From the NCBI RefSeq assembly GCF_016862975.1, contig NZ_BONZ01000035.1, positions 1 through 64,000 of the forward strand: a stretch of DNA of 64,000 nt, read 5' to 3'. The DNA comes from Rugosimonospora africana (GTDB lineage: Bacteria; Actinomycetota; Actinomycetes; Mycobacteriales; Micromonosporaceae). How positions within the stretch are numbered: the first letter of the stretch is position 1; each line of letters starts with the position of its first letter. A model generated the notes under the pieces. It had not been told where the DNA came from. It saw nothing but the letters and a program-made list of their open reading frames with translations, and ran no database searches. The position numbers and the translations under genes were made by a program. Of this stretch, positions 1 to 64,000 are shown piece after piece.

Positions 1-155
1 CCATGCCACACACCCCCGACAGTCCTCACCCACAGCCAGGGCTCAAAGCAGACGGACCCGACTTCGAGACACGCCGTAGCCGGCGAGGTCAGCACTTCGT
101 CGCGGGCGTTTCAAACGCGTTGCCGGTACCGGTGGCCGCGCCTACCCTCGTCCGA

Positions 156-947
156 GTGACCGACCTCTTCGATGCCGAGGCCATGTACGACGACGACTAC
201 CTGCACTTCTTCGCGAGTCCCCGGCAGCGCGCCGAAGTCGCGACGCACGGACCCGTCGTCCCCGCCGGATCCTCCGGTCAGGCGGACGCGGAGTTGGCCT
301 GGCGGTTGTTGGAGCTGCGACCGGACCTGAACGTGCTCGACCTGGCCTGCGGTCACGGCGCGATGGCCAACCAGCTCGCGGCGCGAGGCTGCCGGGTCAC
401 GGGGCTCGACTCGTCGACGGTGTTCCTGGATCGGGCGCGCGCCGACGCGGACGCCGCCGGGTTGCGTGTCGAGTACGTGGCCGGAGACATGCGCGCGCTG
501 CCCTGGACGGGCCACTTCGACCGGATCGTCAACTGGTCGACCGCGTTCGGGTACTTCGACGATGACACCAACCGCGCGGTGCTCTCCGGCATCGCCGCCG
601 CACTGCGGCCGGGCGGCCGGCTGGCGATGGACCTCGACAACCTGACGGCGTTCCTCGCCGCGTACTGCCCGTCCCGGGTCGTCGCCGCGCGGGACAACGG
701 CGACATGCTCGTGGACCGGTACCACCTGGACGCGGTCACCGGTCGCTTCGAGGCGGAGCGGACGGTCGTCCGGGACGGGCGGGCCCGGAAGCTCACCTTC
801 GTCAAGCGGCTGTTCGGCTTCCCCGAACTGCGGGACTGGTTGCTCGGCGCCGGATTCGCCACCGTGCACGGCTTCGGCGAGGACGGCAAGCCGCTGACCG
901 CGGACCACCGGCGGATGGTCGTCGTCGCCGCACTGCCCGAGGACTGA
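156..947 (+). CDS. class I SAM-dependent methyltransferase
   Basis: Predicted S-adenosylmethionine-dependent methyltransferase with a Rossmann fold. The glycine-rich motif I (VLDLACGHGAMA) lies about 60 residues from the proposed start. It is followed by an acidic residue ending the next strand (VTGLDSS) and by a conserved D in AGDMRALPW. The substrate cannot be told. The frame is open to an ATG at position 3, but the extra 51 residues are Pro/Arg-rich and look non-conserved, so I prefer the GTG at 156 (VTDLFD...); an ATG at 183 is another option. No clear ribosome-binding site decides between them. The gene could also begin outside the window. The family call is secure, the start is not. Confidence 0.8.
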   Translation: MTDLFDAEAMYDDDYLHFFASPRQRAEVATHGPVVPAGSSGQADAELAWRLLELRPDLNVLDLACGHGAMANQLAARGCRVTGLDSSTVFLDRARADADAAGLRVEYVAGDMRALPWTGHFDRIVNWSTAFGYFDDDTNRAVLSGIAAALRPGGRLAMDLDNLTAFLAAYCPSRVVAARDNGDMLVDRYHLDAVTGRFEAERTVVRDGRARKLTFVKRLFGFPELRDWLLGAGFATVHGFGEDGKPLTADHRRMVVVAALPED

Positions 948-993
948 ACGGTACTGCGCCGTCCACATTCCGACGTTCCAGAGAGGCAACGCG

Positions 994-1530
994 GTGCGCC
1001 CCGAGGAGGGACACGTCCTGCACTTCTCCGAAGACCCGACGATCCGGCGCTTCGTTCCCCATGTCGCGGCAACCGCCCAGCAGCCCGAGCCGTACGTCTG
1101 GGCGGTCGACGCGGCACGCGCCCCGGACTACTGGTTCCCGCGCGCGTGTCCGCGCGCGATGGCCTGGGTGACCGGGACAACCTCGCGGGCCGACCGGGAA
1201 CGGATCCTCGGCCCGGGCGGCGGTGAACGGGTGCACGCGATCGAGTACGGCTGGCTGGAGGCGATGCGGACCGTGCGCCTGTTCGCCTACCGGTTGCCCG
1301 CCGACCGGTTCCATCCGTTCGGCGGCCCGGTGCCGCACGCGGTCGTCGCGACCGAGCCGGTCGAGCCCCTCGGGCCGGCGGAACCGGTGGGGGACCTGTT
1401 CGCGTTGCACGAGGCGGCCGGCATCCAGCTGCGGGTACTGCCGAACCTGTGGCCGCTGTGGGACACGGTGATCGCCAGTACGCTCGGCTTCAGCGGTATC
1501 CGCCTGAGGAACGCCCGACCCCGCCCGTGA
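994..1530 (+). CDS. DUF6886-type conserved protein
   Basis: A 178-residue cytosolic protein beginning with GTG, preceded by GAGAGG at the right distance. It opens with HFSEDPTIRRFVPHV and contains PYVWAVD, a pattern I associate with the DUF6886 family of actinobacterial and firmicute proteins of unknown function. There is no signal peptide or membrane segment. It follows the methyltransferase by 46 bases on the same strand and may be cotranscribed with it. No catalytic motif is recognised, so no function is proposed. Confidence 0.7.
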   Translation: MRPEEGHVLHFSEDPTIRRFVPHVAATAQQPEPYVWAVDAARAPDYWFPRACPRAMAWVTGTTSRADRERILGPGGGERVHAIEYGWLEAMRTVRLFAYRLPADRFHPFGGPVPHAVVATEPVEPLGPAEPVGDLFALHEAAGIQLRVLPNLWPLWDTVIASTLGFSGIRLRNARPRP

Positions 1531-1554
1531 GAGGCGATCGGACCAGCCGAGGAA

Positions 1555-1926
1555 TCAGCGCGACGACGGCGGGGAGAACGGCCACTCCTCGAACTCCCGG
1601 CACCGTCCGTCGGCGGCGAAGCGGATCACCCACAGGTCCCGCCACCGCTCCTCGACCGGGTTGCCGTACCGGACCTCGACCCGTACCACCGCGGTGTCTT
1701 CCTCGACCGCCACGATGTCGGCGGTCATCGTGAACACCTCGTCCGGACCGGAGCGCTCGTCGTCCCACATCCGGCCGATCGAGGGCGGCCCGGCGACCGG
1801 TTCCGCGTACGGACTCTGGCGGTAGGTGGCGTCCGGCGTGAAGAGATCCGCCAGTGCCGTGACGCCGGCCGTCCGCCAGGCGCGTTCGTAGTCCGCGACC
1901 CACTGAGATAACTGCTGCCTGTCCAC
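1555..1926 (-). CDS. SnoaL-like / NTF2-fold protein
   Basis: A 123-residue protein with the layout of the SnoaL/NTF2-like fold. An N-terminal helix (WVADYERAWRTAG) is followed by LADLFTPDATYRQSPY, the usual cone-forming segment, and then beta strands rich in V and W (AVVRVEVRYGNPVEERW). Such proteins are either small enzymes (cyclases, isomerases) or ligand-binding proteins, and the residues seen here do not discriminate. The start is GTG. It is convergent with the preceding gene and divergent from the ROK regulator, sharing a region of about 200 bases with it. Confidence 0.75.
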   Translation of the reverse strand: MDRQQLSQWVADYERAWRTAGVTALADLFTPDATYRQSPYAEPVAGPPSIGRMWDDERSGPDEVFTMTADIVAVEEDTAVVRVEVRYGNPVEERWRDLWVIRFAADGRCREFEEWPFSPPSSR

Positions 1927-2028
1927 GCCTCAGCAAAGCACAGCCGTCCCGGGTGCACAGCGCGGTCCCTTCGGACGTGCCGACCCGCGCCGCCCGTCGT
2001 GGCAAGATCCACAGTGGACGGACGCTAT

Positions 2029-2050
2029 CTTTCGTTTGCGCAGACGAAAG
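2029..2050. promoter_or_regulatory. 22-bp palindrome, probable ROK operator
   Basis: The arms CTTTCGT and ACGAAAG are separated by TTGCGCAG. The full 22 bases match their own reverse complement except at one symmetric position pair. It lies in the only AT-rich stretch of this area, about 85 bases before the ROK regulator's ATG. ROK-type repressors bind palindromes of this kind and usually control their own operon. Which protein binds here is inferred from position only. Confidence 0.6.
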
Positions 2051-2134
2051 TTTGTGCCTAAACATCGAAACCTCTTTACAGTCCAGCGGTAATTCCATAG
2101 AGTCCGGCCTAACTTACGGAACGTGGAGGCCCAC

Positions 2135-3334
2135 ATGGTTTCCTCCGTACTGCCGCCGGTGCCGAGCCCGCTTCCGTTTCGGCTGCTGTGCCTGCTGCGC
2201 GACCGCGGACCCTTGTCCCGCGCGGAGCTGGCCGACCGATCGGGCGAATCGCGGGCGCGCGTGTTCGGGGAGATCTCCGGGCTGGTCGCCAGTGGCCTGG
2301 TGACCGAGGCGGGGCTGGCCGCGTCCCGTGGCGGTCGGCGTTCGACCCTGGTTCAGTTGGCCTCAGACCTGCGGTTCGCCGCGATCGACCTGGGCGCGTC
2401 GTCGGTCGACGTGGAGATCACCGACGGTGGCTTGGAGCCGGTCGCGGCATACGCGGAGCCGGCCGACATCCGGTCAGGTCCACGCGCGGTGTTGCACCGG
2501 GTCAGCGAGATCCTGGCGAAGCTCCGGGCCGAGGGCGCCTATCAGCGGTTGCGCGCGATCGGCATCGGGGTGCCGGGTCCGGTCAGCTTCCGCGACGGGG
2601 TGCCGGTGTCTCCGCCGATCATGCCGGGCTGGGACCGGTACCCGGTGCGCGACCTGCTGAGCCGGGAGCACGGCTGCCCGGCGGTGGTGGACAACGACGT
2701 GAACATCATGGCGATCGGCGAGCGACACGCGGGAGTCGCCCGTTCGGTCGGCAACCTGCTGTTCCTCAAGCTCGGCACGGGCATCGGCTGCGGCATCTAC
2801 CTCGGCGGTGAGGTCTACCGGGGGACCGACGGGTGCGCCGGCGACATCGGGCACATGCAGATCGACGGGCACGGTCAGGAGTGCACCTGCGGCAACGTGG
2901 GGTGCCTGGAGGCGGTGTTCGGCGGTGCCGCCCTGGCGCGCGACGCGCTGGCCGCGGCCCGGTCGGGCGCGTCACCGGCGCTCGCCCGGCGGCTGGCCGA
3001 GAGCGGCGCGGTGGATGCGCGCGACGTCGCCGACGGCGCGGCGGCCGGGGATCCGGCGTGCGTGCGGCTGATCCGTGATGGCGGGCACCAGGTGGGTACC
3101 GCGCTGGCCGGTCTGGTCAGTTTCATCAACCCGTCGATGATCGTGATCGGCGGCGGGCTCACCGGGTTGGGTCATGCCCTGCTGGCCGAGATCCGCAGCG
3201 TGGTGTACCGGCGCTCGCTGCCGCTGGCCACCGGCAACCTGCCGATCGTGATGTCCGAGCTGGGGCCGCGGGCCGGGGTGGTCGGCGCGGCGGTGTTGGC
3301 CAGCGAGCTGGCCTACAGCGGTCTGGAGGGATGA
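2135..3334 (+). CDS. ROK-family transcriptional regulator
   Basis: A 399-residue sugar-responsive regulator of the NagC/XylR (ROK) class. The N-terminal winged helix-turn-helix (LCLLRDRGPLSRAELADRSG) is followed by a sugar-kinase-like domain with the phosphate loop FLKLGTGIGCGIYL and the zinc site CTCGNVGCLE near residues 249-258. A longer frame starts at the GTG at 2123, but that codon overlaps the GGAGG that serves the ATG at 2135, so the ATG is chosen. The stop overlaps the next start. It heads a sugar-transport and glycosidase operon and is probably its local repressor, released by an imported sugar. Confidence 0.9.
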   Translation: MVSSVLPPVPSPLPFRLLCLLRDRGPLSRAELADRSGESRARVFGEISGLVASGLVTEAGLAASRGGRRSTLVQLASDLRFAAIDLGASSVDVEITDGGLEPVAAYAEPADIRSGPRAVLHRVSEILAKLRAEGAYQRLRAIGIGVPGPVSFRDGVPVSPPIMPGWDRYPVRDLLSREHGCPAVVDNDVNIMAIGERHAGVARSVGNLLFLKLGTGIGCGIYLGGEVYRGTDGCAGDIGHMQIDGHGQECTCGNVGCLEAVFGGAALARDALAAARSGASPALARRLAESGAVDARDVADGAAAGDPACVRLIRDGGHQVGTALAGLVSFINPSMIVIGGGLTGLGHALLAEIRSVVYRRSLPLATGNLPIVMSELGPRAGVVGAAVLASELAYSGLEG

Positions 3335-4977
3335 TGGACGACGCTGCCACGGTCTCGACGCCCACCCCGGCGGTGGAACAGGCCGCGCCGCTGCTGCGGC
3401 TTTCCGCTGTGGTGAAGACCTTTCCGGGGGTACGGGCACTGGACGGCGTCGACCTCGACGTCGCGGCGGGAGAGGTGCACTGCCTGCTCGGGCAGAACGG
3501 CGCCGGGAAGTCCACTCTCATCAAGGTGTTGGCCGGAGTGCACCGGCCGGACGCCGGGGACATCGTCTGGGATGGCCAGCCGGTGACGTTCCCCAGTCCG
3601 CAGGCGTCGATGCGGGCCGGGATCGCGACCATCTACCAGGAGTTGGATCTGGTCGACGACCTGACGGTGGCGGAGAACGTGTTTCTCGGTCACGAACCGC
3701 GGACGGCCGGATTCGTGCACCGCGGCCCGGGTGCGCGCCGGACCCGGGAGATCCTGGCCCAGTTGGGCCATCCGGAGATCCCGCCGGGCCGGCTGGTGGG
3801 GAAGCTGCCGGCCGCCGCGAAGCAGGTCGTGAGCATGGGGCGGGCGTTGTCGCGCCGGGCCCGGTTGCTGGTGATGGACGAGCCCAGCGCGGTGTTGGCG
3901 CACGACGAGGTGGCCAACCTGTTCCGGGTGATCCGGGGCCTGACGGCCGGCGGGATAGCGGTGGTCTACATCTCGCACCGGCTGGAGGAGATCCGGGAGA
4001 TCGGTGACCGGGTGACGGTACTCAAGGACGGGCGCACCTCGGCGGCGAACCTGCCGGCCGCGACCACCTCGACCCGCGAACTGGTCGGGTACATGACCGG
4101 GCGGAGCATCGAGTACGTCTTCCCGCCGAGGCCGCCGGCGCCGCCGGTGCCGCAAAGGCCGACGGAGCCGACGGTGTCGCAGGGGTCGGTCGCCGCGCCG
4201 GTGGCGCCGCTGCTCGAGGTGTCCGGGCTCGGCCGGTCCGGCGAGTTCGCCGACGTGTCCCTCACCGTCCACAGTGGAGAAATCGTCGGCATCGCCGGAC
4301 TGGTCGGTTCCGGCCGCTCCGAGCTGCTGGAGACGGTCTACGGAGCGCGCCGGGCGCACAGCGGCTCGGTGCGGTTGGACGGTCGCGTGCTGCGGCCGGG
4401 GAGTGTCCGGGCGGCGGTACGCGCCGGGATCGGCATGGCGCCGGAGGAGCGCAAGAGCCAGGCCCTGCTGTTGGGCGAGCCGGTGTACCGCAACGTCACG
4501 CTGGCCACGTTCGGCCGGCTGGCGCGGGCGGGGTTCACCGACGCGGCCCGGGAGCGGGCGGAGGCGGCCCGGGTGACCGGCGAGCTGCGGCTGGTGCCGG
4601 CCGACGTCCGCCGGCCGGTGCGCACGCTGTCCGGCGGCAACCAGCAGAAGGTGGTACTGGCCCGGTGGCTGCTGCGCGGTGGGTGCGCGGGTACCCGGCT
4701 GCTGTTGCTGGACGAGCCGACCCGGGGAGTGGACGTCGGCGCCCGGGCCGAGTTGTACGGGGTCATCCGCCGGCTGGCCGATGACGGGGTCGGGGTGCTG
4801 CTGGTCTCCAGCGAGGTACCCGAGGTGCTCGGTCTGGCCGACCGGGTGCTGGTCATGCGGGAGGGCCGTGTGATCCACGAGGCGGCGGCGTCCGATCTGG
4901 ACGAGCACGCCGTTCTCGATCTCGTCATGGCGGGATCGCTGCTGTCCGGGGCGCAGGCGGAAGGAGACCTCTCGTGA
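3331..4977 (+). CDS. sugar ABC transporter, double ATPase (RbsA/MglA class)
   Basis: A 548-residue protein with two fused nucleotide-binding domains. The first has Walker A GQNGAGKST (about residues 54-62) and Walker B LLVMDEPSAVL. The second has the degenerate P-loop GLVGSGRSE and the signature LSGGNQQKV, a pattern typical of monosaccharide importers (ribose, galactose, xylose class). A Pro/Ala-rich linker of about 30 residues between the halves makes it longer than the usual 500 residues. It overlaps the ROK stop as ATGA. ATG at 3331 or 3334 may be used; the second has the better spacing from GGAGGG. It energises the permease encoded next. Confidence 0.92.
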   Translation: MMDDAATVSTPTPAVEQAAPLLRLSAVVKTFPGVRALDGVDLDVAAGEVHCLLGQNGAGKSTLIKVLAGVHRPDAGDIVWDGQPVTFPSPQASMRAGIATIYQELDLVDDLTVAENVFLGHEPRTAGFVHRGPGARRTREILAQLGHPEIPPGRLVGKLPAAAKQVVSMGRALSRRARLLVMDEPSAVLAHDEVANLFRVIRGLTAGGIAVVYISHRLEEIREIGDRVTVLKDGRTSAANLPAATTSTRELVGYMTGRSIEYVFPPRPPAPPVPQRPTEPTVSQGSVAAPVAPLLEVSGLGRSGEFADVSLTVHSGEIVGIAGLVGSGRSELLETVYGARRAHSGSVRLDGRVLRPGSVRAAVRAGIGMAPEERKSQALLLGEPVYRNVTLATFGRLARAGFTDAARERAEAARVTGELRLVPADVRRPVRTLSGGNQQKVVLARWLLRGGCAGTRLLLLDEPTRGVDVGARAELYGVIRRLADDGVGVLLVSSEVPEVLGLADRVLVMREGRVIHEAAASDLDEHAVLDLVMAGSLLSGAQAEGDLS

Positions 4978-6005
4978 TCGATGTGGCGTCGCCGGCGGCA
5001 GCGTCGGCCAAGCGCGCCGGCTGGTGGCGCGGCGACGGCAGCGAGCCGGTACGGCGCAACCTCGGCCTGGTCGGGGTGCTCGTCCTGCTGTACCTCGTCG
5101 GCGCCCTGGCCCGGCCGGATATCTTCCTGCACGGCGGCCGGCTGTGGTCCAACGAGCTGACCGTGCTGACCCAGGCGTCGTCGATCGGCGTCATCACGAT
5201 CGGCATGACATTCGTGATGATCAGCGGCGGCATCGACCTGTCGGTCGGAGCCCTGCTCGCGCTGGCCAGCGTCTGGTCGACCACGGTCGCGACACAGAGC
5301 TACGGCCCCGGAGTCATGATCCTGGCCGCTCTGCTGGTCGGTGCCGGATCCGGTCTGGTCAACGGGATCCTCATCGCGTACGGGCGGATGGTGCCGTTCA
5401 TCGCGACGCTGGCCACGATGGTCGCGGCGCGGGGACTGGCGCAGAAGATCTCCGGGAAGCTGACCCAGATCGTGAAGGTGACCTCGTTCAACCGGATCGC
5501 CGAGTGGCGGCCGTTGGGCATCCCGTTGCTGGTCATCATTTTCGTGGTGGTCGCGGTACTGGCCTGGGTGCTGCTCAACCGGACCACGTTCGGTCGCCGT
5601 ACCGTGGCGATCGGCGGCAACGCCGAGGCGGCCCGGCTGGCCGGCATCAACATCCGCCGGCACACCCTGCTGGTCTACACGCTGTCCGGGCTGTGTTGCG
5701 GGATCGCGGCGGTGATGGTCACCGCACAGGCGACCGCGGGCTCGTCCGACCACGGCAACCTGTACGAGTTGAACGCGATCGCCGCCGCGATCATCGGCGG
5801 CACGGCGCTGACGGGTGGGCGGGGCACCATCGTCGGGTCGGTGCTCGGCGTGCTCGTGTTCACCCAGATCTACAACCTGTTCATCGTGAAGAACCTGCAG
5901 ACCGAGTACCAGCAGATCGCGCAGGGCGTCATCATCGTCGCCGCGGTCCTCATCCAGCAGTTCCGGGTCGCCGCGCTGCGGCGGCCGGTGCCACCCGGCG
6001 CCTGA
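4974..6005 (+). CDS. sugar ABC transporter permease (RbsC class)
   Basis: A 343-residue polytopic membrane protein of the BPD_transp_2 (RbsC/XylH) family. The conserved segment VMISGGIDLSVGALLAL is present, as is the cytoplasmic coupling region SFNRIAEWRPLGIP. There are about ten hydrophobic segments. It starts with a GTG that overlaps the preceding stop (GTGA), so translation is coupled to the ATPase gene. It works with the ATPase before it and the lipoprotein after it to import a sugar whose identity cannot be fixed from sequence; the downstream beta-galactosidase makes a galactose- or arabinose-type substrate plausible. Confidence 0.92.
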   Translation: MIDVASPAAASAKRAGWWRGDGSEPVRRNLGLVGVLVLLYLVGALARPDIFLHGGRLWSNELTVLTQASSIGVITIGMTFVMISGGIDLSVGALLALASVWSTTVATQSYGPGVMILAALLVGAGSGLVNGILIAYGRMVPFIATLATMVAARGLAQKISGKLTQIVKVTSFNRIAEWRPLGIPLLVIIFVVVAVLAWVLLNRTTFGRRTVAIGGNAEAARLAGINIRRHTLLVYTLSGLCCGIAAVMVTAQATAGSSDHGNLYELNAIAAAIIGGTALTGGRGTIVGSVLGVLVFTQIYNLFIVKNLQTEYQQIAQGVIIVAAVLIQQFRVAALRRPVPPGA

Positions 6006-6006
6006 C

Positions 6007-6056
6007 GCCCGGTCTGGGTCGTGGCGCGGCGCCAGACGCGCCCAGCCGGACTGGTC
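6007..6056 (+). repeat. family 1 palindromic repeat, copy A
   Basis: A 50-bp copy of the dispersed repeat. It begins two bases after the permease stop codon and lies before the binding-protein gene. The core GTCTGGGTCG and CCAGACGCGC are intact, and the right end carries CTGGTCGAAA. The left end is GCCCGGTC rather than GACTGGTC, a decayed copy of the terminal 8-mer. In mRNA it would fold as a hairpin between two cistrons of one operon. Confidence 0.85.
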
Positions 6057-6095
6057 GAAACACCGCATTGACTCTCATCCGACGAGGAGGTCGCG

Positions 6096-7154
6096 ATGAA
6101 TCCCTTCACGAACGGCCCGTCCCGGCGCTCGATACTGTTCGGCGGTGCCGCGGTGGGCGCCGGCGCGTTGCTGGCCGGTTGCACCTCGAACGCGGACAAC
6201 AGCACGAAGAACGACACCGGGCAGACCAAGGTGACCGGCGGAGACAACGCCGCGCTGGGCAAGACCGTCACCATCGGCTTCTCCGCGCCGGCGGCCGACC
6301 ACGGCTGGATCCGGGCCATCACCGACAATGCGAAAAAGCAGGCCGCGCTCTACAAGGACGTCAAGTTCAGCCAGGTCGACGCGGGCGCCGACGCACCCGC
6401 CCAGATCGCCGCGCTGCAGACCCTGATCCAGCAGAAGCCCGACGTGATCGTGCTGCTGCCCCAGGACGGCGCCCAACTGACCGCGACCGGCAAAGCCGCC
6501 ATGGAGGCCGGGATCCAGGTCGTCAACCTCGACCGCGAGTTCTCCGACGCCGGTGCCGCCCGGCTCCTGATCAAGGGCGACAACTACGGCATGGGGCTGG
6601 CCGCGGGCCAGTACATCGGCGCGAAACTCAAGGGCCACGCCAATCCGGTCGTCGCCGAGATCGCCGGCATCGACAACCTGCCACTGACCCAGGACCGCTC
6701 CCGCGGTTTCCGCGACGGCCTGGCCCAGTACGGGCTCAAGGTGACCAACCGGGTCGCCGCGCAGTTCACCGTGCAGAGCGGGCAGGACGTCACCGCGAAC
6801 CTGCTCCAGGCGGCGCAGCGCATCGACGCCATCTGGAACCACGACGACGACCAGGGCGTCGGTGTCCTCGCGGCCATCAAGCAAGCCGGCCGCAAGGAAT
6901 TCTTCATGGTCGGCGGTGCCGGCTCGCTGGACGCGATGGAACACATCAAGAGCGGCGACTCACCGCTGGAGGCGACGGTCACGTACCCGCCCACGATGGC
7001 GTCGTCGGCCGTGTCGCTGGCCCGCCTGATCGGCCAGGGCAAGGGCATGAGTGACCTGGTCGAGCTGCAGGTACCGAAACAGATCGTGCTCACCTCCGAA
7101 ACCATCACCAAGTCCAATGTGGACAAATACCTGCCGCTCGGATTCAGATCGTAG
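6096..7154 (+). CDS. sugar-binding lipoprotein of the ABC importer (RbsB class)
   Basis: A 352-residue exported lipoprotein. The start is ATG with a strong CGAGGAGG nine bases before it. The N-terminus has the Tat-like motif SRRSILFG, a hydrophobic stretch and the lipobox LAGC. The mature part has the periplasmic-binding-protein I fold of the Peripla_BP_4 family (VTIGFSAPAADHGWIRAITDNAKKQA, then DVIVLLPQDG). It binds substrate on the outer face and hands it to the RbsC-type permease. The gene is 91 bases from the permease gene, the gap being filled by repeat copy A. Confidence 0.9.
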   Translation: MNPFTNGPSRRSILFGGAAVGAGALLAGCTSNADNSTKNDTGQTKVTGGDNAALGKTVTIGFSAPAADHGWIRAITDNAKKQAALYKDVKFSQVDAGADAPAQIAALQTLIQQKPDVIVLLPQDGAQLTATGKAAMEAGIQVVNLDREFSDAGAARLLIKGDNYGMGLAAGQYIGAKLKGHANPVVAEIAGIDNLPLTQDRSRGFRDGLAQYGLKVTNRVAAQFTVQSGQDVTANLLQAAQRIDAIWNHDDDQGVGVLAAIKQAGRKEFFMVGGAGSLDAMEHIKSGDSPLEATVTYPPTMASSAVSLARLIGQGKGMSDLVELQVPKQIVLTSETITKSNVDKYLPLGFRS

Positions 7155-7319
7155 GCCGTGTCTCGGAGTGCTCGGTCGAGCCGAGGCGAGGTCCAGGCGG
7201 CGGTCCGGCAAGGCGCCGTTTCGTCCCGATACCGGTGTTGTATCCGGGCGAGATGACAACGCCGCCGGTCGTCGTCTGGACCCGCCGCAGGCCGGCCAGG
7301 TACGTCGAGACACGGCCTG
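7153..7319 (+). repeat. family 3 structured element, copy 1
   Basis: An element of about 167 bp that starts inside the stop codon of the binding-protein gene. The outer arms AGGCCGTGTCTCG (7153-7165) and CGAGACACGGCCT (7307-7319) are perfectly complementary. An inner 13-base stem (GGTCCAGGCGGCG with CGTCGTCTGGACC) pairs completely if two G.U pairs are allowed. The apical hairpin has arms ending GATAC and GTATC around the loop CGGTGTT. The same loop and inner stems occur in the copy at 42531. It has no coding signal. It could be a miniature mobile element or a structured RNA. Confidence 0.75.
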
Positions 7320-7408
7320 CGGTTGTCTGTGGTCCCCGCGGCGACCACAATGGTGGCCGCCGCGGGAAGCCCGGTCACGGGGGAGACACGACGGGAGTGC
7401 ACACAGCC

Positions 7409-9427
7409 ATGAACAGCCGGATGAACGCCTTCCGGTCAAGGCTCGGCGGCTTCGCCTTCGGCGGCGACTACAACCCCGAACAGTGGGACCGTTCGGTGTG
7501 GGACGAGGACATGACGCTGATGAGGCAGGCCGGCGTCAACCTCGTCACGGTCGGGGTGTTCGCCTGGGCGTCGCTGGAGCCGGCGCCCGGCGAGTTCACC
7601 TTCGACTGGCTCGACGACGTGATGGACCTGTTGCACCGCAACGACATCAGCGTCGACCTGGCGACCCCGACGATGGCGCCGCCGGCCTGGCTGTCGCAGC
7701 AGTTCCCGGACGTGCTTCCGGTGATGGAAGACGGCGAGACGTTCGGCTTCGGCAGCCGGCTGCACTTCGACCCGTCCTCGCCGGCATACCGGCAGGCCGC
7801 CACGCGGATCACCACCGCCCTCGCGAAGAGGTATTCTCACCATCCCGCGCTGGCGATGTGGCACATCAGCAACGAGTTCGGCCCGACGGCGTACAACGCG
7901 CACAGTTCGGTCGCGTTCCGGGACTGGCTGCGCCGCCGGTACGGCACGCTCGAACGGCTCAACGACGCGTGGTACACGCGGTTCTGGAGCCAGGTCTACA
8001 CCGACTGGGAGCAGGTCAACGTCCCCGAGGTCCCGCGGTCCTGGTCCAATCCCGCGCGGCGGCTGGATTTCAAGCGGTTCGTGTCGGACACGCTGCTGGA
8101 GTGCTTCATCGCCGAGCGGGACATCGTGCGCTCCTACCGGGACGACATCCCGGTGCTCACCAACTTCATGCGCTTCTACAAGAACGCCGACTACTGGCGC
8201 TGGGCGGCCGAGCAGGACGCCGCCGCGCTGGACATCTACCCGGATCCGGGCCGGGACGACTCGCACATCCCGGCGGCGCTCAACTTCGACCTGATGCGGT
8301 CGCTGCGCGGCGAGCCCTGGGTCCTGATGGAGCAGGCGGCCAGCGGTGTGTCGCAGTGGAAGGTGAACAACGTCAAGCGACCCGGGCGGATGCGGCTCGG
8401 CTCGTACCAGGCCGTCGCGCACGGCGCCGACACCGTCATGTATTTCCAGTGGCGGGCCAGCCGGGGTGGCCAGGAGCGGTTCCACTCCGCGATGTTGCCG
8501 CACTCCGGCACCGGTGCGCGCACCTGGCGGGAGGTCAGCGCCCTGGGCAACGAGCTGCCCAGGATCGCCGAGGTGGCCGGCGCGGACAGCACGGCAGACG
8601 TGGCCGTGCTGTTCGACTGGAACGCGTGGTGGGGCCTCACCGAGACGCACGGCCTGCCGCGCAACGACTTCGACTACACCCAACTGCAGACCGACCACTA
8701 CCGGCCGCTGTGGCAGGCCCACCACGCCGTCGACTTCGTGTCGTTCGGCTCGGACTTCGGCCGGTACCGGGCCATCGTGGTACCCAACGCGTACCTCGTC
8801 GACGACCGGTGCGCCCGGGAACTCGAGGCCTTCGTCCGAGGCGGCGGCACCGTGATCTGCTCGTTCTTCTCCGGAGTCGTCGACGAGTGCAACCAGGTCC
8901 GCCAGCCGGCATACCCGGGTGCGTTCCGCGACCTCATCGGCGCCTACATCGACGAATACTGGCCGGCCCGCGACAACGAGACCGTCAACGTGAGCTTCGC
9001 CGACGGGACGCCGGCGATCGCCGACTGGTGGCAGGACAGCATCCACCCGGAGTCGGCGACGGTGCTCGCCCGCTACACCTCGGGTCCGCTGGCCGGTCGG
9101 CCGGCGGTCATCGACAACACCCTGGGCGACGGGCGGTTCGTCTACATCGGCACCCGCCTGGAGCCCGCCGCGCTCGCGGCCGTCCTGCTCGGCGCGCTCG
9201 CCGACGCGGGTGTCCGACCGGTCGTCCCGGACGCGCCCGCGTTCGTGGAGGCGACGGTCCGGCAGACCGCCGAGCACCGGTACCTGTTCCTGCTCAACCA
9301 CTCCGACGACGCGCCCGCCACCGTGACGACCGGGGAGCGGGGCGTCGACCTGATCGGCGGCGAACCCGTGTGGGACGTGGTGCGGCTGGCCCCGTTGCAG
9401 GTCGCGGTGATCCGGGTGACCGAGTGA
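7409..9427 (+). CDS. GH42 beta-galactosidase
   Basis: A 672-residue glycoside hydrolase family 42 enzyme that removes terminal beta-galactose. The N-terminal TIM barrel begins GGDYNPEQWDRSVWDEDM. The acid/base glutamate is in HISNEFGP near residue 156, and the nucleophile is in WVLMEQAAS near residue 308. The trimerisation and C-terminal domains follow. There is no signal peptide, so it acts on imported substrate in the cytosol. ATG 7409 is chosen because the alignment to the barrel begins soon after it; the frame is open further upstream through the family 3 element, which I regard as non-coding. Confidence 0.9.
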   Translation: MNSRMNAFRSRLGGFAFGGDYNPEQWDRSVWDEDMTLMRQAGVNLVTVGVFAWASLEPAPGEFTFDWLDDVMDLLHRNDISVDLATPTMAPPAWLSQQFPDVLPVMEDGETFGFGSRLHFDPSSPAYRQAATRITTALAKRYSHHPALAMWHISNEFGPTAYNAHSSVAFRDWLRRRYGTLERLNDAWYTRFWSQVYTDWEQVNVPEVPRSWSNPARRLDFKRFVSDTLLECFIAERDIVRSYRDDIPVLTNFMRFYKNADYWRWAAEQDAAALDIYPDPGRDDSHIPAALNFDLMRSLRGEPWVLMEQAASGVSQWKVNNVKRPGRMRLGSYQAVAHGADTVMYFQWRASRGGQERFHSAMLPHSGTGARTWREVSALGNELPRIAEVAGADSTADVAVLFDWNAWWGLTETHGLPRNDFDYTQLQTDHYRPLWQAHHAVDFVSFGSDFGRYRAIVVPNAYLVDDRCARELEAFVRGGGTVICSFFSGVVDECNQVRQPAYPGAFRDLIGAYIDEYWPARDNETVNVSFADGTPAIADWWQDSIHPESATVLARYTSGPLAGRPAVIDNTLGDGRFVYIGTRLEPAALAAVLLGALADAGVRPVVPDAPAFVEATVRQTAEHRYLFLLNHSDDAPATVTTGERGVDLIGGEPVWDVVRLAPLQVAVIRVTE

Positions 9428-11568
9428 ACGACGGGCCGGGGTCGTCGCGCGGCGCCGGACGCGCCGAGCCGGAGCAGCCGGAGGGTCAGCGACCGCTCGA
9501 CGTCCACCCGGCGTGGCTGCCGCCGGAGGCGTTCCGGGCGATCGGCTCGCGCCGCACCCGGGTGCTCGGCGACGGTCCGCTGGTCGAGACGGTGCTGTCC
9601 GAGGTGCGCGAGGCGTGCGCCCGGTACGGCGGCGTGGCGCGGCACGGTGGCGTGATGGGGCACGGCGCGACCGGCGACGAACCGGACGACCTGATCCTCG
9701 TACTGTCCACAGTGGATGCGGTGCGGGACTTCGTTCCGGCCGGGCAGCCCCTGGGGGAGGAGGGCTTCACGCTCGCCGCCCGAAGCGGTGTGACCGTGGT
9801 GGTCGCCGACCGGCCGGCCGGACTGCTCTACGGCCTGTTCGAGCTGGTCCGGCTCGGCGAGGCCGCGTTCCGGCCGGAGCGCGCCCCGGAGTCTCACCGG
9901 CCGGCCATGCGCCGCCGGATGGTCGACCAGTGGGACAACGTCGACGTGCACCCGGTGATGGGGCAGGTCGAGCGGGGGTACGCGGGTGGATCCCTGTTCT
10001 GGCGGGACGGCAAGCCGCGCCGGGACCCGGACCGGTTGCGCGCGTACGGGCGGCTGCTGGCCGGGTGCGGAGTCAACGCGGTCTCGGTGAACAACGTCAA
10101 CGTGCACGCCACCGAGGCGCACCTGTTGACCGACCGGCTCGCCGAGGTCGCCGAGATCGCGGACGTGCTGCGCCCGTACCACATCCGGGTGCACCTGTCG
10201 GTGAGCTTCGCCTCGCCCATCACGCTCGGCGGGCTGCCCACCGCCGATCCGCTGGACGAGCGGGTGCGCGCCTGGTGGGCCGGCACGACCCGGCAGGTGT
10301 ACGCGACGATCCCCGACTTCGGCGGGTACGTGGTGAAGGCCGACTCCGAGGGACAGCCCGGCCCGTTCGCGTACGGCCGCAATCACGCCGACGGCGCCAA
10401 CCTGCTCGCCGCGGCCCTGGCGCCGTACGGCGGCGTGGTGCACTGGCGCGCCTTCGTCTACAACCACCGGCAGGACTGGCGCGACCGGTCGACCGACCGC
10501 GCCCGGGCCGCGTACGACCACTTCGCGCCGTTGGACGGCCAGTTCCACGACAACGCGATCCTCCAGGTCAAGTACGGGCCGATGGACTTCCAGGCGCGCG
10601 AACCGGTGTCGCCGGTGATCGCGGCCATGCCGGCCACCCGGTTGGCGGTGGAGGTGCAGGTCACCCAGGAATACACCGGCCAGCAGCGGCACGTGTGCTA
10701 TCTCGGTCCACAGTGGAGTGAGGTGCTCGGGTTCCGGCCGTGGGGCCCGGATGGCCCGGCGGTCCGGGACGTGGCCGCGTCACCCGGGGGAGCCGCGTCA
10801 CCGGGCAGAGCGCACGACGGCGGCGGCCTGGTCGCCGTCTCCAACGCCGGCGACGACCCGTTCTGGACCGGCCATCCGTTGGCACAGGCCAATCTCTACG
10901 CCGCCGGCCGGCTCGCCTGGGCGCCCGACCTGGACCCCACGGCCATCCTCGACGAGTGGATCGAGCTGACGTTCACGCCGTCCTCGACCGGCGACCCCGA
11001 CCTGTTGCGGCGTTCGCTGCACGAGGTGATGGACGGCTCGTGGCGCACGTACGAGCGGTACACGGCGCCGCTGGGCGTGGGCTTCATGGTCCGGCCGGGG
11101 CACCACTACGGGCCCGACGTGGACGGGTACGAGTACACGCCGTGGGGCACCTACCACTTCGCCGACCGGGACGGCATCGGCGTCGACCGTACCGTCGCCA
11201 CCGGTACCGGATTCGCCGGCCAGTACCCGCCGCCCTGGTCGCAGCTGTACGAGTCCCGCCAGGGATGCCCCGACGAGCTGCTGCTGTTCTTCCACCACGT
11301 GCCGTACGGGCACGTCCTGCACAGCGGGTCGACCGTCATCCAGCACATCTACGACACCCACTTCGCCGGCGTGGAGGAGGTGCGCCGGGCGCGTCAGGTC
11401 TGGGAGCGCCTGGCCGGGGCCGGGTTGGTCGATCCGGCGGTGGACACCAGGGTCCGTGAACGGCTGGACGAGCAGCTGCGTTGTGCCGAGGAGTGGTGCG
11501 ACCAGCTCAACGCGTACTTTCTCCGCAAGTCGGGCGTACCGGACGCTCACGGCCGCCCGATCTACTGA
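9424..11568 (+). CDS. GH67 alpha-glucuronidase
   Basis: A 714-residue family 67 enzyme that cleaves terminal 4-O-methyl-glucuronic acid from short xylo-oligosaccharides. Hallmarks are KADSEGQPGPFAYGR near residue 305 (catalytic acid region), RAFVYNHRQDWRD, and QVKYGPMDFQAREPVSP near residue 385, which with the preceding DGQFHDN holds the catalytic D/E pair. Its GTG start overlaps the GH42 stop as GTGA. No signal peptide is seen, so it is intracellular. The first 17 residues are encoded by repeat copy B. A much longer frame reaching back to 7051 crosses GH42 out of frame and is not real. Between residues 420 and 450 there is a short Ala/Gly/Pro insertion. Confidence 0.9.
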   Translation: MNDGPGSSRGAGRAEPEQPEGQRPLDVHPAWLPPEAFRAIGSRRTRVLGDGPLVETVLSEVREACARYGGVARHGGVMGHGATGDEPDDLILVLSTVDAVRDFVPAGQPLGEEGFTLAARSGVTVVVADRPAGLLYGLFELVRLGEAAFRPERAPESHRPAMRRRMVDQWDNVDVHPVMGQVERGYAGGSLFWRDGKPRRDPDRLRAYGRLLAGCGVNAVSVNNVNVHATEAHLLTDRLAEVAEIADVLRPYHIRVHLSVSFASPITLGGLPTADPLDERVRAWWAGTTRQVYATIPDFGGYVVKADSEGQPGPFAYGRNHADGANLLAAALAPYGGVVHWRAFVYNHRQDWRDRSTDRARAAYDHFAPLDGQFHDNAILQVKYGPMDFQAREPVSPVIAAMPATRLAVEVQVTQEYTGQQRHVCYLGPQWSEVLGFRPWGPDGPAVRDVAASPGGAASPGRAHDGGGLVAVSNAGDDPFWTGHPLAQANLYAAGRLAWAPDLDPTAILDEWIELTFTPSSTGDPDLLRRSLHEVMDGSWRTYERYTAPLGVGFMVRPGHHYGPDVDGYEYTPWGTYHFADRDGIGVDRTVATGTGFAGQYPPPWSQLYESRQGCPDELLLFFHHVPYGHVLHSGSTVIQHIYDTHFAGVEEVRRARQVWERLAGAGLVDPAVDTRVRERLDEQLRCAEEWCDQLNAYFLRKSGVPDAHGRPIY
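9430..9479 (+). repeat. family 1 palindromic repeat, copy B (within CDS)
   Basis: The most diverged copy. GGGTCG, GGCGCCGGACGCGCCGAGCC and the spacing of the family are kept, but the terminal 8-mers have changed. It supplies the N-terminus of the glucuronidase (residues 3-19, with GSSRGAGRAEPE). This is the same reading frame in which copy E is translated inside the AlaRS paralogue (GSRHGARRAEPD). Confidence 0.65.
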
Positions 11569-11649
11569 CCCGCCGCGATCGCGCTGGCCAGCTACCTGCG
11601 GGCCCGGGCCGCGTTCCGCCGCGGTACCCGATGACATGATGGGCGAATC

Positions 11650-11699
11650 GGCTGGTCTGGCTCGGCGCGTCTGGCGCCGCGCCGCGACCCAGGCCAGTC
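11650..11699 (-). repeat. family 1 palindromic repeat, copy C (upstream of MerR gene)
   Basis: A 50-bp copy in reverse orientation relative to the other six. Read on the minus strand it begins GACTGGCCTGGGTCGCGG and ends AGACCAGCC. It lies between the glucuronidase stop and the MerR-family gene and ends 37 bases before that gene's ATG, so it occupies the promoter/leader region. Confidence 0.85.
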
Positions 11700-11736
11700 G
11701 CCGGTCAGCGGGATGGCGGAGAGGAGACCGACGCGC

Positions 11737-12480
11737 ATGATCACCATCGGTCAGCTCGCCGGCTACGCCGGCGTGACCATCAAGGCGGTCCGCCACTACC
11801 ACGAGCGCGGCCTGCTGACGGAGCCGCCGCGGGACTCGTCGGGCTACCGGCGCTACACCGCCGACGACGCCATCCAGCTACTCAAGATCAAGACGCTCGC
11901 CGACGCCGGCGTGCCGCTCGCCCGGGTCAAGGAGTTGCTGGCCGCCGAACCCGACCAGTTCGCCTCGGCGGTCGCGACGATCGACGACAACCTGCGGAAG
12001 CGGGCCGAGGAACTGGTGCGTACCCGCGAGCGGATCGCCCAGTTGCGCGGCGGCGACCGGCTGTTCGTCTCCCCGGACGTCGCCGACTACCTCGACGACC
12101 TGCACGGGCTCGGGGTCAGCGAGCGTGTCGTGCAGGTGGAGCGGGACCTCTGGATCCTGCTCCAGGCGGTCTCGCCCGAACAAGCGGCCCACTGGCTCGC
12201 CGACAAGCGCGACGCGATGCGCGACCCGGAGTTCCGGGCAATCTACCGCGAGCACGACGAGGCGTTCGACTGGTCCCCGGACGACCCGCGCCTTTCCGCC
12301 CTGGCCGACCGCGTCCACCGGTGGCTCGCCGGCCGTGCGACCGGCGAGCGGCGGCGGTCCGCCCCGGACCCCGCCATCCTGCAGCTGATCGAATCCTCGA
12401 CCGTGTCCTCGCCGGCCTGGGAGCGGCTGGCCGACATCGCCAGAGACCGGGCGGCCGGGCGGGACGTTTCGACCGGCTGA
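11737..12480 (+). CDS. MerR-family transcriptional regulator
   Basis: A 247-residue regulator. The N-terminal MerR helix-turn-helix and wing are clear (ITIGQLAGYAGVTIKAVRHYHERGL, then SGYRRYTADDAIQLLKIKTLADAGVPL), followed by a dimerisation helix (residues 75-115). The C-terminal half of about 120 residues has no cysteines arranged as in metal sensors, so an organic ligand or a TipA-like role is more likely. ATG 11737 is preferred to 11713 because the HTH begins there and GAGAGGAG precedes it. No target operon is evident next to it; the AfsR-type gene follows after 154 bases. Confidence 0.88.
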   Translation: MITIGQLAGYAGVTIKAVRHYHERGLLTEPPRDSSGYRRYTADDAIQLLKIKTLADAGVPLARVKELLAAEPDQFASAVATIDDNLRKRAEELVRTRERIAQLRGGDRLFVSPDVADYLDDLHGLGVSERVVQVERDLWILLQAVSPEQAAHWLADKRDAMRDPEFRAIYREHDEAFDWSPDDPRLSALADRVHRWLAGRATGERRRSAPDPAILQLIESSTVSSPAWERLADIARDRAAGRDVSTG

Positions 12481-12634
12481 GTGCGGTCGATTCGCTACTG
12501 ACCGGCTTGCGCGTGTTTCACGGGATTCCCGGTCCCCGATAGGCTCTCCGAGAAATCTTGCCGCACACCTTGCCATGCCGCTTGCCAGTGGTAAACGTGC
12601 CAGCCGTCGATGCGACCGTTCCCGGGGAGAGCAC

Positions 12635-15600
12635 GTGCAGTTTCGTTTGCTGGGCCGGGTGGAAGCCCAGCACGACGGGTCCGACGTCGAGCTGGGGCGC
12701 CGCCGGGAACGCTGCCTGCTGGGCATCCTGCTGCTGGAGGCCGGCACCACGGTGTCGGCCGATCGCCTGGTGGACCTGCTCTGGGACGGCGTACCGCCGG
12801 GCGGCGCGCGAGCCAACCTGCACGCCCACATCTCCCGGCTGCGCGGGCGGATCGACCCCGACGGTCAGGGCACGATGGGCATCCGGCTGATCACCCGTGG
12901 TGGTGGCTACCTCGTCGAAACGGACCCGGAGCGGGTGGACGCACACCGGTTCCGCGCGCTGGTCTCCCGTGCCGGCAGCCTGAGCGACCCGGCCGAGCGG
13001 TCGGCGACCCTGAGCGAGGCGCTGGCTCTCTGGCGCGGGCCGCTGCTCGCCGACGTCGCCTCGGACCGGCTGCGGGAGCGCATCGGCATCGAACTGACCG
13101 AGGGCCGGATGCTGGCCACCGAGATGATGATCGAAGCCGAACTCGCCGCCGGCCGGATCGAGGAGGCGATCGTCGAACTCACCGCGCTGATCGCCCAGTA
13201 CCCGATGCGGGAACGGCCGCGCGCCCAGCTCATGCGCGCCCTGTACCAGTCGGGCCGGCAGGCCGACGCGTTGAAGGTGTTCGCCGACACCCGCCGGTTG
13301 CTCATCGACGAACTCGGCGTCGAACCCGGCCCGGAACTCCAGCGGGTGCAGCGGCAGATCCTCGCCGGGGAAGCGGACCAGGCGGCTGGCCAGGCGCCGG
13401 CCGATCCCGCCGCCGAGCCCGCGACCAGGCGCAACGACCTGCCCGGTGACGTCGCCGACTTCACCGGCCGGGAAGAGGAGATGAACCGCCTGCTCGACCT
13501 GCTGGTCCGGAACACCGGAGCACCGGCCGCCGTGACCATTTCGGCATTCGACGGCATGGCCGGCATCGGCAAGACGGCCCTGGCCGTGCACGCGGCGCAC
13601 GCGCTGTCCGGCAGGTACCCCGACCTTCAACTGTTCATCAACCTGCGCGGGCACACCGTGGGGCAGGAACCGGTGACCCCGGCGACCGCCCTGGACACGC
13701 TGCTGCGCACGCTCGGCGTGCCACCCGGAGCGATTCCCGAGGACCTCGACGAGCGGTCCGCGCTCTGGCGCGCGGAACTGGCCAACCGGCGGGCGGTCGT
13801 GGTGCTGGACGACGCGACCAGCGCCGCCCAGGTACGCCCGTTGCTGCCCGGTACGCCCACCTGCCTCGCGCTGATCACCAGCCGTCGCCGGCTCACCGAC
13901 CTCGAGGCGGCGCACGCGGTCTCGCTGGACGTCCTGCCGCCCGGCGACGCCCAGGCGCTGCTGCGGCGGGTGGCCGGCGGCGAGCGTACGGCCGGCGACC
14001 CGGCCGCTGTCGCCGAGGTGGTACGGCTGTGCGGGTACCTTCCGCTGGCGATCCGGATCAGCGGTGCCCGCCTGCGTACCCGCCCGGCGTGGACGGTACG
14101 CCACCTCGTCGAGCGCCTCGCGGAGCGGCGGCACCGGCTGCCCGAGTTCGCGACCGGTGACCGCAGCGTGGAGGCCGCTTTCGCGTTGTCGTACGAGCAT
14201 CTCGACGCCGACCGGCAACGGCTGTTCCGGCTGCTCGGCCTCGCACCTGGCGCGGAATTCGACGCCTACCTGGCCGCGGCCGTCGCCGAGTTGGACCTCA
14301 ACGACGCGAGTCTCCTGCTGGAAGACCTCGTCGATGTGCACCTGCTCCAGCAGCCCGCCCCCGGGCGGTACCGGTTCCACGACCTGCTGCGGGAGCACGC
14401 CGAGGCGGTGGCGACCAGGACCGAGCCCGAACCCGTGCGGCGCGAGGCGACCGGCCGGGCGCTCGACTATTACCTGCACACCACGGCCGTGGCGATGCGC
14501 CGCCTCGACTCGCGGGAGCCGGTGGTCACCATCCAGGCGGCCCGTCCGCCGGTCCACTCGCCGCTCCTCGGCGACACGGCCGCGGCGCTGGACTGGTTGG
14601 ACGCGGAGTACGGCACGCTCATCGCCGCCGTCGGGTACGCCGCAGAGCACGGCTGGGACGCTCACGCCTGGCAGCTGCCGCACCTGCTGCAGCTCTACCT
14701 GAACCTGCGCTTCCGGACCGCGGACTGGTTGTCCACGCACAGGTCCGGGCTCGCCGCCGCCCGGCGCCTCGCCGATCGGCTCGCCGAGGCGGAGATGCTC
14801 AAGAACCTCGGTCTGGGGCAGTGGGCGGCCGGCGACTCCCGTGAGGCGATCGAGCTGTACCGGCAGGCGTTGCCCATCTACCGGGAGACGGGCAACCAGC
14901 ACGGCGAGGGCGACACGCTCAACAACCTCGGGCTCGCGCAGGAGCGGCTGGGCCAGTACGAAGAGGCGCTGCACAGCTACCAACAGGCGCTGCCGGTGCG
15001 GCTGGCGGTCGGGTACCGGCGCGGCGAGGGCGCCACCCGGATGAACCTGGGCAACATCTACGACCGGCTGGGCCACCCCCACGAGGCCATTGCCCACTAC
15101 CAGGACACGCTGGCCATCTTCCAGGCGGTCGGTGAGGAACGCGGGGTCGGCATCGTGCTGGGCAACCTCGGCCTGGTGTACGCGCGGATGGAACGGTACG
15201 ACGAGGCGATCAGCGCCTACCTTCGGTCACTGGAGATCACCGGCCGGTCCGGTGACCGTGGTGCCAGCAGCAACAACCTGACCAACCTCGGCAACGCGTA
15301 CCGGAAGCTCGGCCGCCACCAGGAGGCTGTCGAGCGCCACACGGAGGCGCTGCGGCTGGCCAGAGAGATCGGCGACCGGCACACCGAGGCCGAGACTCTG
15401 AACAACCTCGGCGACGTGTACTGCGACACCGGGCGCGCCGACGACGCGCTGCGCTGCCACGAGCAGGCGATGGCGATCGCCGCCGAGGCGGTCGACCCGC
15501 TGGACATCGCACACGGCCACCACGGCATCGGCAACGTCCTGCGCGAGCGCGATCCCGACGCCGCCCGCGAACACTGGTCGCGGGCGCTGGCCATCTACAC

Positions 15601-15691
15601 CGACATGGGCGTACCCGAGGCGGACGAGCTGCGCGCGCTGCTCGACGAGGCCGGTCAGCGCCGGCACGAGGACCGGGGCCGCGAGCGGTGA
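12635..15691 (+). CDS. AfsR/SARP-type regulator with NB-ARC and TPR domains
   Basis: A 1018-residue regulator. An OmpR-like winged helix (residues 1-95; FRLLGRVEAQ, LLWDGVPPGGARANLHAHISRLR) and a bacterial transcriptional activation domain (about 100-245; GRQADALKVFADTRRLL) are followed by an NB-ARC ATPase with P-loop GMAGIGKTA near residue 307 and the sensor VVVLDDATSA. From about residue 700 there are at least six TPR units (LNNLGLAQERLGQYEEAL and relatives). The GTG start with GGGGAGA six bases before it is chosen over the ATG at 12575. Proteins of this build control secondary metabolism or development in actinomycetes. No biosynthetic cluster lies next to it here, so its target is unknown. 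Confidence 0.9.
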   Translation: MQFRLLGRVEAQHDGSDVELGRRRERCLLGILLLEAGTTVSADRLVDLLWDGVPPGGARANLHAHISRLRGRIDPDGQGTMGIRLITRGGGYLVETDPERVDAHRFRALVSRAGSLSDPAERSATLSEALALWRGPLLADVASDRLRERIGIELTEGRMLATEMMIEAELAAGRIEEAIVELTALIAQYPMRERPRAQLMRALYQSGRQADALKVFADTRRLLIDELGVEPGPELQRVQRQILAGEADQAAGQAPADPAAEPATRRNDLPGDVADFTGREEEMNRLLDLLVRNTGAPAAVTISAFDGMAGIGKTALAVHAAHALSGRYPDLQLFINLRGHTVGQEPVTPATALDTLLRTLGVPPGAIPEDLDERSALWRAELANRRAVVVLDDATSAAQVRPLLPGTPTCLALITSRRRLTDLEAAHAVSLDVLPPGDAQALLRRVAGGERTAGDPAAVAEVVRLCGYLPLAIRISGARLRTRPAWTVRHLVERLAERRHRLPEFATGDRSVEAAFALSYEHLDADRQRLFRLLGLAPGAEFDAYLAAAVAELDLNDASLLLEDLVDVHLLQQPAPGRYRFHDLLREHAEAVATRTEPEPVRREATGRALDYYLHTTAVAMRRLDSREPVVTIQAARPPVHSPLLGDTAAALDWLDAEYGTLIAAVGYAAEHGWDAHAWQLPHLLQLYLNLRFRTADWLSTHRSGLAAARRLADRLAEAEMLKNLGLGQWAAGDSREAIELYRQALPIYRETGNQHGEGDTLNNLGLAQERLGQYEEALHSYQQALPVRLAVGYRRGEGATRMNLGNIYDRLGHPHEAIAHYQDTLAIFQAVGEERGVGIVLGNLGLVYARMERYDEAISAYLRSLEITGRSGDRGASSNNLTNLGNAYRKLGRHQEAVERHTEALRLAREIGDRHTEAETLNNLGDVYCDTGRADDALRCHEQAMAIAAEAVDPLDIAHGHHGIGNVLRERDPDAAREHWSRALAIYTDMGVPEADELRALLDEAGQRRHEDRGRER

Positions 15692-15766
15692 CCGAATTCG
15701 GGTGCGCCTGACCGCGGATCGCGGGAGTACCGTCCGTCGAGGATGCCGACACGAGGGGTGGGGGAC

Positions 15767-16594
15767 ATGTTTCTGGTGACCGGCGCGAGCGGCAATGTCG
15801 GCGCGGAGGTCGTCCGCGCGCTGGCCCGGGAGGGGGAGCCGGTACGGGCGTTGTCGCGCACCGCTCCGGCCGCGCTGCCGCCGGGGGTGACCGTGGTGTC
15901 CGGCGACCTGAACCGGCCGGAGAGCCTGCGCGACGCCCTGGTCGGGGTGCGCGGAGTCTTCCTGCTGCCCGGCTACCAGGACATGCCGGGACTGCTCGCC
16001 GAGGTCGAGCGTGCCGGCGCCGAACGCGTGGTTCTGCTGTCTGGTACGTCGGCGGCCAGTGGCGACCGGAGCAACGCCATCAGCCGGTACATGATCGATT
16101 CGGAGGACGCGGTCCACGCCGCCGGTGTGTCGTGGACGGTCGTGCGGCCCAGCGGGTTCATGTCCAACGCGCTGCAGTGGGCGCCGCAGATCCGGGACGG
16201 CGACGTGGTGCGTGTCCCGTTCGCCGGCGTACCGGTCGCGGTCATCGACCCGTACGACATCGCGGCCGTCGTCGCCGTGGCACTGCGCTCGCCCGACCAC
16301 GCCGGGCGGGTACATGTGGTCACCGGTCCCCAGCCCTTGCTGCCCGCCGAGCGCGTGGCGATCCTCGGCGACGTACTCGGCAGGGCGTTGCGGTTCGAGG
16401 CGCAGCCGGACGAGCAGGCCCGCGCGGAGATGAGCGCGGCGATGCCGGCCGAGTACGTCGACGCCTTCTTCAACTTCTACGTCGACGGTGCGTTGGACGA
16501 GTCGACGGTGCTGCCGACGGTCCTGGACGTCACCGGGCGCGCCCCGCGCACCTTCCGGGAATGGACGGTCGCGCACGCCGACCTGTTCCGCTGA
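15767..16594 (+). CDS. NmrA-like NAD(P)-binding oxidoreductase
   Basis: A 275-residue Rossmann-fold protein of the atypical short-chain dehydrogenase/NmrA group. The dinucleotide-binding motif GASGNVGAEV is at residues 6-15, and VVSGDLNRPESLRDAL and FLLPG follow in the expected order. The classical YxxxK of active dehydrogenases is not evident, which fits NmrA-type redox sensors or quinone-oxidoreductase-like proteins. ATG 15767 is chosen because the nucleotide fold begins at its second residue. It follows the AfsR-type gene by 75 bases and may be read through from it. Confidence 0.8.
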   Translation: MFLVTGASGNVGAEVVRALAREGEPVRALSRTAPAALPPGVTVVSGDLNRPESLRDALVGVRGVFLLPGYQDMPGLLAEVERAGAERVVLLSGTSAASGDRSNAISRYMIDSEDAVHAAGVSWTVVRPSGFMSNALQWAPQIRDGDVVRVPFAGVPVAVIDPYDIAAVVAVALRSPDHAGRVHVVTGPQPLLPAERVAILGDVLGRALRFEAQPDEQARAEMSAAMPAEYVDAFFNFYVDGALDESTVLPTVLDVTGRAPRTFREWTVAHADLFR

Positions 16595-16713
16595 CCGGCG
16601 CCCCGACTGCTGCCACGCCCGCCGCGCGGCGGTACCACCGGGGGTGGACGCGGACGGCGCACTCGATCCCCTATCGTCTGCGTCCAGTCGACACCGATGG
16701 GGGAGGAACGCCG

Positions 16714-17202
16714 ATGGCTGAGCGGGACGGAGCGGTCGCGACGTTCGCACCCACGCGCCGGCAGATCGCCGTACTCCAGCTGGTCTGCGTTCCGCTGGTC
16801 GCCGGGCTCGTCGCGGCGGTCTTCGTCGTGCTGAAGCTGACTGCGGGCGGGCCCGGGGATGCCGCACTCCCGCTGGTGGTGGTGCTGGTACTCGGCTTGC
16901 TGCTGCTGGTGTCCGCACAGTGGTGGACCGCTCGCACTGCGGTGGAACGGACCGGAATCCGGCTCAACGACCGGCCGTGGGTCACCGGCTCCGCGAATTT
17001 CGTGCGCTGGGACCGGGTCGCCGACGTTACGGTGGTACGGCGGCGCCGGCACACGAGCGTCGTGCTCCGCCTCGGTACCGGCGACCTCCGGACGTTGCCG
17101 GCGCCCTACGACGGGCGGGGACTGACCCGCGACCCCGGCTTCGCCGCGAAGGCGGACCTGATCCGCGAGGCGTGGCAGGCCGGCCGGGGCGCGGTGGAGT
17201 AG
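16714..17202 (+). CDS. small membrane protein with PH-like domain
   Basis: A 162-residue protein with two transmembrane helices (about residues 18-40 and 50-70) followed by a cytosolic PH-like beta domain (GIRLNDRPWVTGSANFVRWDR, then VVLRLGTGDLRTLPAP). The ATG has GGGAGG seven bases upstream. Proteins of this pattern are common and uncharacterised in actinobacteria. The upstream frame that joins it to the preceding gene is a chance reading. It is followed directly by the family 2 tandem repeat. Confidence 0.75.
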   Translation: MAERDGAVATFAPTRRQIAVLQLVCVPLVAGLVAAVFVVLKLTAGGPGDAALPLVVVLVLGLLLLVSAQWWTARTAVERTGIRLNDRPWVTGSANFVRWDRVADVTVVRRRRHTSVVLRLGTGDLRTLPAPYDGRGLTRDPGFAAKADLIREAWQAGRGAVE

Positions 17203-17220
17203 TCAGTTTCTACTGTTTAT

Positions 17221-17344
17221 CACTCGGTGTTGCGTGGGAGTGTGCTCGCCTCCGCCACAACCCGGCTCCGGCTGCGCTCACTCGGTGTTGCGTGGGAGTG
17301 TGCTCGCCTCCGCCACAGATCGGCTCCGGCTGCGCTCACTCGGT
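17221..17344. repeat. family 2 repeat, tandem pair, locus 1
   Basis: Two 58-bp units (17221-17278 and 17279-17336) and the first 8 bases of a third (CACTCGGT). Each unit holds TGTGCTCGCCTCCGCCACA and CGGCTCCGGCTGCGCT. The bases AGTG before GTGCTC and CACT after GCGCT pair to close a hairpin of about 45 bases. It fills the gap between two convergent genes, and its right end supplies the stop codon of the antiporter gene on the minus strand. A second tandem pair lies at 62380. Confidence 0.85.
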
Positions 17345-18877
17345 AAGGCTGGTCTCCTCCAAGTCGAGACGGCGTTGCAACCGCCGCCGGGTCTCCGCGC
17401 CGACCGTGCCTTCCTCGTACAGCCGGGTCAGCACCGCCGACTCGACGGCGATCAGATCGCGGCGCAACTGCCGCATCGCCGGCCGCAGCGAGTCGTCGGA
17501 CCTTCCCTCCAGCGAGTCCAACCGGGACCGCTGGATCTGGCGCAGCTGCGCGATCATGACTTGCGGAGCCGCCTCCTGGTCCTCGACCTCATCGAGGTAG
17601 GTCAGTGCGGCGCGGGACATGGCGGTGCGCGCGGTGGCCGTCTCGTTGCGGGCATGGTCTTCCGGCAGGGCGACGCCGGAGCGGCGGACCAGCGGGCCGA
17701 GAGTGAACCCCTGCACGACCAGCGTGGTGACGATGACCGCGGTGGTCAGCAGCAGGACATGGTCGCGACCGGCCAGCGGGGCGCCGTGCCGCGCGGTCAG
17801 CGGGATCGACAGGGCGGCGGCCAGGGGCAGTACGCCGCGCGCACCGGCCCAGGAGACGACGGCCGGCACCCGCCAGGACGGCCGGCCGCCGCGCCGGCTC
17901 TGCGCCGCCAGCGACAGCGGGAACACCCACAGCGCGCGGACGGCGAGCAGGGTCACGGTGATCGCCAGCGCCTGGACCAGCCACGTCCCGGTGCGACCGC
18001 CGGCGGCCCGGACCAGACCGGGAAGCTCGAGCCCGATGAGGCTGAACACCACACTCTCCAGCAGGAACACCACGGTGTCGTACACCGCGTGCAGCTGCAA
18101 CCGGATCCGCGCGCTGGTCAGGCGGGTGGCCTGGCCGGCCAGGATGACGCTGGTCACCACGACGGCGGTCACGCCGGACACGTGCACGGCCTCGGCGATG
18201 ACATACCCGGCGTACGGGGTGACCAACGCGATGACGGTTTCCAGCACCGGATCCTCGGTACGGCGGCGGATCAGCGCGACGCCGCCGGCCACCGCGGCGC
18301 CGATCAGCACCCCGCCGCCGGCCAGGAGAGCGAACTGACCGACGCCCCGATACCAGGAAACGGCACCGCCGGCCACCGCGGCGGTGACTGCCACCCGGAC
18401 CAGCACCAGGCTGGTCGCGTCGTTGAACAGGCTCTCCGCCTGGATGAGCGCTTGCAGCCGGCCGGGCAGCGACAGCCGGCGGCCCAGCGCGGTCACCGCC
18501 ACCGGGTCGGTGCTGGCCAGCACCGCCCCCAGCACGAACGCCATGGACGCCGGCAGGCCCGCGACGGCCGACGCCACCACGCCCACCGCGGCGGCCGACG
18601 CGATCACCAGCCCGATCACCAGCACGGTGACCGGGCGCCACACCGGGCGCAGTTCGCGCCAGGACAGGTCCTGCCCGGCCGCGTACAGCAGCGGCGGCAG
18701 CACGACCAGGCCCACCAGTCCGGGGGACAGCTGGATGGCCGGTACGCCGGGAACGAAGGCGACCACCAGGCCGGCGACCACCAGCAGGGACGGCGCCGGT
18801 ACCCGGAGCCGTCGGGCGGACGCCGCGACCGCCGTGGCCAGCACGACCAGCAGCAGGATGATCTCGACTCCGCGCAC
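17336..18877 (-). CDS. Na+/H+ antiporter, CPA1 type
   Basis: A 513-residue monovalent cation/proton antiporter. It has about 12 transmembrane helices with the CPA1 hallmarks ASTDPVAVTALG and QAESLFNDATSLV (ND pair for ion binding). A cytosolic tail of about 120 residues follows, rich in Arg and Glu. It would exchange cytosolic Na+ (or K+) for H+ in pH and salt homeostasis. The GTG start opens straight into the first helix. Its last codon and stop fall in the family 2 repeat, so the natural C-terminus may have been set by the arrival of that repeat. Confidence 0.9.
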   Translation of the reverse strand: MRGVEIILLLVVLATAVAASARRLRVPAPSLLVVAGLVVAFVPGVPAIQLSPGLVGLVVLPPLLYAAGQDLSWRELRPVWRPVTVLVIGLVIASAAAVGVVASAVAGLPASMAFVLGAVLASTDPVAVTALGRRLSLPGRLQALIQAESLFNDATSLVLVRVAVTAAVAGGAVSWYRGVGQFALLAGGGVLIGAAVAGGVALIRRRTEDPVLETVIALVTPYAGYVIAEAVHVSGVTAVVVTSVILAGQATRLTSARIRLQLHAVYDTVVFLLESVVFSLIGLELPGLVRAAGGRTGTWLVQALAITVTLLAVRALWVFPLSLAAQSRRGGRPSWRVPAVVSWAGARGVLPLAAALSIPLTARHGAPLAGRDHVLLLTTAVIVTTLVVQGFTLGPLVRRSGVALPEDHARNETATARTAMSRAALTYLDEVEDQEAAPQVMIAQLRQIQRSRLDSLEGRSDDSLRPAMRQLRRDLIAVESAVLTRLYEEGTVGAETRRRLQRRLDLEETSLTE

Positions 18878-19026
18878 CCGGGACCCCTTCGTGGTGTTAC
18901 GTCCGATTCCTCGGCATTCAATGCCGACCAGACTTCCCGGCGCGCCGACGCCACTGTACCGCCCTTACTTCCGGCTGGCCGTTTCTTCGGAGCGAGACGG
19001 CCCGTCCGGACAACGCCGCACAGACA

Positions 19027-19064
19027 GCGCCCCGGCGGTGGAGCGCGGTCCACCGCCGGGGCGC
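19027..19064 (-). terminator. hairpin terminator after the GH43 gene
   Basis: A perfect 16-bp stem (GCGCCCCGGCGGTGGA with its complement) around a 6-base loop, 29 bases beyond the stop codon of the GH43 gene on the minus strand. There is no U-run, as usual in high-GC actinobacteria. It also faces the antiporter promoter. Confidence 0.75.
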
Positions 19065-19092
19065 GAGTCGTGGGTCAGGATCGAGTCGTGAG

Positions 19093-20604
<1,512 letters not shown>

Positions 20605-20636
20605 CTATGTCTCGGTGATGTCACGGTAGCATGGGC

Positions 20637-20742
20637 GCGACTCGCCGCCCTTGCCGTCGTCGCCGTCGCGGCCCTTGCCGTCGTCGCCCCTGCCCTCGTC
20701 GTTGCCCTTGCCGTCGTCGCTGTCGTCGCCGCTGGACCGCGC
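20637..20742. repeat. low-complexity CCGTCGTCGCC tract
   Basis: About 100 bases made of imperfect reiterations of CTTGCCGTCGTC and GCCGTCGTCGCC. They fill the gap between the divergent GH43 and maleylpyruvate-isomerase-like genes (306 bases, 20476-20781). It is open in several frames but has no start signal or protein-like composition. It looks like slippage-generated simple sequence. The rest of the gap would hold both promoters; I cannot assign -35/-10 boxes with confidence. Confidence 0.55.
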
Positions 20743-20781
20743 CGGCGCGGAATTGTCGGTGCCGTCTCGTACGATCCGGGC

Positions 20782-21549
20782 ATGCCGACACACCTGAGCT
20801 TCGACCGTCATGTGGACGCGCTCGCCCGCGCCGGTGCCGTCCTGCGCGAGGCAGCCTCGGCGGCCGGGCCTGATGCGCCGGTACCCACGTGTCCCGGCTG
20901 GACCGTCACGGACCTGGTGGCCCACCAGGGCATGGTTCACCGGTGGGCGGCGGCTCACCTGCGTGGCGACGCCGACCACGACGCCACGGCCTCGGAGCGA
21001 GAGGGAAGGCGCGCCACCGACCCGCTCGGGTGGTTCTCGCAGGGGCTCACCGCCCTCATCGATACGCTGGCCGCGACGCCAGAAGACATCAAGGCGAGGG
21101 TGTTCCTCAACGACGCTCCGCCGCCGCGCCGGTTCTGGGCCCGACGCCAGGCCCACGAGACCACCATCCACAGCGTGGACGCCATCTCGGCCCGGCTCGG
21201 GCGGTGGCCGTCGGCGGCCGAGGCCGACCTCGACTCGGCGCTTGCCGCCGACGGGATCGACGAGCTCCTGACCGGCTTCATCACCCGAGCGAAAAGCCGA
21301 CTGCGCTCGGCCGAGCCCTATTCGGTCGTGGTCAGGGCCGACGACACCGGCCACGCGTGGACACTGCGGGTCAGCGACGGACCGGTCGTGACCATCGTCG
21401 GGGAGACCGCGTCGCCCGAGGCCGTGTTCTCCGGAAGCGCCGGGCAGCTGTATCTGAGCCTGTGGAACCGGGCCGACGAGCTGACCGCGAAGGGCCGGTC
21501 CGACATCGCCGACGACTGGCGGTCGCGGGTCCGGGTCGAGTGGGGCTGA
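20782..21549 (+). CDS. maleylpyruvate isomerase N-terminal domain protein
   Basis: A 255-residue protein of the mycothiol-dependent maleylpyruvate isomerase/DinB-like superfamily. The N-terminal four-helix bundle has VPTCPGWTVTDLVAHQGMVHRW and ARRQAHETTIHSVDA, whose histidines (VAHQG, HETTIH) form the metal site. The C-terminal domain (residues 165-255) has SGSAGQLYLSLWNR. Most such genes encode thiol-dependent enzymes of unknown substrate. ATG 20782 is chosen because everything upstream in the frame is low-complexity or antisense to GH43. Confidence 0.85.
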   Translation: MPTHLSFDRHVDALARAGAVLREAASAAGPDAPVPTCPGWTVTDLVAHQGMVHRWAAAHLRGDADHDATASEREGRRATDPLGWFSQGLTALIDTLAATPEDIKARVFLNDAPPPRRFWARRQAHETTIHSVDAISARLGRWPSAAEADLDSALAADGIDELLTGFITRAKSRLRSAEPYSVVVRADDTGHAWTLRVSDGPVVTIVGETASPEAVFSGSAGQLYLSLWNRADELTAKGRSDIADDWRSRVRVEWG

Positions 21550-21671
21550 CCCGGGTAAGAGTCCACCGTTGAGCCGTGCCTTACCGGTGGGTATTGCCGC
21601 CGCCAATCGCGTCTTGTAGAAAGAGATCGTTTAGCCGCGAAGCTCCCACGCCTCAATCCCCCGGAGGTAAC

Positions 21672-23699
21672 GTGCGTCGCCTCACCGTGCGATGGGCTGT
21701 GTTCGGCACGACCGCGGTGCTCGGCCTCGTCCTGGCCGGCACCACCGGCGCCAGCGCCGCCCCCGCTGCCCCTGCCACCACCTCATGCGATCCGGTCGCC
21801 CCTTCCGGCTGCATGCTGCCGTTCCCCAACAACTACTTCACCGTCCCCGACCGGCACAGCGCGACCGGCCGGCGCGTGCACTTCGACCCGGCCGCGATGC
21901 CAGCCAACGTGCTCGGCCAGAGCATCGACCCGACCGAGTGGGACCGGCAGGACGGGTTCAGCCCGGGCGAGCCGATCCTGGTCCAGGTGCCCGGGCTCGA
22001 CGTGGCCAGGTCGCACATCGCGCCGGTGACCGACATCGGGTCCTCGCTGGACGCGAACGCGCCGATCGTGCTCATCAACTCCCGCACCGGCCGCCGCACG
22101 CCCTACTGGGCGGAACTCGACGCGCACGCCGCCGCCCAGCCGGACCGGCAACTGCTCATCATCCGACCGGCCGTGGCGCTGGACGAGGGTGCGACCTACC
22201 TCGTCGGCCTGCGCGACCTGCGGGACAGCGCCGGCAGGTCGATCCCGGCGCCGGCCAGCTTCCGGTCCGCCCTGGCGGCCGGCGGTCACCACCGGACCGC
22301 CCGCGACTCGCAGCTCCAGCACATCGCCGCGTCCCTGGCCGCACGCGGAGTTAGCACCCGCGACCTCTACCTGGCCTGGGACTTCACCGTCGCCAGCGAA
22401 CAGAACCTGACCGGGCGCATGCTCGCCATCCGGGACACGGCGTTCAAGGCTCTCGGCAGGTCCGCGCCGAAGTTCACCGTCGCCTCGGTGGTCAACTACA
22501 CCGCCGACCAGGACGCCCGCATCGCGAGGCAGGTCGTGGGCACCGTGACGGTGCCGTCGTTCCTCACTGGCTCGGGCGGCCCGGGTTCCCGGCTGCACTA
22601 CGGCCCGGCCGGCGGCAACGGCCTTCCGGCCACACCCGACGCCCTGCCCACCCCGTCCGGACAGGACCTCCAGGCCGGCTTCGTCTGCAACATCCCGCGG
22701 GCCGCCGATCCGGCACACCCCGCACACCTCTCCCTGTACGGTCACGGTCTGCTCGGCTCGCCGACAGAGATCAACGCCGGCAACGTCAAGGACATGTCCA
22801 ACGGACACGACTTCATGTTCTGCGCGACCAGTTGGATCGGCCTGGCCGCCGATGACGTGAACTTCGTCGCCGGAGTGTGGAGCAACGTCTCCCAGTTCGC
22901 CGCGGTACCGGACAGGCTCCAGCAGGGCTTCCTGAATTTCCTGTTCCTTGGCCGGGCGATGGATACCGGGTCCGGATTCGCCAGCGATCCGGCCTTCCAG
23001 GACGCGCACGGGCACTCGCTCATCGACGTGCGCGGCGGCCTACACTATGACGGCAACAGCCAGGGCGGCATCAACGGCGGCGCGCTGACCGCCATCGCCC
23101 AGGACTTCACCCGTGCGGTGCTCGGCGTCCCCGGCATGAACTACTCCACGCTGTTGCAGCGCAGCGTCGACTTCGCGCCGTTCCAGCAGATCGCCGACGG
23201 ATACTACCCGGACCCCATCGATCAGCAGCTCATCTTCGGGTTGCTGCAGATGCTCTGGGACCGGGGCGAGGCCGACGGGTACGCGCAGCACCTCACCACC
23301 GACCCGCTGCCGCACACACCGGCGCACACCGTCCTCATGCACGTGGCGTTCGCCGACCACCAGGTCTCGAACGTGGCGGCCGAGGTCGAGGCCCGCACCA
23401 TCGGCGCCCGCCTCTACCAGCCGGCGCTCGCACCCGGCTGGACCAACGAGGTGCACCCGTACTGGGGCATCCCGTCGCTGCCGGACCACCCGTACCGGGG
23501 CTCGGCGATGGTGGTCTGGAACAGCGGGGCGGCGTTCAACCCGCCGCCGACGAACCTGACACCGGACGGGCCGCAGTACGGCGAGGACCCGCACGAGTTC
23601 CCCCGGGCACAGCCGGAGGCCCAGCAGCAGAAGGCCACCTTCCTGCTGACCGGGTTCGTGGTGGACGTCTGCGGCGGGCAGCCGTGCCCGTCCAACTGA
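21672..23699 (+). CDS. large secreted alpha/beta-hydrolase-like protein
   Basis: A 675-residue exported protein. The start is GTG, five bases after GGAGG. The signal peptide (residues 1-37) ends in ASAAPAA. The mature part begins with C and has paired cysteines (SCDPVAPSGC) and the phrase MLPFPNNYFT. An Ig-like segment (residues about 130-230) precedes a region with LSLYGHGLLGS and GNSQGGINGG (near 460), which resembles the nucleophile elbow G-x-S-x-G of an esterase or lipase. Homologues are large secreted hydrolases of unknown substrate. The reaction is not established. A strong terminator follows. Confidence 0.7.
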   Translation: MRRLTVRWAVFGTTAVLGLVLAGTTGASAAPAAPATTSCDPVAPSGCMLPFPNNYFTVPDRHSATGRRVHFDPAAMPANVLGQSIDPTEWDRQDGFSPGEPILVQVPGLDVARSHIAPVTDIGSSLDANAPIVLINSRTGRRTPYWAELDAHAAAQPDRQLLIIRPAVALDEGATYLVGLRDLRDSAGRSIPAPASFRSALAAGGHHRTARDSQLQHIAASLAARGVSTRDLYLAWDFTVASEQNLTGRMLAIRDTAFKALGRSAPKFTVASVVNYTADQDARIARQVVGTVTVPSFLTGSGGPGSRLHYGPAGGNGLPATPDALPTPSGQDLQAGFVCNIPRAADPAHPAHLSLYGHGLLGSPTEINAGNVKDMSNGHDFMFCATSWIGLAADDVNFVAGVWSNVSQFAAVPDRLQQGFLNFLFLGRAMDTGSGFASDPAFQDAHGHSLIDVRGGLHYDGNSQGGINGGALTAIAQDFTRAVLGVPGMNYSTLLQRSVDFAPFQQIADGYYPDPIDQQLIFGLLQMLWDRGEADGYAQHLTTDPLPHTPAHTVLMHVAFADHQVSNVAAEVEARTIGARLYQPALAPGWTNEVHPYWGIPSLPDHPYRGSAMVVWNSGAAFNPPPTNLTPDGPQYGEDPHEFPRAQPEAQQQKATFLLTGFVVDVCGGQPCPSN

Positions 23700-23715
23700 C
23701 CGTCCGGTAGACCGA

Positions 23716-23749
23716 GGCGGGCTCCGGTGCTGTCGCGCCGGAGCCCGCC
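23716..23749 (+). terminator. hairpin terminator after the secreted hydrolase gene
   Basis: The stem GGCGGGCTCCGG / CCGGAGCCCGCC is perfect over 12 bp with a 10-base loop, 16 bases after the stop codon. The following 130 bases contain two copies of GGAGNCCCGCGGGCAAGG (around 23754 and 23816) and a further GC-rich hairpin before the rhomboid gene. Confidence 0.8.
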
Positions 23750-23885
23750 GCAGGAGGCCCGCGGGCAAGGGATCAGTTCGCCGCAAGGGCCCGTCGCAAG
23801 GAGGCCGTCTTAAGGAGCCCGCGGGCAAGGGGCGCGCCCGGCCCCGCCGCAAGGGTCGCGGCGGGGCGCCCGGTCGGGCACAGTG

Positions 23886-24683
23886 ATGCCTATGGTGATT
23901 CCCGTCCACGACGTGCTGCCGGTACGCCGGACTCCCTGGGTCACCTATGCCCTGATCGCGATCAACGTGGTCGTCTTCCTGCTGACCCCGGCCGCGCGCA
24001 GCACCGGCGTACAGGCCACCAGCGTCACCCAGCTGTGCCAGCAGGAGGCGTTCTACGACCGGTACTCGGCGATCCCGGCGGAGTTGACGCACGATCAGCA
24101 ACTGGCCCGGGTACCGACCGGGACCGCCGCGGTCGGGCGCGGCGGGGCGGTGGGCTGCCTGGTCGGGCCGCCCAGCTATCACAAGATCCCGGCGCTCTCC
24201 GTCCTGTACGCGATGTTCCTGCACGGCGGCTGGCTGCACCTGCTCGGCAACATGCTGTTCCTCTGGGTCTTCGGCAACAACGTGGAGGACCGGCTGGGTC
24301 GGGTGCGGTTCGCGTTGTTCTACCTGGTCTGTGGGTACGCGGCCGCGTACGTCTTCGCTCTGGCCAACGCGAACTCCACCCAGCCGCTGATCGGCGCGTC
24401 CGGCGCGATCGCGGGTGTGCTCGGCGCCTACCTGGTGCTCTATCCGCGCGCCCGGGTGTGGAGCCTGGTTCCGTTTCTGTTGTTCATCCCGCTCCGGCTG
24501 CCCGCCTGGCTCGTCCTCGGCATGTGGTTCGTGCTGCAGTGGGTCTACTCGGCCGGGTACGCGGTCTCCGACGCGGGCTCGGTGGCATACCTGGCGCACG
24601 TGGTCGGCTTCGTCCTCGGTGCGCTGCTCGCGATCCCGCTGCGGGGACGCCGGCCACCGGTCGGGTACCCGGTCCGGCGTTGA
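23886..24683 (+). CDS. rhomboid-family intramembrane serine protease
   Basis: A 265-residue membrane protease that cuts substrates within or next to the membrane. There are six or seven helices. The catalytic serine lies in LIGASGAIAGVLG (near residue 170) and the partner histidine in AYLAHVVGFVLG (near 238). The loop HGGWLHLLGNMLFLWVFG is diagnostic. A loop of about 60 residues with two cysteines after the first helix is typical of actinobacterial members. GTG 23883, ATG 23886 and ATG 23892 are all possible starts, and none has a good ribosome-binding site. Substrates are unknown. Confidence 0.88.
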   Translation: MPMVIPVHDVLPVRRTPWVTYALIAINVVVFLLTPAARSTGVQATSVTQLCQQEAFYDRYSAIPAELTHDQQLARVPTGTAAVGRGGAVGCLVGPPSYHKIPALSVLYAMFLHGGWLHLLGNMLFLWVFGNNVEDRLGRVRFALFYLVCGYAAAYVFALANANSTQPLIGASGAIAGVLGAYLVLYPRARVWSLVPFLLFIPLRLPAWLVLGMWFVLQWVYSAGYAVSDAGSVAYLAHVVGFVLGALLAIPLRGRRPPVGYPVRR

Positions 24684-24905
24684 GGATCGCCTGACACCCG
24701 GAAGCTGTGCCCATACCCACTCGGGTACCTCGTTCACGCTGACCAGGCCACCGTCGTCGACGGCGCACGGCAGGTCCGGCCTGCCGATGCGCAGCTGCCT
24801 CGCCAGATCCGGGCGGAGGGGCGACGGATGCCGACGCATCATCTTGATCGCGGATAGAAGGGATTCTATTGTTGATTGAGTTACTTGTTCTGTGTTTGTC
24901 GTCAT
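24684..24905 (-). pseudogene. possible truncated 5' end of a lost gene
   Basis: Reading the minus strand from an ATG at 24905 gives about 74 protein-like residues (MTTNTEQVTQSTIESLLSAI..., PSPLRPDLARQLRIGRP, SVNEVPEWVWAQL). The first 17 codons are AT-rich, as is common at actinobacterial gene starts, and the next 40 have normal G/C third positions. The frame then runs antisense through the rhomboid gene, where it cannot be genuine. No ribosome-binding site is seen and I do not recognise the family. It may be the broken 5' end of a gene, a small unannotated protein, or coincidence. Confidence 0.3.
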
Positions 24906-24921
24906 GATTCGGGGGTCCGAC

Positions 24922-24951
24922 TTGACGTACCACGGCGCCGGCTGATTTGAT
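24922..24951 (+). promoter_or_regulatory. probable promoter of the peptide ABC operon
   Basis: TTGACG and TTTGAT are separated by 18 bases, 52 bases before the first permease start. A small inverted repeat (CCTAC...GTAGG, 24961-24977) follows between the promoter and the ribosome-binding site. The rest of the 319-base gap after the rhomboid gene is occupied by the possible gene fragment on the other strand. Confidence 0.5.
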
Positions 24952-25002
24952 CTTGCGAAGCCTACTGTCCCGGTAGGCCAACTAGGGAATGGAGATCCCG
25001 CC

Positions 25003-25929
25003 GTGTCCGCCGCCCAGATTGGTTCGCCCGACGTTGCCCGCCGGGGATCCGAGACCTGGCGGCGGCTGCTCGCCGACCGGTGGGCCGCGATCGGAGCGGT
25101 GGTGGTCGTGCTGCTCGTCCTCTTCGCGGTGCTGGCGCCGGTACTGGCCGGGATCGAGGGGCAGGACGCCTACACGTACCACCTCGACGCCCTGGCCGAC
25201 TCCGGCGCACCACTGGGCTCCGGCGGCGGAATGAGCGGTCGGCACTGGTTCGGCGTGGAGCCGCGTACCGGACGCGACCTGTTCGCGATCGTGGCCTTCG
25301 GCGCGCGCACCTCGCTGCTCATCGGCGTCGGCGCGACCGCGGTCGCGGTCCTGCTGGGCGTCGCGGTCGGTGTCACCGCCGGTTACTTCGGCGGATGGTA
25401 CGACCGGCTGATCAGCCGCGGCGTGGACGTGCTGTTCGGGTTCCCGAGCCTGATCTTCATGATCGCGGTGGGCGCCATCGTGCCGGCCCGGTTCCCCCGC
25501 TCCTCGCTCATCCTCCTGGTCATCGGCTTCTTCGGCTGGCCGCCGGTGGCACGCGTGGTCCGCGGTCAGACGCTGGTGCTGCGGCGGCGTACGTTCGTCG
25601 TCGCCTCCGAGGCGATGGGCGCGGGGTCGGTCCACGTCCTGGTACGGCAGTTGCTGCCCAACCTCGGGGCGACCGTCATCGTGTACGCAACCATGCTGGT
25701 ACCCGGCATGATCGGCGCCGAGGCGGCGCTGTCCTTCCTCGGGGTGGGGGTACCGCCGCCCACCCCGTCCTGGGGGCGCACGATCGGGTCGGCCATCGAC
25801 TGGGTCTCGACCGACGTGATGTTCCTGCTGTTCCCGGGCCTGGCACTGTTCGCCGCCACGCTGTCGTTCAACCTGCTCGGCGACGGGCTGCGTGACGCCC
25901 TCGACCCGAGGCTGCGGGGGCTGCGATGA
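25003..25929 (+). CDS. peptide ABC transporter permease (DppC class)
   Basis: A 308-residue inner-membrane permease of the BPD_transp_1 family. The start is GTG after GGAG. The N-terminal helix is followed by a loop of about 70 residues outside the membrane, containing GRHWFGVEPRTGRDLFAIVAFGARTSLLIG, the usual OppC/DppC block. The EAA coupling loop is EAMGAGSVHVLVRQLLPNL. FLGVGVPPPTPSWG near the C-terminus is also diagnostic. It is first in an operon with the order C, B, A and fused DF. The substrate is likely a di- or oligopeptide; nickel or sugar cannot be excluded. Confidence 0.9.
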   Translation: MSAAQIGSPDVARRGSETWRRLLADRWAAIGAVVVVLLVLFAVLAPVLAGIEGQDAYTYHLDALADSGAPLGSGGGMSGRHWFGVEPRTGRDLFAIVAFGARTSLLIGVGATAVAVLLGVAVGVTAGYFGGWYDRLISRGVDVLFGFPSLIFMIAVGAIVPARFPRSSLILLVIGFFGWPPVARVVRGQTLVLRRRTFVVASEAMGAGSVHVLVRQLLPNLGATVIVYATMLVPGMIGAEAALSFLGVGVPPPTPSWGRTIGSAIDWVSTDVMFLLFPGLALFAATLSFNLLGDGLRDALDPRLRGLR

Positions 25930-26918
25930 GGACCGCGCGATTCGTGGCCGGCCGGGTGCTGGCGACGGTCCTGGTGCTGCTGATCGTCAGCGCGCTGACC
26001 TACCTGGTGTTCTACCTGTTGCCGTCCGATCCGGCGCAGCTGTCCTGCGGTCGCCCGTGCACGCCGGCCAGCCTGGCCACCGCCCGCGCCTTCATGGGCT
26101 ACGACGAACCGGTGTGGCGGCAGTACCTGGCGTTCCTCGGCGGGATCTTCGCCGGACGCAGCTACGGCTCCGGCGTCGCCGCGATCCACTGCGCCGCCCC
26201 GTGTTTCGGCTACTCGTTCCAGCTGAACGCGCCGGTCACCCAGCTCATCCTCGGCCGGATCCCGGTCACCTTCTCGATCGCGATCGGCGCGGCCGTGCTG
26301 TGGCTGCTGCTCGGCGTGTCGGCCGGGGTCGGCTCGGCGGTCAAGCGCGGGACGTTGCTCGACCGGGCCGCGATGGCCGTGGCCGTCGGTGGCGTCTCCG
26401 CACCGGCCTACCTGGTCGGCCTGCTGGCCATCCTGCTGTTCGGGTTCACGCTCAACATGGTGCCGGTCAACGGGTACGTGGCGCTGACCGAGAACCCGGT
26501 GCAGTGGGCCTGGCATCTCGTGCTGCCCTGGTGCGTGCTGGCCGTCATCTCGGCCGCGGTGTACGCGCGGCTGACCCGCGCGCAGATGCTCGACGTGCTC
26601 GGCGAGGACTACATCCGTACGGCGCGGGCCAAGGGGCTGCGCGAGTGGCGGGTGGTCGGCCGGCACGGGCTGCGCAACGTGCTCATCCCGGTCGTGACGC
26701 TGTTCGGGCTCGACCTGGGGCAGTTGCTCGGCGGCGCGGTCATCACCGAACGGGTCTTCAGCATGCAGGGTCTCGGTGCGCTGCTCATCGACGCGGTCCA
26801 CAACCTCGACCTGCCGCTGGTCGTGGGCATCACGCTGTTCTCGGCCTTCCTCATCATCCTCGCCAACGCCGCCGTCGACCTGCTCTACGGCGCCATCGAC
26901 CCGCGCGCCGCCGCTTGA
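25926..26918 (+). CDS. peptide ABC transporter permease (DppB class)
   Basis: A 330-residue partner permease whose ATG overlaps the previous stop (ATGA). The first helix is followed by the characteristic external loop. The EAA loop is RTARAKGLREWRVVGRHGLRNVLIP, and GGAVITERVFSMQGLG is the family C-terminal block. The external loop carries four cysteines (SCGRPC and HCAAPCFGYS) that are matched in the second DppB-type permease at 63534, so disulfides outside the membrane are plausible. It forms the channel with the DppC-type protein. Confidence 0.9.
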   Translation: MRTARFVAGRVLATVLVLLIVSALTYLVFYLLPSDPAQLSCGRPCTPASLATARAFMGYDEPVWRQYLAFLGGIFAGRSYGSGVAAIHCAAPCFGYSFQLNAPVTQLILGRIPVTFSIAIGAAVLWLLLGVSAGVGSAVKRGTLLDRAAMAVAVGGVSAPAYLVGLLAILLFGFTLNMVPVNGYVALTENPVQWAWHLVLPWCVLAVISAAVYARLTRAQMLDVLGEDYIRTARAKGLREWRVVGRHGLRNVLIPVVTLFGLDLGQLLGGAVITERVFSMQGLGALLIDAVHNLDLPLVVGITLFSAFLIILANAAVDLLYGAIDPRAAA

Positions 26919-26967
26919 CGCCCGTGCGGCCGGGCAGCCTCCGACACCGACGAAGGGAACACCGAGC

Positions 26968-28644
26968 ATGAGACGTCACGGGGCCGCCGGAGCCGTCGCA
27001 GTCACCGCTGCACTGGCGCTGGCGCTGACCGCCTGCAATGCCAACCCGTCCAGTACCGCGTCGCCCGGGCCGACCACGGCGGTGACGAAGGGCGGCACGC
27101 TGACCATCCTGACCGCGCAGACGAACATCGACCTCGACCCGGCGAAGAGCCAGAACCTGGCCACCACCACGCTCGGGCTGGTGCTGCGCCGGTTGACCAC
27201 CTGGGACATCCAGCCAGGCCAGCCGGCCAAGGTGGTACCCGACCTGGCCACCACGACCGGCACCAGCAGCGCCGACGGCAAGACCTGGACGTTCCAGCTC
27301 AAGGACGGGCTCAAGTACGCCGACGGCACCCCGATCACGGCGGCCGACATCAAGTACGGCGTGGAGCGTTCGTTCGCGCCGGAGCTGTCCGGCGGCCTCG
27401 GCTACCACAAGACCCTGCTGGTCGGCGGCGACACGTACAAGGGTCCGTACACCGGTGGCGACCTGACGTCGATCGAGGTGCCGGACGCCCGTACCATCGT
27501 CTTCCACCTCACCAAGTCCTACGGCGACTGGCCGTGGATCGTCTCCATGCCGGCGTTCACGCCGGTCCCCAAGGCCAAGGACGACCCGCAGAAGTACGGC
27601 AAGAACCCGGTCGCCTCCGGCCCGTACCAGGTCGACGTCAACCAGCAGGGCAGCCTGCTGCGGCTGAAGCGCAACCCGTACTGGGACGCGAAGACCGACC
27701 CGGAGCGCACCGGCGGACCCGACCAGGTCGTGTTCCAGCTCGGGCAGGACACCACGGTCCAGGCGCAGCGGCTGATCGCGGACTCCGGAGCGGACAAGAA
27801 CGCGTTCGGTGCCGGCTTCGTGCCGCCGTCCCAACTCGTGCAGATCCAGCAGAACCCGACCGCCAAGTCCCGGTTGGTCACCTCCGACGCCGGAGCGCTG
27901 GAGTTCCTGGCGATGAACGTGACCCGCCCGGGGCTGTCCGACCTGCGGGTGCGGCAGGCCATCGAGTACGCCGTGGACAAGAAGTCGGTGCAGGTCGCCG
28001 CCGGCGGCGTGATCGGCGGTGACCCGGCCACCACCCTCATCACCCCGGGCATCGCCGGCCGGGCCGACTACGACCTGTACCCGGCCGGACCGGACGGCGA
28101 CCCGGCCAAGGCGAAGCAGTTGCTGGCCCAGGCCGGCCACGCCAGCGACCTGAAGCTGACCCTGCTCGTGCAGGACGACCAGCTGAACGTCGGCTACGGC
28201 GAGGCGGTCCAGCAGGGTCTGAAGCGGGTCGGCATCGAGGTGACCCTCAAGCCCGAGGAGTATGACGCCTGGACCGCCGACGTCACCAACGACAAGGGCG
28301 ACTACGACCTGGCCATCTCCGGCTGGCAGCCGGACTTCCCGAGCGCGAACGGCAACATCGAGCCGCTGTTCGCCTCCTCCGAGATCGGCGGCGGCGGGTT
28401 CAACCTGTCGCGGTACTCGCAGCCGCAGGCGGACGGGCTGATCCAGCAGGCGACCGGTGAGACCGATCCGGCCAAGGCGCAGGCGCTGTGGGCCCAGGCC
28501 GACAAGCGCATCATGCAGGACGCTCCGGTGGTTCCGTTGCTGTACACGAAGAACTCGTTCCTGCACGGTTCGGGCGTGCAGAACTTCTTCGTCGCGTCGT
28601 TCCCGGCGTACCCCAACTACCTCAAGGTGTCGCTGGCGAAATGA
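26968..28644 (+). CDS. peptide-binding lipoprotein (solute-binding family 5)
   Basis: A 558-residue exported lipoprotein. The signal sequence MRRHGAAGAVAVTAALALAL ends in the lipobox LTAC. The mature part has the SBP_bac_5 layout: a Thr/Gly-rich spacer, GGTLTILTAQTNIDLDPAKS, the block WTFQLKDGLKYADGTPITAADIKYGVERS, and YEYDAWT/GWQPDFPSANG towards the C-terminus. It would capture peptides outside the cell for the two permeases before it. ATG 26968 has GAAGGGA nine bases upstream. The frame extends further upstream through the permease gene but has no signal peptide there. Confidence 0.9.
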   Translation: MRRHGAAGAVAVTAALALALTACNANPSSTASPGPTTAVTKGGTLTILTAQTNIDLDPAKSQNLATTTLGLVLRRLTTWDIQPGQPAKVVPDLATTTGTSSADGKTWTFQLKDGLKYADGTPITAADIKYGVERSFAPELSGGLGYHKTLLVGGDTYKGPYTGGDLTSIEVPDARTIVFHLTKSYGDWPWIVSMPAFTPVPKAKDDPQKYGKNPVASGPYQVDVNQQGSLLRLKRNPYWDAKTDPERTGGPDQVVFQLGQDTTVQAQRLIADSGADKNAFGAGFVPPSQLVQIQQNPTAKSRLVTSDAGALEFLAMNVTRPGLSDLRVRQAIEYAVDKKSVQVAAGGVIGGDPATTLITPGIAGRADYDLYPAGPDGDPAKAKQLLAQAGHASDLKLTLLVQDDQLNVGYGEAVQQGLKRVGIEVTLKPEEYDAWTADVTNDKGDYDLAISGWQPDFPSANGNIEPLFASSEIGGGGFNLSRYSQPQADGLIQQATGETDPAKAQALWAQADKRIMQDAPVVPLLYTKNSFLHGSGVQNFFVASFPAYPNYLKVSLAK

Positions 28645-28654
28645 GCGGCACGAA

Positions 28655-30394
28655 ATGAGCGGCACCTCCGACGATCCACTGCTGTCGGTGGACCGGCTGG
28701 CCATCGCGTTCCGGACGTCCGGGGCGGCGCACGAGGCGGTCCGCGACGCGTCCTTCGGGCTGCGTCGCGGGCACGTGCTCGCGCTGGTCGGCGAGTCCGG
28801 ATCCGGCAAGAGCGTCACCGCCATGGCCACGCTGGGGCTGTTGCCGCCGACCGCGCGGGTCACCGGCAGCATCCGGCTTGCCGGCGAGGAACTGGTCGGT
28901 GCCGATCCGGGCCGGCTGCGGCAGATCCGCGGCGGCCGGATCGGCACCATCTTCCAGGAGCCGACCAGCGCCCTGAACCCGGTGTTCACCGTCGGCGACC
29001 AGATCGCCGAGGCCATCCGCGTCCACCGGGACTACGGTCGCTCGACCGTACGCGCCCGGGTCCGGGAACTGCTCGACACCGTCGGGCTCGACGCCCCCGA
29101 GCGCATCGCCCGGTCGTACCCGCACCAGCTGTCCGGCGGCCAGCTGCAACGCGCGATGATCGCGATGGCCATCAGCTGCGAACCCGAACTGCTGATCGCC
29201 GACGAACCGACCACCGCGCTGGACGTCACCGTCCAGGCCGGGATCCTCGACCTGATGCGTGACCTGCGCTCCCGGTTGGACATGGCGATCCTGCTCATCA
29301 CGCACGACATGGGGGTGGTCGCGGACCTCGCCGACGACGTGGTGGTGCTGCGGCAGGGTGAGGTGGTCGAACGGGCGCCGGTCGGGACGCTGTTCGCCGC
29401 TCCCGGGCACCCGTACACCCGGGCACTGCTGGACGCGGTACCTCGGCTGGTCGAGATGTCCGGGGACGCGGGAGAGACCGACGCCGGGCCGGTCGCCGGT
29501 GTCGACGCCGACGCCGATGTCGACGCGAGTGCCGATGCCGCCGGTGCGGTGGTGGCGTTGCGCGACACGGTGGTCACCTACCCGGGGCGGCGGGGCAGCG
29601 GCCGGCTGCGCGCCGTGGACGGTGTCCGGTTGCACGTCGGAGCCGGCGAGGTACTGGGGCTGGTAGGCGAGTCCGGATCGGGGAAGTCCACCGTGGCCCG
29701 GGCGGTCGCCGGCCTGGTACCGGTCACCTCCGGCGAGGTACGGGTGGCCGGCGTCGACGTCGCGCACGCGTCCCGGCACGGGCGTGCCGGCGGCCGGTCG
29801 ATGCGCGCCGTACGGGCCCGGATGGGCATCGTGTACCAGGATCCGGCGTCGTCGCTCAATCCACGGTGGACAGTCGGGGACAGCATCGCCGAGCCGGTGC
29901 TGCTGCACACCGACGTTCGCGGGCCGGCGCTCGCCCGGCGGGTGGACGAACTGCTCGACGCGGTCGCGTTGCCGGTCGCCCTCCGCGGACGCCACCCGCA
30001 CGAACTGTCCGGCGGTCAACGCCAGCGGGTCGCCATCGCCCGTGCGCTGGCGCTGGACCCGGCGTTGCTCATCGCCGACGAGCCGACCAGCGCACTGGAC
30101 GTGTCCGTCCAGGCGACGATCCTCGCGCTGCTGCGGGACCTGCGCGAGGAGTTCGGGTTCGCCTGCCTGTTCATCAGCCACGACCTCGCCGTGGTCGCGC
30201 AACTCGCCGACCAGGTCGCGGTCATGCACCGTGGCCGGATCGTCGAGCAGGGACCGACCGCGGACGTGATGCGCGCGCCTCGCGACCCGTACACCCGGCG
30301 GCTGCTGTCCGCCGCGCCGGTCGCGGATCCGCAGTCGCAGGCGCGACGGCGGGAGGAGTGGCGGTCGCTGTCGGCGGCGTCCCCGGCGGCCTGA
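28655..30394 (+). CDS. fused peptide ABC ATPase (DppD-DppF type)
   Basis: A 579-residue protein with two complete ATPase domains that are separate DppD and DppF proteins in many bacteria. Domain 1 has GESGSGKSV and [12 protein letters not shown]. Domain 2 has [24 protein letters not shown] and [16 protein letters not shown] linker around residues 270-300 is a run of Asp/Ala ([12 protein letters not shown]). The start region holds a 14-base direct duplication (ATGAGCGGCACGAA, then ATGAGCGGCAC). Its first ATG overlaps the binding-protein stop but is in a different frame, so ATG 28655 is the start. It powers import by the permeases before it. Confidence 0.9.
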
Positions 30395-30410
30395 CCGGCT
30401 CCGGTACACC

Positions 30411-30440
30411 TTTACAGCGTGGGCGGCGTCGTGCTAGATA
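30411..30440 (+). promoter_or_regulatory. probable promoter of the GH95-like gene
   Basis: TTTACA and TAGATA are separated by 18 bases (17 if CTAGAT is the -10 box), about 130 bases before the GH95-like start and 16 after the transporter operon's stop. It is the only AT-rich stretch in the gap. Confidence 0.5.
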
Positions 30441-30568
30441 TCATCCGATGTTTGTCGGCAGTCCCCCCGAGTGTTCCTGTCTGAAGCGCGCACCACGCCG
30501 CGTTATGCCCTGATTCATCGGATCGCTCTCCATGCCCAGGCCATCGTCCGCCTCCCGGGAGGTTTCCG

Positions 30569-33500
30569 GTGCCACTCCGTCCCACGTTCACGTCCTCATA
30601 CCGGTGGCGCCCCCTGGCCGGCGCCGCAGTCCTGCTCGCTGCCGTGTCCGGCGCCGCCCTGTTCGGGCCGCCTCCGTCGTCGGCGGCCGCCGCCGGGGCC
30701 ACGACCGCCTGGCACGACGGGTCGTTCCAGCTCGACGCCGACCAGGTGGTCAGCCGCTCGGACATCGTGCTCGGCCAGCCGAACGTCAACCCGACCGCAT
30801 CCATGCCGCTGGGCAACGGGTCGCTCGGTGTCGCCGCATGGGCGGCGAACGGCTTCACCGCGCAGCTCAACCGGTCCGACACCATGCCCGACCGCAAGTC
30901 GCCGGGGCAGCTGACCATCCCCGGGCTGTCGGTGATCTCGCACGCGGCCGACTTCGCCGGCCGGCTGGACCTGACCGACGGGGTACTCGAGGAGTCCGGC
31001 GGCGGGATGTCCATGAAGGCGTGGGTGTCCACCGGCGCGGACGAGCTGATCGTTGACGTCACCGGCGCCGACCCGACCGTCGCCCAGACCGCTTCGATCA
31101 ATCTGTGGGCCGGCCGCCACCCCACCGCGGCCGTCTCCGGCACCATCGGCACACTCGCGGAGACCTGGGTCGACCAGGGCGAGGCCGGTGCCGGCGGGCA
31201 GACGTTCGGCTCGCTGGCGTCGATCACCGCCGACGGACGCGACGTCAGCGCCGCGGTCGCCGGCCCGACGCAGGTACGGGTCAGCTTCACCCCCAAGCGC
31301 GACGGCTCGTTCCGGGTGGTGGTCGGATCGCCGGCCTGGCACGGTGGCGACGCCCCCAAGGCGGCGAAGAAGCTGCTCGGCAACGACGCGAAGGCCGGTG
31401 CGGCCGCACTGCTGAACCGGCAGGACAAGTGGTGGCGCGACTTCTGGGAGCACACCGGGCTGATCGAGCTGAACTCGGCCGACGGCTCCGCCGCGTACCT
31501 GGAGAACCTGCGCACCCTGTACCTGTACGAGGAGGCGGCGTCCGAGAAGGCCGGCATCTACCCGGGCAACCAGGCCGGCGACGCCGACATGTTCGACTGG
31601 AGCCAGGACCGGCAGACCTGGACGCCGTCGGAGTACTGGCTGTGGAACCTGCGCGCCGAGATCTCGGCGAACCTGAGCTCCGGCAACGACCAGCTCAACA
31701 CGCCCATCTTCGACATGTACCTCGATGACCTGGCGAACATCGAGACCTGGACCCGGCAGCAGATGGGCGGCCTGCCGGGCGCCTGCGTACCCGAGGTCAT
31801 GCGGTTCAACGGCAACGGCGGAGACCCGGGCAGGGGCGCCAACTCCGGCTGCAGCGAGCCCGGCTCGCCGAACTGGAACGCGCTGAACATCACCAGCGGC
31901 CCGGAGTTGTCGGTCTACCTGTGGCAGCAGTACCAGGCCACCGGCGACCGGGCGTTCCTCAAGCGGGCGTTCCCCTTCATGGAGGCGACCGCGCAGTTCC
32001 TGCTGGCCTACCAGCAGGTCGGCCCGGACGGACTGCTGCACGCCGTGGCCAACGCGCACGAGACCCAGTGGGCCGTGCAGGACCCGACCACCGACATCGC
32101 CGCCGACCGGGTGCTGTTCCCGATCATCGCGCGGGCCGCGGCGGTGGTCGGCGACAAGCCCGCTTCGGATCCGCTGCTCGACCAGTTCGCCCGGGCGCTG
32201 ACGCAGATCCCGCCGTACCCGCGCACGAACACCCCGGGACACAACCAGTTGCTCAACCCCGGCTACACCCAGGCCGAGACCGACGCGGCGGACGCGACCG
32301 GTACCGACATGATCGCGATTTCGTACCAGCCGGCGGCGTCCCGGCAGAACGGCGAGAACATCGAGCTCGAACCGCTCTGGCCGTGGAACGACATCAGCGA
32401 TCAGGACGGCAACCTCTACACGCTGGAGCAGCGCAGCTACGCCAACCGCCCGAACAAGGGCGGCAACGACTGGTCGTTCGACGCCCTCGACGCGGCCCGC
32501 CTGGAGCAGCCCGCCCAGGTCGAGAGCAACCTGATCTCGCTGACCAAGGGCCACCAGGTGTACCCGAACGGCTTCGCCGACCTGGGCAGCACGGTCGGCT
32601 ACCAGCCCTACATGGAGCAGTCTGCCGGGGTCGCGGCGGCTCTCGACGAGGCGCTGGCCCAGGACTACGACGGCATCATCCGGTTCGCACCGGCGTGGCC
32701 GGCCGACTGGGACGGCAGCGGAACCGTCTACATCCAGGGCAACGGCAAGGTCGACGTCCAGGTCGAGGGCGGCGAGCTGGTCACCGCGGCCATCGAGGCC
32801 GGTAGCACCGGCACGCTGACCGTGAAGAACCCGTGGCCCGGCCAGTTTGTCCAGGTGGTCGACGGGAAGAAGGCCGGCAGGACGGTGGTCAAGCCGACGA
32901 GTGCCGCGCTGCTGCGGGTACCGGTCACCGCCGGCAGGTCGTACCTCGTCGAACGGGTGTCCGCGCCGACGGCCGGCCGACCGTTCGCGGCTGTGACCGG
33001 CAGCGCGCCGGTCGGCGCCCGGCACCTGGGCAACGTCCAGATCGGGCTCGACCCGGCCGGCCCACCCACCACGGCGGTGGTCGGCACCGTACTCGGCGCC
33101 ACCAACGCGAGCTACGGACTCAGCCAGGTCGATGCCGCCTCCGCGACCACTGCGTCCGATGTGGACGGTCTGAGCGCACGCACCGCCACGGTGGTGGCCG
33201 GCGCGGGCGACCTGTACTTCGACATCGACGACTCGGTCGCGCGTACCAGCGGGTACCACGCCACGTTCACGGTCTCGTACCACGACACGGGTACCGGCCA
33301 GATCGCGCTCCAGTACGACGACGGGCCGGCCGACCGGACGCACCTCGCCGGTACGATCCAGCTCACCGGCAGCGACACCTGGAAGACCGCCACCATCACG
33401 GCGGACGGCGCCTACCTCGGCGACCTCGAGGCCGGCGGCGCCGACTTCCGGCTGCACTCCACCGCGGCCTTCACCGTGCACAGCGTCGCGGTGTCGGTCA

Positions 33501-34552
33501 CCGGACCGGCCGTGCCGACCGGGACGCGGTTCCCGCCGGCCCCGGTCGTCACCACGCCGAAGAACGGCGCGACGGTCAAGCTCGCGTCGGCCATCTCCGG
33601 TACGGCCGCGCCGGACGCGACCGTGACGGTCGGCAAGGGCGGGTCCGTCCTGTGTACCGCGACCGCGGACGACCACGGCGCGTGGAGCTGCGCGCCGAGC
33701 GGGGGACTGACCCCGGGACGGCAGACGATCACCGCCACCGCGACGGATCCGACCGGACTGACCGGCCCGGCCTCGGCCGCGGTCAGCTTCGACGCCTCGG
33801 ACGTGCCGCCCGGTACGGCCGTGGTCGGCTCGGTCGTGGGGGCCACCAACTCCAGCTACGGCATGAGCCAGGACGAGACACCGTCGCCCGGGTTCGACGG
33901 CCCGACCACGGCGTCGGTCATCGACGGACTGTCCGCCCGGACAAGCACCGACAGCAACATCTACTTCAACGTCGACGACTCGATCGCCCACGCCGGCGAC
34001 TACGCCGTGCGGTTCACCGTGTCGTACTTCGACCAGGGCAACGGCTCGTTCTCGGTGCAGTACGACGACGGGTCCAGCGACCCGTACCGCTCGACGGCCG
34101 GCATCCCGCTGAGCGGAAGCAACACCTGGAAGACCGCGACGGTCACCGCGTCCGACGTGTTCTTCGGCGGTGCGCAGCACTCCAGCGCGGACTTCCGGCT
34201 GCGCAACGGCAGCGGGCAGGTGACGGTGCACAGCGCCGTCGTGTCGATCACCGGTGCCGGGGTACCCGACGCCACGGACTTTCCGCCGCCGGTCGCGATC
34301 ACCGCTCCCGCCTCGGGCAGTGTCGTGACGGCGACGCCGACCGTGTCGGGTACCGCGGAACCGGACGCCACGGTGACCGTGGCCGCCGACGGTACGGCGG
34401 TGTGCACCGCGACGGCGTCGGACTCCGGCGCCTGGTCGTGCGCTCCGACCACCCCGCTGGCCGGCGGCGCCCACACCCTGACCGCCACCTCCACCGACGT
34501 CACGGCCACCCCGGCCACGTCGGCGCCCGTGCCGGTGACCGTCGGCTCCTAG
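30569..34552 (+). CDS. large secreted GH95-like glycosidase with duplicated accessory modules
   Basis: A 1327-residue exported protein. The start is GTG, six bases after GGGAGG. The signal peptide ends near residue 41 (SSAAAAGA). Residues about 60-800 resemble the GH95/six-hairpin superfamily: an N-terminal beta domain with SMPLGNGSLGVAAW and TAQLNRSDT, then helical repeats with ITSGPELSVYLWQQY and HAVANAHETQW. GH95 members are alpha-L-fucosidases or alpha-galactosidases; the catalytic residues were not confirmed. Two tandem copies of a pair of modules follow: a jelly-roll-like domain (about 834-985 and 1083-1235) and an Ig-like domain (about 990-1080 and 1240-1327), each Ig copy holding GTAxPDATVTV and GAWSCAP. 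A long antisense frame across it is a shadow. Confidence 0.75.
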   Translation: MPLRPTFTSSYRWRPLAGAAVLLAAVSGAALFGPPPSSAAAAGATTAWHDGSFQLDADQVVSRSDIVLGQPNVNPTASMPLGNGSLGVAAWAANGFTAQLNRSDTMPDRKSPGQLTIPGLSVISHAADFAGRLDLTDGVLEESGGGMSMKAWVSTGADELIVDVTGADPTVAQTASINLWAGRHPTAAVSGTIGTLAETWVDQGEAGAGGQTFGSLASITADGRDVSAAVAGPTQVRVSFTPKRDGSFRVVVGSPAWHGGDAPKAAKKLLGNDAKAGAAALLNRQDKWWRDFWEHTGLIELNSADGSAAYLENLRTLYLYEEAASEKAGIYPGNQAGDADMFDWSQDRQTWTPSEYWLWNLRAEISANLSSGNDQLNTPIFDMYLDDLANIETWTRQQMGGLPGACVPEVMRFNGNGGDPGRGANSGCSEPGSPNWNALNITSGPELSVYLWQQYQATGDRAFLKRAFPFMEATAQFLLAYQQVGPDGLLHAVANAHETQWAVQDPTTDIAADRVLFPIIARAAAVVGDKPASDPLLDQFARALTQIPPYPRTNTPGHNQLLNPGYTQAETDAADATGTDMIAISYQPAASRQNGENIELEPLWPWNDISDQDGNLYTLEQRSYANRPNKGGNDWSFDALDAARLEQPAQVESNLISLTKGHQVYPNGFADLGSTVGYQPYMEQSAGVAAALDEALAQDYDGIIRFAPAWPADWDGSGTVYIQGNGKVDVQVEGGELVTAAIEAGSTGTLTVKNPWPGQFVQVVDGKKAGRTVVKPTSAALLRVPVTAGRSYLVERVSAPTAGRPFAAVTGSAPVGARHLGNVQIGLDPAGPPTTAVVGTVLGATNASYGLSQVDAASATTASDVDGLSARTATVVAGAGDLYFDIDDSVARTSGYHATFTVSYHDTGTGQIALQYDDGPADRTHLAGTIQLTGSDTWKTATITADGAYLGDLEAGGADFRLHSTAAFTVHSVAVSVTGPAVPTGTRFPPAPVVTTPKNGATVKLASAISGTAAPDATVTVGKGGSVLCTATADDHGAWSCAPSGGLTPGRQTITATATDPTGLTGPASAAVSFDASDVPPGTAVVGSVVGATNSSYGMSQDETPSPGFDGPTTASVIDGLSARTSTDSNIYFNVDDSIAHAGDYAVRFTVSYFDQGNGSFSVQYDDGSSDPYRSTAGIPLSGSNTWKTATVTASDVFFGGAQHSSADFRLRNGSGQVTVHSAVVSITGAGVPDATDFPPPVAITAPASGSVVTATPTVSGTAEPDATVTVAADGTAVCTATASDSGAWSCAPTTPLAGGAHTLTATSTDVTATPATSAPVPVTVGS

Positions 34553-34586
34553 GAATTGGCCAGCGGTAGGGCAGCGGTGCGGCGGC

Positions 34587-34652
34587 TCGTCTCCGTCGCA
34601 CCGCTCCCGGGCGCCGCCACGTCTCCGCCGCACCGCCCCCGGGCACCGCCAC
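34587..34652. repeat. 33-bp tandem duplication
   Basis: Two adjacent near-identical units, each with GTCTCCG, CGCACCGC and CCGGGC followed by CCGCCAC. They lie between the GH95-like stop and the murJ-like gene. They have no hairpin or coding signal and are a local duplication in the 148-base gap. Confidence 0.6.
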
Positions 34653-34700
34653 AGGAGGCGGGGCAGCGGCGAGAAGCGCGGATGCGCTAGAAATGTCGGC

Positions 34701-36299
34701 ATGACGGGTGGTTCGCTGGGAAACGCCAGCCGGGGCATGGCGGTGGCGACGCTCGCGTCACGGATGACCGGATTCGTCCGGGTCCTCGTGCTGACCGCCT
34801 CGCTCGGCCTGGGCGGCCGGCTGCTGGACAGCTACAACGTGGCGAACGCCATCCCCAACGCGGTGTTCGAGCTGATCGTCGGCGGCGCGATGGCCAGCGT
34901 GGTCGTGCCCCTGCTGAGCCGGGCCGCGGTGACGGAACACGACCGAGGCGTGCTCTACGCCCAGCGGCTGCTCGCGTTGCTGGCGTACGTGCTCGGTGCC
35001 ATCGCGGCACTCGCCACGCTCGCGGCTCCCTATCTGGTGGACCTGTACACGCCCGGCTTCACCACTCCGCAGCGCCAGCTCGCCGTCCTGTTCGGCCGGT
35101 TCTTCCTGCCCCAGATCCTGTTCTACGGCATGAGCGCCGCGGCCGGCGCCGTCCTCAACATGCGCGACCGGTTCGCGGCACCGATGTGGGCGCCGGTGGT
35201 CAACAACCTGGTCGTCATCGCGGTCGGCGTGACCTACGTCGCGATCGGCGGCGGCAGCGACCTGGACGCGCTCACCGGCTTCCAGTCCCTGCTGCTGGCG
35301 CTCGGCACGACGCTCGGCGTCGCCGGTCAGACCGCGGTGGTGCTGTGGGCGCTGCGTCGCAGCGGGTTTCCGCTGCGCCCGCGGTGGGATCCCCGGGGCA
35401 TCGGCATCCGGCGCATCGGGCGGCTCGGCGGTTGGGTGCTCCTGGCGGTGGCCATGGCCCAGGTGCTGGCCACGGTCGCGACGCGGCTCGCGTCGACCGC
35501 CGGGCCGGGTGCGGTCAGCTCCTACCAGACCGCGTACGCGCTGTTCCAGATGCCGTACGCGGTGGTCGCCCTGTCGGTGATGACCGCGGTACTGCCCCGG
35601 CTGAGCCAGCACGCGGCCCGCCGCGAGTACCGCCGGGTCGTCGAGGAGTTGTCCCGCGCCCTGCGGATGGCCGCCGTGATCGTCGCGCCGCTCGCCGCCG
35701 CGATGGTGGTGTTCGGACCGCAGGTGGCCACGTTGCTGTTCGCTCACGGGCACAGCGTCCCGTCGGCGGTGGCCGGGCTCGGCGCCGCGGTACGGGCCTT
35801 CGGCCTGCTCCTGCTCCCGTTCGCGGGCTACATGATCCTGCTCCGGGGCTTCTACGCCATGCAGGACACCCGGACCCCCGCACTGCTCACCGCGTCGGTC
35901 GGCGCCGTCGGGGTGATCGGCTGCCTGACCGCGTACTGGCTGGTGCCCCGCCACGACCTGGTGGTCGGCCTCGCCGTCGCGTACGCGGTGGCCTACACGT
36001 ACGGCCTGGCCGCGGCCGGGCTGGTGCTGCGTGCCCGGCTGGGGCGCATCGACGGTCGCCGGCTGGTCGCCCTGCACGCCCGGTTGGCGGTCGCGGTGCT
36101 GGTGGCCGCGTGCGTGGCCTTCGGTACGGCACACGTGATCGCGGGAGTGGTCGACGGCGGGTGGACCGGCGCACTGGCAGCCCTGACCGCGGGCGGTGCG
36201 GTCGGCGCCGCCGGCTATGCCGCTGCCGCGGCGCTTCTCCGCCTCACCGAACTGCGGCAGATCGCGGCCATGGCGGTCGCCGGCTTCCGTACGGGCTGA
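34701..36299 (+). CDS. MurJ/MviN-type lipid II flippase family protein
   Basis: A 532-residue membrane protein with about 14 helices, of the MOP exporter superfamily, MurJ branch. Diagnostic segments are ATLASRMTGFVRVLVLTASLG, VANAIPNAVFELIVGGAMAS, FGRFFLPQILFYGMSA and FYAMQDTRTPALLT. Essential MurJ proteins flip lipid II for wall synthesis; actinomycetes often have several paralogues and the essential copy normally sits near the origin, so this one may be accessory. It stands alone, convergent with the sigma factor gene. Confidence 0.88.
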   Translation: MTGGSLGNASRGMAVATLASRMTGFVRVLVLTASLGLGGRLLDSYNVANAIPNAVFELIVGGAMASVVVPLLSRAAVTEHDRGVLYAQRLLALLAYVLGAIAALATLAAPYLVDLYTPGFTTPQRQLAVLFGRFFLPQILFYGMSAAAGAVLNMRDRFAAPMWAPVVNNLVVIAVGVTYVAIGGGSDLDALTGFQSLLLALGTTLGVAGQTAVVLWALRRSGFPLRPRWDPRGIGIRRIGRLGGWVLLAVAMAQVLATVATRLASTAGPGAVSSYQTAYALFQMPYAVVALSVMTAVLPRLSQHAARREYRRVVEELSRALRMAAVIVAPLAAAMVVFGPQVATLLFAHGHSVPSAVAGLGAAVRAFGLLLLPFAGYMILLRGFYAMQDTRTPALLTASVGAVGVIGCLTAYWLVPRHDLVVGLAVAYAVAYTYGLAAAGLVLRARLGRIDGRRLVALHARLAVAVLVAACVAFGTAHVIAGVVDGGWTGALAALTAGGAVGAAGYAAAAALLRLTELRQIAAMAVAGFRTG

Positions 36300-36353
36300 C
36301 CCGGTCGCCGGATCGTCCGACTTGGCTCAGTCGCGGGCGCGCTGCCGAGGCGG

Positions 36354-37595
36354 TCAGCAGCCCTGGCGTGCCCGCACCTCGGCGAGCCGTTCGCTGAGGA
36401 ACGCGCGCTCGGGCTCGTTGTCGGTGAGCGCCAGAGCCTCCTCGTACGCCTGCGCCGCCTGCGTCCACCGGTTCAGCCGGCGCAGGAAATCGGCGCGCGT
36501 GGCGCTGACGTAGCCGTAGGTGGCCAGCGCCGGCTCGGCGAGCAGCGGTGCCAGCGCGTCGAGGCCGGCCGCGGGACCGTCGCGGAACCCGATCGCCGCC
36601 GCGCGGTTCAGCTCGACCACCGGTGAGGGCCAGAGCTGGCGCAGGACGCCGTACAGCGCGACGATCTCCGACCAGTCCGTGTCCTGCCATGTCGGCGCCT
36701 CGGCGTGTACCGCGGCGATCGCGGCCTCCACCGCGTACCTGGTCGGAGGTTGCCGCCGCAGGGCGTCGGTCAGCAGGCCGACGCCCTCGGCGATCAGGGC
36801 GGTGTCCCAGCGGGTACGGTCCTGTTCGGACAGCAACAGCAGCCGCCCCCCGGCCGACGTGCGGGAGCCGCGTCGCGCGTCGATGAGCAGCATCAGCGCC
36901 AGCAGGGCGCTGACCTCGGCGTCGTTCGGCATGAGCAGGTGGAGCATGCGGGCCAGGCGCACCGCGCCGTCGACCAGGTCGCCGCGGACCAGGTGGGCGC
37001 CGAGCGGTGCGGTGTGGCCGGTCGTGAAGATCAGGTGTACGACGTCCAGGACCGCGCTGACCCGCTCGGCGAGCTGGTCGGGCGACGGTACCGAGTACGG
37101 GATGCGTGCGACCGCGATCTTCTTCTTCGCGCGGGTGATCCGGGCGGCCATCGCGGACTCCTGCACCAGGAACGCGCGCGCCACCTCGGCCGTGGACAGC
37201 CCGCACACCAGCCGCAGGGTCAGGGCGACCTGGGCGTCCCGGGACAACGCGGGGTGGCAACAGGTGAACACGAGGCGCAGCCGGTCGTCGTCGACCAGCG
37301 TGTCGTCGGGTCCGGGTACCGATTCGTCCGCGACCAGCAGCGGCAGGGTCCGGCGCAGGACCGACTCCCGGCGCAGCTCGTCCCGGGCCCGGTTGCGGGC
37401 GGTCGTCGTCAGCCAGGCGCCGGGGCGATCCGGTACGCCGGTCCGCGTCCACGTCCGCAGCGCCTGCACGAACGCGTCCTGGGCGCACTCCTCGGCGAGG
37501 TCGAGGTCCCGGGTGAGCTGGGCGGTGGTCGCGAACACCTGGGCCCACTCGCGGCGGTGTGCCTCGGCAACCGCCTCGGCGACTTCGGCGGTCAC
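36354..37595 (-). CDS. ECF sigma factor, ECF42 type with C-terminal TPR-like extension
   Basis: A 413-residue sigma factor. Region 2 (VFATTAQLTRDLDLAEECAQDAFVQALRTW) and region 4 (RLVCGLSTAEVARAFLVQESAMAARITRAKKKI) are followed by about 230 residues of helical repeats containing DARRGSRTS and the end block TDNEPERAFLSERLAEV. ECF42 factors have this extension and are encoded next to DGPF/YCII proteins, as here; they have no classical anti-sigma factor. The GTG start overlaps the stop of the YCII gene (GTGA), so the pair is translationally coupled. Confidence 0.88.
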   Translation of the reverse strand: MTAEVAEAVAEAHRREWAQVFATTAQLTRDLDLAEECAQDAFVQALRTWTRTGVPDRPGAWLTTTARNRARDELRRESVLRRTLPLLVADESVPGPDDTLVDDDRLRLVFTCCHPALSRDAQVALTLRLVCGLSTAEVARAFLVQESAMAARITRAKKKIAVARIPYSVPSPDQLAERVSAVLDVVHLIFTTGHTAPLGAHLVRGDLVDGAVRLARMLHLLMPNDAEVSALLALMLLIDARRGSRTSAGGRLLLLSEQDRTRWDTALIAEGVGLLTDALRRQPPTRYAVEAAIAAVHAEAPTWQDTDWSEIVALYGVLRQLWPSPVVELNRAAAIGFRDGPAAGLDALAPLLAEPALATYGYVSATRADFLRRLNRWTQAAQAYEEALALTDNEPERAFLSERLAEVRARQGC

Positions 37596-38002
37596 GACTG
37601 GTCTGGGTCGTGGCGTGGCGCCAGACGCGCCGAGCCAGACTGGTCGAAAGCGTGATCTACGACCGGGCGGATCTCCACCCCGCTGTGTCCGGCGTGCACC
37701 TCGGGCAGCATAGTCGCGAGCGCGATCACGTCGTCGAGGGTCGCCGCCTCGATCAGGTAGTAGCCGCCCACCGCCTCCTTGGTCTCCAGGAACGGTCCAT
37801 CTGTCACGGTGACCCCGCCGTCGGAGTTCGCGCGCAGCGTCGTGGCCATCGGCGCCGACTCCAACTCCTCGCTGCCGAGCACCGCCGTGCCGGCCGCGGC
37901 GCTGAACGCGGCGTGGGCGGCATCGTGTGCCGCCCCCTGCTCCGGTGACATCGCCTCCCACTGCCGGTGGTCGCCGAAGATGAGAATCAGGTACTTCGCC
38001 AT
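37592..38002 (-). CDS. YCII/DGPF-domain protein, partner of the sigma factor
   Basis: A 136-residue protein with the YCII fold. It begins MAKYLILIFGDHRQW and holds the name-giving motif DGPFLETKEAVGGYYLI near residues 70-85. DGPF proteins accompany ECF42 sigma factors and are thought to be stress-response enzymes or sensors. The family normally ends soon after the motif VEIRPV. Here the last 17 residues (FDQSGSARLAPRHDPDQS) are the translation of repeat copy D, which also leads into the stop codon. Confidence 0.88.
   Translation of the reverse strand: MAKYLILIFGDHRQWEAMSPEQGAAHDAAHAAFSAAAGTAVLGSEELESAPMATTLRANSDGGVTVTDGPFLETKEAVGGYYLIEAATLDDVIALATMLPEVHAGHSGVEIRPVVDHAFDQSGSARLAPRHDPDQS
37596..37645 (+). 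repeat. family 1 palindromic repeat, copy D (C-terminus of the YCII gene)
   Basis: A full-length 50-bp copy with GACTGGTC at both ends. It lies entirely within the 3' end of the YCII gene (translated on the minus strand) and stops at the base before the GTG start of the sigma factor gene. A hairpin here would sit at the coupling point between the two cistrons. Confidence 0.9.
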
Positions 38003-38134
38003 GTCACGCCCCATCGTGTCGCGGCCCCGGTCGGGCCTGTCACCCGTACGACGAGCGGGCCGGGTCGCGGATCGACACCGGGACGGGCGAGATCCCACCG
38101 GTGCCGGTGGCCGCCACTGTACGCGGGCAGCGAA

Positions 38135-38161
38135 GTGGGCGCCCCGGATCGGGACGCCCAC
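38135..38161 (-). terminator. hairpin terminator after the GH10 xylanase gene
   Basis: The arms GTGGGCG and CGCCCAC, continued by CCCG/CGGG after one mismatch, enclose a 3-base loop. It starts 17 bases beyond the xylanase stop codon on the minus strand. Confidence 0.65.
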
Positions 38162-38177
38162 TCACGGTAGCGGTCGG

Positions 38178-39659
38178 TTACTGGCAGGAGACGTTCGTCG
38201 GAGCGGTGTTGCTGCCGTTCCACGAACCGGTGAAGCCGAACGAGGTGGTCGCGCCGGCACCCAGGGTGCCGTTGTAGCTCACGTTGCGAACCGTCACGCT
38301 GGAGCCACTCTGGCTCAGGGTGCCGTTCCACAGCTGGGTGATGGTCTGCCCGTTGGCGAAGGTCCAGGAGACCTGCCACGAGCTGCGCGCGGCGGAGCCG
38401 TTGGTGACGGTCACGTTCGCCTGGAACCCGCCCGGCCACTGGTTGACCGTGCTGTACGTGGCCGTACAACCGCCCGCCGGCGGCGGACCGGTCGGCGACT
38501 GGCTGGTCGGTGGCGGGCTCGATGGCGGCGGGCTCGATGGCGGCGGCGTGCTCGGCCGGGTGCTGGTCGGTGGCGGGCTCGACGGCGGCGGGGTGCTGCT
38601 GCCGCCCAGCGCGTTCAGTACCGTGGTGTAGAGCGGCTTCTGCTGCTCGTTGGTGTTCCACAGCAGGGGTGCGCCCTGCCCCGAGAAGGTGCTCGGCACC
38701 CAGGAGTAGTTGTCCGAGACGCCCCACACCGTCCAACCGACGCACCGGCTGATCGCCTTGCACGCGTTGATCACGTTGGTGTAGTAGGTCGACTGTGTGG
38801 CGTCCTGGGCGGAGGTCTCCGGCAGCGTCATGCGCACGTCCAGCTCGGTGATCGCCACGTCCAGGCCGAGATTGGCGAACCGGGCCATGTTCTGTTGCAT
38901 CTGGGTGGGGAAGCCGTACTGCACCGCGAGGTGGGTCTCGAAGCCGATGCCGTTCAGCGGGGCGCCCTGCTGGAGCAATTGCTGGGCCAGGCTGTACATG
39001 GCGTCCGCCTTGGCGCCGGTGCCCTCGATGTTGTAGTCGTTGACGTACAGCTTGGCGTTCGGGTCGGCGGCGTGGGCGGTCCGCAGCGCGTCGGCGATGT
39101 ACTGCACGCCGCCGCCGAACGCGTTGTAGAACACGTCCGTCCGGTAGGACCCGTCGTCGTTGAACGGCTCGTTGACCACGTCCCAGGCGTAGATCTTGCC
39201 CTTGTAGTGGGTCACCTCGTTGGTGATGTGGTTTTCCATGGCCGTCTTCGCGGCGGTGCCCGACAGGCCGGACACCCAACCCGGCAACTGGCTGTGCCAG
39301 ACCAGGTTGTGGCCGCGGACCCGCTGGTTGTGCGAGGTCGCGAAGCTGACGACCTGGTCGCCGGGCCCGTAGTTGAAGCTGCCCTGGGACGGTTCGGTGG
39401 TGTCCCACTTCATCTCGTTCTCGGGCGTGACCATGTCGAACTGGCTGCCGGCGATGCCGCTGTACGTGGAGTCTCCGGCGTGCGCGGTCGCATACGCGAC
39501 GCCGAAGTACCGCCCCTGAGCCTCGGCCGCCGCGGCCAGCCCGGTCGCGGCCTGCGCCGGGTTGCTGCCCAGGATCGTGAGACTGATACCGGCGACGGCC
39601 ACCAACGGCGCGACGATGCCGCCGAGCAGCCGGACGCGCCGGGTCGTTCGGGATGTCAT
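38178..39659 (-). CDS. secreted GH10 endo-1,4-beta-xylanase with CBM2
   Basis: A 493-residue exported xylanase. The signal peptide ends near residue 37 (NPAQAATG). The GH10 barrel spans about 40-345, with the acid/base glutamate in WDVVNEPF (near 162) and the nucleophile in ITELDVRM (near 267). A Pro/Ser/Thr-rich linker of about 45 residues (many PPPSS units) joins a C-terminal family 2 carbohydrate-binding module with CTATYSTVNQWPGGFQANVTV and the closing cysteine NVSCQ. It cuts the xylan backbone outside the cell, and the GH67 enzyme could finish the glucuronate-bearing fragments. ATG 39659 follows GAAGGAAGAGG. Confidence 0.95.
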   Translation of the reverse strand: MTSRTTRRVRLLGGIVAPLVAVAGISLTILGSNPAQAATGLAAAAEAQGRYFGVAYATAHAGDSTYSGIAGSQFDMVTPENEMKWDTTEPSQGSFNYGPGDQVVSFATSHNQRVRGHNLVWHSQLPGWVSGLSGTAAKTAMENHITNEVTHYKGKIYAWDVVNEPFNDDGSYRTDVFYNAFGGGVQYIADALRTAHAADPNAKLYVNDYNIEGTGAKADAMYSLAQQLLQQGAPLNGIGFETHLAVQYGFPTQMQQNMARFANLGLDVAITELDVRMTLPETSAQDATQSTYYTNVINACKAISRCVGWTVWGVSDNYSWVPSTFSGQGAPLLWNTNEQQKPLYTTVLNALGGSSTPPPSSPPPTSTRPSTPPPSSPPPSSPPPTSQSPTGPPPAGGCTATYSTVNQWPGGFQANVTVTNGSAARSSWQVSWTFANGQTITQLWNGTLSQSGSSVTVRNVSYNGTLGAGATTSFGFTGSWNGSNTAPTNVSCQ

Positions 39660-39865
39660 GAGACCTCTTCCTTCGTACCGGTTCGCGCAGGGGTCCATCG
39701 GCCGGACGCACCGTTCGCGATCTGCCGCAAGCACGGTCTGCCACAAACACGGTCGCCCGACGTAGACGTGGGGTAGTACCTGCCGGCCTGCCCTTGGCCG
39801 CGCTGTCCCGCCCGGCCAGCGGATCGCCGGGCGCACCAACCTGCGAAGGTCTCTTGGCTCCCAAG

Positions 39866-39883
39866 TTCCGAAAGATATCGGAA
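39866..39883. promoter_or_regulatory. palindrome TTCCGA-N6-TCGGAA, probable operator upstream of the xylanase
   Basis: Perfect 6-bp arms about 207 bases before the xylanase start. A related pair of TTTCGG half-sites occurs at 39975-39992. Streptomyces xylanase genes carry GAAA/TTTC-type palindromic operators, so a similar role is plausible. The rest of the 477-base gap (39660-40136) shows no gene I can support. Confidence 0.45.
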
Positions 39884-40136
39884 GATGGGGGAAGGTTATC
39901 GGAGCGAGTTCATCCCCGTCAACGCCCGTCCGGCCGGGCCGCAGATGTCCCAGGTGAGGCCGGCAACAGCAACAGTTTCGGAGAACTTTCGGCGCCGCTC
40001 GCGGAGTTCGTCAGCCACCAGGAGTTCCGCGCCGGACTCTGACAGTCGCGTAGGCGACCGACGCGCCGCCCGGCGACGCGCCGGCGGAGTCTGTCGGCAT
40101 GACCAGACCCGGTGACAGCTACATCTACAGGCGGAG

Positions 40137-40343
40137 ATGACTCACCGGCTGGTGCACGGCGGCAGCCCCGAGTCGGCGTTCTACAGCCTGTCCGTGCGCG
40201 AGCTGGGGGACCGGCTGATCGCCGCCGGCCTGCTCGCCCGGCAGGACGCCGAGCTGGCCTCGGCATACCTTGCCGACCCGTCGGTGAGCTGGCTGTCGCT
40301 CGGCATGCTGTCCGCGTGGGGCCGCCGCGGCGCGACCGCGTGA
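40137..40343 (+). pseudogene. remnant of a methyltransferase C-terminus (68 codons)
   Basis: The 68-residue product (MTHRLVHGGSPESAFYSL..., ELGDRLIAAGLLARQDAELA, PSVSWLSLGMLSAWGRRG) resembles only the last 60 residues of actinobacterial SAM methyltransferases, where a helix ending in a leucine-rich turn is followed by a final beta strand and AWGRR. The SAM-binding domain is missing and is not found upstream in any frame. The GGAG touches the ATG, leaving no normal spacing. It is probably a deletion remnant, though a short expressed protein cannot be excluded. Confidence 0.45.
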
Positions 40344-40355
40344 CGCGACGCCCCG

Positions 40356-41978
40356 TCACGCCGGATCGCCGACCGCGATCCCGGCCGCAGAGTCCGCGGG
40401 CACCGCAGCATCCGCCGCTACCGCAGCATCCGCGGGCACCGGAGCGTCCGCCGCCACCGGAGCGACATCGCCCGCGGCCGGGCGTCGGTTGGCGAACGCG
40501 GCGATCAGGATGGCCGCACCGATCAGCGTGCAGGCCGCGGCGCAACCGGCGGTGATGTGCATCGCGTGGATGAATGCGTGGTTGGCGGTGCCCACCAGGT
40601 CTGGGCGGCCGACCGCCGACGCCACCCGGCGGGTCGCCTCGGCGGACTGGCCGGCGGCGGCGCGGGTGGCGGGCGGCAGCCCGGAAAGCGACGGCGCGAT
40701 CGCGCGCTGGTACGCGTTGGCCAGAACGGTACCGAGGACGGCCACGCCGAGGACGCTGCCGACCTGGCGGATCGTGTTGTTGACGGCTGACCCGGCGCCC
40801 ATCCGGTCCATCGGCAGCACGCCGATCACCGCGGCGGTGGTGGGCGCGACCGCCGCGCCGATCGCGGTGCCGGCCAGGGCACCGACGACGCAGAATCGCC
40901 ACAGCGGTGTGTGCATGCCATACGTCAGGTTCGCGGCGTGGCACGCGGTGAAGACCAGCATCGCCGTACCGGCGACCGGGGCGACGCCGACCCGGCGGGT
41001 CAGCCGGGCGCCGAGCGGTGCGCCGATGACGACGCCGAACGCGCCGGGTACCGAGAGGAAGCCCGCCGCCAGGGCGGTCATGCCGCGCGCGCCCTGCAGG
41101 TAGAACGTCGTGTAGAAGCTCTGGCCGGTGACCGTGAGGAAGATCGCGGCGAGCGCGGCGTTGCCGGCCGCGAAGCGGCGGTTGCGGAACAGGCGCGGGT
41201 CGAAGCTGGGCAGTTGCGCCCGCATTTCGGCGAGCAGGAACGCGGCGATGAGGGCGACGCCGGCCACGATGCTGCCCCACACCTGCCAGCGGCCCCATCC
41301 GCCGGCCTGGCCGCCCTCGATCAGACCGTACGCGAGCGCGAACAGGCCGGCGGTTGACAGGCCGAGGCCCACCGGGTCGAGCCGGCGGCGCTGCGGGTTG
41401 CGCGGGTTGTGGACGAACACGGCGGTACCCACCAGGCCGACGACCACGATCGGCAGGTTGACCAGGAAGACCGAACCCCACCAGAAGCGGTCGATGAGGA
41501 GGCCGCCGAGCACCGGCCCGAGCGCCACGCCGATGCCGGCCGAGGCCGACCAGGTGGCGATCGCTCCCGCGCGCCGTTCGGCCGGGAACGTGGCACCGAT
41601 GATGGCCATCGAGGTGGGCATGATCATCGCGCCGCCCGCGCCCATGACCGCGCGCGCCGCGATCAGCGCCGTCGGTCCGGTCGCCCATGCCGCCCAGGCG
41701 GAGGAGGCCCCGAAGACGGCCAGGCCGAGAAGGAGGATGCTGCGGTGGCCGAACCGGTCACCGAGCGCACCGGCGGCGAAAAGTACCGTCGCGAACAGCA
41801 GCGAGTAGGCGCCGACGGCCCACTGCAACTGGCCGGGCGAGGCGCCGATGCCGGTGACCGGGTCGGCGAGCCGCTCCAGCGCGATGCCGAGGACGGTCGC
41901 GTCGATCCAGATGAGGACGGCGGACACCACGAGGATGGACAGGATCCGGCGCTGGCGTCCGGGGCTCAGGGGCTGCAA
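40356..41978 (-). CDS. MFS transporter, DHA2 (14-helix) drug-efflux type
   Basis: A 540-residue proton-driven exporter. About 14 helices are present, with the family motifs GALGDRFGHRSILLLG (motif A, loop 2-3) and VLGGLLIDRFWWGSVFLVNLPI (motif C and following), which places it with EmrB/QacA-like antiporters. The C-terminus is Ala/Asp/Pro-rich and low in complexity. It is divergently transcribed from a MarR regulator, and the palindromes between them suggest repression relieved by a drug or metabolite. The substrate is unknown. Confidence 0.9.
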   Translation of the reverse strand: MQPLSPGRQRRILSILVVSAVLIWIDATVLGIALERLADPVTGIGASPGQLQWAVGAYSLLFATVLFAAGALGDRFGHRSILLLGLAVFGASSAWAAWATGPTALIAARAVMGAGGAMIMPTSMAIIGATFPAERRAGAIATWSASAGIGVALGPVLGGLLIDRFWWGSVFLVNLPIVVVGLVGTAVFVHNPRNPQRRRLDPVGLGLSTAGLFALAYGLIEGGQAGGWGRWQVWGSIVAGVALIAAFLLAEMRAQLPSFDPRLFRNRRFAAGNAALAAIFLTVTGQSFYTTFYLQGARGMTALAAGFLSVPGAFGVVIGAPLGARLTRRVGVAPVAGTAMLVFTACHAANLTYGMHTPLWRFCVVGALAGTAIGAAVAPTTAAVIGVLPMDRMGAGSAVNNTIRQVGSVLGVAVLGTVLANAYQRAIAPSLSGLPPATRAAAGQSAEATRRVASAVGRPDLVGTANHAFIHAMHITAGCAAACTLIGAAILIAAFANRRPAAGDVAPVAADAPVPADAAVAADAAVPADSAAGIAVGDPA

Positions 41979-41993
41979 GACTGGCTCCTATGA

Positions 41994-42051
41994 TTGACAG
42001 GTTCCTGACGGCCTGGTCTTCACCATGGCTCGTTTGACAGGAACCTGTCAA
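41994..42051. promoter_or_regulatory. twin MarR operator between MFS and MarR genes
   Basis: The perfect palindrome TTGACAGGAACCTGTCAA lies at 42034-42051, and a second copy with a degenerate right half (TTGACAGGTTCCTGAC) at 41994-42009. The sites are 40 bases apart. MarR dimers bind such inverted repeats between the regulator and the exporter gene. The TTGACA parts could also serve as -35 elements, so binding would block the promoters. Confidence 0.75.
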
Positions 42052-42061
42052 CCCCCTTCCG

Positions 42062-42532
42062 GTGCACAATGTACCGGTGGAGGACGAGAGCGGCGACGGT
42101 TGCCTGACGTTCCTGGTACGGCATGCCTGGCTGAGCATGCGCACGGCGGTGGCCGGGGCGCTCGCCGAGCACGGCCTCTCCGTCGCGCAGTACGGCACCC
42201 TGCTGTTTCTCGACGGGCAACCGGGCTGCACCGTCGCCGAAGTGGCGCGGAAGGTCGGCACCGCCCGGCAGTCGGCCAACGAGATGCTGGCCGGGCTGGA
42301 GCGCGCCGGCCTGATCGAGCGGCGGGCGCACCCCCATGACCGGCGCTCCCAGCAGGTGTTCATCACCCCGGCCGGGCGGGACCGGATCGCCGCCGCCACG
42401 CCTGCCGTGAGCGAGGCCGAAACGCAGTTGGAGATCGATTTCACCGACGCCGACCGGGCGACAGTCCGCCGCTGGCTGACCAGCATGACCGAGAGCGCCG
42501 CCGAAAGCCCCGAAGAGTTCTCCACACACTAA
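42062..42532 (+). CDS. MarR-family transcriptional regulator
   Basis: A 156-residue winged-helix repressor. The recognition region is CTVAEVARKVGTARQSANEMLAGLERAGLIERR, followed by the wing HPHDRRSQQVFITPAGR. Flanking helices form the dimer interface. The GTG at 42062 opens the frame; a GTG a few codons later is an alternative. It is divergent from the DHA2 exporter and presumably controls both genes through the twin operator. Its stop codon directly abuts family 3 copy 2. Confidence 0.9.
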   Translation: MHNVPVEDESGDGCLTFLVRHAWLSMRTAVAGALAEHGLSVAQYGTLLFLDGQPGCTVAEVARKVGTARQSANEMLAGLERAGLIERRAHPHDRRSQQVFITPAGRDRIAAATPAVSEAETQLEIDFTDADRATVRRWLTSMTESAAESPEEFSTH

Positions 42533-42697
42533 AGCCTCTTGGCAAACCCAGCTGACCGGCTGCGCCGCGCCCAGGCGGCGATCGGCGGCGTTGTCGGCTA
42601 GCCCGGATACAACACCGGTATCCGGGCAAACGTCCGCCGTGCCGGACGCCGCCCGGATCGCGGCTCGCTCGGCCAGAGGTCTGCCAACAGGCTCTGA
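42531..42697 (-). repeat. family 3 structured element, copy 2
   Basis: The second copy, inverted relative to copy 1, again starting at a stop codon (MarR gene). Its outer arms (AAAGCCTCTTGGCA and TGCCAACAGGCTCT) pair at 12 of 14 positions although their sequence is unrelated to the arms of copy 1. The apical hairpin has a perfect 10-bp stem (GCCCGGATAC / GTATCCGGGC) around the same loop CGGTGTT, and the inner GC-rich stem is kept. The rest of the 283-base gap up to the AlaRS-like gene shows nothing else. Confidence 0.75.
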
Positions 42698-42815
42698 CGC
42701 CGTCGGGCCGGGCCGCACTGTCCAGAGTGGACGGTACGGGCGCGAAAATCCGCTGCGGGCGCCGGGAGTGGCGGCTACCGTGCTGTCCCAAGGCAGTCAC
42801 GGAAGGGATTTCGGC

Positions 42816-44747
42816 GTGGACACGGCAGCGATTCGTCGGGCGTACCTCGACTACCACCGGCTCCATGGACACGCCGTGATCGCCCGGGCCAGCCTGGTGC
42901 CCCGCGAGGACCCCACCACACTGTTCACCGGCTCGGGCATGCAGCCGCTGCTGCCCTACCTGCTCGGCGCACCGCATCCGGCCGGGGACCGGCTGGTCGA
43001 CTCGCAGACCTGCCTGCGCGCCGAGGACATCGACGAGGTGGGGGACACGCGGCACACCACGTTCTTCGAGATGCTGGGCAACTGGAGCCTGGGGGCATAC
43101 TTCAAGGCCGAGCAGATCGAGCGGTTGTTCACGTTCCTGGTCGACCACCTCCGGTTGGATCCGTCGCGCCTGTACGCCACGGCGTTCGCCGGTGCGCCGC
43201 GCTGGCGGATCCCGCGCGACGACGAGTCGGCCTCGCTGTGGGTACGGCTGTTCGCGACCAAGGGCATCGTGACCCCACCGGTCGAGGCGGGCGACGCCGA
43301 ACGTGCCGCGGCGACCGGGATCGGCGACGCGCACGTGCTGTTCTACGACGAGAGCCAGTGCTGGTGGAGCCGGTCCGGGCCGCCGTCCACGATGCCCGAG
43401 GGCGAGCCGGGCGGCCCCGACTCCGAGGTGTTCTACGAGTTCCCGCAGGTGCCGCACGACCCGTCGTTCGGCGCGCACTGCCATCCGCACTGTGACTGCG
43501 GCCGGTTCATCGAGATCGGCAACTCGGTCTTCATGCAGTACCTGCGCACCTCCGACGGTTTCGTCGAGCTGCCACGCCGCAACGTGGACTTCGGCGCCGG
43601 CCTGGAGCGGCTCGCGATGGCGGTCACGGACACCGCGGACATGTTCCAGACCGATCTGCTCCGTCCGCTCGTCGACGCGGTCACCGACTGGTCCGGGTCG
43701 CGGCACGGCGCCAGACGCGCCGAGCCAGACTGGTCGATAACGCGGATGCCCGGGGTACCGGGGGAGCACGACACGCTGACGGCGGCGAGGGTGATCGCCG
43801 ACCACGCCCGGGCCGTGGTGTTCCTCGCGGCCGACGGGGTGGTGCCGTCGAACACGGCGCAGGGCTACGTGATGCGCCGGTTCGCGCGGCGCGCCATCCG
43901 TCAGGGACTGTCCCTCGGCATCGAGTCCGACCTGCTGGCCGGACTGGTTCCGGTCGTCGTCGACGCCTACTGCGGCGCGTACCCGGAACTCGCCACCGCC
44001 GGGCCGGAGATCCAGACCACGCTCGGACAGGAGGAGGCGCTGTTTCGCCGTACGCTGTCCCGCGGGGTACGCGAGTTCGGCCGGCTCACCGCGACCGGCG
44101 GGCTGACCGGTGACGCGGTCTTCACGCTGTTCGACACGTTCGGGTTCCCGCCCGAGCTGTCCGTCGAGGAGGCGGGGCGCACCGGCGTCGGGGTGGACGG
44201 CGCCTGGCGGGAGCGCTTCACGGCGCGGATGGCGGAGCAGAAGCAGCGGTCGAAGACCGCTTCGGCCGGTCTGTTCAAGGGTGGCCTGGCCGACCACTCC
44301 GAGGCCACCACCCGGCTGCACACCGCGACGCACCTGCTGTACAAGGCGTTGCGGCTGGTACTGGGGGAGCACGTGGTGCAGCGGGGGAGCAACATCACCC
44401 CGGAGCGGCTGCGGTTCGACTTCAGCCACCCGGCGAAGCTGACCCGCGGGGAACTGGACGAGGTCGAGCGGATCGTCAACGAGCAGATCGACCGGGACTG
44501 GCCGATGGTGCGCCGCGAGCTGCCCACGGCGACGGCGTTCGGCGAGGGTGCCCTCGGTGCGTTCGGCGACCGCTACGGCGAGACCGTGCAGGTCTACACG
44601 GCCGGCGACCCGGACGGGGAGTGGTACAGCAACGAGATCTGCGGTGGCCCGCACGTGGCGCACACCGGGGTGCTGGGCCGATTCCAGGTCGTCAAGGAGG
44701 AGTCGTCCAGTTCCGGGGTACGCCGCATCCGCGCCGTCCTCCGGTAG
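42816..44747 (+). CDS. alanyl-tRNA synthetase paralogue lacking the C-Ala domain
   Basis: A 643-residue class II synthetase-like protein; full AlaRS is about 880. The aminoacylation domain is recognisable (SGMQPLLPYLLG, RHTTFFEMLGNWSLGAYFK, SNTAQGYVMRRFARRAIR), and so is the editing domain with zinc ligands HTATH (near 502) and CGGPH (near 608). It stops after the editing domain, so the tRNA-elbow-binding C-Ala domain is absent. The GTG with GGAAGGGA eight bases upstream is the start. Residues 291-307 (DWSGSRHGARRAEPDWS) are repeat copy E, placed before the block RVIADHARAVVFLAADG. It could be an antibiotic-resistant duplicate, an editing factor, or a tRNA-independent enzyme. The housekeeping alaS is presumably elsewhere. 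Confidence 0.85.
   Translation: MDTAAIRRAYLDYHRLHGHAVIARASLVPREDPTTLFTGSGMQPLLPYLLGAPHPAGDRLVDSQTCLRAEDIDEVGDTRHTTFFEMLGNWSLGAYFKAEQIERLFTFLVDHLRLDPSRLYATAFAGAPRWRIPRDDESASLWVRLFATKGIVTPPVEAGDAERAAATGIGDAHVLFYDESQCWWSRSGPPSTMPEGEPGGPDSEVFYEFPQVPHDPSFGAHCHPHCDCGRFIEIGNSVFMQYLRTSDGFVELPRRNVDFGAGLERLAMAVTDTADMFQTDLLRPLVDAVTDWSGSRHGARRAEPDWSITRMPGVPGEHDTLTAARVIADHARAVVFLAADGVVPSNTAQGYVMRRFARRAIRQGLSLGIESDLLAGLVPVVVDAYCGAYPELATAGPEIQTTLGQEEALFRRTLSRGVREFGRLTATGGLTGDAVFTLFDTFGFPPELSVEEAGRTGVGVDGAWRERFTARMAEQKQRSKTASAGLFKGGLADHSEATTRLHTATHLLYKALRLVLGEHVVQRGSNITPERLRFDFSHPAKLTRGELDEVERIVNEQIDRDWPMVRRELPTATAFGEGALGAFGDRYGETVQVYTAGDPDGEWYSNEICGGPHVAHTGVLGRFQVVKEESSSSGVRRIRAVLR
43686..43735 (+). repeat. 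family 1 palindromic repeat, copy E (in frame inside the AlaRS-like gene)
   Basis: A full-length 50-bp copy with GACTGGTC at both ends (one change, GTCCGGG for GTCTGGG). It interrupts the AlaRS alignment between the block ending LLRPLVDAVT and the block RVIADHARA, and the reading frame continues through it. The right flank GATAA resembles the GAAA flanks of copies A and D. Confidence 0.9.
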
Positions 44748-44793
44748 CTGGCGGCAGCCGCCCCCCTCGGGTGGCCACCGCCGGCCTCGGCGG

Positions 44794-46044
44794 CTACCGC
44801 CGGGGCCGGTCCGGTATGCCGGCGACACACACCAGCGCGGCCACGCACAACGCGCCGATCACGCTGGCCGTGGCGGTCCAGCCGCTGTGCAGGTACGCCA
44901 GGCCGATCGCCCACCCGAGCGCGCTGGAGCCGAGGTAGTACGCCATCAGGTACATCGCCGACGCCTGCGCGCGGTACCGGGACACCCGGGCCGCCATCCA
45001 GCCACTGGCGACCGAGTGGGCGACGAAGAAACCGGCGGTGAACACGACCAGGCCCACGGTGATGGCTGCCAGGTTGTCCGGCAGGGTCAGGGCGAGCCCG
45101 GCCAGCGACAGCACCCCGCCGGCACCGATCACCGCGCGCCGGCCGTGCCGGTCGGCCAGCCGGCCGGCGACCGTGGAACTGGCCGTACCGGCCAGGTACG
45201 CGAGGAACAGCAGCGAGGCGAGCGTGCCGGACAGCCCGATCGGCGCCGACGTCAACCGGTACGACAGGTAGTTGTAGCAGGCGACGAAGCCGCCCATCAG
45301 CAGGAAGCCCACCGCGCACAGGCGCCGTACCCCGGGGTCGCGCCACAGCTCGCGCAGCGCCGAGGCGTGCGCGCCCAACCGTGCCGGAGTGGGTTGGAAC
45401 CGCCGGGCCGGCGGCAACAGCACCAGGAACGCGGCGACCATGACGGCCGAGCAGCCGGCCAGTACGGCGACCGCCAGCCGCCAGGAGCCCAGATCCTGCG
45501 CGGCACCGGGGATGAGCCGGCCGAGCACGCCGCCCAGCGAGTTCCCGGACACGTACAGGCCGATCGCGGCCCCGATCCCGGTCGGGTGGATCTCGTCGCC
45601 GAGGTGCCCCATGGCCACCGCGACGACCGCGGCCAGCGCCACCCCGATCAGGGCCCGGGTGAAAAGCAGCATCCAGAACCGCGGCATCAGCGCCGAGGCG
45701 AACGCGAGGACGCAGGCGACGAGCAGGCCGCCGCGCATCAGCCGGGTACGGCCCACCGACTCGGCGACGCTGGACAGCGGCAGGATGGCCAGGGCCAGCG
45801 CGCCGGTGGCGCAGGAGACGGTCAGGCTGGACGCGGCCGGTCCGACCCGGAAGGCCGCGCCGATCGCCGGAAGCAGCGCCTGCGTGAAGTACAGCAGGCT
45901 GAACGCGGACAGTCCGGCGGCGAGCATGGCGAGGGTGAGCCGGCGCGCCGGGCGGCTGCCGGGTGGCAGGCCGGGCGGGCGCTCCCGGTCGAGTTCGGCG
46001 TCGAGGACGGTCACGCCTTCGACGCTAGGAGCGGAACGTCCCAT
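44794..46044 (-). CDS. MFS transporter, 12-helix (YnfM-like)
   Basis: A transporter of about 416 residues with 12 helices and an internal duplication. It opens with RRLTLAMLAAGLSAFSLLYFTQALLPAIG and has SVAESVGRTRLMRGG in the 2-3 loop. Divergent pairing with a LysR regulator is typical of the YnfM/YybF group, whose substrates are mostly unknown small molecules. ATG 46044 and GTG 46014 are both possible starts; neither has a good ribosome-binding site, and the ATG may be used on a nearly leaderless transcript. Only 34 bases separate it from the regulator. Confidence 0.85.
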   Translation of the reverse strand: MGRSAPSVEGVTVLDAELDRERPPGLPPGSRPARRLTLAMLAAGLSAFSLLYFTQALLPAIGAAFRVGPAASSLTVSCATGALALAILPLSSVAESVGRTRLMRGGLLVACVLAFASALMPRFWMLLFTRALIGVALAAVVAVAMGHLGDEIHPTGIGAAIGLYVSGNSLGGVLGRLIPGAAQDLGSWRLAVAVLAGCSAVMVAAFLVLLPPARRFQPTPARLGAHASALRELWRDPGVRRLCAVGFLLMGGFVACYNYLSYRLTSAPIGLSGTLASLLFLAYLAGTASSTVAGRLADRHGRRAVIGAGGVLSLAGLALTLPDNLAAITVGLVVFTAGFFVAHSVASGWMAARVSRYRAQASAMYLMAYYLGSSALGWAIGLAYLHSGWTATASVIGALCVAALVCVAGIPDRPRR

Positions 46045-46078
46045 ACGTCCAATACATGACTCGGGGTATTTTCATACC

Positions 46079-46984
46079 GTGGCGTATGAGAGCTTCGGGC
46101 TGGCACCCGGACTGGAGGAACTGGTCGCGGTCGCCCGGCACGAGCACGTGACCCGTGCCGCCCAGCAGTTGGGCATTCCGCAGCCGACCCTGTCCCGCGC
46201 GCTGGCCCGGCTGGCCGCCGAGCTGGGCACGCCGCTGCTGCACCGGGAGGGGCGGGGGGTCCGGCTGACCCGGCACGGCCAACTGCTCGCCGGGCATGCC
46301 GAGCGGGCTCTGGACGAACTGCTCGCCGGGGTACGGGCGGTCCGCGCCGAGGCCGATCCGGACTCCGGTTCGGTGGTGCTGGGGTTCCTGCACAGCATGG
46401 GCCCGACCGTGGTGCCCGCGCTGCTGCGCGGGTTCCGGCAGACTCATCCCGGCGTGGTGGTGCGGCTGGTGCAGGACGCCGCGCACGTGATCGTCGACGG
46501 GGTACTGTCCGGCCGGCTCGACCTCGGCGTGGCGGGTCCGGTGCCGCCGCACCCGCACCTGGGCACCCGGCGGCTGGCCGAGCAGCCGCTCACCCTGCTG
46601 GTACCGGCGGGTCACCGGCTCGCCGGTCGGGCCCGGGTACGCCTGGCCGAGGTCGGCGACGAGCCGCTGATCACGATGACCGCCGGGTACGGCGTGCGGA
46701 CCATCACCGACCAGCTGTTGCGCGCGGCGCGGCTGCCGATCCGGTACTCCTACGAGAGCCAGGAGATGAACACCGCGGCCGGGTTGGTCGCCGCCGGGCT
46801 CGGTGTCGCCGTGCTGCCGGCCGGCGCGGCGATGGACGGCACGGTCGAACTGGCGATCACCGACAAGGGCGCCAGCCGGACCATCTCGGTCGCGTGGTCC
46901 GGCGACTGGCGCCTGTCGACCCCGGTGTCCGACCTGCGCCGCTACATCATCGAGGAGGCGCCCCGGCTGCTCCGGAGGGGTTGA
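46079..46984 (+). CDS. LysR-family transcriptional regulator
   Basis: A 301-residue regulator. The N-terminal helix-turn-helix is VARHEHVTRAAQQLGIPQPTLSRALARLAAELGTPLLHREGRGVRLT. The C-terminal two-lobed effector domain begins near residue 95 (GSVVLGFLHSMGPTVVPALLRGF). The start is GTG. The short gap to the divergent MFS gene holds ATAC-N10-GTAT, a plausible LysR T-N11-A-type site. It would activate or repress the exporter in response to a ligand. Its stop lies two bases before repeat copy F. Confidence 0.9.
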   Translation: MAYESFGLAPGLEELVAVARHEHVTRAAQQLGIPQPTLSRALARLAAELGTPLLHREGRGVRLTRHGQLLAGHAERALDELLAGVRAVRAEADPDSGSVVLGFLHSMGPTVVPALLRGFRQTHPGVVVRLVQDAAHVIVDGVLSGRLDLGVAGPVPPHPHLGTRRLAEQPLTLLVPAGHRLAGRARVRLAEVGDEPLITMTAGYGVRTITDQLLRAARLPIRYSYESQEMNTAAGLVAAGLGVAVLPAGAAMDGTVELAITDKGASRTISVAWSGDWRLSTPVSDLRRYIIEEAPRLLRRG

Positions 46985-46986
46985 CC

Positions 46987-47036
46987 GACTGGTCTGGGTC
47001 GCGGAGCGGCGTCAGACGCGCCGAGCCGGGAGGAGC
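46987..47036 (+). repeat. family 1 palindromic repeat, copy F (C-terminus of the NlpC/P60 gene)
   Basis: The left half is intact (GACTGGTCTGGGTCGCGG) and the right arm is decayed after CGCGCCGAGCC. It follows the LysR stop and overlaps the end of the convergent NlpC/P60 gene, whose last codons (PARRV) and stop are read from it on the minus strand. Confidence 0.8.
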
Positions 47037-47932
47037 CGGCCGCAGCCGACGAGCGTCTCGCGCCGCTGCGCCGACAGTGGGTGATGCTCCACCCGGCGGG
47101 CGGTGGAGCACGCGTCGACCATCCACCCGTCGCCGGCCGCGAAGCCGACGTGGTGGGCCCGCCCGCCCTCGCGGGCGAAGAAGTACAGGTCGCCGGGGAT
47201 CTCCTCGCCCAGCGGTACCGGCTGTGCCACCGTCTGCTGGTCGCTGGCGTTGCGGGGCACCTCGACGCCGGCGAGCCGGTGGGCCAGGTGGGTCAGCCCG
47301 GAGCAGTCGATGCCGAAGGGCGTCAGGCCACCCCACACGTACGGCGTGCCCACCAGGCGCATCGCGGTCGCGAGCAGCGACGCCGAGTCCGGCGCCACCC
47401 CTGACTCCCCGTCCGCCGGCCGGACGTCTCCCGCCGGTACCCACAGCGCCTCCGGGCGGCCCACGACCGACACCGGCAGCCAGCCGTCCGCCGGGTCGCC
47501 GAGCGCGTTCAGGCGGGTGCCGAGCACGACATCGGGTACCGCGACCGCACCGGACGGCGCGGCGTACAGCGCCGTGGTCAGCGCGCTGGTCACGAACTCG
47601 CCGTCGCCGTCGCGCCTGTGCTCGCCGGCGGTCAACTGCTCCACCGGCATCCAACCCGGGTACCCGACCGGGTCGCGGCACTGCGCCGGCTGTCCCGGTA
47701 CCAGCACCCGGGCCCACCGGTCGCGTACGTCCTGGATCACCACGCGGTCGCCGAGAAGAAGCTGGGACTCCACCCGGTCGCCGAGACCGGCGTCGGTACC
47801 GTCGGGTATCGCCGACACCCAGGCCCGGCAGCTGCCCGGTACCGAAAGCATCGGACCGTCGATGTCCCGGATCCGGTCCGGTGCCGTCCACAGCGTGGCC
47901 ACCGCCACCGCTACCGAAGCCGTCTCGGCCAT
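47012..47932 (-). CDS. NlpC/P60 endopeptidase with SH3 domains (YkfC-like)
   Basis: A 306-residue cysteine peptidase without a signal peptide. Two bacterial SH3-like regions (about residues 1-100 and 110-180, with PGWMPVEQLTAG and WVPAGDVRP) precede the NlpC/P60 domain. The catalytic Cys is in FGIDCSGLTHLAH (near 209) and His in RAHHVGFAAGDGWMVDA (near 261). This architecture matches cytosolic gamma-D-glutamyl-diaminoacid endopeptidases of the YkfC type, which release L-Ala-D-Glu from recycled wall peptides. The location fits imported muropeptides as substrates. The stop codon comes from repeat copy F. Confidence 0.82.
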   Translation of the reverse strand: MAETASVAVAVATLWTAPDRIRDIDGPMLSVPGSCRAWVSAIPDGTDAGLGDRVESQLLLGDRVVIQDVRDRWARVLVPGQPAQCRDPVGYPGWMPVEQLTAGEHRRDGDGEFVTSALTTALYAAPSGAVAVPDVVLGTRLNALGDPADGWLPVSVVGRPEALWVPAGDVRPADGESGVAPDSASLLATAMRLVGTPYVWGGLTPFGIDCSGLTHLAHRLAGVEVPRNASDQQTVAQPVPLGEEIPGDLYFFAREGGRAHHVGFAAGDGWMVDACSTARRVEHHPLSAQRRETLVGCGRLLPARRV

Positions 47933-48054
47933 CCCTCTCGCCTCTCACTCGTGGCGACCGGTCCCGACCTCGCACCGCGATCGGGACCGGCCACGTCTGT
48001 CCGCGCTACGGGTACGCCCCTTTTGTGGGCGGGCCCGCCGGGCGGCCCCGGGAA

Positions 48055-49185
48055 TCAGTACCGGAAAGCCGACCGCACCGCGCCGCCGACGATCGCGCAC
48101 CAGGTGTCGGTGTTCACCTTGCCGTCCGGCACCAGGCCGTGCAGGCGCTGTATGCCCTGCACCGCCTTCATCGTGGCGTGGTCGAACTCGCCGTTGACGG
48201 CGACGTCGGCGTACCCCTTGCGGCCCAGCATGTACTGCAGCGCCTCGACCGGCAAGCCGGTCGCGTGCTTGTCGAGCACCGGCGCGAGTGCCTCCCAGGT
48301 GGCCGCGTCGAAGGTGGCGTCCGGATCGACCGGGATCCCGTGGCTGCTCTGGAAGTCGGCGACGACCCCGTTCATGTCGATGCCGAACACGCCGTCCGGG
48401 GTGAGTGGGTAGCCGAGGTCGGCGAGCAGGTACTGGGCGACCTCGACGACCGGGCCGTCGACGAACCGCCAGATGTCCGGCCAGCGGCGCGCCGGGATGG
48501 CGCTACGCGGGGTTCCGAGCGCCGCCGCCACCCGCGAGCGGACCATCGGGAACTGGGCGTAGAACGCGATGCCCGGGCAGTCGGTGATGTAGAAGTCCCA
48601 GTGGCCGAAGATGTCCCAGGGCTGGAGCCGGAACTGCCGGCAGACGGCGGCGCACAGCTCCACCAGCGAGTCGAGCAGCGCGGCGGGCGGCGTCTCGGTG
48701 ATGTAGGTGCCCTCGTTCTCGATGCCGATCGCGTTGCCGTTCTCGCCCGGGCAGTGGGCGGCGATGACCTGGTGCTCGCCCGCGTCGAGAGTCTCCAGGC
48801 TGCGGTGGCGACCCTCCAGCACGTAGCCGCCCCGGCTCACCGTGAAGTGCTGGCCGGTGTCCGCCCACCCGTTGGTGTCCATGTGCAGGTCCTGGCAGTC
48901 GCGGGCCAACTGCATCGCGTGCTCGCGGGAGTAGTCGGTGACGTTCGGGAACGCCATGTGGTGCAGGATGATTTTGTTGGTGGTGTTGCCGGTGATCTGG
49001 ATGGGGCTCGACGGCGGCCGTGCGCCCCAGGTGTCGCAGTCGATGACCCATGGGAATTCAGGGTCCGGGACGGCACCTGCCGGTGACGAGGTGAGCAGCT
49101 CTGTCCCGACGACCGCCGCGACCGCGCCCCCGAGACCGGCTTTGAACAGCGTGCGGCGATCGACCTCGTGCCGATGGATGGCCAT
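48055..49185 (-). CDS. exported N-acetylmuramoyl-L-alanine amidase with two peptidoglycan-binding domains
   Basis: A 376-residue wall hydrolase. A Tat signal (VDRRTLFKAGLGGAVAAVVG) ends near residue 40. The amidase_2/PGRP domain spans about 45-215, with zinc ligands in IILHHMAF (near 74) and GHWDFYITDCPG (near 195). Two PG-binding_1 repeats follow (about 230-300 and 305-370; DGVFGIDMNGVVADFQSSHG and NGEFDHATMKAVQGIQRLHG). It removes stem peptides from glycan strands outside the membrane. The ATG follows GGAGGTAGC. Two TGTGGAWT sites occur 20-50 bases upstream. Confidence 0.92.
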   Translation of the reverse strand: MAIHRHEVDRRTLFKAGLGGAVAAVVGTELLTSSPAGAVPDPEFPWVIDCDTWGARPPSSPIQITGNTTNKIILHHMAFPNVTDYSREHAMQLARDCQDLHMDTNGWADTGQHFTVSRGGYVLEGRHRSLETLDAGEHQVIAAHCPGENGNAIGIENEGTYITETPPAALLDSLVELCAAVCRQFRLQPWDIFGHWDFYITDCPGIAFYAQFPMVRSRVAAALGTPRSAIPARRWPDIWRFVDGPVVEVAQYLLADLGYPLTPDGVFGIDMNGVVADFQSSHGIPVDPDATFDAATWEALAPVLDKHATGLPVEALQYMLGRKGYADVAVNGEFDHATMKAVQGIQRLHGLVPDGKVNTDTWCAIVGGAVRSAFRY

Positions 49186-49297
49186 GTGCTACCTCCGCGA
49201 GGCGGTGTGGAATCGCGACAACTTCTGTGGATTGTTTGAGGATATGGATGGGGTACGGCCAAGAGCAATAGCTCGCGGTCCATAGATCCGGTGCGCG

Positions 49298-50551
49298 TCA
49301 GACCAGGGTCGGTGGTGGCATGACGTTCGCCCGCTGGCTCTCCGGCGGCATCAGGGCAGCGTGCAGCGCGTCGGCCTGGGCCGCCTCGGCCACTGGCGGC
49401 TGTCCGGGCAAGAGTGGCTCTCCAGCCAGGAGCGGCTCTCCGGCCACGAGCGGCTCTCCGGCCAGGAGCGGTAGGGCGGCCAGCCAGGCGGCGGCGGCCG
49501 GACCGTCCAGCGCGGTGCACAGGTCGGCGGCCGGCCACCGGTCCCGGAGCGCGGCAACGACCCGGTCCCGTACCGGCGCGGCGGACACCAGCAGTCCGCC
49601 GGCCAGGACGATCGGCGCGTCGCTGGCCGCCGGGCGGGACTGTACGAGCGTCGCCACCAGCAGGTCGGCGGCTTCGCGCACGATCAGGTCGGCGGTGGTG
49701 TCGCCGGCGGCGCGCGCCTGCATCACCAGCGGTGCCAGGTCGGCGAGCGAGATCGCCGGGCGGCGGTTGACCTCCCGGATCAGGTCGGCGATCGGCCGGC
49801 GGGGCGGGCGGCGCGGCATCGCGTGCGTCCCGTCGCCGCCCGGTCGCGCCGACGCAGCGTCTGCTTTGGGACCGGCCACGCCGTCCATGCCCGCCGCGTC
49901 GTCCACGCCGGCCGCGCCTTCCACGCCCGCCGCGCCGGCCGGCTCGTGCCCGTCGCCGTCGCCGAAGTACCAGGACTGGATCAGGCGGGACAGCGGCGAG
50001 GCGGGTGCCTGGCCGTCCAGTGTGGACAGTGTGGCGCGCACCGCCTGCCGGCCGATCCAGAACGCCGACCCGTCGTCGCCGAGCAACCAGCCGTGCCCGC
50101 CGTGAATGGCGACCGGCTCCCGATCGCGGACCTCGGCGGCCACCGCACCGGTACCGGCGAGCAGGATCGAACCGGCGGGGGCCGGCGTACCCGCGGCGAA
50201 CGCGACCGCGACGTCGCTGGTGACCCGTACCGGACAGGTCAGCCCGGCGGCCCGCCAGATCTCCTCGAACGCCCGCGCGATGGCTGGGTCGGACGCGTAC
50301 TGGCTGGCACCGGCCAGCCCGACCACACAGCCCTCCACCGCGCCCGGGTCGGCGTCGCGCAACGCCTCGTCCAGTGCCGTGGAGATGCGTCCGGCGGCGA
50401 CGCTCACCCCGTGCGCGTACGGGTTCGCACCGGCAGACCGGGCCGACCCGACCCGTCTCCCCGCGGTCGTCGCCAACAGCGCTCTGGTCCAGGTGCCGCC
50501 GATGTCGAGGCCGAGAACCAACCGTTCCTTGCCGGGCGTCGAGCCGGACAT
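49298..50551 (-). CDS. BadF/BcrA-family amino-sugar kinase-like ATPase (with expanded repeats)
   Basis: A 417-residue ASKHA-fold kinase. The phosphate-1 loop is LGLDIGGTWTRALLAT; GTGAVAAEV, GGHGWLLGDDGSAFWIGRQAV and IVLAGGLLVSA complete the ATP site. Family members include GlcNAc kinases and the MurNAc/GlcNAc kinase MurK. It is longer than the usual 300-330 residues because of an Ala/Gly/Asp insertion near 230-265 (units like GAAGVEGAAGVDDAAG) and a C-terminal run of GEPLLA-type hexapeptides encoded by 18-bp tandem repeats near 49415-49470. It is divergent from the sugar ABC operon. The start ATG has GAGGAG upstream. Confidence 0.82.
   Translation of the reverse strand: MSGSTPGKERLVLGLDIGGTWTRALLATTAGRRVGSARSAGANPYAHGVSVAAGRISTALDEALRDADPGAVEGCVVGLAGASQYASDPAIARAFEEIWRAAGLTCPVRVTSDVAVAFAAGTPAPAGSILLAGTGAVAAEVRDREPVAIHGGHGWLLGDDGSAFWIGRQAVRATLSTLDGQAPASPLSRLIQSWYFGDGDGHEPAGAAGVEGAAGVDDAAGMDGVAGPKADAASARPGGDGTHAMPRRPPRRPIADLIREVNRRPAISLADLAPLVMQARAAGDTTADLIVREAADLLVATLVQSRPAASDAPIVLAGGLLVSAAPVRDRVVAALRDRWPAADLCTALDGPAAAAWLAALPLLAGEPLVAGEPLLAGEPLLPGQPPVAEAAQADALHAALMPPESQRANVMPPPTLV
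49415..49470. repeat. 18-bp minisatellite in the kinase gene
   Basis: About three units of GAGCGGCTCTCCGGCCAS, each encoding a GEPLxA hexapeptide at the kinase C-terminus. It is in frame, so changes in copy number would only lengthen or shorten the tail. Confidence 0.7.
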
Positions 50552-50795
50552 GCCTTCGTGCTCCTCAACGGTTCGTTTGGCGGCAAATGTCTCGCTGTGG
50601 CTTCCTGTGGGATCATGGCAGAGTCTCGGTAAGAGCTCAACACGGCGAGCGACCCTTGACGTGGGATCGAGATATCTGCAAGTCTTCCCGCCAACATAAG
50701 TTCTGCCAGCGTTATTCGGCGATCGGCCGGGCCCGATGCCGGGTGTGGGCGGTCGCACGACCTCTTGGGTTCATGTGGATTCTAGGGAGTGAGCG

Positions 50796-52082
50796 GTGAG
50801 AGGAAGGATCGCGATCGCGCCGGTACTCTGCGGGGCGTTGCTCGCGGCGGCCGCCTGTTCGGGTGGGGGCACCAAACCGGCCACTGAGGACAAGAACACA
50901 TCGGGCGCCATCACCGTATGGTTGCAGACCGACGCGCAGACGCTCTGGCCGCAGGCGGTCACCGACGCGACGGCCGAGTTCAACAAGACGTACCCGAAGG
51001 TCAAGGTGAACGTGGTCTACCAGGCGTGGACCGACCACCTGACCAAGTTCGACGCGGCCGCCCAGGCGCGCACCGCACCGGACGTGCTGGAGTTCGGCAA
51101 CAGCGAGACCGCGCAGTACATCGTCGCGGGTGCGCTCACGGATCTGACCGCCGACAAGTCGACGTTCGAGAACTCGTCGTCGTGGCTCGACGGGCTGATC
51201 CAGTCCTGCACGATGGACGGCAAGCTGTACTGCGTGCCGTACTACGGCGGGGACCGCGCCGTCACCTACCGCAAAGACATCTTCACCGCCGCCGGCATCT
51301 CGCAGCCCCCGAAGACCTGGCCGGAGCTGCTGACCGACGTGCGGACGATCGCGACCAAGCACGCCTCCGACCCGAACTTCTCCGCGTTCTACATGCCCGG
51401 CTCCTACCCGTACGGCGGCCTGCCGTTCGTGTACGACGCCGGCAGCCAGATCGCCACCCAGTCCTCCGACGGGAAGTGGCAGGCGAACCTGTCCTCCGCC
51501 GAGGCGCAGAAGGGCCTGGCGAACTGGAAGGAACTGATCGACGCCGGCTACCGGGGCGACCGCACGAAGACCAATCTGAACTCCTACGTCCAGCTGGTCT
51601 CCGGCGAGGCGGCGATGTTCTACGACTCGTCCGGCCAGATGGCCGCGGTCTACGGAGCGAAGGGCAACCCGGCGCTCAAGGACAAGCTCGGCACGTTCCC
51701 GCTGCCCAGCCCGACCAACGCCGGCCAGCCCGTACCGCCGTTCATGGGCGGTTCCGACCTGGCCGTGCCGAAGTCCGCGCCGCACCCAGCCTGGTCCAAG
51801 GCGTGGATCAAGGCGTTCACCTCGTCCAGCGCGGAGAACGAGTTCGTGGCCGGCGGGTTCCTCGCCAACTCCAAGAACATCACCTCCGACGACCCGCTGC
51901 GGTCCGCGTTCTCCGCGGAACTCGCGCACACCTGGTTCGTCCCGCTCGCGAAGAACTGGGCGCAGGTGGAGAAGGACCAGATCATCAACCAGCTGCTGGT
52001 GGACGTCGCGACCGGCAAGTCGATTCCGGACGCGACCAAGACCGCCGACGCGGCCATCGAGAAGGACCTCAACCAGTCCTGA
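50796..52082 (+). CDS. sugar-binding lipoprotein of an ABC importer (solute-binding family 1)
   Basis: A 428-residue lipoprotein. The signal peptide ends in the lipobox AAAC. The mature domain has the SBP_bac_1 pattern (ITVWLQTDAQTLWPQAVTDA, VVYQAWTDHLTKFDAAAQA, DVLEFGNSETAQYIVAGAL), the class of maltose, chitobiose and GlcNAc binders such as NgcE and DasA. The GTG start lies just after GGGAG. It is followed by two permease genes but no ATPase, as in actinomycete sugar systems that share the MsiK-type ATPase. The kinase genes on both sides favour an amino-sugar ligand. Confidence 0.88.
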   Translation: MRGRIAIAPVLCGALLAAAACSGGGTKPATEDKNTSGAITVWLQTDAQTLWPQAVTDATAEFNKTYPKVKVNVVYQAWTDHLTKFDAAAQARTAPDVLEFGNSETAQYIVAGALTDLTADKSTFENSSSWLDGLIQSCTMDGKLYCVPYYGGDRAVTYRKDIFTAAGISQPPKTWPELLTDVRTIATKHASDPNFSAFYMPGSYPYGGLPFVYDAGSQIATQSSDGKWQANLSSAEAQKGLANWKELIDAGYRGDRTKTNLNSYVQLVSGEAAMFYDSSGQMAAVYGAKGNPALKDKLGTFPLPSPTNAGQPVPPFMGGSDLAVPKSAPHPAWSKAWIKAFTSSSAENEFVAGGFLANSKNITSDDPLRSAFSAELAHTWFVPLAKNWAQVEKDQIINQLLVDVATGKSIPDATKTADAAIEKDLNQS

Positions 52083-52112
52083 CCCGTCCCCACCGGGACG
52101 GCGTCAGCATCG

Positions 52113-52150
52113 GCGACTCTGCCAGGGCGGCACAGCCCTGGCAGGGTCGC
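52113..52150 (+). terminator. intercistronic hairpin after the binding-protein gene
   Basis: A 15-bp stem with one mismatch (GCGAC-T-CTGCCAGGG paired to CCCTGGCAG-G-GTCGC) around an 8-base loop, between the binding-protein stop and the first permease. It may act as a partial terminator or RNA stabiliser that keeps the binding protein in excess over the permeases, as known for malE. Confidence 0.7.
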
Positions 52151-52204
52151 TGACTTCACCGATGTTGGCGGGCCGCCGCCAGCGGACCACCGGAACGGGG
52201 AGCC

Positions 52205-53176
52205 ATGGCGTCGACAGGCACCACCCGGACAGCGGACCTGGCCGGCGGCCCACCAGGCCCGTCCGCCGCGCGGCCACCGCGCCGGGGCGGTAGGCGGGGC
52301 GGTCGCGCCCGGTTGACCCCGTACGCGCTGGCCACTCCGGCGCTGGTGGTCCTGGTGGGAGTCCTCGGGTACCCGATGGCGAAGCTGGTCGTGCTGTCGT
52401 TCCAGACCTGGGGACTGGCGCAGATCTTCAACCCCGATGCCGGGCCGTCGTTCGCCGGGCTGGCCAACTACCGCCGGATCTTCAGCGACGGGTTCTTCTG
52501 GACGGTCCTGGAACGCACGGTCATCGTCGCCGCCGCGATGGTGGTCCTGTCCATGGTGGTCGGTGTGGCGGTCGCGCTGCTGATGCAGGTGGTACCGGGG
52601 TGGTGCCGCTGGCTGATGACCTTCGCGCTTGTACTCGCCTGGGCCGTTCCGCAGCCGGTGTCCACCGAGATGTTCGCGTGGATGACCGACTACAACTACG
52701 GCGTCATCAACTACCTGCTCGGCATCCCGCGGCACAACTGGTACATCGACAACGTGCAGGGCTTCGCGGTCTCGACCGCGGTCGTCGTCTGGGGCGCCGT
52801 CCCGCTCATCGCCATCACCGTGTACGCGGCGCTCGCCCAGATTCCCCGGGACCTGATCGAGGCCGCCAGGGTCGACGGCGCGTCATCGCCGCAGGTGTTC
52901 CGCAAGGTGACCGTGCCGCTGCTGCGGCCGATCCTGCTGATGCTCAGCACGCTGTCGGTGATCTGGGACTTCCAGGTCTTCACCCAGATCTGGGTACTGC
53001 GCCAGTCCAATCCCACCAAGGACTACTTCACGCTCGGCATCTACTCGTACGCGCGGGCCTACTACAGCCACGACTACGGCTACGCCTCGGCGCTGGCCGT
53101 CGTCACGGTCCTGCTGCTGCTCGGCGTGATGGTCGTGTACCTGCGCCAGATCCTGCGGATGGGGGAGGCGGAATGA
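52205..53176 (+). CDS. sugar ABC permease (MalF/UgpA class)
   Basis: A 323-residue permease with six helices and an Arg/Gly/Pro-rich cytosolic N-terminus of about 35 residues. The coupling loop is ARVDGASSPQVFRKVTVPLLRPI (EAA motif). It contains AWAVPQPVSTEMFAWMTDYNYGVINYLL, a block common to CUT1 sugar permeases. The ATG start is weakly supported by GGGGAG. It pairs with the next permease, whose ATG overlaps its stop. Confidence 0.9.
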   Translation: MASTGTTRTADLAGGPPGPSAARPPRRGGRRGGRARLTPYALATPALVVLVGVLGYPMAKLVVLSFQTWGLAQIFNPDAGPSFAGLANYRRIFSDGFFWTVLERTVIVAAAMVVLSMVVGVAVALLMQVVPGWCRWLMTFALVLAWAVPQPVSTEMFAWMTDYNYGVINYLLGIPRHNWYIDNVQGFAVSTAVVVWGAVPLIAITVYAALAQIPRDLIEAARVDGASSPQVFRKVTVPLLRPILLMLSTLSVIWDFQVFTQIWVLRQSNPTKDYFTLGIYSYARAYYSHDYGYASALAVVTVLLLLGVMVVYLRQILRMGEAE

Positions 53177-54003
53177 GCCGGGGTCGACTGCGCACCCTGG
53201 TCTGGACCGTGTGCGGCCTCGCGGTCGTGGTGGTCTGGGTGTTCCCGGTGTACTGGATGGCCAACACCGCGTTCAAGCCCGGCAAGGACATGCAGACCGT
53301 CACCCCGCAGTTCTGGCCGCACCACCCGTCGGTGGCCAACTTCCGGATCGTCGTGACCGATCCGGTGTTCTGGCGCGCGCTGCGCAACAGCGCCATCGTG
53401 ACCGGCCTGACCGTGGTCGCGGCGATGGTGGTCGCGTTCCTGGCCGCGCTCGCGATCGCGCGCTTCCGCTTCCACGGTCGCAAGGCGTTCGTCTTCGCGG
53501 TGATGATCGTGCAGATGGTTCCGCTCAACGCGGTCGTCATCCCGCTGTTCCTGATGTTCAACCGGGCGCGGCTGACCGATACGGTACCGGGCCTGGTGCT
53601 GGCGTACCTGGCCTTCGCGATGCCGTTCGCGGTGTGGACGCTGCGCGGCTTCCTCGCCAACATCCCGGTGGAGTTGGAGGAGGCGGCGATGGTGGACGGG
53701 TGCGGGAGGTTCTCCGCGTTCATCCGCATCGTGCTGCCGCTGGTCCTGCCCGGGCTCGTCGCCACCTCGGTCTACACGATGATCCTGGCCTGGAACGAGT
53801 TCATGCTGACCTACTTCCTCATCTCCAGCCCGGGCAACTACACGCTGCCGTTGTGGCTGACCCACTTCACCCTCGGCGAGGGGACCGAGTACGGGCCGCT
53901 GATGGCGGGCTCCACGCTGATCGCGGTACCGGTCGTGGCCTTCTTCATGGCGGTACAGCGACGGGTCGCCGGGGGGCTGACCGCCGGAGCGGTCAAGGGC
54001 TGA
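53173..54003 (+). CDS. sugar ABC permease (MalG class)
   Basis: A 276-residue permease with six helices. The coupling loop is EEAAMVDGCGRFSAFIRIVLPLVLPGL, the full EAA---G signature. The block NSAIVTGLTVVAAMVVAFLAALAIARF is typical of MalG-like proteins. It overlaps the previous gene by ATGA and the convergent kinase gene by 11 bases. No ATPase gene follows, so an unlinked general sugar ATPase is expected. Confidence 0.9.
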   Translation: MSRGRLRTLVWTVCGLAVVVVWVFPVYWMANTAFKPGKDMQTVTPQFWPHHPSVANFRIVVTDPVFWRALRNSAIVTGLTVVAAMVVAFLAALAIARFRFHGRKAFVFAVMIVQMVPLNAVVIPLFLMFNRARLTDTVPGLVLAYLAFAMPFAVWTLRGFLANIPVELEEAAMVDGCGRFSAFIRIVLPLVLPGLVATSVYTMILAWNEFMLTYFLISSPGNYTLPLWLTHFTLGEGTEYGPLMAGSTLIAVPVVAFFMAVQRRVAGGLTAGAVKG

Positions 54004-54997
54004 CCGGCCGCCGGGTGAGCCGGGCGTGGGCGGCCGGGTCGAGGTCCGGCGCCACGATGCCGGCGGCCAGCCAGGCGGCGGCACCCGCGCAGCTGCCGGC
54101 GAGGATCGGATCGGTGCGACGGTGGCGGGCCAGCCGCCGCTGCACCTCCCGACCGATCGGGCCGCCGCCCGACAGCAGCGAACCGGCCAGGACCAGCGGC
54201 TCGTCCGGCTCGGCGGCGGACAGCGACGTCGCCGAGTCCACCAGCAGCGCGACGGCGCGGTCGACGATCCGCTGCGCGACCCGGTCGCCGGCCTCGGCAG
54301 CGGCCGGGACCAGGGGGGCCAGCCCGGCCAGCGCGATCGGCGGGCCGTCGTACACGGTGTCGCGCAGCACCACGACCTGCTCGGCCGGATCCGCCGGTAC
54401 CGTCTCGTCACCGGTCAGCGTGGCGAGAACGGCCTGGGTGAGCAGGGTCGGCTCGCCTCGGTGGTCGAGCGCGGCGAACACCGCGCGGACCGCCTGGCGA
54501 CCGAGCCAGAAGCCGGAACCGTCGTCGCCGACCAGCCAGCCGTTGCCGTCGACCCGCTCCAGCACCTCCTCGTCGCCGATGCGGGCGGCGATCGCACCGA
54601 TGCCGGCGATGAGCACCGCGCCGTGCCGCCGCGAGGTACCGGCGGCGAACGCGGTCACCGCGTCGGCGACCACCCGTACCGGACAGGTCAGGCCCGCCGA
54701 GTCCCACACCTGGGCGAGCGGCTCGACGGTCGCGCCGCGGGTGTACCGGATGACCCCGGCGGCCCCGACCACCACGTGGCTGACCAGCCGCGGGTCGACC
54801 GTCTCCGTCGCCTGCCGTGCCGCCGAACTCAGGTGGTCGGCGACCTCGGCCACCGGCATCGCCATCGCGTTCGCCGAGCCCGACCTGCCCCGCCCGACCA
54901 CCTCGCCGTCAGTCGTGGCGCAGACGGCCTCGACGAGCCCGGCGCCCGCGTCGATGCCCAGGACCAGACTGCCGGCCCCGTCGGCGGCGTTCGGCAT
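53993..54997 (-). CDS. BadF/BcrA-family amino-sugar kinase-like ATPase, second copy
   Basis: A 334-residue ASKHA kinase similar to the one at 49298 but without its repeat insertions. Both share LTCPVRV, VAFAAGT/TAFAAGT, HGWLLGDDGSAFWIGRQAV (here NGWLVGDDGSGFWLGRQAV) and a near-identical VLAGxLLxSxxP. The phosphate-1 loop here reads LGIDAGAGLVEAVCAT, without the usual GGT, so nucleotide binding may differ. The ATG follows GGAG by seven bases. Together the pair brackets the sugar importer. One may act on GlcNAc and the other on MurNAc or its anhydro form; this division is a guess. Confidence 0.82.
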   Translation of the reverse strand: MPNAADGAGSLVLGIDAGAGLVEAVCATTDGEVVGRGRSGSANAMAMPVAEVADHLSSAARQATETVDPRLVSHVVVGAAGVIRYTRGATVEPLAQVWDSAGLTCPVRVVADAVTAFAAGTSRRHGAVLIAGIGAIAARIGDEEVLERVDGNGWLVGDDGSGFWLGRQAVRAVFAALDHRGEPTLLTQAVLATLTGDETVPADPAEQVVVLRDTVYDGPPIALAGLAPLVPAAAEAGDRVAQRIVDRAVALLVDSATSLSAAEPDEPLVLAGSLLSGGGPIGREVQRRLARHRRTDPILAGSCAGAAAWLAAGIVAPDLDPAAHARLTRRPVSP

Positions 54998-55202
54998 TGC
55001 ACACTCCTGTGGCGGATAGCAGGGTCCGTTCACGCTGATCGGACGATAGATCAGCGGCTGCCGGATTGGCTATCGGAGGGTCGTTTCGTGGCCGGTTCGC
55101 AGCCGGCGACCGGTATGGCCTCCCCACGCGGGCGCGATCGTCCGCCACCGACGCCGGGTCGGGCCGTCGCACCGCGTATCCCACGGCAGTCCAAGGTGAG
55201 TC

Positions 55203-55232
55203 TTGACTGATATCGGGATGGACATGGATAGT
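55203..55232 (+). promoter_or_regulatory. probable promoter of the DeoR gene
   Basis: TTGACT and GATAGT with an 18-base spacer, in the 485-base gap between the second kinase gene and the DeoR gene. This leaves a long leader of about 250 bases in which I see no supported gene. The left end of the gap must hold the kinase promoter, which I cannot place. Confidence 0.45.
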
Positions 55233-55482
55233 CGTCGTTGCAACCGTTCATGGTCATGGAGGTGCGAGGTCGCGTGCGTACCCGGTCCGAACCCGGGCCG
55301 GTCGACCGACCCGGTGCGCGAGTCGGACCGGACAGTCGGGACCGCGGGAACCGTGACCGGTTACGCTTGCCCGGGTGGCTGGCACCAGACGTACCGGCAA
55401 CTCGATCCGGTGAAGTCCGTGCAAGCGGGGCGTCGGGCAGCCGGCCGAACACCCTCGGTCGACCTTGCGGAGTCCCAACCCC

Positions 55483-56289
55483 ATGAAGGAAGAACTGCTT
55501 GCCGCGGCGCTGCCCGAGGAGCGCCGACTCCAGATCGCCGCGCAGCTGCGCCGGGACGCCCGCGTCCGGGTGGAAGACCTCGCCCACCAGTTCACGGTCT
55601 CCGGCGAGACGATCCGCCGCGACCTGCAGGTGCTGGAGGAACGCGGCGTGCTGCGGCGGGTGTACGGGGGCGCCGTCGCCCAGGAGGGGCGCAGCTGGGA
55701 GAGCGCGATCGAGGAACGCGCGGTCGCCCACCTGGACCCGAAACGGGCCATCGCCGCGGCCGCGGCCGCGCTGGTCGAACCCGGCGACACAGTCATTCTC
55801 GACGTGGGGACCACCGTCGCGGAGACCGCCCGCGCGCTGCCGGCCACGTTCTCCGGCCGGGCGCTGTGCTGCTCGGTACCCACGGCGGCCGAGCTGACCA
55901 GCCGGGACGACGTGGAGGTGCACCTCGCCGGCGGGCAGCTGCGCCGTGCCGACCTGGCCTGTGTCGGCGCCAGCGCGGAGCGCTTCCTCGACCAGTTCTT
56001 CGCCGACCGGGCGTTCGTCGCCGCCAGCGGTGTCGCCGCGAAGGCCGGGGTGACCGCGGACCGCCTCGACGAGATCCCGTTGCGACAGGCGATCCTGCGG
56101 CAGGCGACCGAGACGTACGTGCTGGCCGACTCCACCAAGCTCGGTCACATCGCGGTGGGCCGGGTCTGCGCGTTGTCCGCCGTCACCGCGGTCATCACCG
56201 ACTCGGCGGCCGACCCGGCGGGCGTGCGGTCGCTGGAACAGGCCGGCGTCCGGGTCATCGTCGCCGCTCCGCTGACCGGTCCGGAGTAG
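55483..56289 (+). CDS. DeoR/GlpR-family transcriptional regulator
   Basis: A 268-residue repressor of sugar metabolism. The N-terminal helix-turn-helix is VRVEDLAHQFTVSGETIRRDLQVLEERGVLRRVYGGAV, the DeoR signature. The C-terminal sensor domain begins near residue 85, with GDTVILDVGTTVAETARAL (phosphosugar site) and VLADSTKLGH. Such proteins sense phosphorylated sugars, which fits a product of the neighbouring kinases. ATG 55483 is taken because the family's start (MKEELLAAALPEERRLQIA) lies there; the frame is open six codons further. Confidence 0.9.
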   Translation: MKEELLAAALPEERRLQIAAQLRRDARVRVEDLAHQFTVSGETIRRDLQVLEERGVLRRVYGGAVAQEGRSWESAIEERAVAHLDPKRAIAAAAAALVEPGDTVILDVGTTVAETARALPATFSGRALCCSVPTAAELTSRDDVEVHLAGGQLRRADLACVGASAERFLDQFFADRAFVAASGVAAKAGVTADRLDEIPLRQAILRQATETYVLADSTKLGHIAVGRVCALSAVTAVITDSAADPAGVRSLEQAGVRVIVAAPLTGPE

Positions 56290-56602
56290 CGGAACCGCCG
56301 ATCGCGCGCCGCGTACGACGGCCGTCGGCTCGCTGACTGATCGGGCCGCCGCCCGCCCGGGCGCGGGCTCAACGCCGCCGCTGCCTGCCCTGGCCGCCGG
56401 CTCAACCCGCCTGGGCCGGCCGCCGGCCGGTCCGACTTGCCGCAGAACAATCCACATCGGACAGATCGCGGCTCGGCGCCTCGCACCACCCGTCCCGGCG
56501 TGGGATTCCGCGCGGCCGACTCCCGTTTTGATCGCTGATCGGCTATGTCCGTGGCCGTCGATCTCTGCAACAATCCCACAAGATACCTCGGAGGGAGTCG
56601 TC

Positions 56603-57883
56603 ATGATTATCCATCGACGGACACTGCTGCGCGGGCTCGCCGCCGGAACGGCCGGTGTCCTTGCCGGACCCGAGTTCGCCCGGGCCGCCCTTGCCGCGTC
56701 TCCGGAGCCGACCCGCGACGTCAGCTACGAAAGCTGGAACGGCATCGCCGGGCTCGCCCGCGGCACCGCGGCCGGGACCGCGCTGGGCCTGGCCGGGCTC
56801 ACCATCCGCAGGCCGGTCGGCACCATCACCTACACCGACCCGTTCGTCGGCGGCAGCCGGGACTACGAGTACGCCACCTGGACGTCCCCGTGGGTGTTCC
56901 CCGGGTTCGCCGCCAGCCAGGCGGTGACGTCCTGGAACGCCACGACACCGGGTGGCACCTGGATCCAGACGGAGCTGCGCGGCGTCACCCCGGCCGGTAC
57001 CACCACCAAGTGGTACGTCATGGGCCGGTGGGCGGAAGACGACACCCAGTTCTCCCGTACCTCGGTGCCGGGGCAGCGCGACGCCGACGGCACGGTGGAC
57101 ATCGACACGTTCGAGGCCGCCGACGGTACCGGGCTGCGTGCCTGGCAGCTGCGGCTGACCCTGTACCGGCCGGCGGACACCCGGCAGACCCCGACGGTAC
57201 GGTCGGTCGGCGCGATGGCCTCGCTGCTGCCCGAGGCCGACGAGTACCCGACCAGCACACCGCGCCGGGCCAAGGGCGTCACGCTGCGGGTACCGCAGTT
57301 CTCCCAGGACGTCCACCTCGACCAGTACCCGCAGTGGGACAACGGCGGCGAGGCGTGGTGCAGCCCCACGTCCACGTCGATGGTCGTCGCCTACTGGCAC
57401 AAGGGACCCAGCCCCGCCGACTACTCCTGGGTGGACCCGGGCTACGCCGACCCGTGGGTCGACTACGCCGCCCGCAACACCTACGACAACAACTACACCG
57501 GCTGCGGGAACTGGCCGTTCAACACGGCCTACGCGGCGCGCTTCGGGCTGCGCTCCTTCGTGACCCGGATGCGCTCGTTCAACGAGGTCGAGCAGTTCAT
57601 CGCGGCCGGCATACCGGTGGTGGTGTCGGCCGCGTTCAAGAAGGGCCAGGTCCCCGGCGCCGACTACTCCACCAACGGCCACCTGATGGTCATCGCCGGC
57701 TTCACCCGCGACGGCGACCCGGTGATGAACGATCCCGCCGCCGCCGACGACCCGAGCGTCCGCAAGGTGTTCGGCCGGCCCGAGTTCGAGAACGCGTGGC
57801 GCAACAGCAGCGGCGGAACGGTCTACATCATCCACCCCGCGACGGTCGCGCTCCCGCGGTCGCCGCACCAGGCGAACTGGTGA
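56603..57883 (+). CDS. exported C39-like cysteine peptidase
   Basis: A 426-residue exported protein. A Tat signal (HRRTLLRGLAAGTAGVLAG) ends near residue 32. An N-terminal beta domain (about 45-225; GTITYTDPFVGGSRDYEYATW, WIQTELRG) precedes a Peptidase_C39_2-like domain (about 235-415). The catalytic Cys is in NGGEAWCSPTSTSMV (near 253), His in YSTNGHLMVIAGF (near 359) and Asn/Asp in VMNDPAAAD. Its substrate is unknown; in this locus it may cut wall peptides or proteins attached to the wall. The ATG follows GAGGGAG. CAATCCACA and CAATCCCACA occur upstream in the 313-base gap after the DeoR gene, which otherwise shows only GC-rich repeats. Confidence 0.85.
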   Translation: MIIHRRTLLRGLAAGTAGVLAGPEFARAALAASPEPTRDVSYESWNGIAGLARGTAAGTALGLAGLTIRRPVGTITYTDPFVGGSRDYEYATWTSPWVFPGFAASQAVTSWNATTPGGTWIQTELRGVTPAGTTTKWYVMGRWAEDDTQFSRTSVPGQRDADGTVDIDTFEAADGTGLRAWQLRLTLYRPADTRQTPTVRSVGAMASLLPEADEYPTSTPRRAKGVTLRVPQFSQDVHLDQYPQWDNGGEAWCSPTSTSMVVAYWHKGPSPADYSWVDPGYADPWVDYAARNTYDNNYTGCGNWPFNTAYAARFGLRSFVTRMRSFNEVEQFIAAGIPVVVSAAFKKGQVPGADYSTNGHLMVIAGFTRDGDPVMNDPAAADDPSVRKVFGRPEFENAWRNSSGGTVYIIHPATVALPRSPHQANW

Positions 57884-58000
57884 GCATATCGGTGCGCTCC
57901 TCGCGGTGTTGAGGCGGTGTGAAATCTTGTGGACTGCTGTTGACGCGCGAGGGTGATGACGGCAAGGTAGCGGAATAGATCCCCCTTGATCGGAGGTTCG

Positions 58001-60070
58001 ATGCTCTTATCCAGGCCCCGGACCGGCGGAGTGGCGGTGGTGGCCGGGCTGGTCGTGCTCGGCACGGCCACCGGCGCTCTCGCCGCTCCGAACGGAGCTG
58101 CCGACTCGCGGCAGCAGGCGTACGCGGCCGCAGCCGCATCCTCCGGCGTACCGGAGAGCGTGCTGCTCGGTGTGTCCTATCTGGAGTCCCTGTGGAACAC
58201 GAACGCGGGGCAGCCGAGCACGAGTGGCGGGTTCGGCCCGATGCACCTGACCGACGTGACCTATGTGGCCTCGCTGCCGGCGACTGGTCTGGGTCGCGGC
58301 GCGGCGTCAGACGCGCCGAGCCAGACTGGTCGTCCAAGGGCCGAGGTCGCCGGCACGGATCAGGCCAGCACGGTTCAGGCCGCCGGTGCGAATCAAGCGG
58401 GCGCTGACGCGCGTGGCGACAGCGCGAGGCCGATGACCGCCGGGCCGCGCCAGGCCGGCGCGACCACGACACCGGCCACGGGCACCGAGACGCTGGAGGT
58501 GGCGGCGGCGCTGACCGGGCTGGACAAGGCGACGCTGCGCACCGACCCGGCGGCCAACATCCGGGGCGGCGCGGCGGTGCTCGCCCGGTACCAGCGCGCG
58601 CTGGGCGCACCGCTGTCCAGCGACCCGGACCAGTGGTACGGCGCGGTGGCTGAGTACGCGGGCGCGACCGACGCGGACAGCGCGCAGCAGTTCGCCGACG
58701 AGGTGTTCGACACCATCCGGTCCGGCGCTCAGCGCGTCACCGACGACGGGCACCCGGTGCGACTGGCGGCGACGGCCGGTGTGCCGGACCGGTCCTGGCT
58801 GGACAAGCTGGGCCTGCCCCGGCTGCCCGGATCCAGCAATCTGGAGTGCCCGAAGAAGCTGTCGTGCGAGTGGGTACCGGCGCCGTACCAGCAGCTGTCC
58901 GCGGACCCCACCGACTACGGCAACTACGACCTGGCCGACCGGCCGAAGACTCAGAAGATCCGGTACATCGTCATCCACGACACCGAGGAGAGCTTCGACG
59001 GGTCGCTGCAACTGGTGCAGGACCCGACGTACCTCGGATGGCACTACACGATCCGGTCCGCCGACGGGCTGGTCGCCCAGCACATCGCGACCAAGAACGT
59101 CGGGTGGCACGCGGGCAACTGGTACGTCAACTCGGCGTCGGTCGGCGTCGAGCACGAGGGCTACGCGGCGCAGGGCAGCTGGTACACCGAGGCGATGTAC
59201 CGCGCGTCCGCGAAGCTGGTGCGGTACCTGGCCGACAAGCTGGACATCCCGCTGGACCGGCAGCACATCATCGGCCACGACAACGTGCCGGGCATCACGC
59301 CCGCCAACGTTGCCAGCATGCACTGGGATCCGGGACCGTACTGGGACTGGGCGCACTACTTCGACCTGCTGGGCGCGCCGCTGCACGGCACCGGCAACGT
59401 CCACAGTGGACTCGTCACCATCGACCCGGACTACGCCCGCAACACGCCGGCGTTCACCGGGTGCGACGGGACGGCGGCCGACGCGTGCGCGCCGCACGGC
59501 TCCTCGTCGGTGATCCTGCACACCGCGCCGTCGGCGGACTCGCCGCTGGTCACCGACATCGGGCTGCACCCGGACGGCTCACCGTCCACGATGTACATCT
59601 CCGACCACGGCGCCCGGGCGTCCGCCGGTCAGGTGTACGCGTCGGCCGGCACGCAGGGCAACTGGACCGCGATCTGGTACCTCGGCCAGAAGGCGTGGTT
59701 CTACAACCCGCCGTCGGCACGCACCGCGCGGTGGTCGACCGGGCTGGTCGCGGTGCCGAAGCCGGGCCAGGCCAGCATCCCGGTGTACGGCCGGGCCTAC
59801 CCGGAAGCGGCCGCCTACCCGGCCGGCGTACCGGTGCAGACGATCGTCCCGATGCAGTACACGTTCGCGGCGGGGCAGCGGTACGCGGTCGGTGGCATCG
59901 TGCCCAGCGAGTACTACAAGTCCTCGACGTTCGACGGGTCGAGCCCTGGTGACCACACCGTCATCAGGGGCAGCATGAAGTACGTCCAGATCCAGTTTGG
60001 ACACCGGATCATGTACGTCGACCTGAATGACGTCAACCTCGTCCCGGCCGATTGGGGGTCGCCTGCCTGA
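58001..60070 (+). CDS. exported peptidoglycan amidase with lysozyme-like N-terminal domain
   Basis: A 689-residue exported wall hydrolase. After a signal peptide (to about residue 33) comes a lytic-transglycosylase-like domain with SVLLGVSYLESLWN (glutamate near 60) and GGFGPMHLTDVTY, continued near 170-220 by AALTGLDKATLRTDPAANIRGGAAVLA. The amidase_2 domain spans about 310-450, with IRYIVIHDTEESFDG, HAGNWYVNSASVGVEHEG and IIGHDNVPGITPANVASM. The C-terminal 230 residues look like SH3-type wall-binding repeats. Repeat copy G (residues 94-111) and an Ala/Gly/Thr-rich stretch split the first domain. ATG 58001 follows GGAGG. It may cut both glycan and peptide bonds. Confidence 0.88.
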   Translation: MLLSRPRTGGVAVVAGLVVLGTATGALAAPNGAADSRQQAYAAAAASSGVPESVLLGVSYLESLWNTNAGQPSTSGGFGPMHLTDVTYVASLPATGLGRGAASDAPSQTGRPRAEVAGTDQASTVQAAGANQAGADARGDSARPMTAGPRQAGATTTPATGTETLEVAAALTGLDKATLRTDPAANIRGGAAVLARYQRALGAPLSSDPDQWYGAVAEYAGATDADSAQQFADEVFDTIRSGAQRVTDDGHPVRLAATAGVPDRSWLDKLGLPRLPGSSNLECPKKLSCEWVPAPYQQLSADPTDYGNYDLADRPKTQKIRYIVIHDTEESFDGSLQLVQDPTYLGWHYTIRSADGLVAQHIATKNVGWHAGNWYVNSASVGVEHEGYAAQGSWYTEAMYRASAKLVRYLADKLDIPLDRQHIIGHDNVPGITPANVASMHWDPGPYWDWAHYFDLLGAPLHGTGNVHSGLVTIDPDYARNTPAFTGCDGTAADACAPHGSSSVILHTAPSADSPLVTDIGLHPDGSPSTMYISDHGARASAGQVYASAGTQGNWTAIWYLGQKAWFYNPPSARTARWSTGLVAVPKPGQASIPVYGRAYPEAAAYPAGVPVQTIVPMQYTFAAGQRYAVGGIVPSEYYKSSTFDGSSPGDHTVIRGSMKYVQIQFGHRIMYVDLNDVNLVPADWGSPA
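58282..58331 (+). repeat. family 1 palindromic repeat, copy G (in frame inside the amidase gene)
   Basis: A full-length 50-bp copy with GACTGGTC at both ends. It is translated in a frame different from copy E, giving TGLGRGAASDAPSQTGR. It falls in the middle of the lysozyme-like domain, at a place where a surface loop would tolerate extra residues. Confidence 0.9.
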
Positions 60071-60089
60071 GGCGGACGACAGCCGGACT

Positions 60090-60135
60090 CCACGCCCGGC
60101 GTTCTCTCCCGAAGACCTGGGAACGCCGGGCGTGG
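60090..60135 (+). terminator. hairpin terminator after the amidase gene
   Basis: A perfect 15-bp stem (CCACGCCCGGCGTTC with its complement) around a 16-base loop, 19 bases after the amidase stop. It separates that gene from the oligopeptide transporter operon that starts 57 bases later. Confidence 0.8.
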
Positions 60136-60191
60136 ACCCATCACCAAGCCTAACCGCATTTCCCCCCGACCCCTGCCCCCGAGGAGACCCC

Positions 60192-61259
60192 GTGGCACCA
60201 CCCGTACCCGAGCCGGATCCGGCGCAGTCGCAGCCATACCTGGCGGTACGGGACCTGACCGTGCGGTTCGACACCGAGGACGGCGTGGTGCGTGCGGTCA
60301 ACGGAGTGTCGTTCTCGGTGCGGCCCGGGCGCACGCTGTGTGTCGTGGGTGAGTCCGGCTCCGGGAAGAGCGTTGCCAGCCTCGCCATCCTCGGCCTGCA
60401 CAACCCCCGGCGTACGCGGCTGTCCGGACAGATCCTGGTCGGCGGCCGGGATGTCGTCGGGCTCGACGAGAAGCAGATCCGGACGATGCGCGGCCGGAGC
60501 ATGGCCATGATCTTCCAGGATCCGCTCTCCGCCCTGCACCCGTACTACACGGTCGGCCGCCAGATCGTGGAGGCGTACCGCGTGCACCACCCCTCGGCGG
60601 GCAAGGCGGAGGCGCGCAGGCACGCCGTCGCGATGCTCGGCAGGGTCGGCATCCCCCAGCCGGACCGGCGGTTCGACCGGTACCCGCACGAGTTCTCCGG
60701 CGGCATGCGGCAGCGCGTGATGATCGCCATGGCTCTGGTCAACCATCCCGACCTGCTGATCGCCGACGAGCCGACCACCGCCCTGGACGTGACGGTCCAG
60801 GCCCAGATCCTCGATCTGCTGGCCGACCTGCAGTCGGAGTTCAACACCGCGATCGTGCTGATCACGCACGACCTCGGCGTGGTCAGCCAGGTCGCCCACG
60901 ACGTCCTGGTGATGTACGGCGGGCGCGCGGTCGAGCAGGGAACCGTCGAGCAGGTTCTGCGCCGCCCGCAGCACCCGTACACCTGGGGCCTGCTGGCCAG
61001 CGTCCCGACGCTGCGCGGCGACCCGGACGCCGACCTCACCCCGATCAGCGGCAGCCCGCCCAGCATGATCAACCTGCCGGCGGGTTGCGCCTTCCACCCC
61101 CGGTGCCGGTACGCCGGCGAGACCGAGGGGCGGAGCACCACCGAGATCCCGCTCCTGCGCCCGGCCGGTGAGCCGGACCATCTCGTCGCGTGTCACCTCA
61201 GCGACGCCGACCGTGCCCGGCTGCGCGAGCACGAAGTCACGCCGACGGAGGTGGCATGA
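60192..61259 (+). CDS. oligopeptide ABC ATPase (OppD class)
   Basis: A 355-residue ATPase. Walker A is GESGSGKSV, signature [15 protein letters not shown], Walker [14 protein letters not shown]. The C-terminal oligo_HPY block has the cysteine cluster [12 protein letters not shown]...ACHL typical of OppD/DppD. The GTG start follows GAGGAG by five bases. It is the first gene of the second peptide transporter; its ATGA junction with the next gene shows coupling. In this locus, wall-derived stem peptides are a likely cargo. Confidence 0.92.
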
Positions 61260-62374
61260 CCAGCCAAGAGCGGCCGCTGGACGGCTCTGCCGGCGCCCTT
61301 GGGGGCGATGCCGGGGCCAACGCGATCGCCGACGCCACCGCCGAGGCCGATGGTGGCGGGACGACCGTCCGCCAGCGGGAGCCGGAGCGCACCGGCGAAC
61401 CGCTCCTTGCCGTCGAGGGGCTGACCCGGCACTTCCCGGTACGCGACGGCCTCGGGCCGCGCTCCGTCGTGCGGGCGGTGGACGGCATCGACTTCGAGGT
61501 CCGGCCGGGCGAGACGCTCGGACTGGTCGGGGAGTCGGGCTGCGGCAAGACCACCACCGGCCGGATGATCGTGCGCCTGCTGGCGCCGACGGCCGGGCGC
61601 ATCCGGTTCGACGGCCGGGACATCACGCACATGCGCGGGCGGGCACTGCGGCCGCTGCGCCGGGAGCTGCAGATCATCTTTCAGGACCCGTACTCGTCGC
61701 TGAACCCGCGGCACACCATCGGCAAGATCATCGCCATTCCGTTGCAGGTCAACGGCGTGCGTCCGGAGGGCGGGATCAAGCGGCGGGTACAGGAGCTGCT
61801 GGAGATCGTCGGACTCAACCCGGAGCACTACAACCGGTACCCGCACGAGTTCTCCGGAGGGCAGCGCCAGCGGGTCGGCATCGCCCGCGCGCTGGCGCTG
61901 CGGCCCCGGCTCATCGTCGCCGACGAGCCGGTCTCTGCCCTGGACGTGTCGATCCAGGCCCAGGTCGTCAACCTCCTCCGCGAGCTGCAGCGGGAGCTGG
62001 ACCTGGCGTTCCTGTTCATCGCGCACGATCTGGCCGTGGTGCGGCACTTCAGCCACCGGGTCGCGGTGATGTACCTCGGCAAGATCGTGGAGGTCGGGGA
62101 GCGGGACGACATCTACCGCAACCCGCGGCACCCGTACACCCGGGCGCTGTTGTCCGCTGTCCCGGACGTCGACGCGCCCGGGGGCGCCTCCGGACGGATC
62201 CGGCTGGCCGGCGATCCGGCGTCGCCGGCGAACCCGCCGTCCGGCTGCCGGTTTCGCACCCGGTGCTGGAAGGCGCAGGACATCTGCGCGACCGAGGAAC
62301 CCGCGCTGATCCGGCGCGAGGGTTCGGCACAGCTGACCGCGTGCCACTTCCCGGAAACGGAGCCGCCGCGATGA
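61256..62374 (+). CDS. oligopeptide ABC ATPase (OppF class)
   Basis: A 372-residue ATPase with an Ala/Gly/Asp-rich N-terminal extension of about 45 residues. Walker A is GESGCGKTT, the block [18 protein letters not shown] is typical of OppF, and the signature is [15 protein letters not shown]. The C-terminal block ([15 protein letters not shown]...ACHF) has the family cysteines. It pairs with OppD in the transporter. The family 2 tandem repeat begins six bases after its stop. Confidence 0.92.
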
Positions 62375-62379
62375 CCTGG

Positions 62380-62490
62380 GACTGTGCTCGCCTCCGCCAC
62401 AGACCGGCTCCGGCTGCGCTCAGTCGGGTGAGTTGTGACTGTGCTCGCCTCCGCCACAGACCGGCTCCGGCTGCGCTCAGTCGGGTGAGG
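62380..62490. repeat. family 2 repeat, tandem pair, locus 2
   Basis: Two units of 57 bp spacing (62380 and 62437), each with TGTGCTCGCCTCCGCCACA and CGGCTCCGGCTGCGCT. Here the closing arms read ACTG and CAGT, where locus 1 has AGTG and CACT. The pair lies inside an operon, between the OppF and OppC genes, and ends 26 bases before the latter's start. Confidence 0.85.
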
Positions 62491-62516
62491 ACGTACCAGA
62501 CCGGGAGGTGGTCGCG

Positions 62517-63524
62517 GTGAGCCTGTCGCCGGCCGACGACATCGCGCTGTCCGAGATCGGACCCGCCGGGCCGCAGTCGCAGGCGGCCGGGGAGCAGCTG
62601 GTCGGGCGGTCGCCGGGCCAGCTCGCCTGGGCCCGGCTGCGCCGGGACCGCACCGCCATGATCAGCGGAGCGGTGCTCGCGCTGCTGTTCATCGTCGCGC
62701 TGGCCGCCCCGCTGATCGAGCGGCTGTACGGCGTCGGGCCGCAGCAGCAGTTCCAGAACGCCCTCGACTCGTACGGCATGCCGCTGGGCTACTCCGGCGG
62801 GGTCACCGGCGGACACTGGTTCGGCCTGGAGCCGGGGCTGGGCCGGGACATCTTCATCCGGATGGTCTACGGGCTGCGCACCTCGCTGTTCGTCGCGCTG
62901 ACGGCGGCCGTCATCACCACACTGATCGGGGTGGCCGCCGGCGTGGTGGCCGGGTACCTCGGCGGCTGGGTCGACGCGGTCATCACCTGGGTCACCGACT
63001 TCGCGCTCGCGATGCCGTTCCTGATCGTCGCGCTGGCGTTCGTGCCGACGGTGGCCCTGCGCTTCTACGGCCAGCGGGAGGCGGAGCCGGCGTTGTTCCG
63101 GGTCGCGGTGATCATCGTGGTCTTCGCCCTCTTCGGCTGGACCAGCGCCGCCCGCCTGGTACGCGGCCAGATCGTCTCGTTGCGCGAGCGCGAGTTCGTC
63201 GAGGCGGCTCAGGCCAGCGGCGTCGGCCTGGCGCACATGCTGATTCGCCAGCTCCTGCCGAACATCTGGGCGCCGATCCTGGTCTCGTTCTCGCTGGCGG
63301 TCCCGTCGTACGTGACGAACGAGGCCGTGCTGTCCTTCCTCGGCGTCGGTGTCGTCGACCCGACCCCGGACTTCGGCGCGATGATCTTCCGGAGCATCAG
63401 CTACCTCCCGACCGACCCGACCTACGTGTTCTTTCCCGGCGTGACGATCTTCGTGCTCGTTCTCGCCTTCAACCTGTTCGGTGACTCGTTGCGCGACGCG
63501 CTCGACCCGAAGTCCTCCCGCTGA
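62517..63524 (+). CDS. oligopeptide ABC permease (OppC class)
   Basis: A 335-residue permease with six helices. Diagnostic blocks are GGHWFGLEPGLGRDIFIRMVYGLRTSLFV, the EAA loop EAAQASGVGLAHMLIRQLLPNIWAP, and FLGVGVVDPTPDFGAMI. GTG 62517 is chosen because GGGAGG lies eight bases before it; an in-frame GTG at 62508 overlaps that site. It is a distant paralogue of the DppC-type protein at 25003. Confidence 0.9.
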   Translation: MSLSPADDIALSEIGPAGPQSQAAGEQLVGRSPGQLAWARLRRDRTAMISGAVLALLFIVALAAPLIERLYGVGPQQQFQNALDSYGMPLGYSGGVTGGHWFGLEPGLGRDIFIRMVYGLRTSLFVALTAAVITTLIGVAAGVVAGYLGGWVDAVITWVTDFALAMPFLIVALAFVPTVALRFYGQREAEPALFRVAVIIVVFALFGWTSAARLVRGQIVSLREREFVEAAQASGVGLAHMLIRQLLPNIWAPILVSFSLAVPSYVTNEAVLSFLGVGVVDPTPDFGAMIFRSISYLPTDPTYVFFPGVTIFVLVLAFNLFGDSLRDALDPKSSR

Positions 63525-63533
63525 GAGGTCGCC

Positions 63534-64000
63534 GTGCTGCGTTTCCTGACCAGACGACTGCTGTCTGCCGTACTCGTGCTGTTCGCGGTCAGCGTGCTGA
63601 GCTTCCTGATGTTCTTCGCGCTGCCCCGTGACCCGGTGACCGCGATGTGCCCGAAGAACTGCAACCCGGCGCGACTGGAGCGGGTACGGCAGGAGCTGGG
63701 CCTGTCCGACCCGCTGTACCAGCAGTACGTCGGGTACATGAAGGGCATCTTCGTCGGGCGTGACCTGAGCAGCGCGCTCGGCGGCCACTGCGACGCGCCG
63801 TGCCTCGGCTACTCGTACGTCAACAGCGAACCGGTCACCCGCACCATCACCCGCGTGCTGCCGGTGACCCTGAGCATCGTGCTCCCGGCGGCGGTGCTGT
63901 GGCTGGCGCTGGGCGTCGGGCTGGGGATGATATCGGCGCTGCGCCGCGGCACTCTACTGGACCGATTAGCCATCGGCTTCTCGCTGGCCGGTGCCTCGCT
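63534..64000 (+). CDS. oligopeptide ABC permease (OppB class), cut by the window end
   Basis: The first 155 codons of a DppB/OppB-type permease, with GTG start five bases after GAGAGG. The N-terminal helix (FLTRRLLSAVLVLFAVSVLSFLMFF) is followed by an external loop with cysteines (MCPKNC and HCDAPCLGYS) in the same pattern as the DppB-type protein at 25926. Helices 2 and 3 begin (RVLPVTLSIVLPAAVLWLALGV, RRGTLLDRLAI). A binding-protein gene probably follows beyond the window. Confidence 0.9.
   Translation, partial: MLRFLTRRLLSAVLVLFAVSVLSFLMFFALPRDPVTAMCPKNCNPARLERVRQELGLSDPLYQQYVGYMKGIFVGRDLSSALGGHCDAPCLGYSYVNSEPVTRTITRVLPVTLSIVLPAAVLWLALGVGLGMISALRRGTLLDRLAIGFSLAGAS

Follow-up and report, generated by a model that had tools for sequence, protein, structure and literature searches.

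Two places in the window, by which we mean the whole 64,000-nucleotide stretch of Rugosimonospora africana DNA analysed here, carry an element of about 165 bp. It folds into a single long hairpin, whose apex, TACCGGTGTTGTA, is nearly invariant. The question that this locus raises is what kind of entity the element is. A first-pass annotation proposed either a conserved structure of RNA type or a miniature element whose mobility depends on its structure.

Two copies in the window

The first copy, a member of subfamily A, is a single long hairpin of 166 bp at positions 7153-7318 of the plus strand (A7153 to T7318). Its left arm, the terminal inverted repeat AGGCCGTGTCTCGGAGT, lies at 7153-7169, and the inverted repeat partner forms the right arm at 7302-7318 (minus strand). 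The conserved core (7174-7297, plus strand) encloses the almost invariant apical hairpin GATAC-CGGTGTT-GTATC at 7228-7244, plus strand. The second copy, which belongs to subfamily B and has arms AGAGCCTGTTGGCARACC, spans 42531-42695. It is inverted relative to the first, with its sense strand on the minus strand, where the same apical hairpin occupies 42606-42622. The common loop CGGTGTT of the first-pass annotation was thus confirmed, with GATAC/GTATC around it in both copies. Its outer arms, described as different and yet self-complementary, proved to be so: AGGCCGTGTCTCG and AGAGCCTGTTGGC each pair with their own partner. An inner stem is also present, but it extends well beyond the 13 bp assigned to it.

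Neither palindrome is random (DNA-fold z = -6.5 for the first copy, RNA-fold z = -9.7 for the second). Covariance model R1, whose training alignment contains the first copy and excludes the second, scored them at 120.5 and 94.2 bits, respectively, on the predicted strands and at about 37 bits on the opposite strands (36.7 bits for the first copy). Where reading frames run open across the element, this is probably due to chance.

Both copies adjoin the end of a gene. The stop codon TAG (7152-7154, plus strand) of the ORF at 6096-7154, which we take by eye to resemble a sugar ABC transporter substrate-binding protein, overlaps the edge of the first copy, so the element does not begin directly after the stop codon, as had been annotated. 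This codon also overlaps the insertion junction, which, judging from empty sites elsewhere, would be a degenerate CTAG target; the right-hand target site is degenerate. The second copy overlaps the TAA (42530-42532) of a regulator-like ORF, presumably MarR-like as judged by eye. The two copies have opposite orientations relative to the genes that they follow.

Family size and distribution

Approximately 30 related places were found in the R. africana genome. BLAST searches with the two window copies as queries returned 41 and 38 matches, which are overlapping sets and include partial matches. Three subfamilies share a common core and differ in their arms, which are AGGCCGTGTCTCGAAGT in A, AGAGCCTGTTGGCARACC in B and AGGYCCTGTCCTGCCGATC in C. 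Short hairpins of about 45-65 bp are also present, in which the arms are kept and the core survives only as remnants. One B-type copy (L032, G000:C93, approximately 12096-12261) lies inside another palindromic repeat, consisting of GCTTACCTGGACGCAACGTT and its partner.

An exact search for the 19-base apex pattern gave at least 110 matches among 84,980 species genomes, almost all of them in Micromonosporaceae; a couple of chance matches are expected in such a scan, and L090 and L108, at least, are probably of this kind. Nearly all of the matches listed come from Micromonospora, Asanoa, Longispora, Virgisporangium, Catenuloplanes and their relatives. The first-pass annotation had staked its claim on a covariance model search of actinobacterial genomes that would return further copies with preserved stems. 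Many further copies were found and their stems are preserved: 85 of the 399 genomes of the order match at E<=1e-5, a count that includes weaker matches seen only in part, some of them perhaps unrelated long hairpins. The element occurs in several actinomycete families, and the inspected members from other families (L356, L359-L361, L363, L366, L367, L372) keep most of the loop, often with one or two bases changed. No match to the element was found in plasmid and phage collections or in viral contigs.

A fold specific to one strand

The first-pass annotation had also called for a test of covariation, and the stems do covary. Across 33 diverse cores and 51 pairs, 90.2% of cells are paired, compared with 76.7% after shuffling, and both sides have changed in 29 of the 51 pairs (20.3 when shuffled). 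The covariation score is 0.391, against 0.156 for shuffled and 0.060-0.109 for slid versions. Single pairs appear as G.U, U.G, G-C and U-A across lineages.

This fold belongs to one strand. The consensus energy is -71 kcal/mol for the sense strand versus -41 for the other, and in 168 of 175 copies the sense strand, which carries the loop, gives the better fold. The same holds for all 17 divergent relatives, by at least 7 kcal/mol in 16 of them. The seven exceptions include the chance apex match L090 as well as L071 and L078, whose apex is flipped relative to the stem, which indicates that the asymmetry follows the stem. In L071 and L078, the inverted apical hairpin looks like the product of a recombination event within the palindrome.

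Paired core cells comprise 186 G.U and 53 A.C, cells that are not independent because of shared ancestry and that were counted on a structure derived partly from sense-strand folds, which favours G.U. The arm count is free of this bias: 56 distinct G.T contexts stand against 15 A.C contexts, with arm boundaries set by an inverted-repeat score that makes no distinction between the two mismatches. A DDE transposase reads the arms as duplex DNA, and a neutral palindrome would show G.T and A.C equally.

These figures bear on the reading of the element as an ordinary MITE with a decaying palindrome, in which the strand asymmetry reflects inheritance from a single ancestor or mutation bias. The copies are related, and recent private changes in tight clusters are nearly symmetric (59 G.U versus 46 A.C; 24 A>G versus 24 T>C), with a slight excess of C>T over G>A (35 versus 22, p=0.11), so that a small mutation bias may be present. 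Simple decay nevertheless seems unlikely, given that more than half of the pairs have changed on both sides, that single pairs take different forms in different lineages, and that the asymmetry holds in exchanged arms and divergent relatives too. As the recent changes are near-symmetric, the long-term G.U excess is better explained by selection on propagating lineages than by mutation bias, a comparison of old and recent changes made by simple counts. Over its whole length, the element has kept the hairpin fold of a single strand, and its loop is fixed.

The loop and its alternative pairing

In the first copy, the loop segment GGTGTTGT (7234-7241, plus strand) could pair with the downstream segment ACAACGCC (7256-7263, plus strand) to give an alternative fold. 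This pairing, suggested in the first-pass annotation, can form at least 6 of its 7 pairs in 24 of the 32 aligned cores, but some clades have lost it and retain the loop (e.g. L373 and L374). Where present, the ACAACGCC partner drifts mostly by pair-preserving changes; the loop side is invariant, and covariation therefore cannot probe this pairing. Given its loss in loop-keeping clades, the alternative pairing is not essential to the family, and retention of the loop without ACAACGCC points to a role of the loop beyond it. No site complementary to the loop, as antisense pairing to transposase mRNA would involve, was found in the IS loci read. Integron attC boxes (RYYYAAC/GTTRRRY) at the hairpin base were looked for by eye and none were seen.

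Insertion sites and stop codons

Two homologous Micromonospora regions provide reciprocal empty sites. The clean one reads AACTTGCACCG-CTAG-TTTTG in L111, where L073 has a 165 bp insert with CTAG on each side. The second (L073 empty, L111 filled) is less exact, its flanks having diverged. Two head-to-tail copies in L396 have a common CTAG between them.

In about two thirds of the copies, a coding-like stop codon is found at one of the edges. Among the 107 copies with clear arms, such a stop lies at the 5' edge in about 40 and at the 3' edge in about 30, with no clear bias. CTAG-type copies overlap a coding-like stop in 42 of 52 cases, compared with 49 of 100 non-coding CTAG sites in the same loci; this excess is an upper bound, as copies entered this class by having TAG at their left edge, and stops at either edge were then counted. 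Given that almost half of the non-coding CTAG sites already overlap such stops, the placement mostly reflects the choice of a CTAG/TNA target together with avoidance of coding sequence. Two species carry different subfamilies at one and the same stop codon of a shared gene (L137, 5950-6200; L169, 7035-7295).

A 3' UTR hairpin or bidirectional terminator that serves the host, with stop-codon copies kept for mRNA stabilisation or to stop transcription, would fit both the two-thirds proportion and the excess at CTAG. It would also fit a copy orthologous in four Micromonospora genomes (L099, L130, L153, L166) that is less variable than its flanks: in three of them, 4 of 165 sites vary, against 16 of 115 in one flank and 2 of 55 and 18 of 180 in other flank counts. 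This low variation could, however, reflect gene conversion among copies as well as purifying selection, and most of the stop-codon placement follows from the target. There is neither a T tract nor a terminator-like site, that is, a GC hairpin followed by a T run, and no clear orientation bias relative to the gene was detected despite the strand-specific fold, the two window copies themselves being oppositely oriented to the genes before them. This absence of bias lends no support to an mRNA role and does not in itself show what the fold is for. We consider a host-serving hairpin quite improbable. With regard to the replication strand, no clear bias in the orientation of copies was seen by eye on the match lists.

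Ends of IS5-family elements around a common core

The outer arms match the terminal inverted repeats of IS5-family (DUF4096) insertion sequences (ISs) in related genomes; these ISs presumably belong to the IS427-like subgroup. The ends of L307/L314, CTAGGGCGTGTCTCCTGGATC, are identical to the L092 arms at 21 of 21 bases, and the end of L325 from M. avicenniae, CTAGGCCGTGTCTCGAAGT, agrees with arm A, including the left arm of the first window copy, at 18 of 19. The ends of L303 and L438 are like arm C, and those of L309 and L332 resemble Longispora arms. L461, with end GAGACTGTCGGGTAACC and TAA on both sides, comes from genome G243, which also contains MITEs with GAGACTGTCGGGAAACC. The encoded proteins match NF033580 (IS5 family) and PF13340 (DUF4096)/PF01609 (DDE_Tnp_1); the family-library check covered the proteins of two ISs, and the others were identified by a PF13340 search. 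These ISs thus share with the MITEs their terminal inverted repeats and, in L461, a TAA duplication, but differ in encoding a transposase and in being without the core. A core that forms part of an IS was rejected as a candidate, since blastn found none in the seven ISs compared. In the R. africana genome, no IS with arm A or arm B ends was found. A search for DDE_Tnp_4 gave 3 matches.

Cores that are 95-96% identical carry unrelated arms (L077 versus L436; L062 versus L132), which indicates that the ends were exchanged. Conversely, alike arms can enclose cores that are only about half alike, counted without gaps. The comparison covers the named pairs, as some of the automatically listed ones have misplaced arm boundaries. 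Many different IS5-type ends surround one and the same core of about 124 nt. From the ends held in common with ISs, movement in trans by IS5-family transposases is inferred. The element has the properties of a MITE: it is apparently non-coding, repeated and, at about 165 bp, well within the limit of 600 bp; it has inverted repeats in common with autonomous elements, in one case in the same genome; and its CTAG target is single in the empty L111 site and double in L073.

The strand-specific fold could also suggest a transposon that moves as single-stranded DNA, like IS200/IS605 or REP-RAYT elements. A Y1 (HUH) transposase would then move the folded sense strand, with CTAG as the left cleavage tetranucleotide. 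The change from one CTAG to two fits this as well as it fits a duplication, and some TnpB elements of the R. africana genome have similar ends, such as CTAGTGCCGTGTC in L287. The arms, however, are long inverted repeats of DDE-type IS5 elements, one of which is flanked by a TAA duplication, rather than subterminal-hairpin ends without long inverted repeats. Furthermore, the copy-bearing genomes G001, G023 and G066 have no TnpB match, and this kind of transposon is very improbable. The same genomes bear on the proposal that the non-autonomous element is transcribed into a TnpB guide RNA (omega RNA), for which one can cite the possible alternative pairing of the loop and a TnpB-like N-terminus adjoining an A-type end at a contig edge of the R. 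africana genome. With many copies in TnpB-free genomes, and no core seen 3' of the TnpB genes looked at, a guide RNA is largely excluded and retains hardly any probability.

Some TnpB elements of R. africana (L287 in G000:C97, L285, L279 and L283) are bounded by or end in CTAG...GTGTC-type ends like the MITE arms; one example runs from CTAGTGCCGTGTC to GACACGGCACTAG over about 1577 bp. Several contig ends share the element end CTACGGCGTGTCTCGAAGTCGG, namely window positions 1-80 (the start of G000:C35), C61, C82 and C118, and in C61 it lies beside the TnpB-like N-terminus.

Discussion

This analysis points, with good probability, to a MITE family mobilised by IS5-type transposases, whose ends have been exchanged around a conserved, strand-specific hairpin core. 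Of the first-pass proposal, the mobile element holds because CTAG is doubled relative to the empty site, the ends are of IS5 type and the copy number is high, and the conserved strand-specific structure holds because of covariation; a dependence of mobility on structure is consistent with the data.

By swapping ends, the element would outlive the loss of any single IS. Lineages would need the folded sense strand, as RNA or single-stranded DNA, in order to go on propagating, and the fold would then serve propagation and not the gene next to a given copy. More tentatively, and with some doubt, the core may be a module of RNA or single-stranded DNA whose loop is read by a conserved partner of its own. 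Such a module would be selfish and persist across actinomycete families by means of the ends of whichever IS5-family transposon is active, with the structure, not the ends, as its heritable identity.

A bacterial MITE is commonly taken for what a deletion has left of a single IS. In this family, several kinds of IS ends go with one structured core. There is strong covariation, and pairing is strand-specific even within the ends, features for which a plain DNA transposon has no need. Should spread require the folded strand, this would point to an RNA or single-stranded DNA stage for elements mobilised by DDE transposases. If it does not, the family would be a natural experiment in how a MITE changes its transposase. 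The covariance model makes both readings directly testable.

The class of element is known, and the combination of exchanged ends with a strand-specific core is apparently undescribed as far as our searches went: Rfam gave nothing meaningful at gathering or relaxed thresholds, with no family match at the gathering score, and a full-text literature search found no description of this MITE family. RUP of Streptococcus pneumoniae, a MITE mobilised by IS630-Spn1, is likewise a small, intergenic, non-coding repeat with IS-like ends, a TA-containing target and a predicted stem-loop transcript, but it depends on another transposase family and has one kind of ends, and a covarying strand-specific core is not reported for it in the accessible part of that source (PMC2229807). 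NEMIS/Correia elements of Neisseria are MITEs of a similar kind, 107-155 bp long, whose RNA forms a long stem-loop with a proposed RNase III effect on neighbouring mRNAs; their sequence and ends are different, and end exchange around a conserved core is not described in the same accessible part (PMC2229807). REP/BIME repeats with RAYT transposases (GTAG-tagged repeats) are, according to the portion of the source available, also high-copy intergenic palindromes with a tetranucleotide at the foot (PMC3733652), whereas the actinomycete element has 165 bp, IS5-type inverted repeats and a doubled CTAG.

Relatives with a very different outer stem and the same apex were observed in Glycomyces (L098) and in L165, L369-L371 and L375, and most of them contain the motifs GCAAGGCGGA and GACAACG.

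Follow-up and report, generated by a model that had tools for sequence, protein, structure and literature searches.

A dispersed tandem hairpin repeat in Rugosimonospora africana whose covarying arms may mainly record target matching at gene ends

Introduction

When the same hairpin occurs at two places in a genome and one base pair of its stem differs on both sides, does this difference reflect selection on a folded RNA or single-stranded DNA? The question is raised by two tandem hairpins in a stretch of 64,000 nucleotides of Rugosimonospora africana (contig NZ_BONZ01000035.1, positions 1 to 64,000; hereafter, the window). An earlier sequence-only reading proposed that the two loci differ by one compensatory change, that both units of each tandem pair carry the same version, that such a change is a sign of selection on RNA or single-stranded DNA structure, and that both loci start at a stop codon. 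No description of the repeat was found in the open-access PMC literature. Here, we examine these proposals using the copies of the hairpin in the whole genome and in related genomes.

Results

The two loci in the window

The features of the two loci are as follows; gene names are our readings of the encoded proteins.

17220–17344: locus 1 doublet, period 58 nt
17296–17341, minus strand: locus 1 hairpin unit, first in sense order; 5′ arm GAGTG at 17341–17337, 3′ arm CACTC at 17300–17296
17238–17283, minus strand: locus 1 hairpin unit, second in sense order; arms GAGTG/CACTC
17220–17237, minus strand: linker, then a third GAGTGA copy (17225–17220), the right end of the array
17336–17338, minus strand: TGA stop of the antiporter-like gene, within the stem foot
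17336–18877, minus strand: Na+/H+ antiporter-like gene
62380–62489: locus 2 doublet, period 57 nt
62437–62482, minus strand: locus 2 hairpin unit, first in sense order; arms GACTG/CAGTC
62380–62425, minus strand: locus 2 hairpin unit, second in sense order; arms GACTG/CAGTC
61190–62374, plus strand: ABC-transporter ATPase gene, ending 5 nt ahead of locus 2
62508–63524, plus strand: ABC-transporter permease gene, starting beyond locus 2

On the plus strand, the arms of locus 1 are GAGTG (17238–17242) and CACTC (17279–17283), and again 17296–17300 and 17337–17341; those of locus 2 are GACTG (62380–62384) and CAGTC (62421–62425), and again 62437–62441 and 62478–62482. A single pair differs on both sides between GAGTG/CACTC (17220–17344) and GACTG/CAGTC (62380–62489), and the two units of each doublet have the same arm version, as had been proposed. 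The statement that both loci start at a stop codon calls for correction: the plus-strand genes end at 17202 (locus 1) and at 62374 (five bases before the locus 2 stem). The informative strand is the opposite one, and the relevant stop at locus 1 is the TGA at 17338–17336 of a minus-strand gene, located in the stem foot, where the 5′ arm of the first unit (17341–17337) overlaps the last codon and the stop. A match to the antiporter-like protein was found in 27 of 41 genomes (G000 included), and most of these relatives terminate 1–10 residues beyond the same motif, so this stop looks native. Locus 2 sits within a run of ABC-transporter genes and is antisense to them.

The folding energies of the single sequences were unremarkable relative to those of shuffled sequences (z from −0.3 to −1.7), so the case for the hairpin rests on comparison. 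The whole window had no match in Rfam at the gathering score, and no terminator-like site or T-run was detected at locus 1 (0 sites in 17150–17450). A second dispersed palindromic repeat, of ~61 nt, has six copies in the window (at 5997, 9420, 37586, 43676, 46977, and 58272), which are 72–89% identical to a reference copy. One of them folds at −35 kcal/mol (RNA, plus strand), and the copy at 58272 falls inside an open frame.

Copies of the repeat in the genome

The genome comprises 11.1 Mb in 219 contigs, is about 97% complete, and is the single genome of its genus in our comparison. When the whole genome was searched with a 36-nt pattern, allowing up to three mismatches, ~145 copies of a hairpin unit of 57–58 nt were detected, and the reversed pattern, used as a control, gave no copies genome-wide. 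The 115 units that we gathered, of the about 145, fall into 69 clusters (38 doublets, 27 singles, and 4 triplets), with a spacing of mostly 57–58 nt. In the sense orientation, the unit reads GNNTGA - GCGCAGCC GGA GCC(loop)GGC GGA GGC GA GC A - CANNC, and CANNC is followed by a linker of ~12 nt and then often by a second GNNTGA; a linker like CACGCAGCANC is common to many loci. The core is nearly invariant, and the outer arms vary between loci yet match each other. At L008, L010, L062, L070, and L082, contigs stop inside or near arrays, so the copy numbers in the assembly are lower bounds. Loci L030 and L086 agree in an odd spacing of 61 nt, in additional bases where the second unit opens, and in their GCC arms, and are probably sister copies of one mobile doublet.

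Covariation and folding of the stem

One unit per locus was aligned for 68 of the 69 clusters (64 distinct sequences), with L070 omitted because of its position at a contig end. In this alignment, 98.2% of the stem cells were paired, compared with 91.0% after shuffling, and sliding the partner reduced the value to 24–44%. Both sides had changed in 52 stem cells, a number equalled in none of 500 shuffles. All four Watson–Crick types occur at the pair beside the outermost one (CG 28, AU 22, UA 7, GC 5, other 2); the pair that had originally drawn attention is CG in 53 units, GC in 8, and other in 3, and the four inner stem pairs are invariant. Among the 64 distinct first units, pairing at the two NN positions was lacking in no more than 2 and 3 units. 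With the copies collected, the stem positions are therefore seen to change jointly across the 68 loci, and the pairing of the arms, first read from two loci, is real. The mRNA-like strand, which reads the stop codon, had the stronger fold in 106 of 114 units. Wobble pairs outnumbered A·C mismatches by 13 to 5 in first units and by 36 to 10 in all units, but this excess is weak because six of the 13 fall at one position and the copies are related.

Arms and the ends of genes

The sense 5′ arm is GNNTG, followed by A, and in 42 of the 68 loci it coincides exactly with the final codon of a coding frame and its TGA stop. The remaining 26 loci comprise 22 that are intergenic and four that overlap coding frames; for 10 of the 22 intergenic loci, the distance to the end of a sense gene is between −2 and +11 nt. 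All these gene ends were assigned by codon usage and are approximate. Altogether, 64 of the 68 loci are intergenic or at gene ends. Mostly, the element lies where a gene read in the same direction stops, either at its 3′ end or no more than 11 nt away. As a rule, one arm of the stem consists of that gene's final codon and TGA, and the opposite arm is complementary to it. The outer stem can thus vary and still pair, because one of its arms is usually the end of the neighboring gene, stop codon included.

The last codons in the first units were GCC (30), GAC (22), GTC (7), CGG (4), GCG (3), GAG (1), and GGG (1). GGC, the commonest GNC codon at 144 TGA gene ends taken as background (17 of 40), occurred in none of the 68 first units (Fisher p = 1.6e-8 against this background for the 59 GNC units, not all of which are at stops). 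The absence of GGC would be compatible with arms drawn from a pool of pre-existing types, but not with targets being copied without restriction. That a GGC arm is missing because it misfolds was considered and rejected, since the minimum-energy fold was unchanged. GCGGAG, a rare variant of the core, occurs with GCC arms in nearly every case, and L082 is a rare case of a half-matched arm.

Changes in the arms among cores, arrays, and right ends

Identical 36-nt cores were shared by 75 pairs of loci, of which 16 had the same arms and 46 had different arms that were perfectly paired at both loci. The same 5′ arm was found at identical cores in 0.227 of pairs against 0.28 expected, and a value at least as large as that observed arose in 327 of 400 permutations; arm type is independent of core type. 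The idea that arm classes are strictly inherited guide lineages was rejected on this ground. Among 45 pairs of neighboring units within arrays, 27 had equal arms, 16 had one-sided differences, and two differed on both sides, both being decayed and unpaired; compensatory arm differences numbered 0 of 45. The different paired arms on identical cores, the absence of compensation within arrays, and the independence of arm and core indicate that the covariation arises mainly from the occupation of sites. Furthermore, insertions common to several species have uncompensated arms (CTCTG/CAGAC in G215; GACGG/CTGTC and GACTG/CTGTC in G314), which favors arms that are fixed when the site is occupied. The usual reading, i.e., slow compensatory mutation under selection on RNA, fits these observations less well.

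The right ends were compared in 66 of the 69 clusters, the others having too little flank. After the last unit, the target hexamer was repeated exactly in 24 of the 66 clusters and with one mismatch in 12, and no recognizable copy was found in 30. In the 36 loci with a recognizable right copy, the match extended upstream by a mean of 1.6 nt, compared with 0.68 nt between loci (0 of 5,000 permutations), and 18 of them had zero extension beyond the hexamer. By inspection, about ten loci have duplications of roughly 8–18 nt.

Empty sites and insertions in relatives

In Micromonospora rosaria (G231), the element lies directly after ...AACGTCTGA, the end of a cspA-like gene (our own reading) that terminates in GTCTGA, and ACGTCTGA recurs past the element, ahead of downstream sequence resembling that of siblings. 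Of 29 sibling loci, 27 were readable and two were unreadable by pattern. The element was present in none of the 27, of which 22 end in GTCTGA and five have another last codon or stop. Because element-free siblings share GTCTGA, the 5′ arm was in place at this locus before the element.

A different situation was found in a large enzyme-like gene of G209, where the element is an in-frame, antisense insertion of 57 bp. Its siblings lack exactly these 57 bp (494 vs. 551 bases) in most of 36/41 genomes with a match. In a tree of the flanks (four occupied and 19 empty rows), the occupied G209, G213, G218, and G314 are scattered among empty sites, and well-supported branches force at least three changes; these may reflect precise loss, insertion more than once, or exchange among genomes. 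GACGGA is absent from the empty site, so here the 5′ arm may have arrived with the element, and this speaks against a host origin of the 5′ arm at every locus. Two units in G314 are separated by a host-like direct repeat. The addition of 19 in-frame residues to the enzyme-like protein (L157, L159, L162, and L158 near 1505) was seen in three Micromonospora genomes and in one genome of another genus, with two units in G314. In G002, from a related genus, the doublet L164 has diverged and its foot is longer (TGCTGCGC/GCGCAGCA); the core GCCGGAGCCGGGTTGTGGC is retained.

Distribution and candidate enzymes

The exact pattern was found in three stretches among genome contigs: Micromonospora rosaria DSM 803, M. 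noduli GUI43, and a MAG. A covariance model matched 12 of 354 genomes of the family, Micromonosporaceae (E ≤ 1e-4). In a sample of 298 genomes from the order, it matched three, including one from outside the family (E = 8e-5). The repeat was not found on plasmids, phages, or viral contigs. Its expansion is particular to the present genome.

No mobilizing enzyme was found in this genome (about 97% complete). The sole match to PF01797 (Y1 transposase), L149, is an IS605-type tnpA beside a divergent tnpB, and no related hairpin was found in the 3.4 kb around this resident element. A RAYT or other Y1 transposase was rejected as the partner of the repeat because the genome has only this one IS605-type pair, which is not associated with the repeat.

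Discussion

The repeat is dispersed and tandem, and has precise empty sites in relatives. With modest confidence, we consider the best explanation to be that it is a small, non-autonomous, REP-like mobile hairpin with a variable arm that matches its target, following a logic like that of the IS608 guide. The hairpin, as single-stranded DNA or RNA, would insert 3′ of a GNNTGA site, with its variable arm, CANNC, pairing with this target. Either only copies with a matching arm would insert, as with the guide of IS608, or the arm would be written from the target during insertion. Insertion may leave another GNNTGA at the far end, which would allow further units of the same version to stack in tandem, and new sites would supply new arm pairs. 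The preference for stop codons would be attributable, at least partly, to the TGA in the target and to the protein being left unchanged. On this view, what the covariation chiefly preserves is the match made with the target upon insertion, rather than gradual repair by compensation. Several findings count against this explanation: no mobilizing enzyme was found in the genome, duplications clearly extend beyond the hexamer in only about ten loci, 30 of 66 clusters have no recognizable right copy, the 5′ arm may have come with the element at the G209 locus, and GGC is absent from the first units; in addition, the linkage between arm and core that a strict guide lineage predicts was not seen.

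The sequence-only reading took the paired change as a sign of selection on structure. The pairing of the arms stands, but the covariation alone does not signal stepwise compensation under selection: one arm is usually host sequence, this arm predates the element where that could be checked, identical cores have different and perfectly paired arms, and compensatory differences were not seen within arrays. We regard as unlikely a history in which selection for an mRNA hairpin at the stop codon, through a more stable 3′ end or an effect on terminating ribosomes, led to stepwise compensation. Near-perfect pairing with several pair types, units right at sense gene ends, the stronger fold of the mRNA-like strand, and the excess of wobble pairs speak for it, as do reports, in passages of PMC12306157, that REPs within 15 nt of stop codons affect translation. 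However, the inner pairs hardly vary and the outer pairs do, identical cores carry different arms, arrays show no compensation and tolerate 16 one-sided changes, and the cross-species insertions in G215 (CTCTG/CAGAC) and G314 (GACTG/CTGTC) are uncompensated. A role of the RNA at the stop codon is possible.

Correction of a quasi-palindrome, in which a non-matching insertion is followed by the conversion of one arm, by replication template switching, so that it complements the other, would yield perfect arms independent of the core and accounts for rare half-matched cases such as L082. Nevertheless, it would have to be nearly complete, given the few unpaired NN positions among the 64 units, even at sites with long, fresh-looking duplications, and it leaves the absence of GGC unexplained unless the host side was converted; we consider it improbable. 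That recombination simply spread ordinary tandem repeats or chance palindromes, without target matching, is very improbable: the tandem doublets with similar linkers speak for it, but the covariation relative to shuffles and slides, the empty sites, and the position at stop codons are contrary to it. Intrinsic transcription terminators are scarcely credible as an explanation. The hairpins do lie at gene ends, but terminators would not be expected to have an almost invariant 36-nt core, locus 2 lies within the ABC-transporter run, and neither a T-run nor a terminator-like site was found at locus 1; the terminator reading was rejected.

To return to the mobile hairpin, a more specific form of it is put forward here only tentatively. 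The repeat may be a naturally re-targeting miniature element, in which each insertion makes the 3′ arm complementary to its target (typically a gene's final codon together with the stop); the pairing of foot and target would select stop codons, and an unknown or host enzyme would act on the folded single-stranded DNA or RNA. If this is true, the site matched by a copy can be read from the copy itself. Covariation is normally taken to mark a selected RNA structure, and looks here like the product of an encounter between element and target. The about 70 sites collected from one genome, with several natural arms and targets, provide material for testing base-pair-guided insertion by a very small element. 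Dozens of genes have their stop codon within a hairpin stem, so that an influence on translation termination can be tested directly.

Several known systems can be compared with the repeat. Rickettsia palindromic elements (RPE) are palindromic units inserted in frame within protein genes, and the repeat resembles them in the in-frame palindromic unit of 19 residues at the G209 locus, the one such locus examined; to our knowledge, the RPE sequence is unrelated to this repeat. The MIRU elements of mycobacteria insert at DTGA, and we know of no covarying stem in them. In passages of PMC3733652, RPE are named as CGTC repeats. The repeat is like MIRU, as described in part of PMC12548453, in that its units are small, dispersed, and located at gene boundaries without disrupting the host gene, whereas the same text has MIRU insert at start codons and contain an ORF, and the repeat lies mostly at gene 3′ ends.

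The resemblance to REP/TnpA-REP (RAYT) systems lies in a short imperfect palindrome with a mismatched stem, present in > 100 copies, intergenic or near stops, and arranged in doublets. Unlike REPs, the repeat has a variable 5-nt arm and a foot that is mostly GNNTG, without a conserved GTAG or CGTC tag; its stem contains a stop codon, its doublets are head-to-tail, an arrangement described in part of PMC3733652 as absent or under-represented among GTAG repeats, and no cognate RAYT gene was found in the genome (about 97% complete). The repeat is, like REPs, a short, high-copy, mostly extragenic palindrome, and it differs from the REP family in the tag and in the RAYT gene, neither of which was found. 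In REPs, GTAG occupies the place where the guide would be (passages of PMC8266576).

Unlike IS200/IS605 elements, the repeat has no transposase gene, is about 58 nt long, and has one hairpin with ordinary 5-bp pairing at its foot. Judging from the sequences, it does not appear to be an IS200/IS605 derivative, its ends being unrelated to the surroundings (3.4 kb) of the resident element. According to passages of PMC5934647, IS608 recognizes its target by base pairing with a guide located beside the hairpin, 5′ of the palindrome, and inserts 3′ of the matched tetranucleotide, and an altered guide results in an altered target. Read on the strand opposite to the gene, the order TCANNC - linker - GNNTG - hairpin of the repeat is like that of the IS608 left end, CL - spacer - GL - palindrome.
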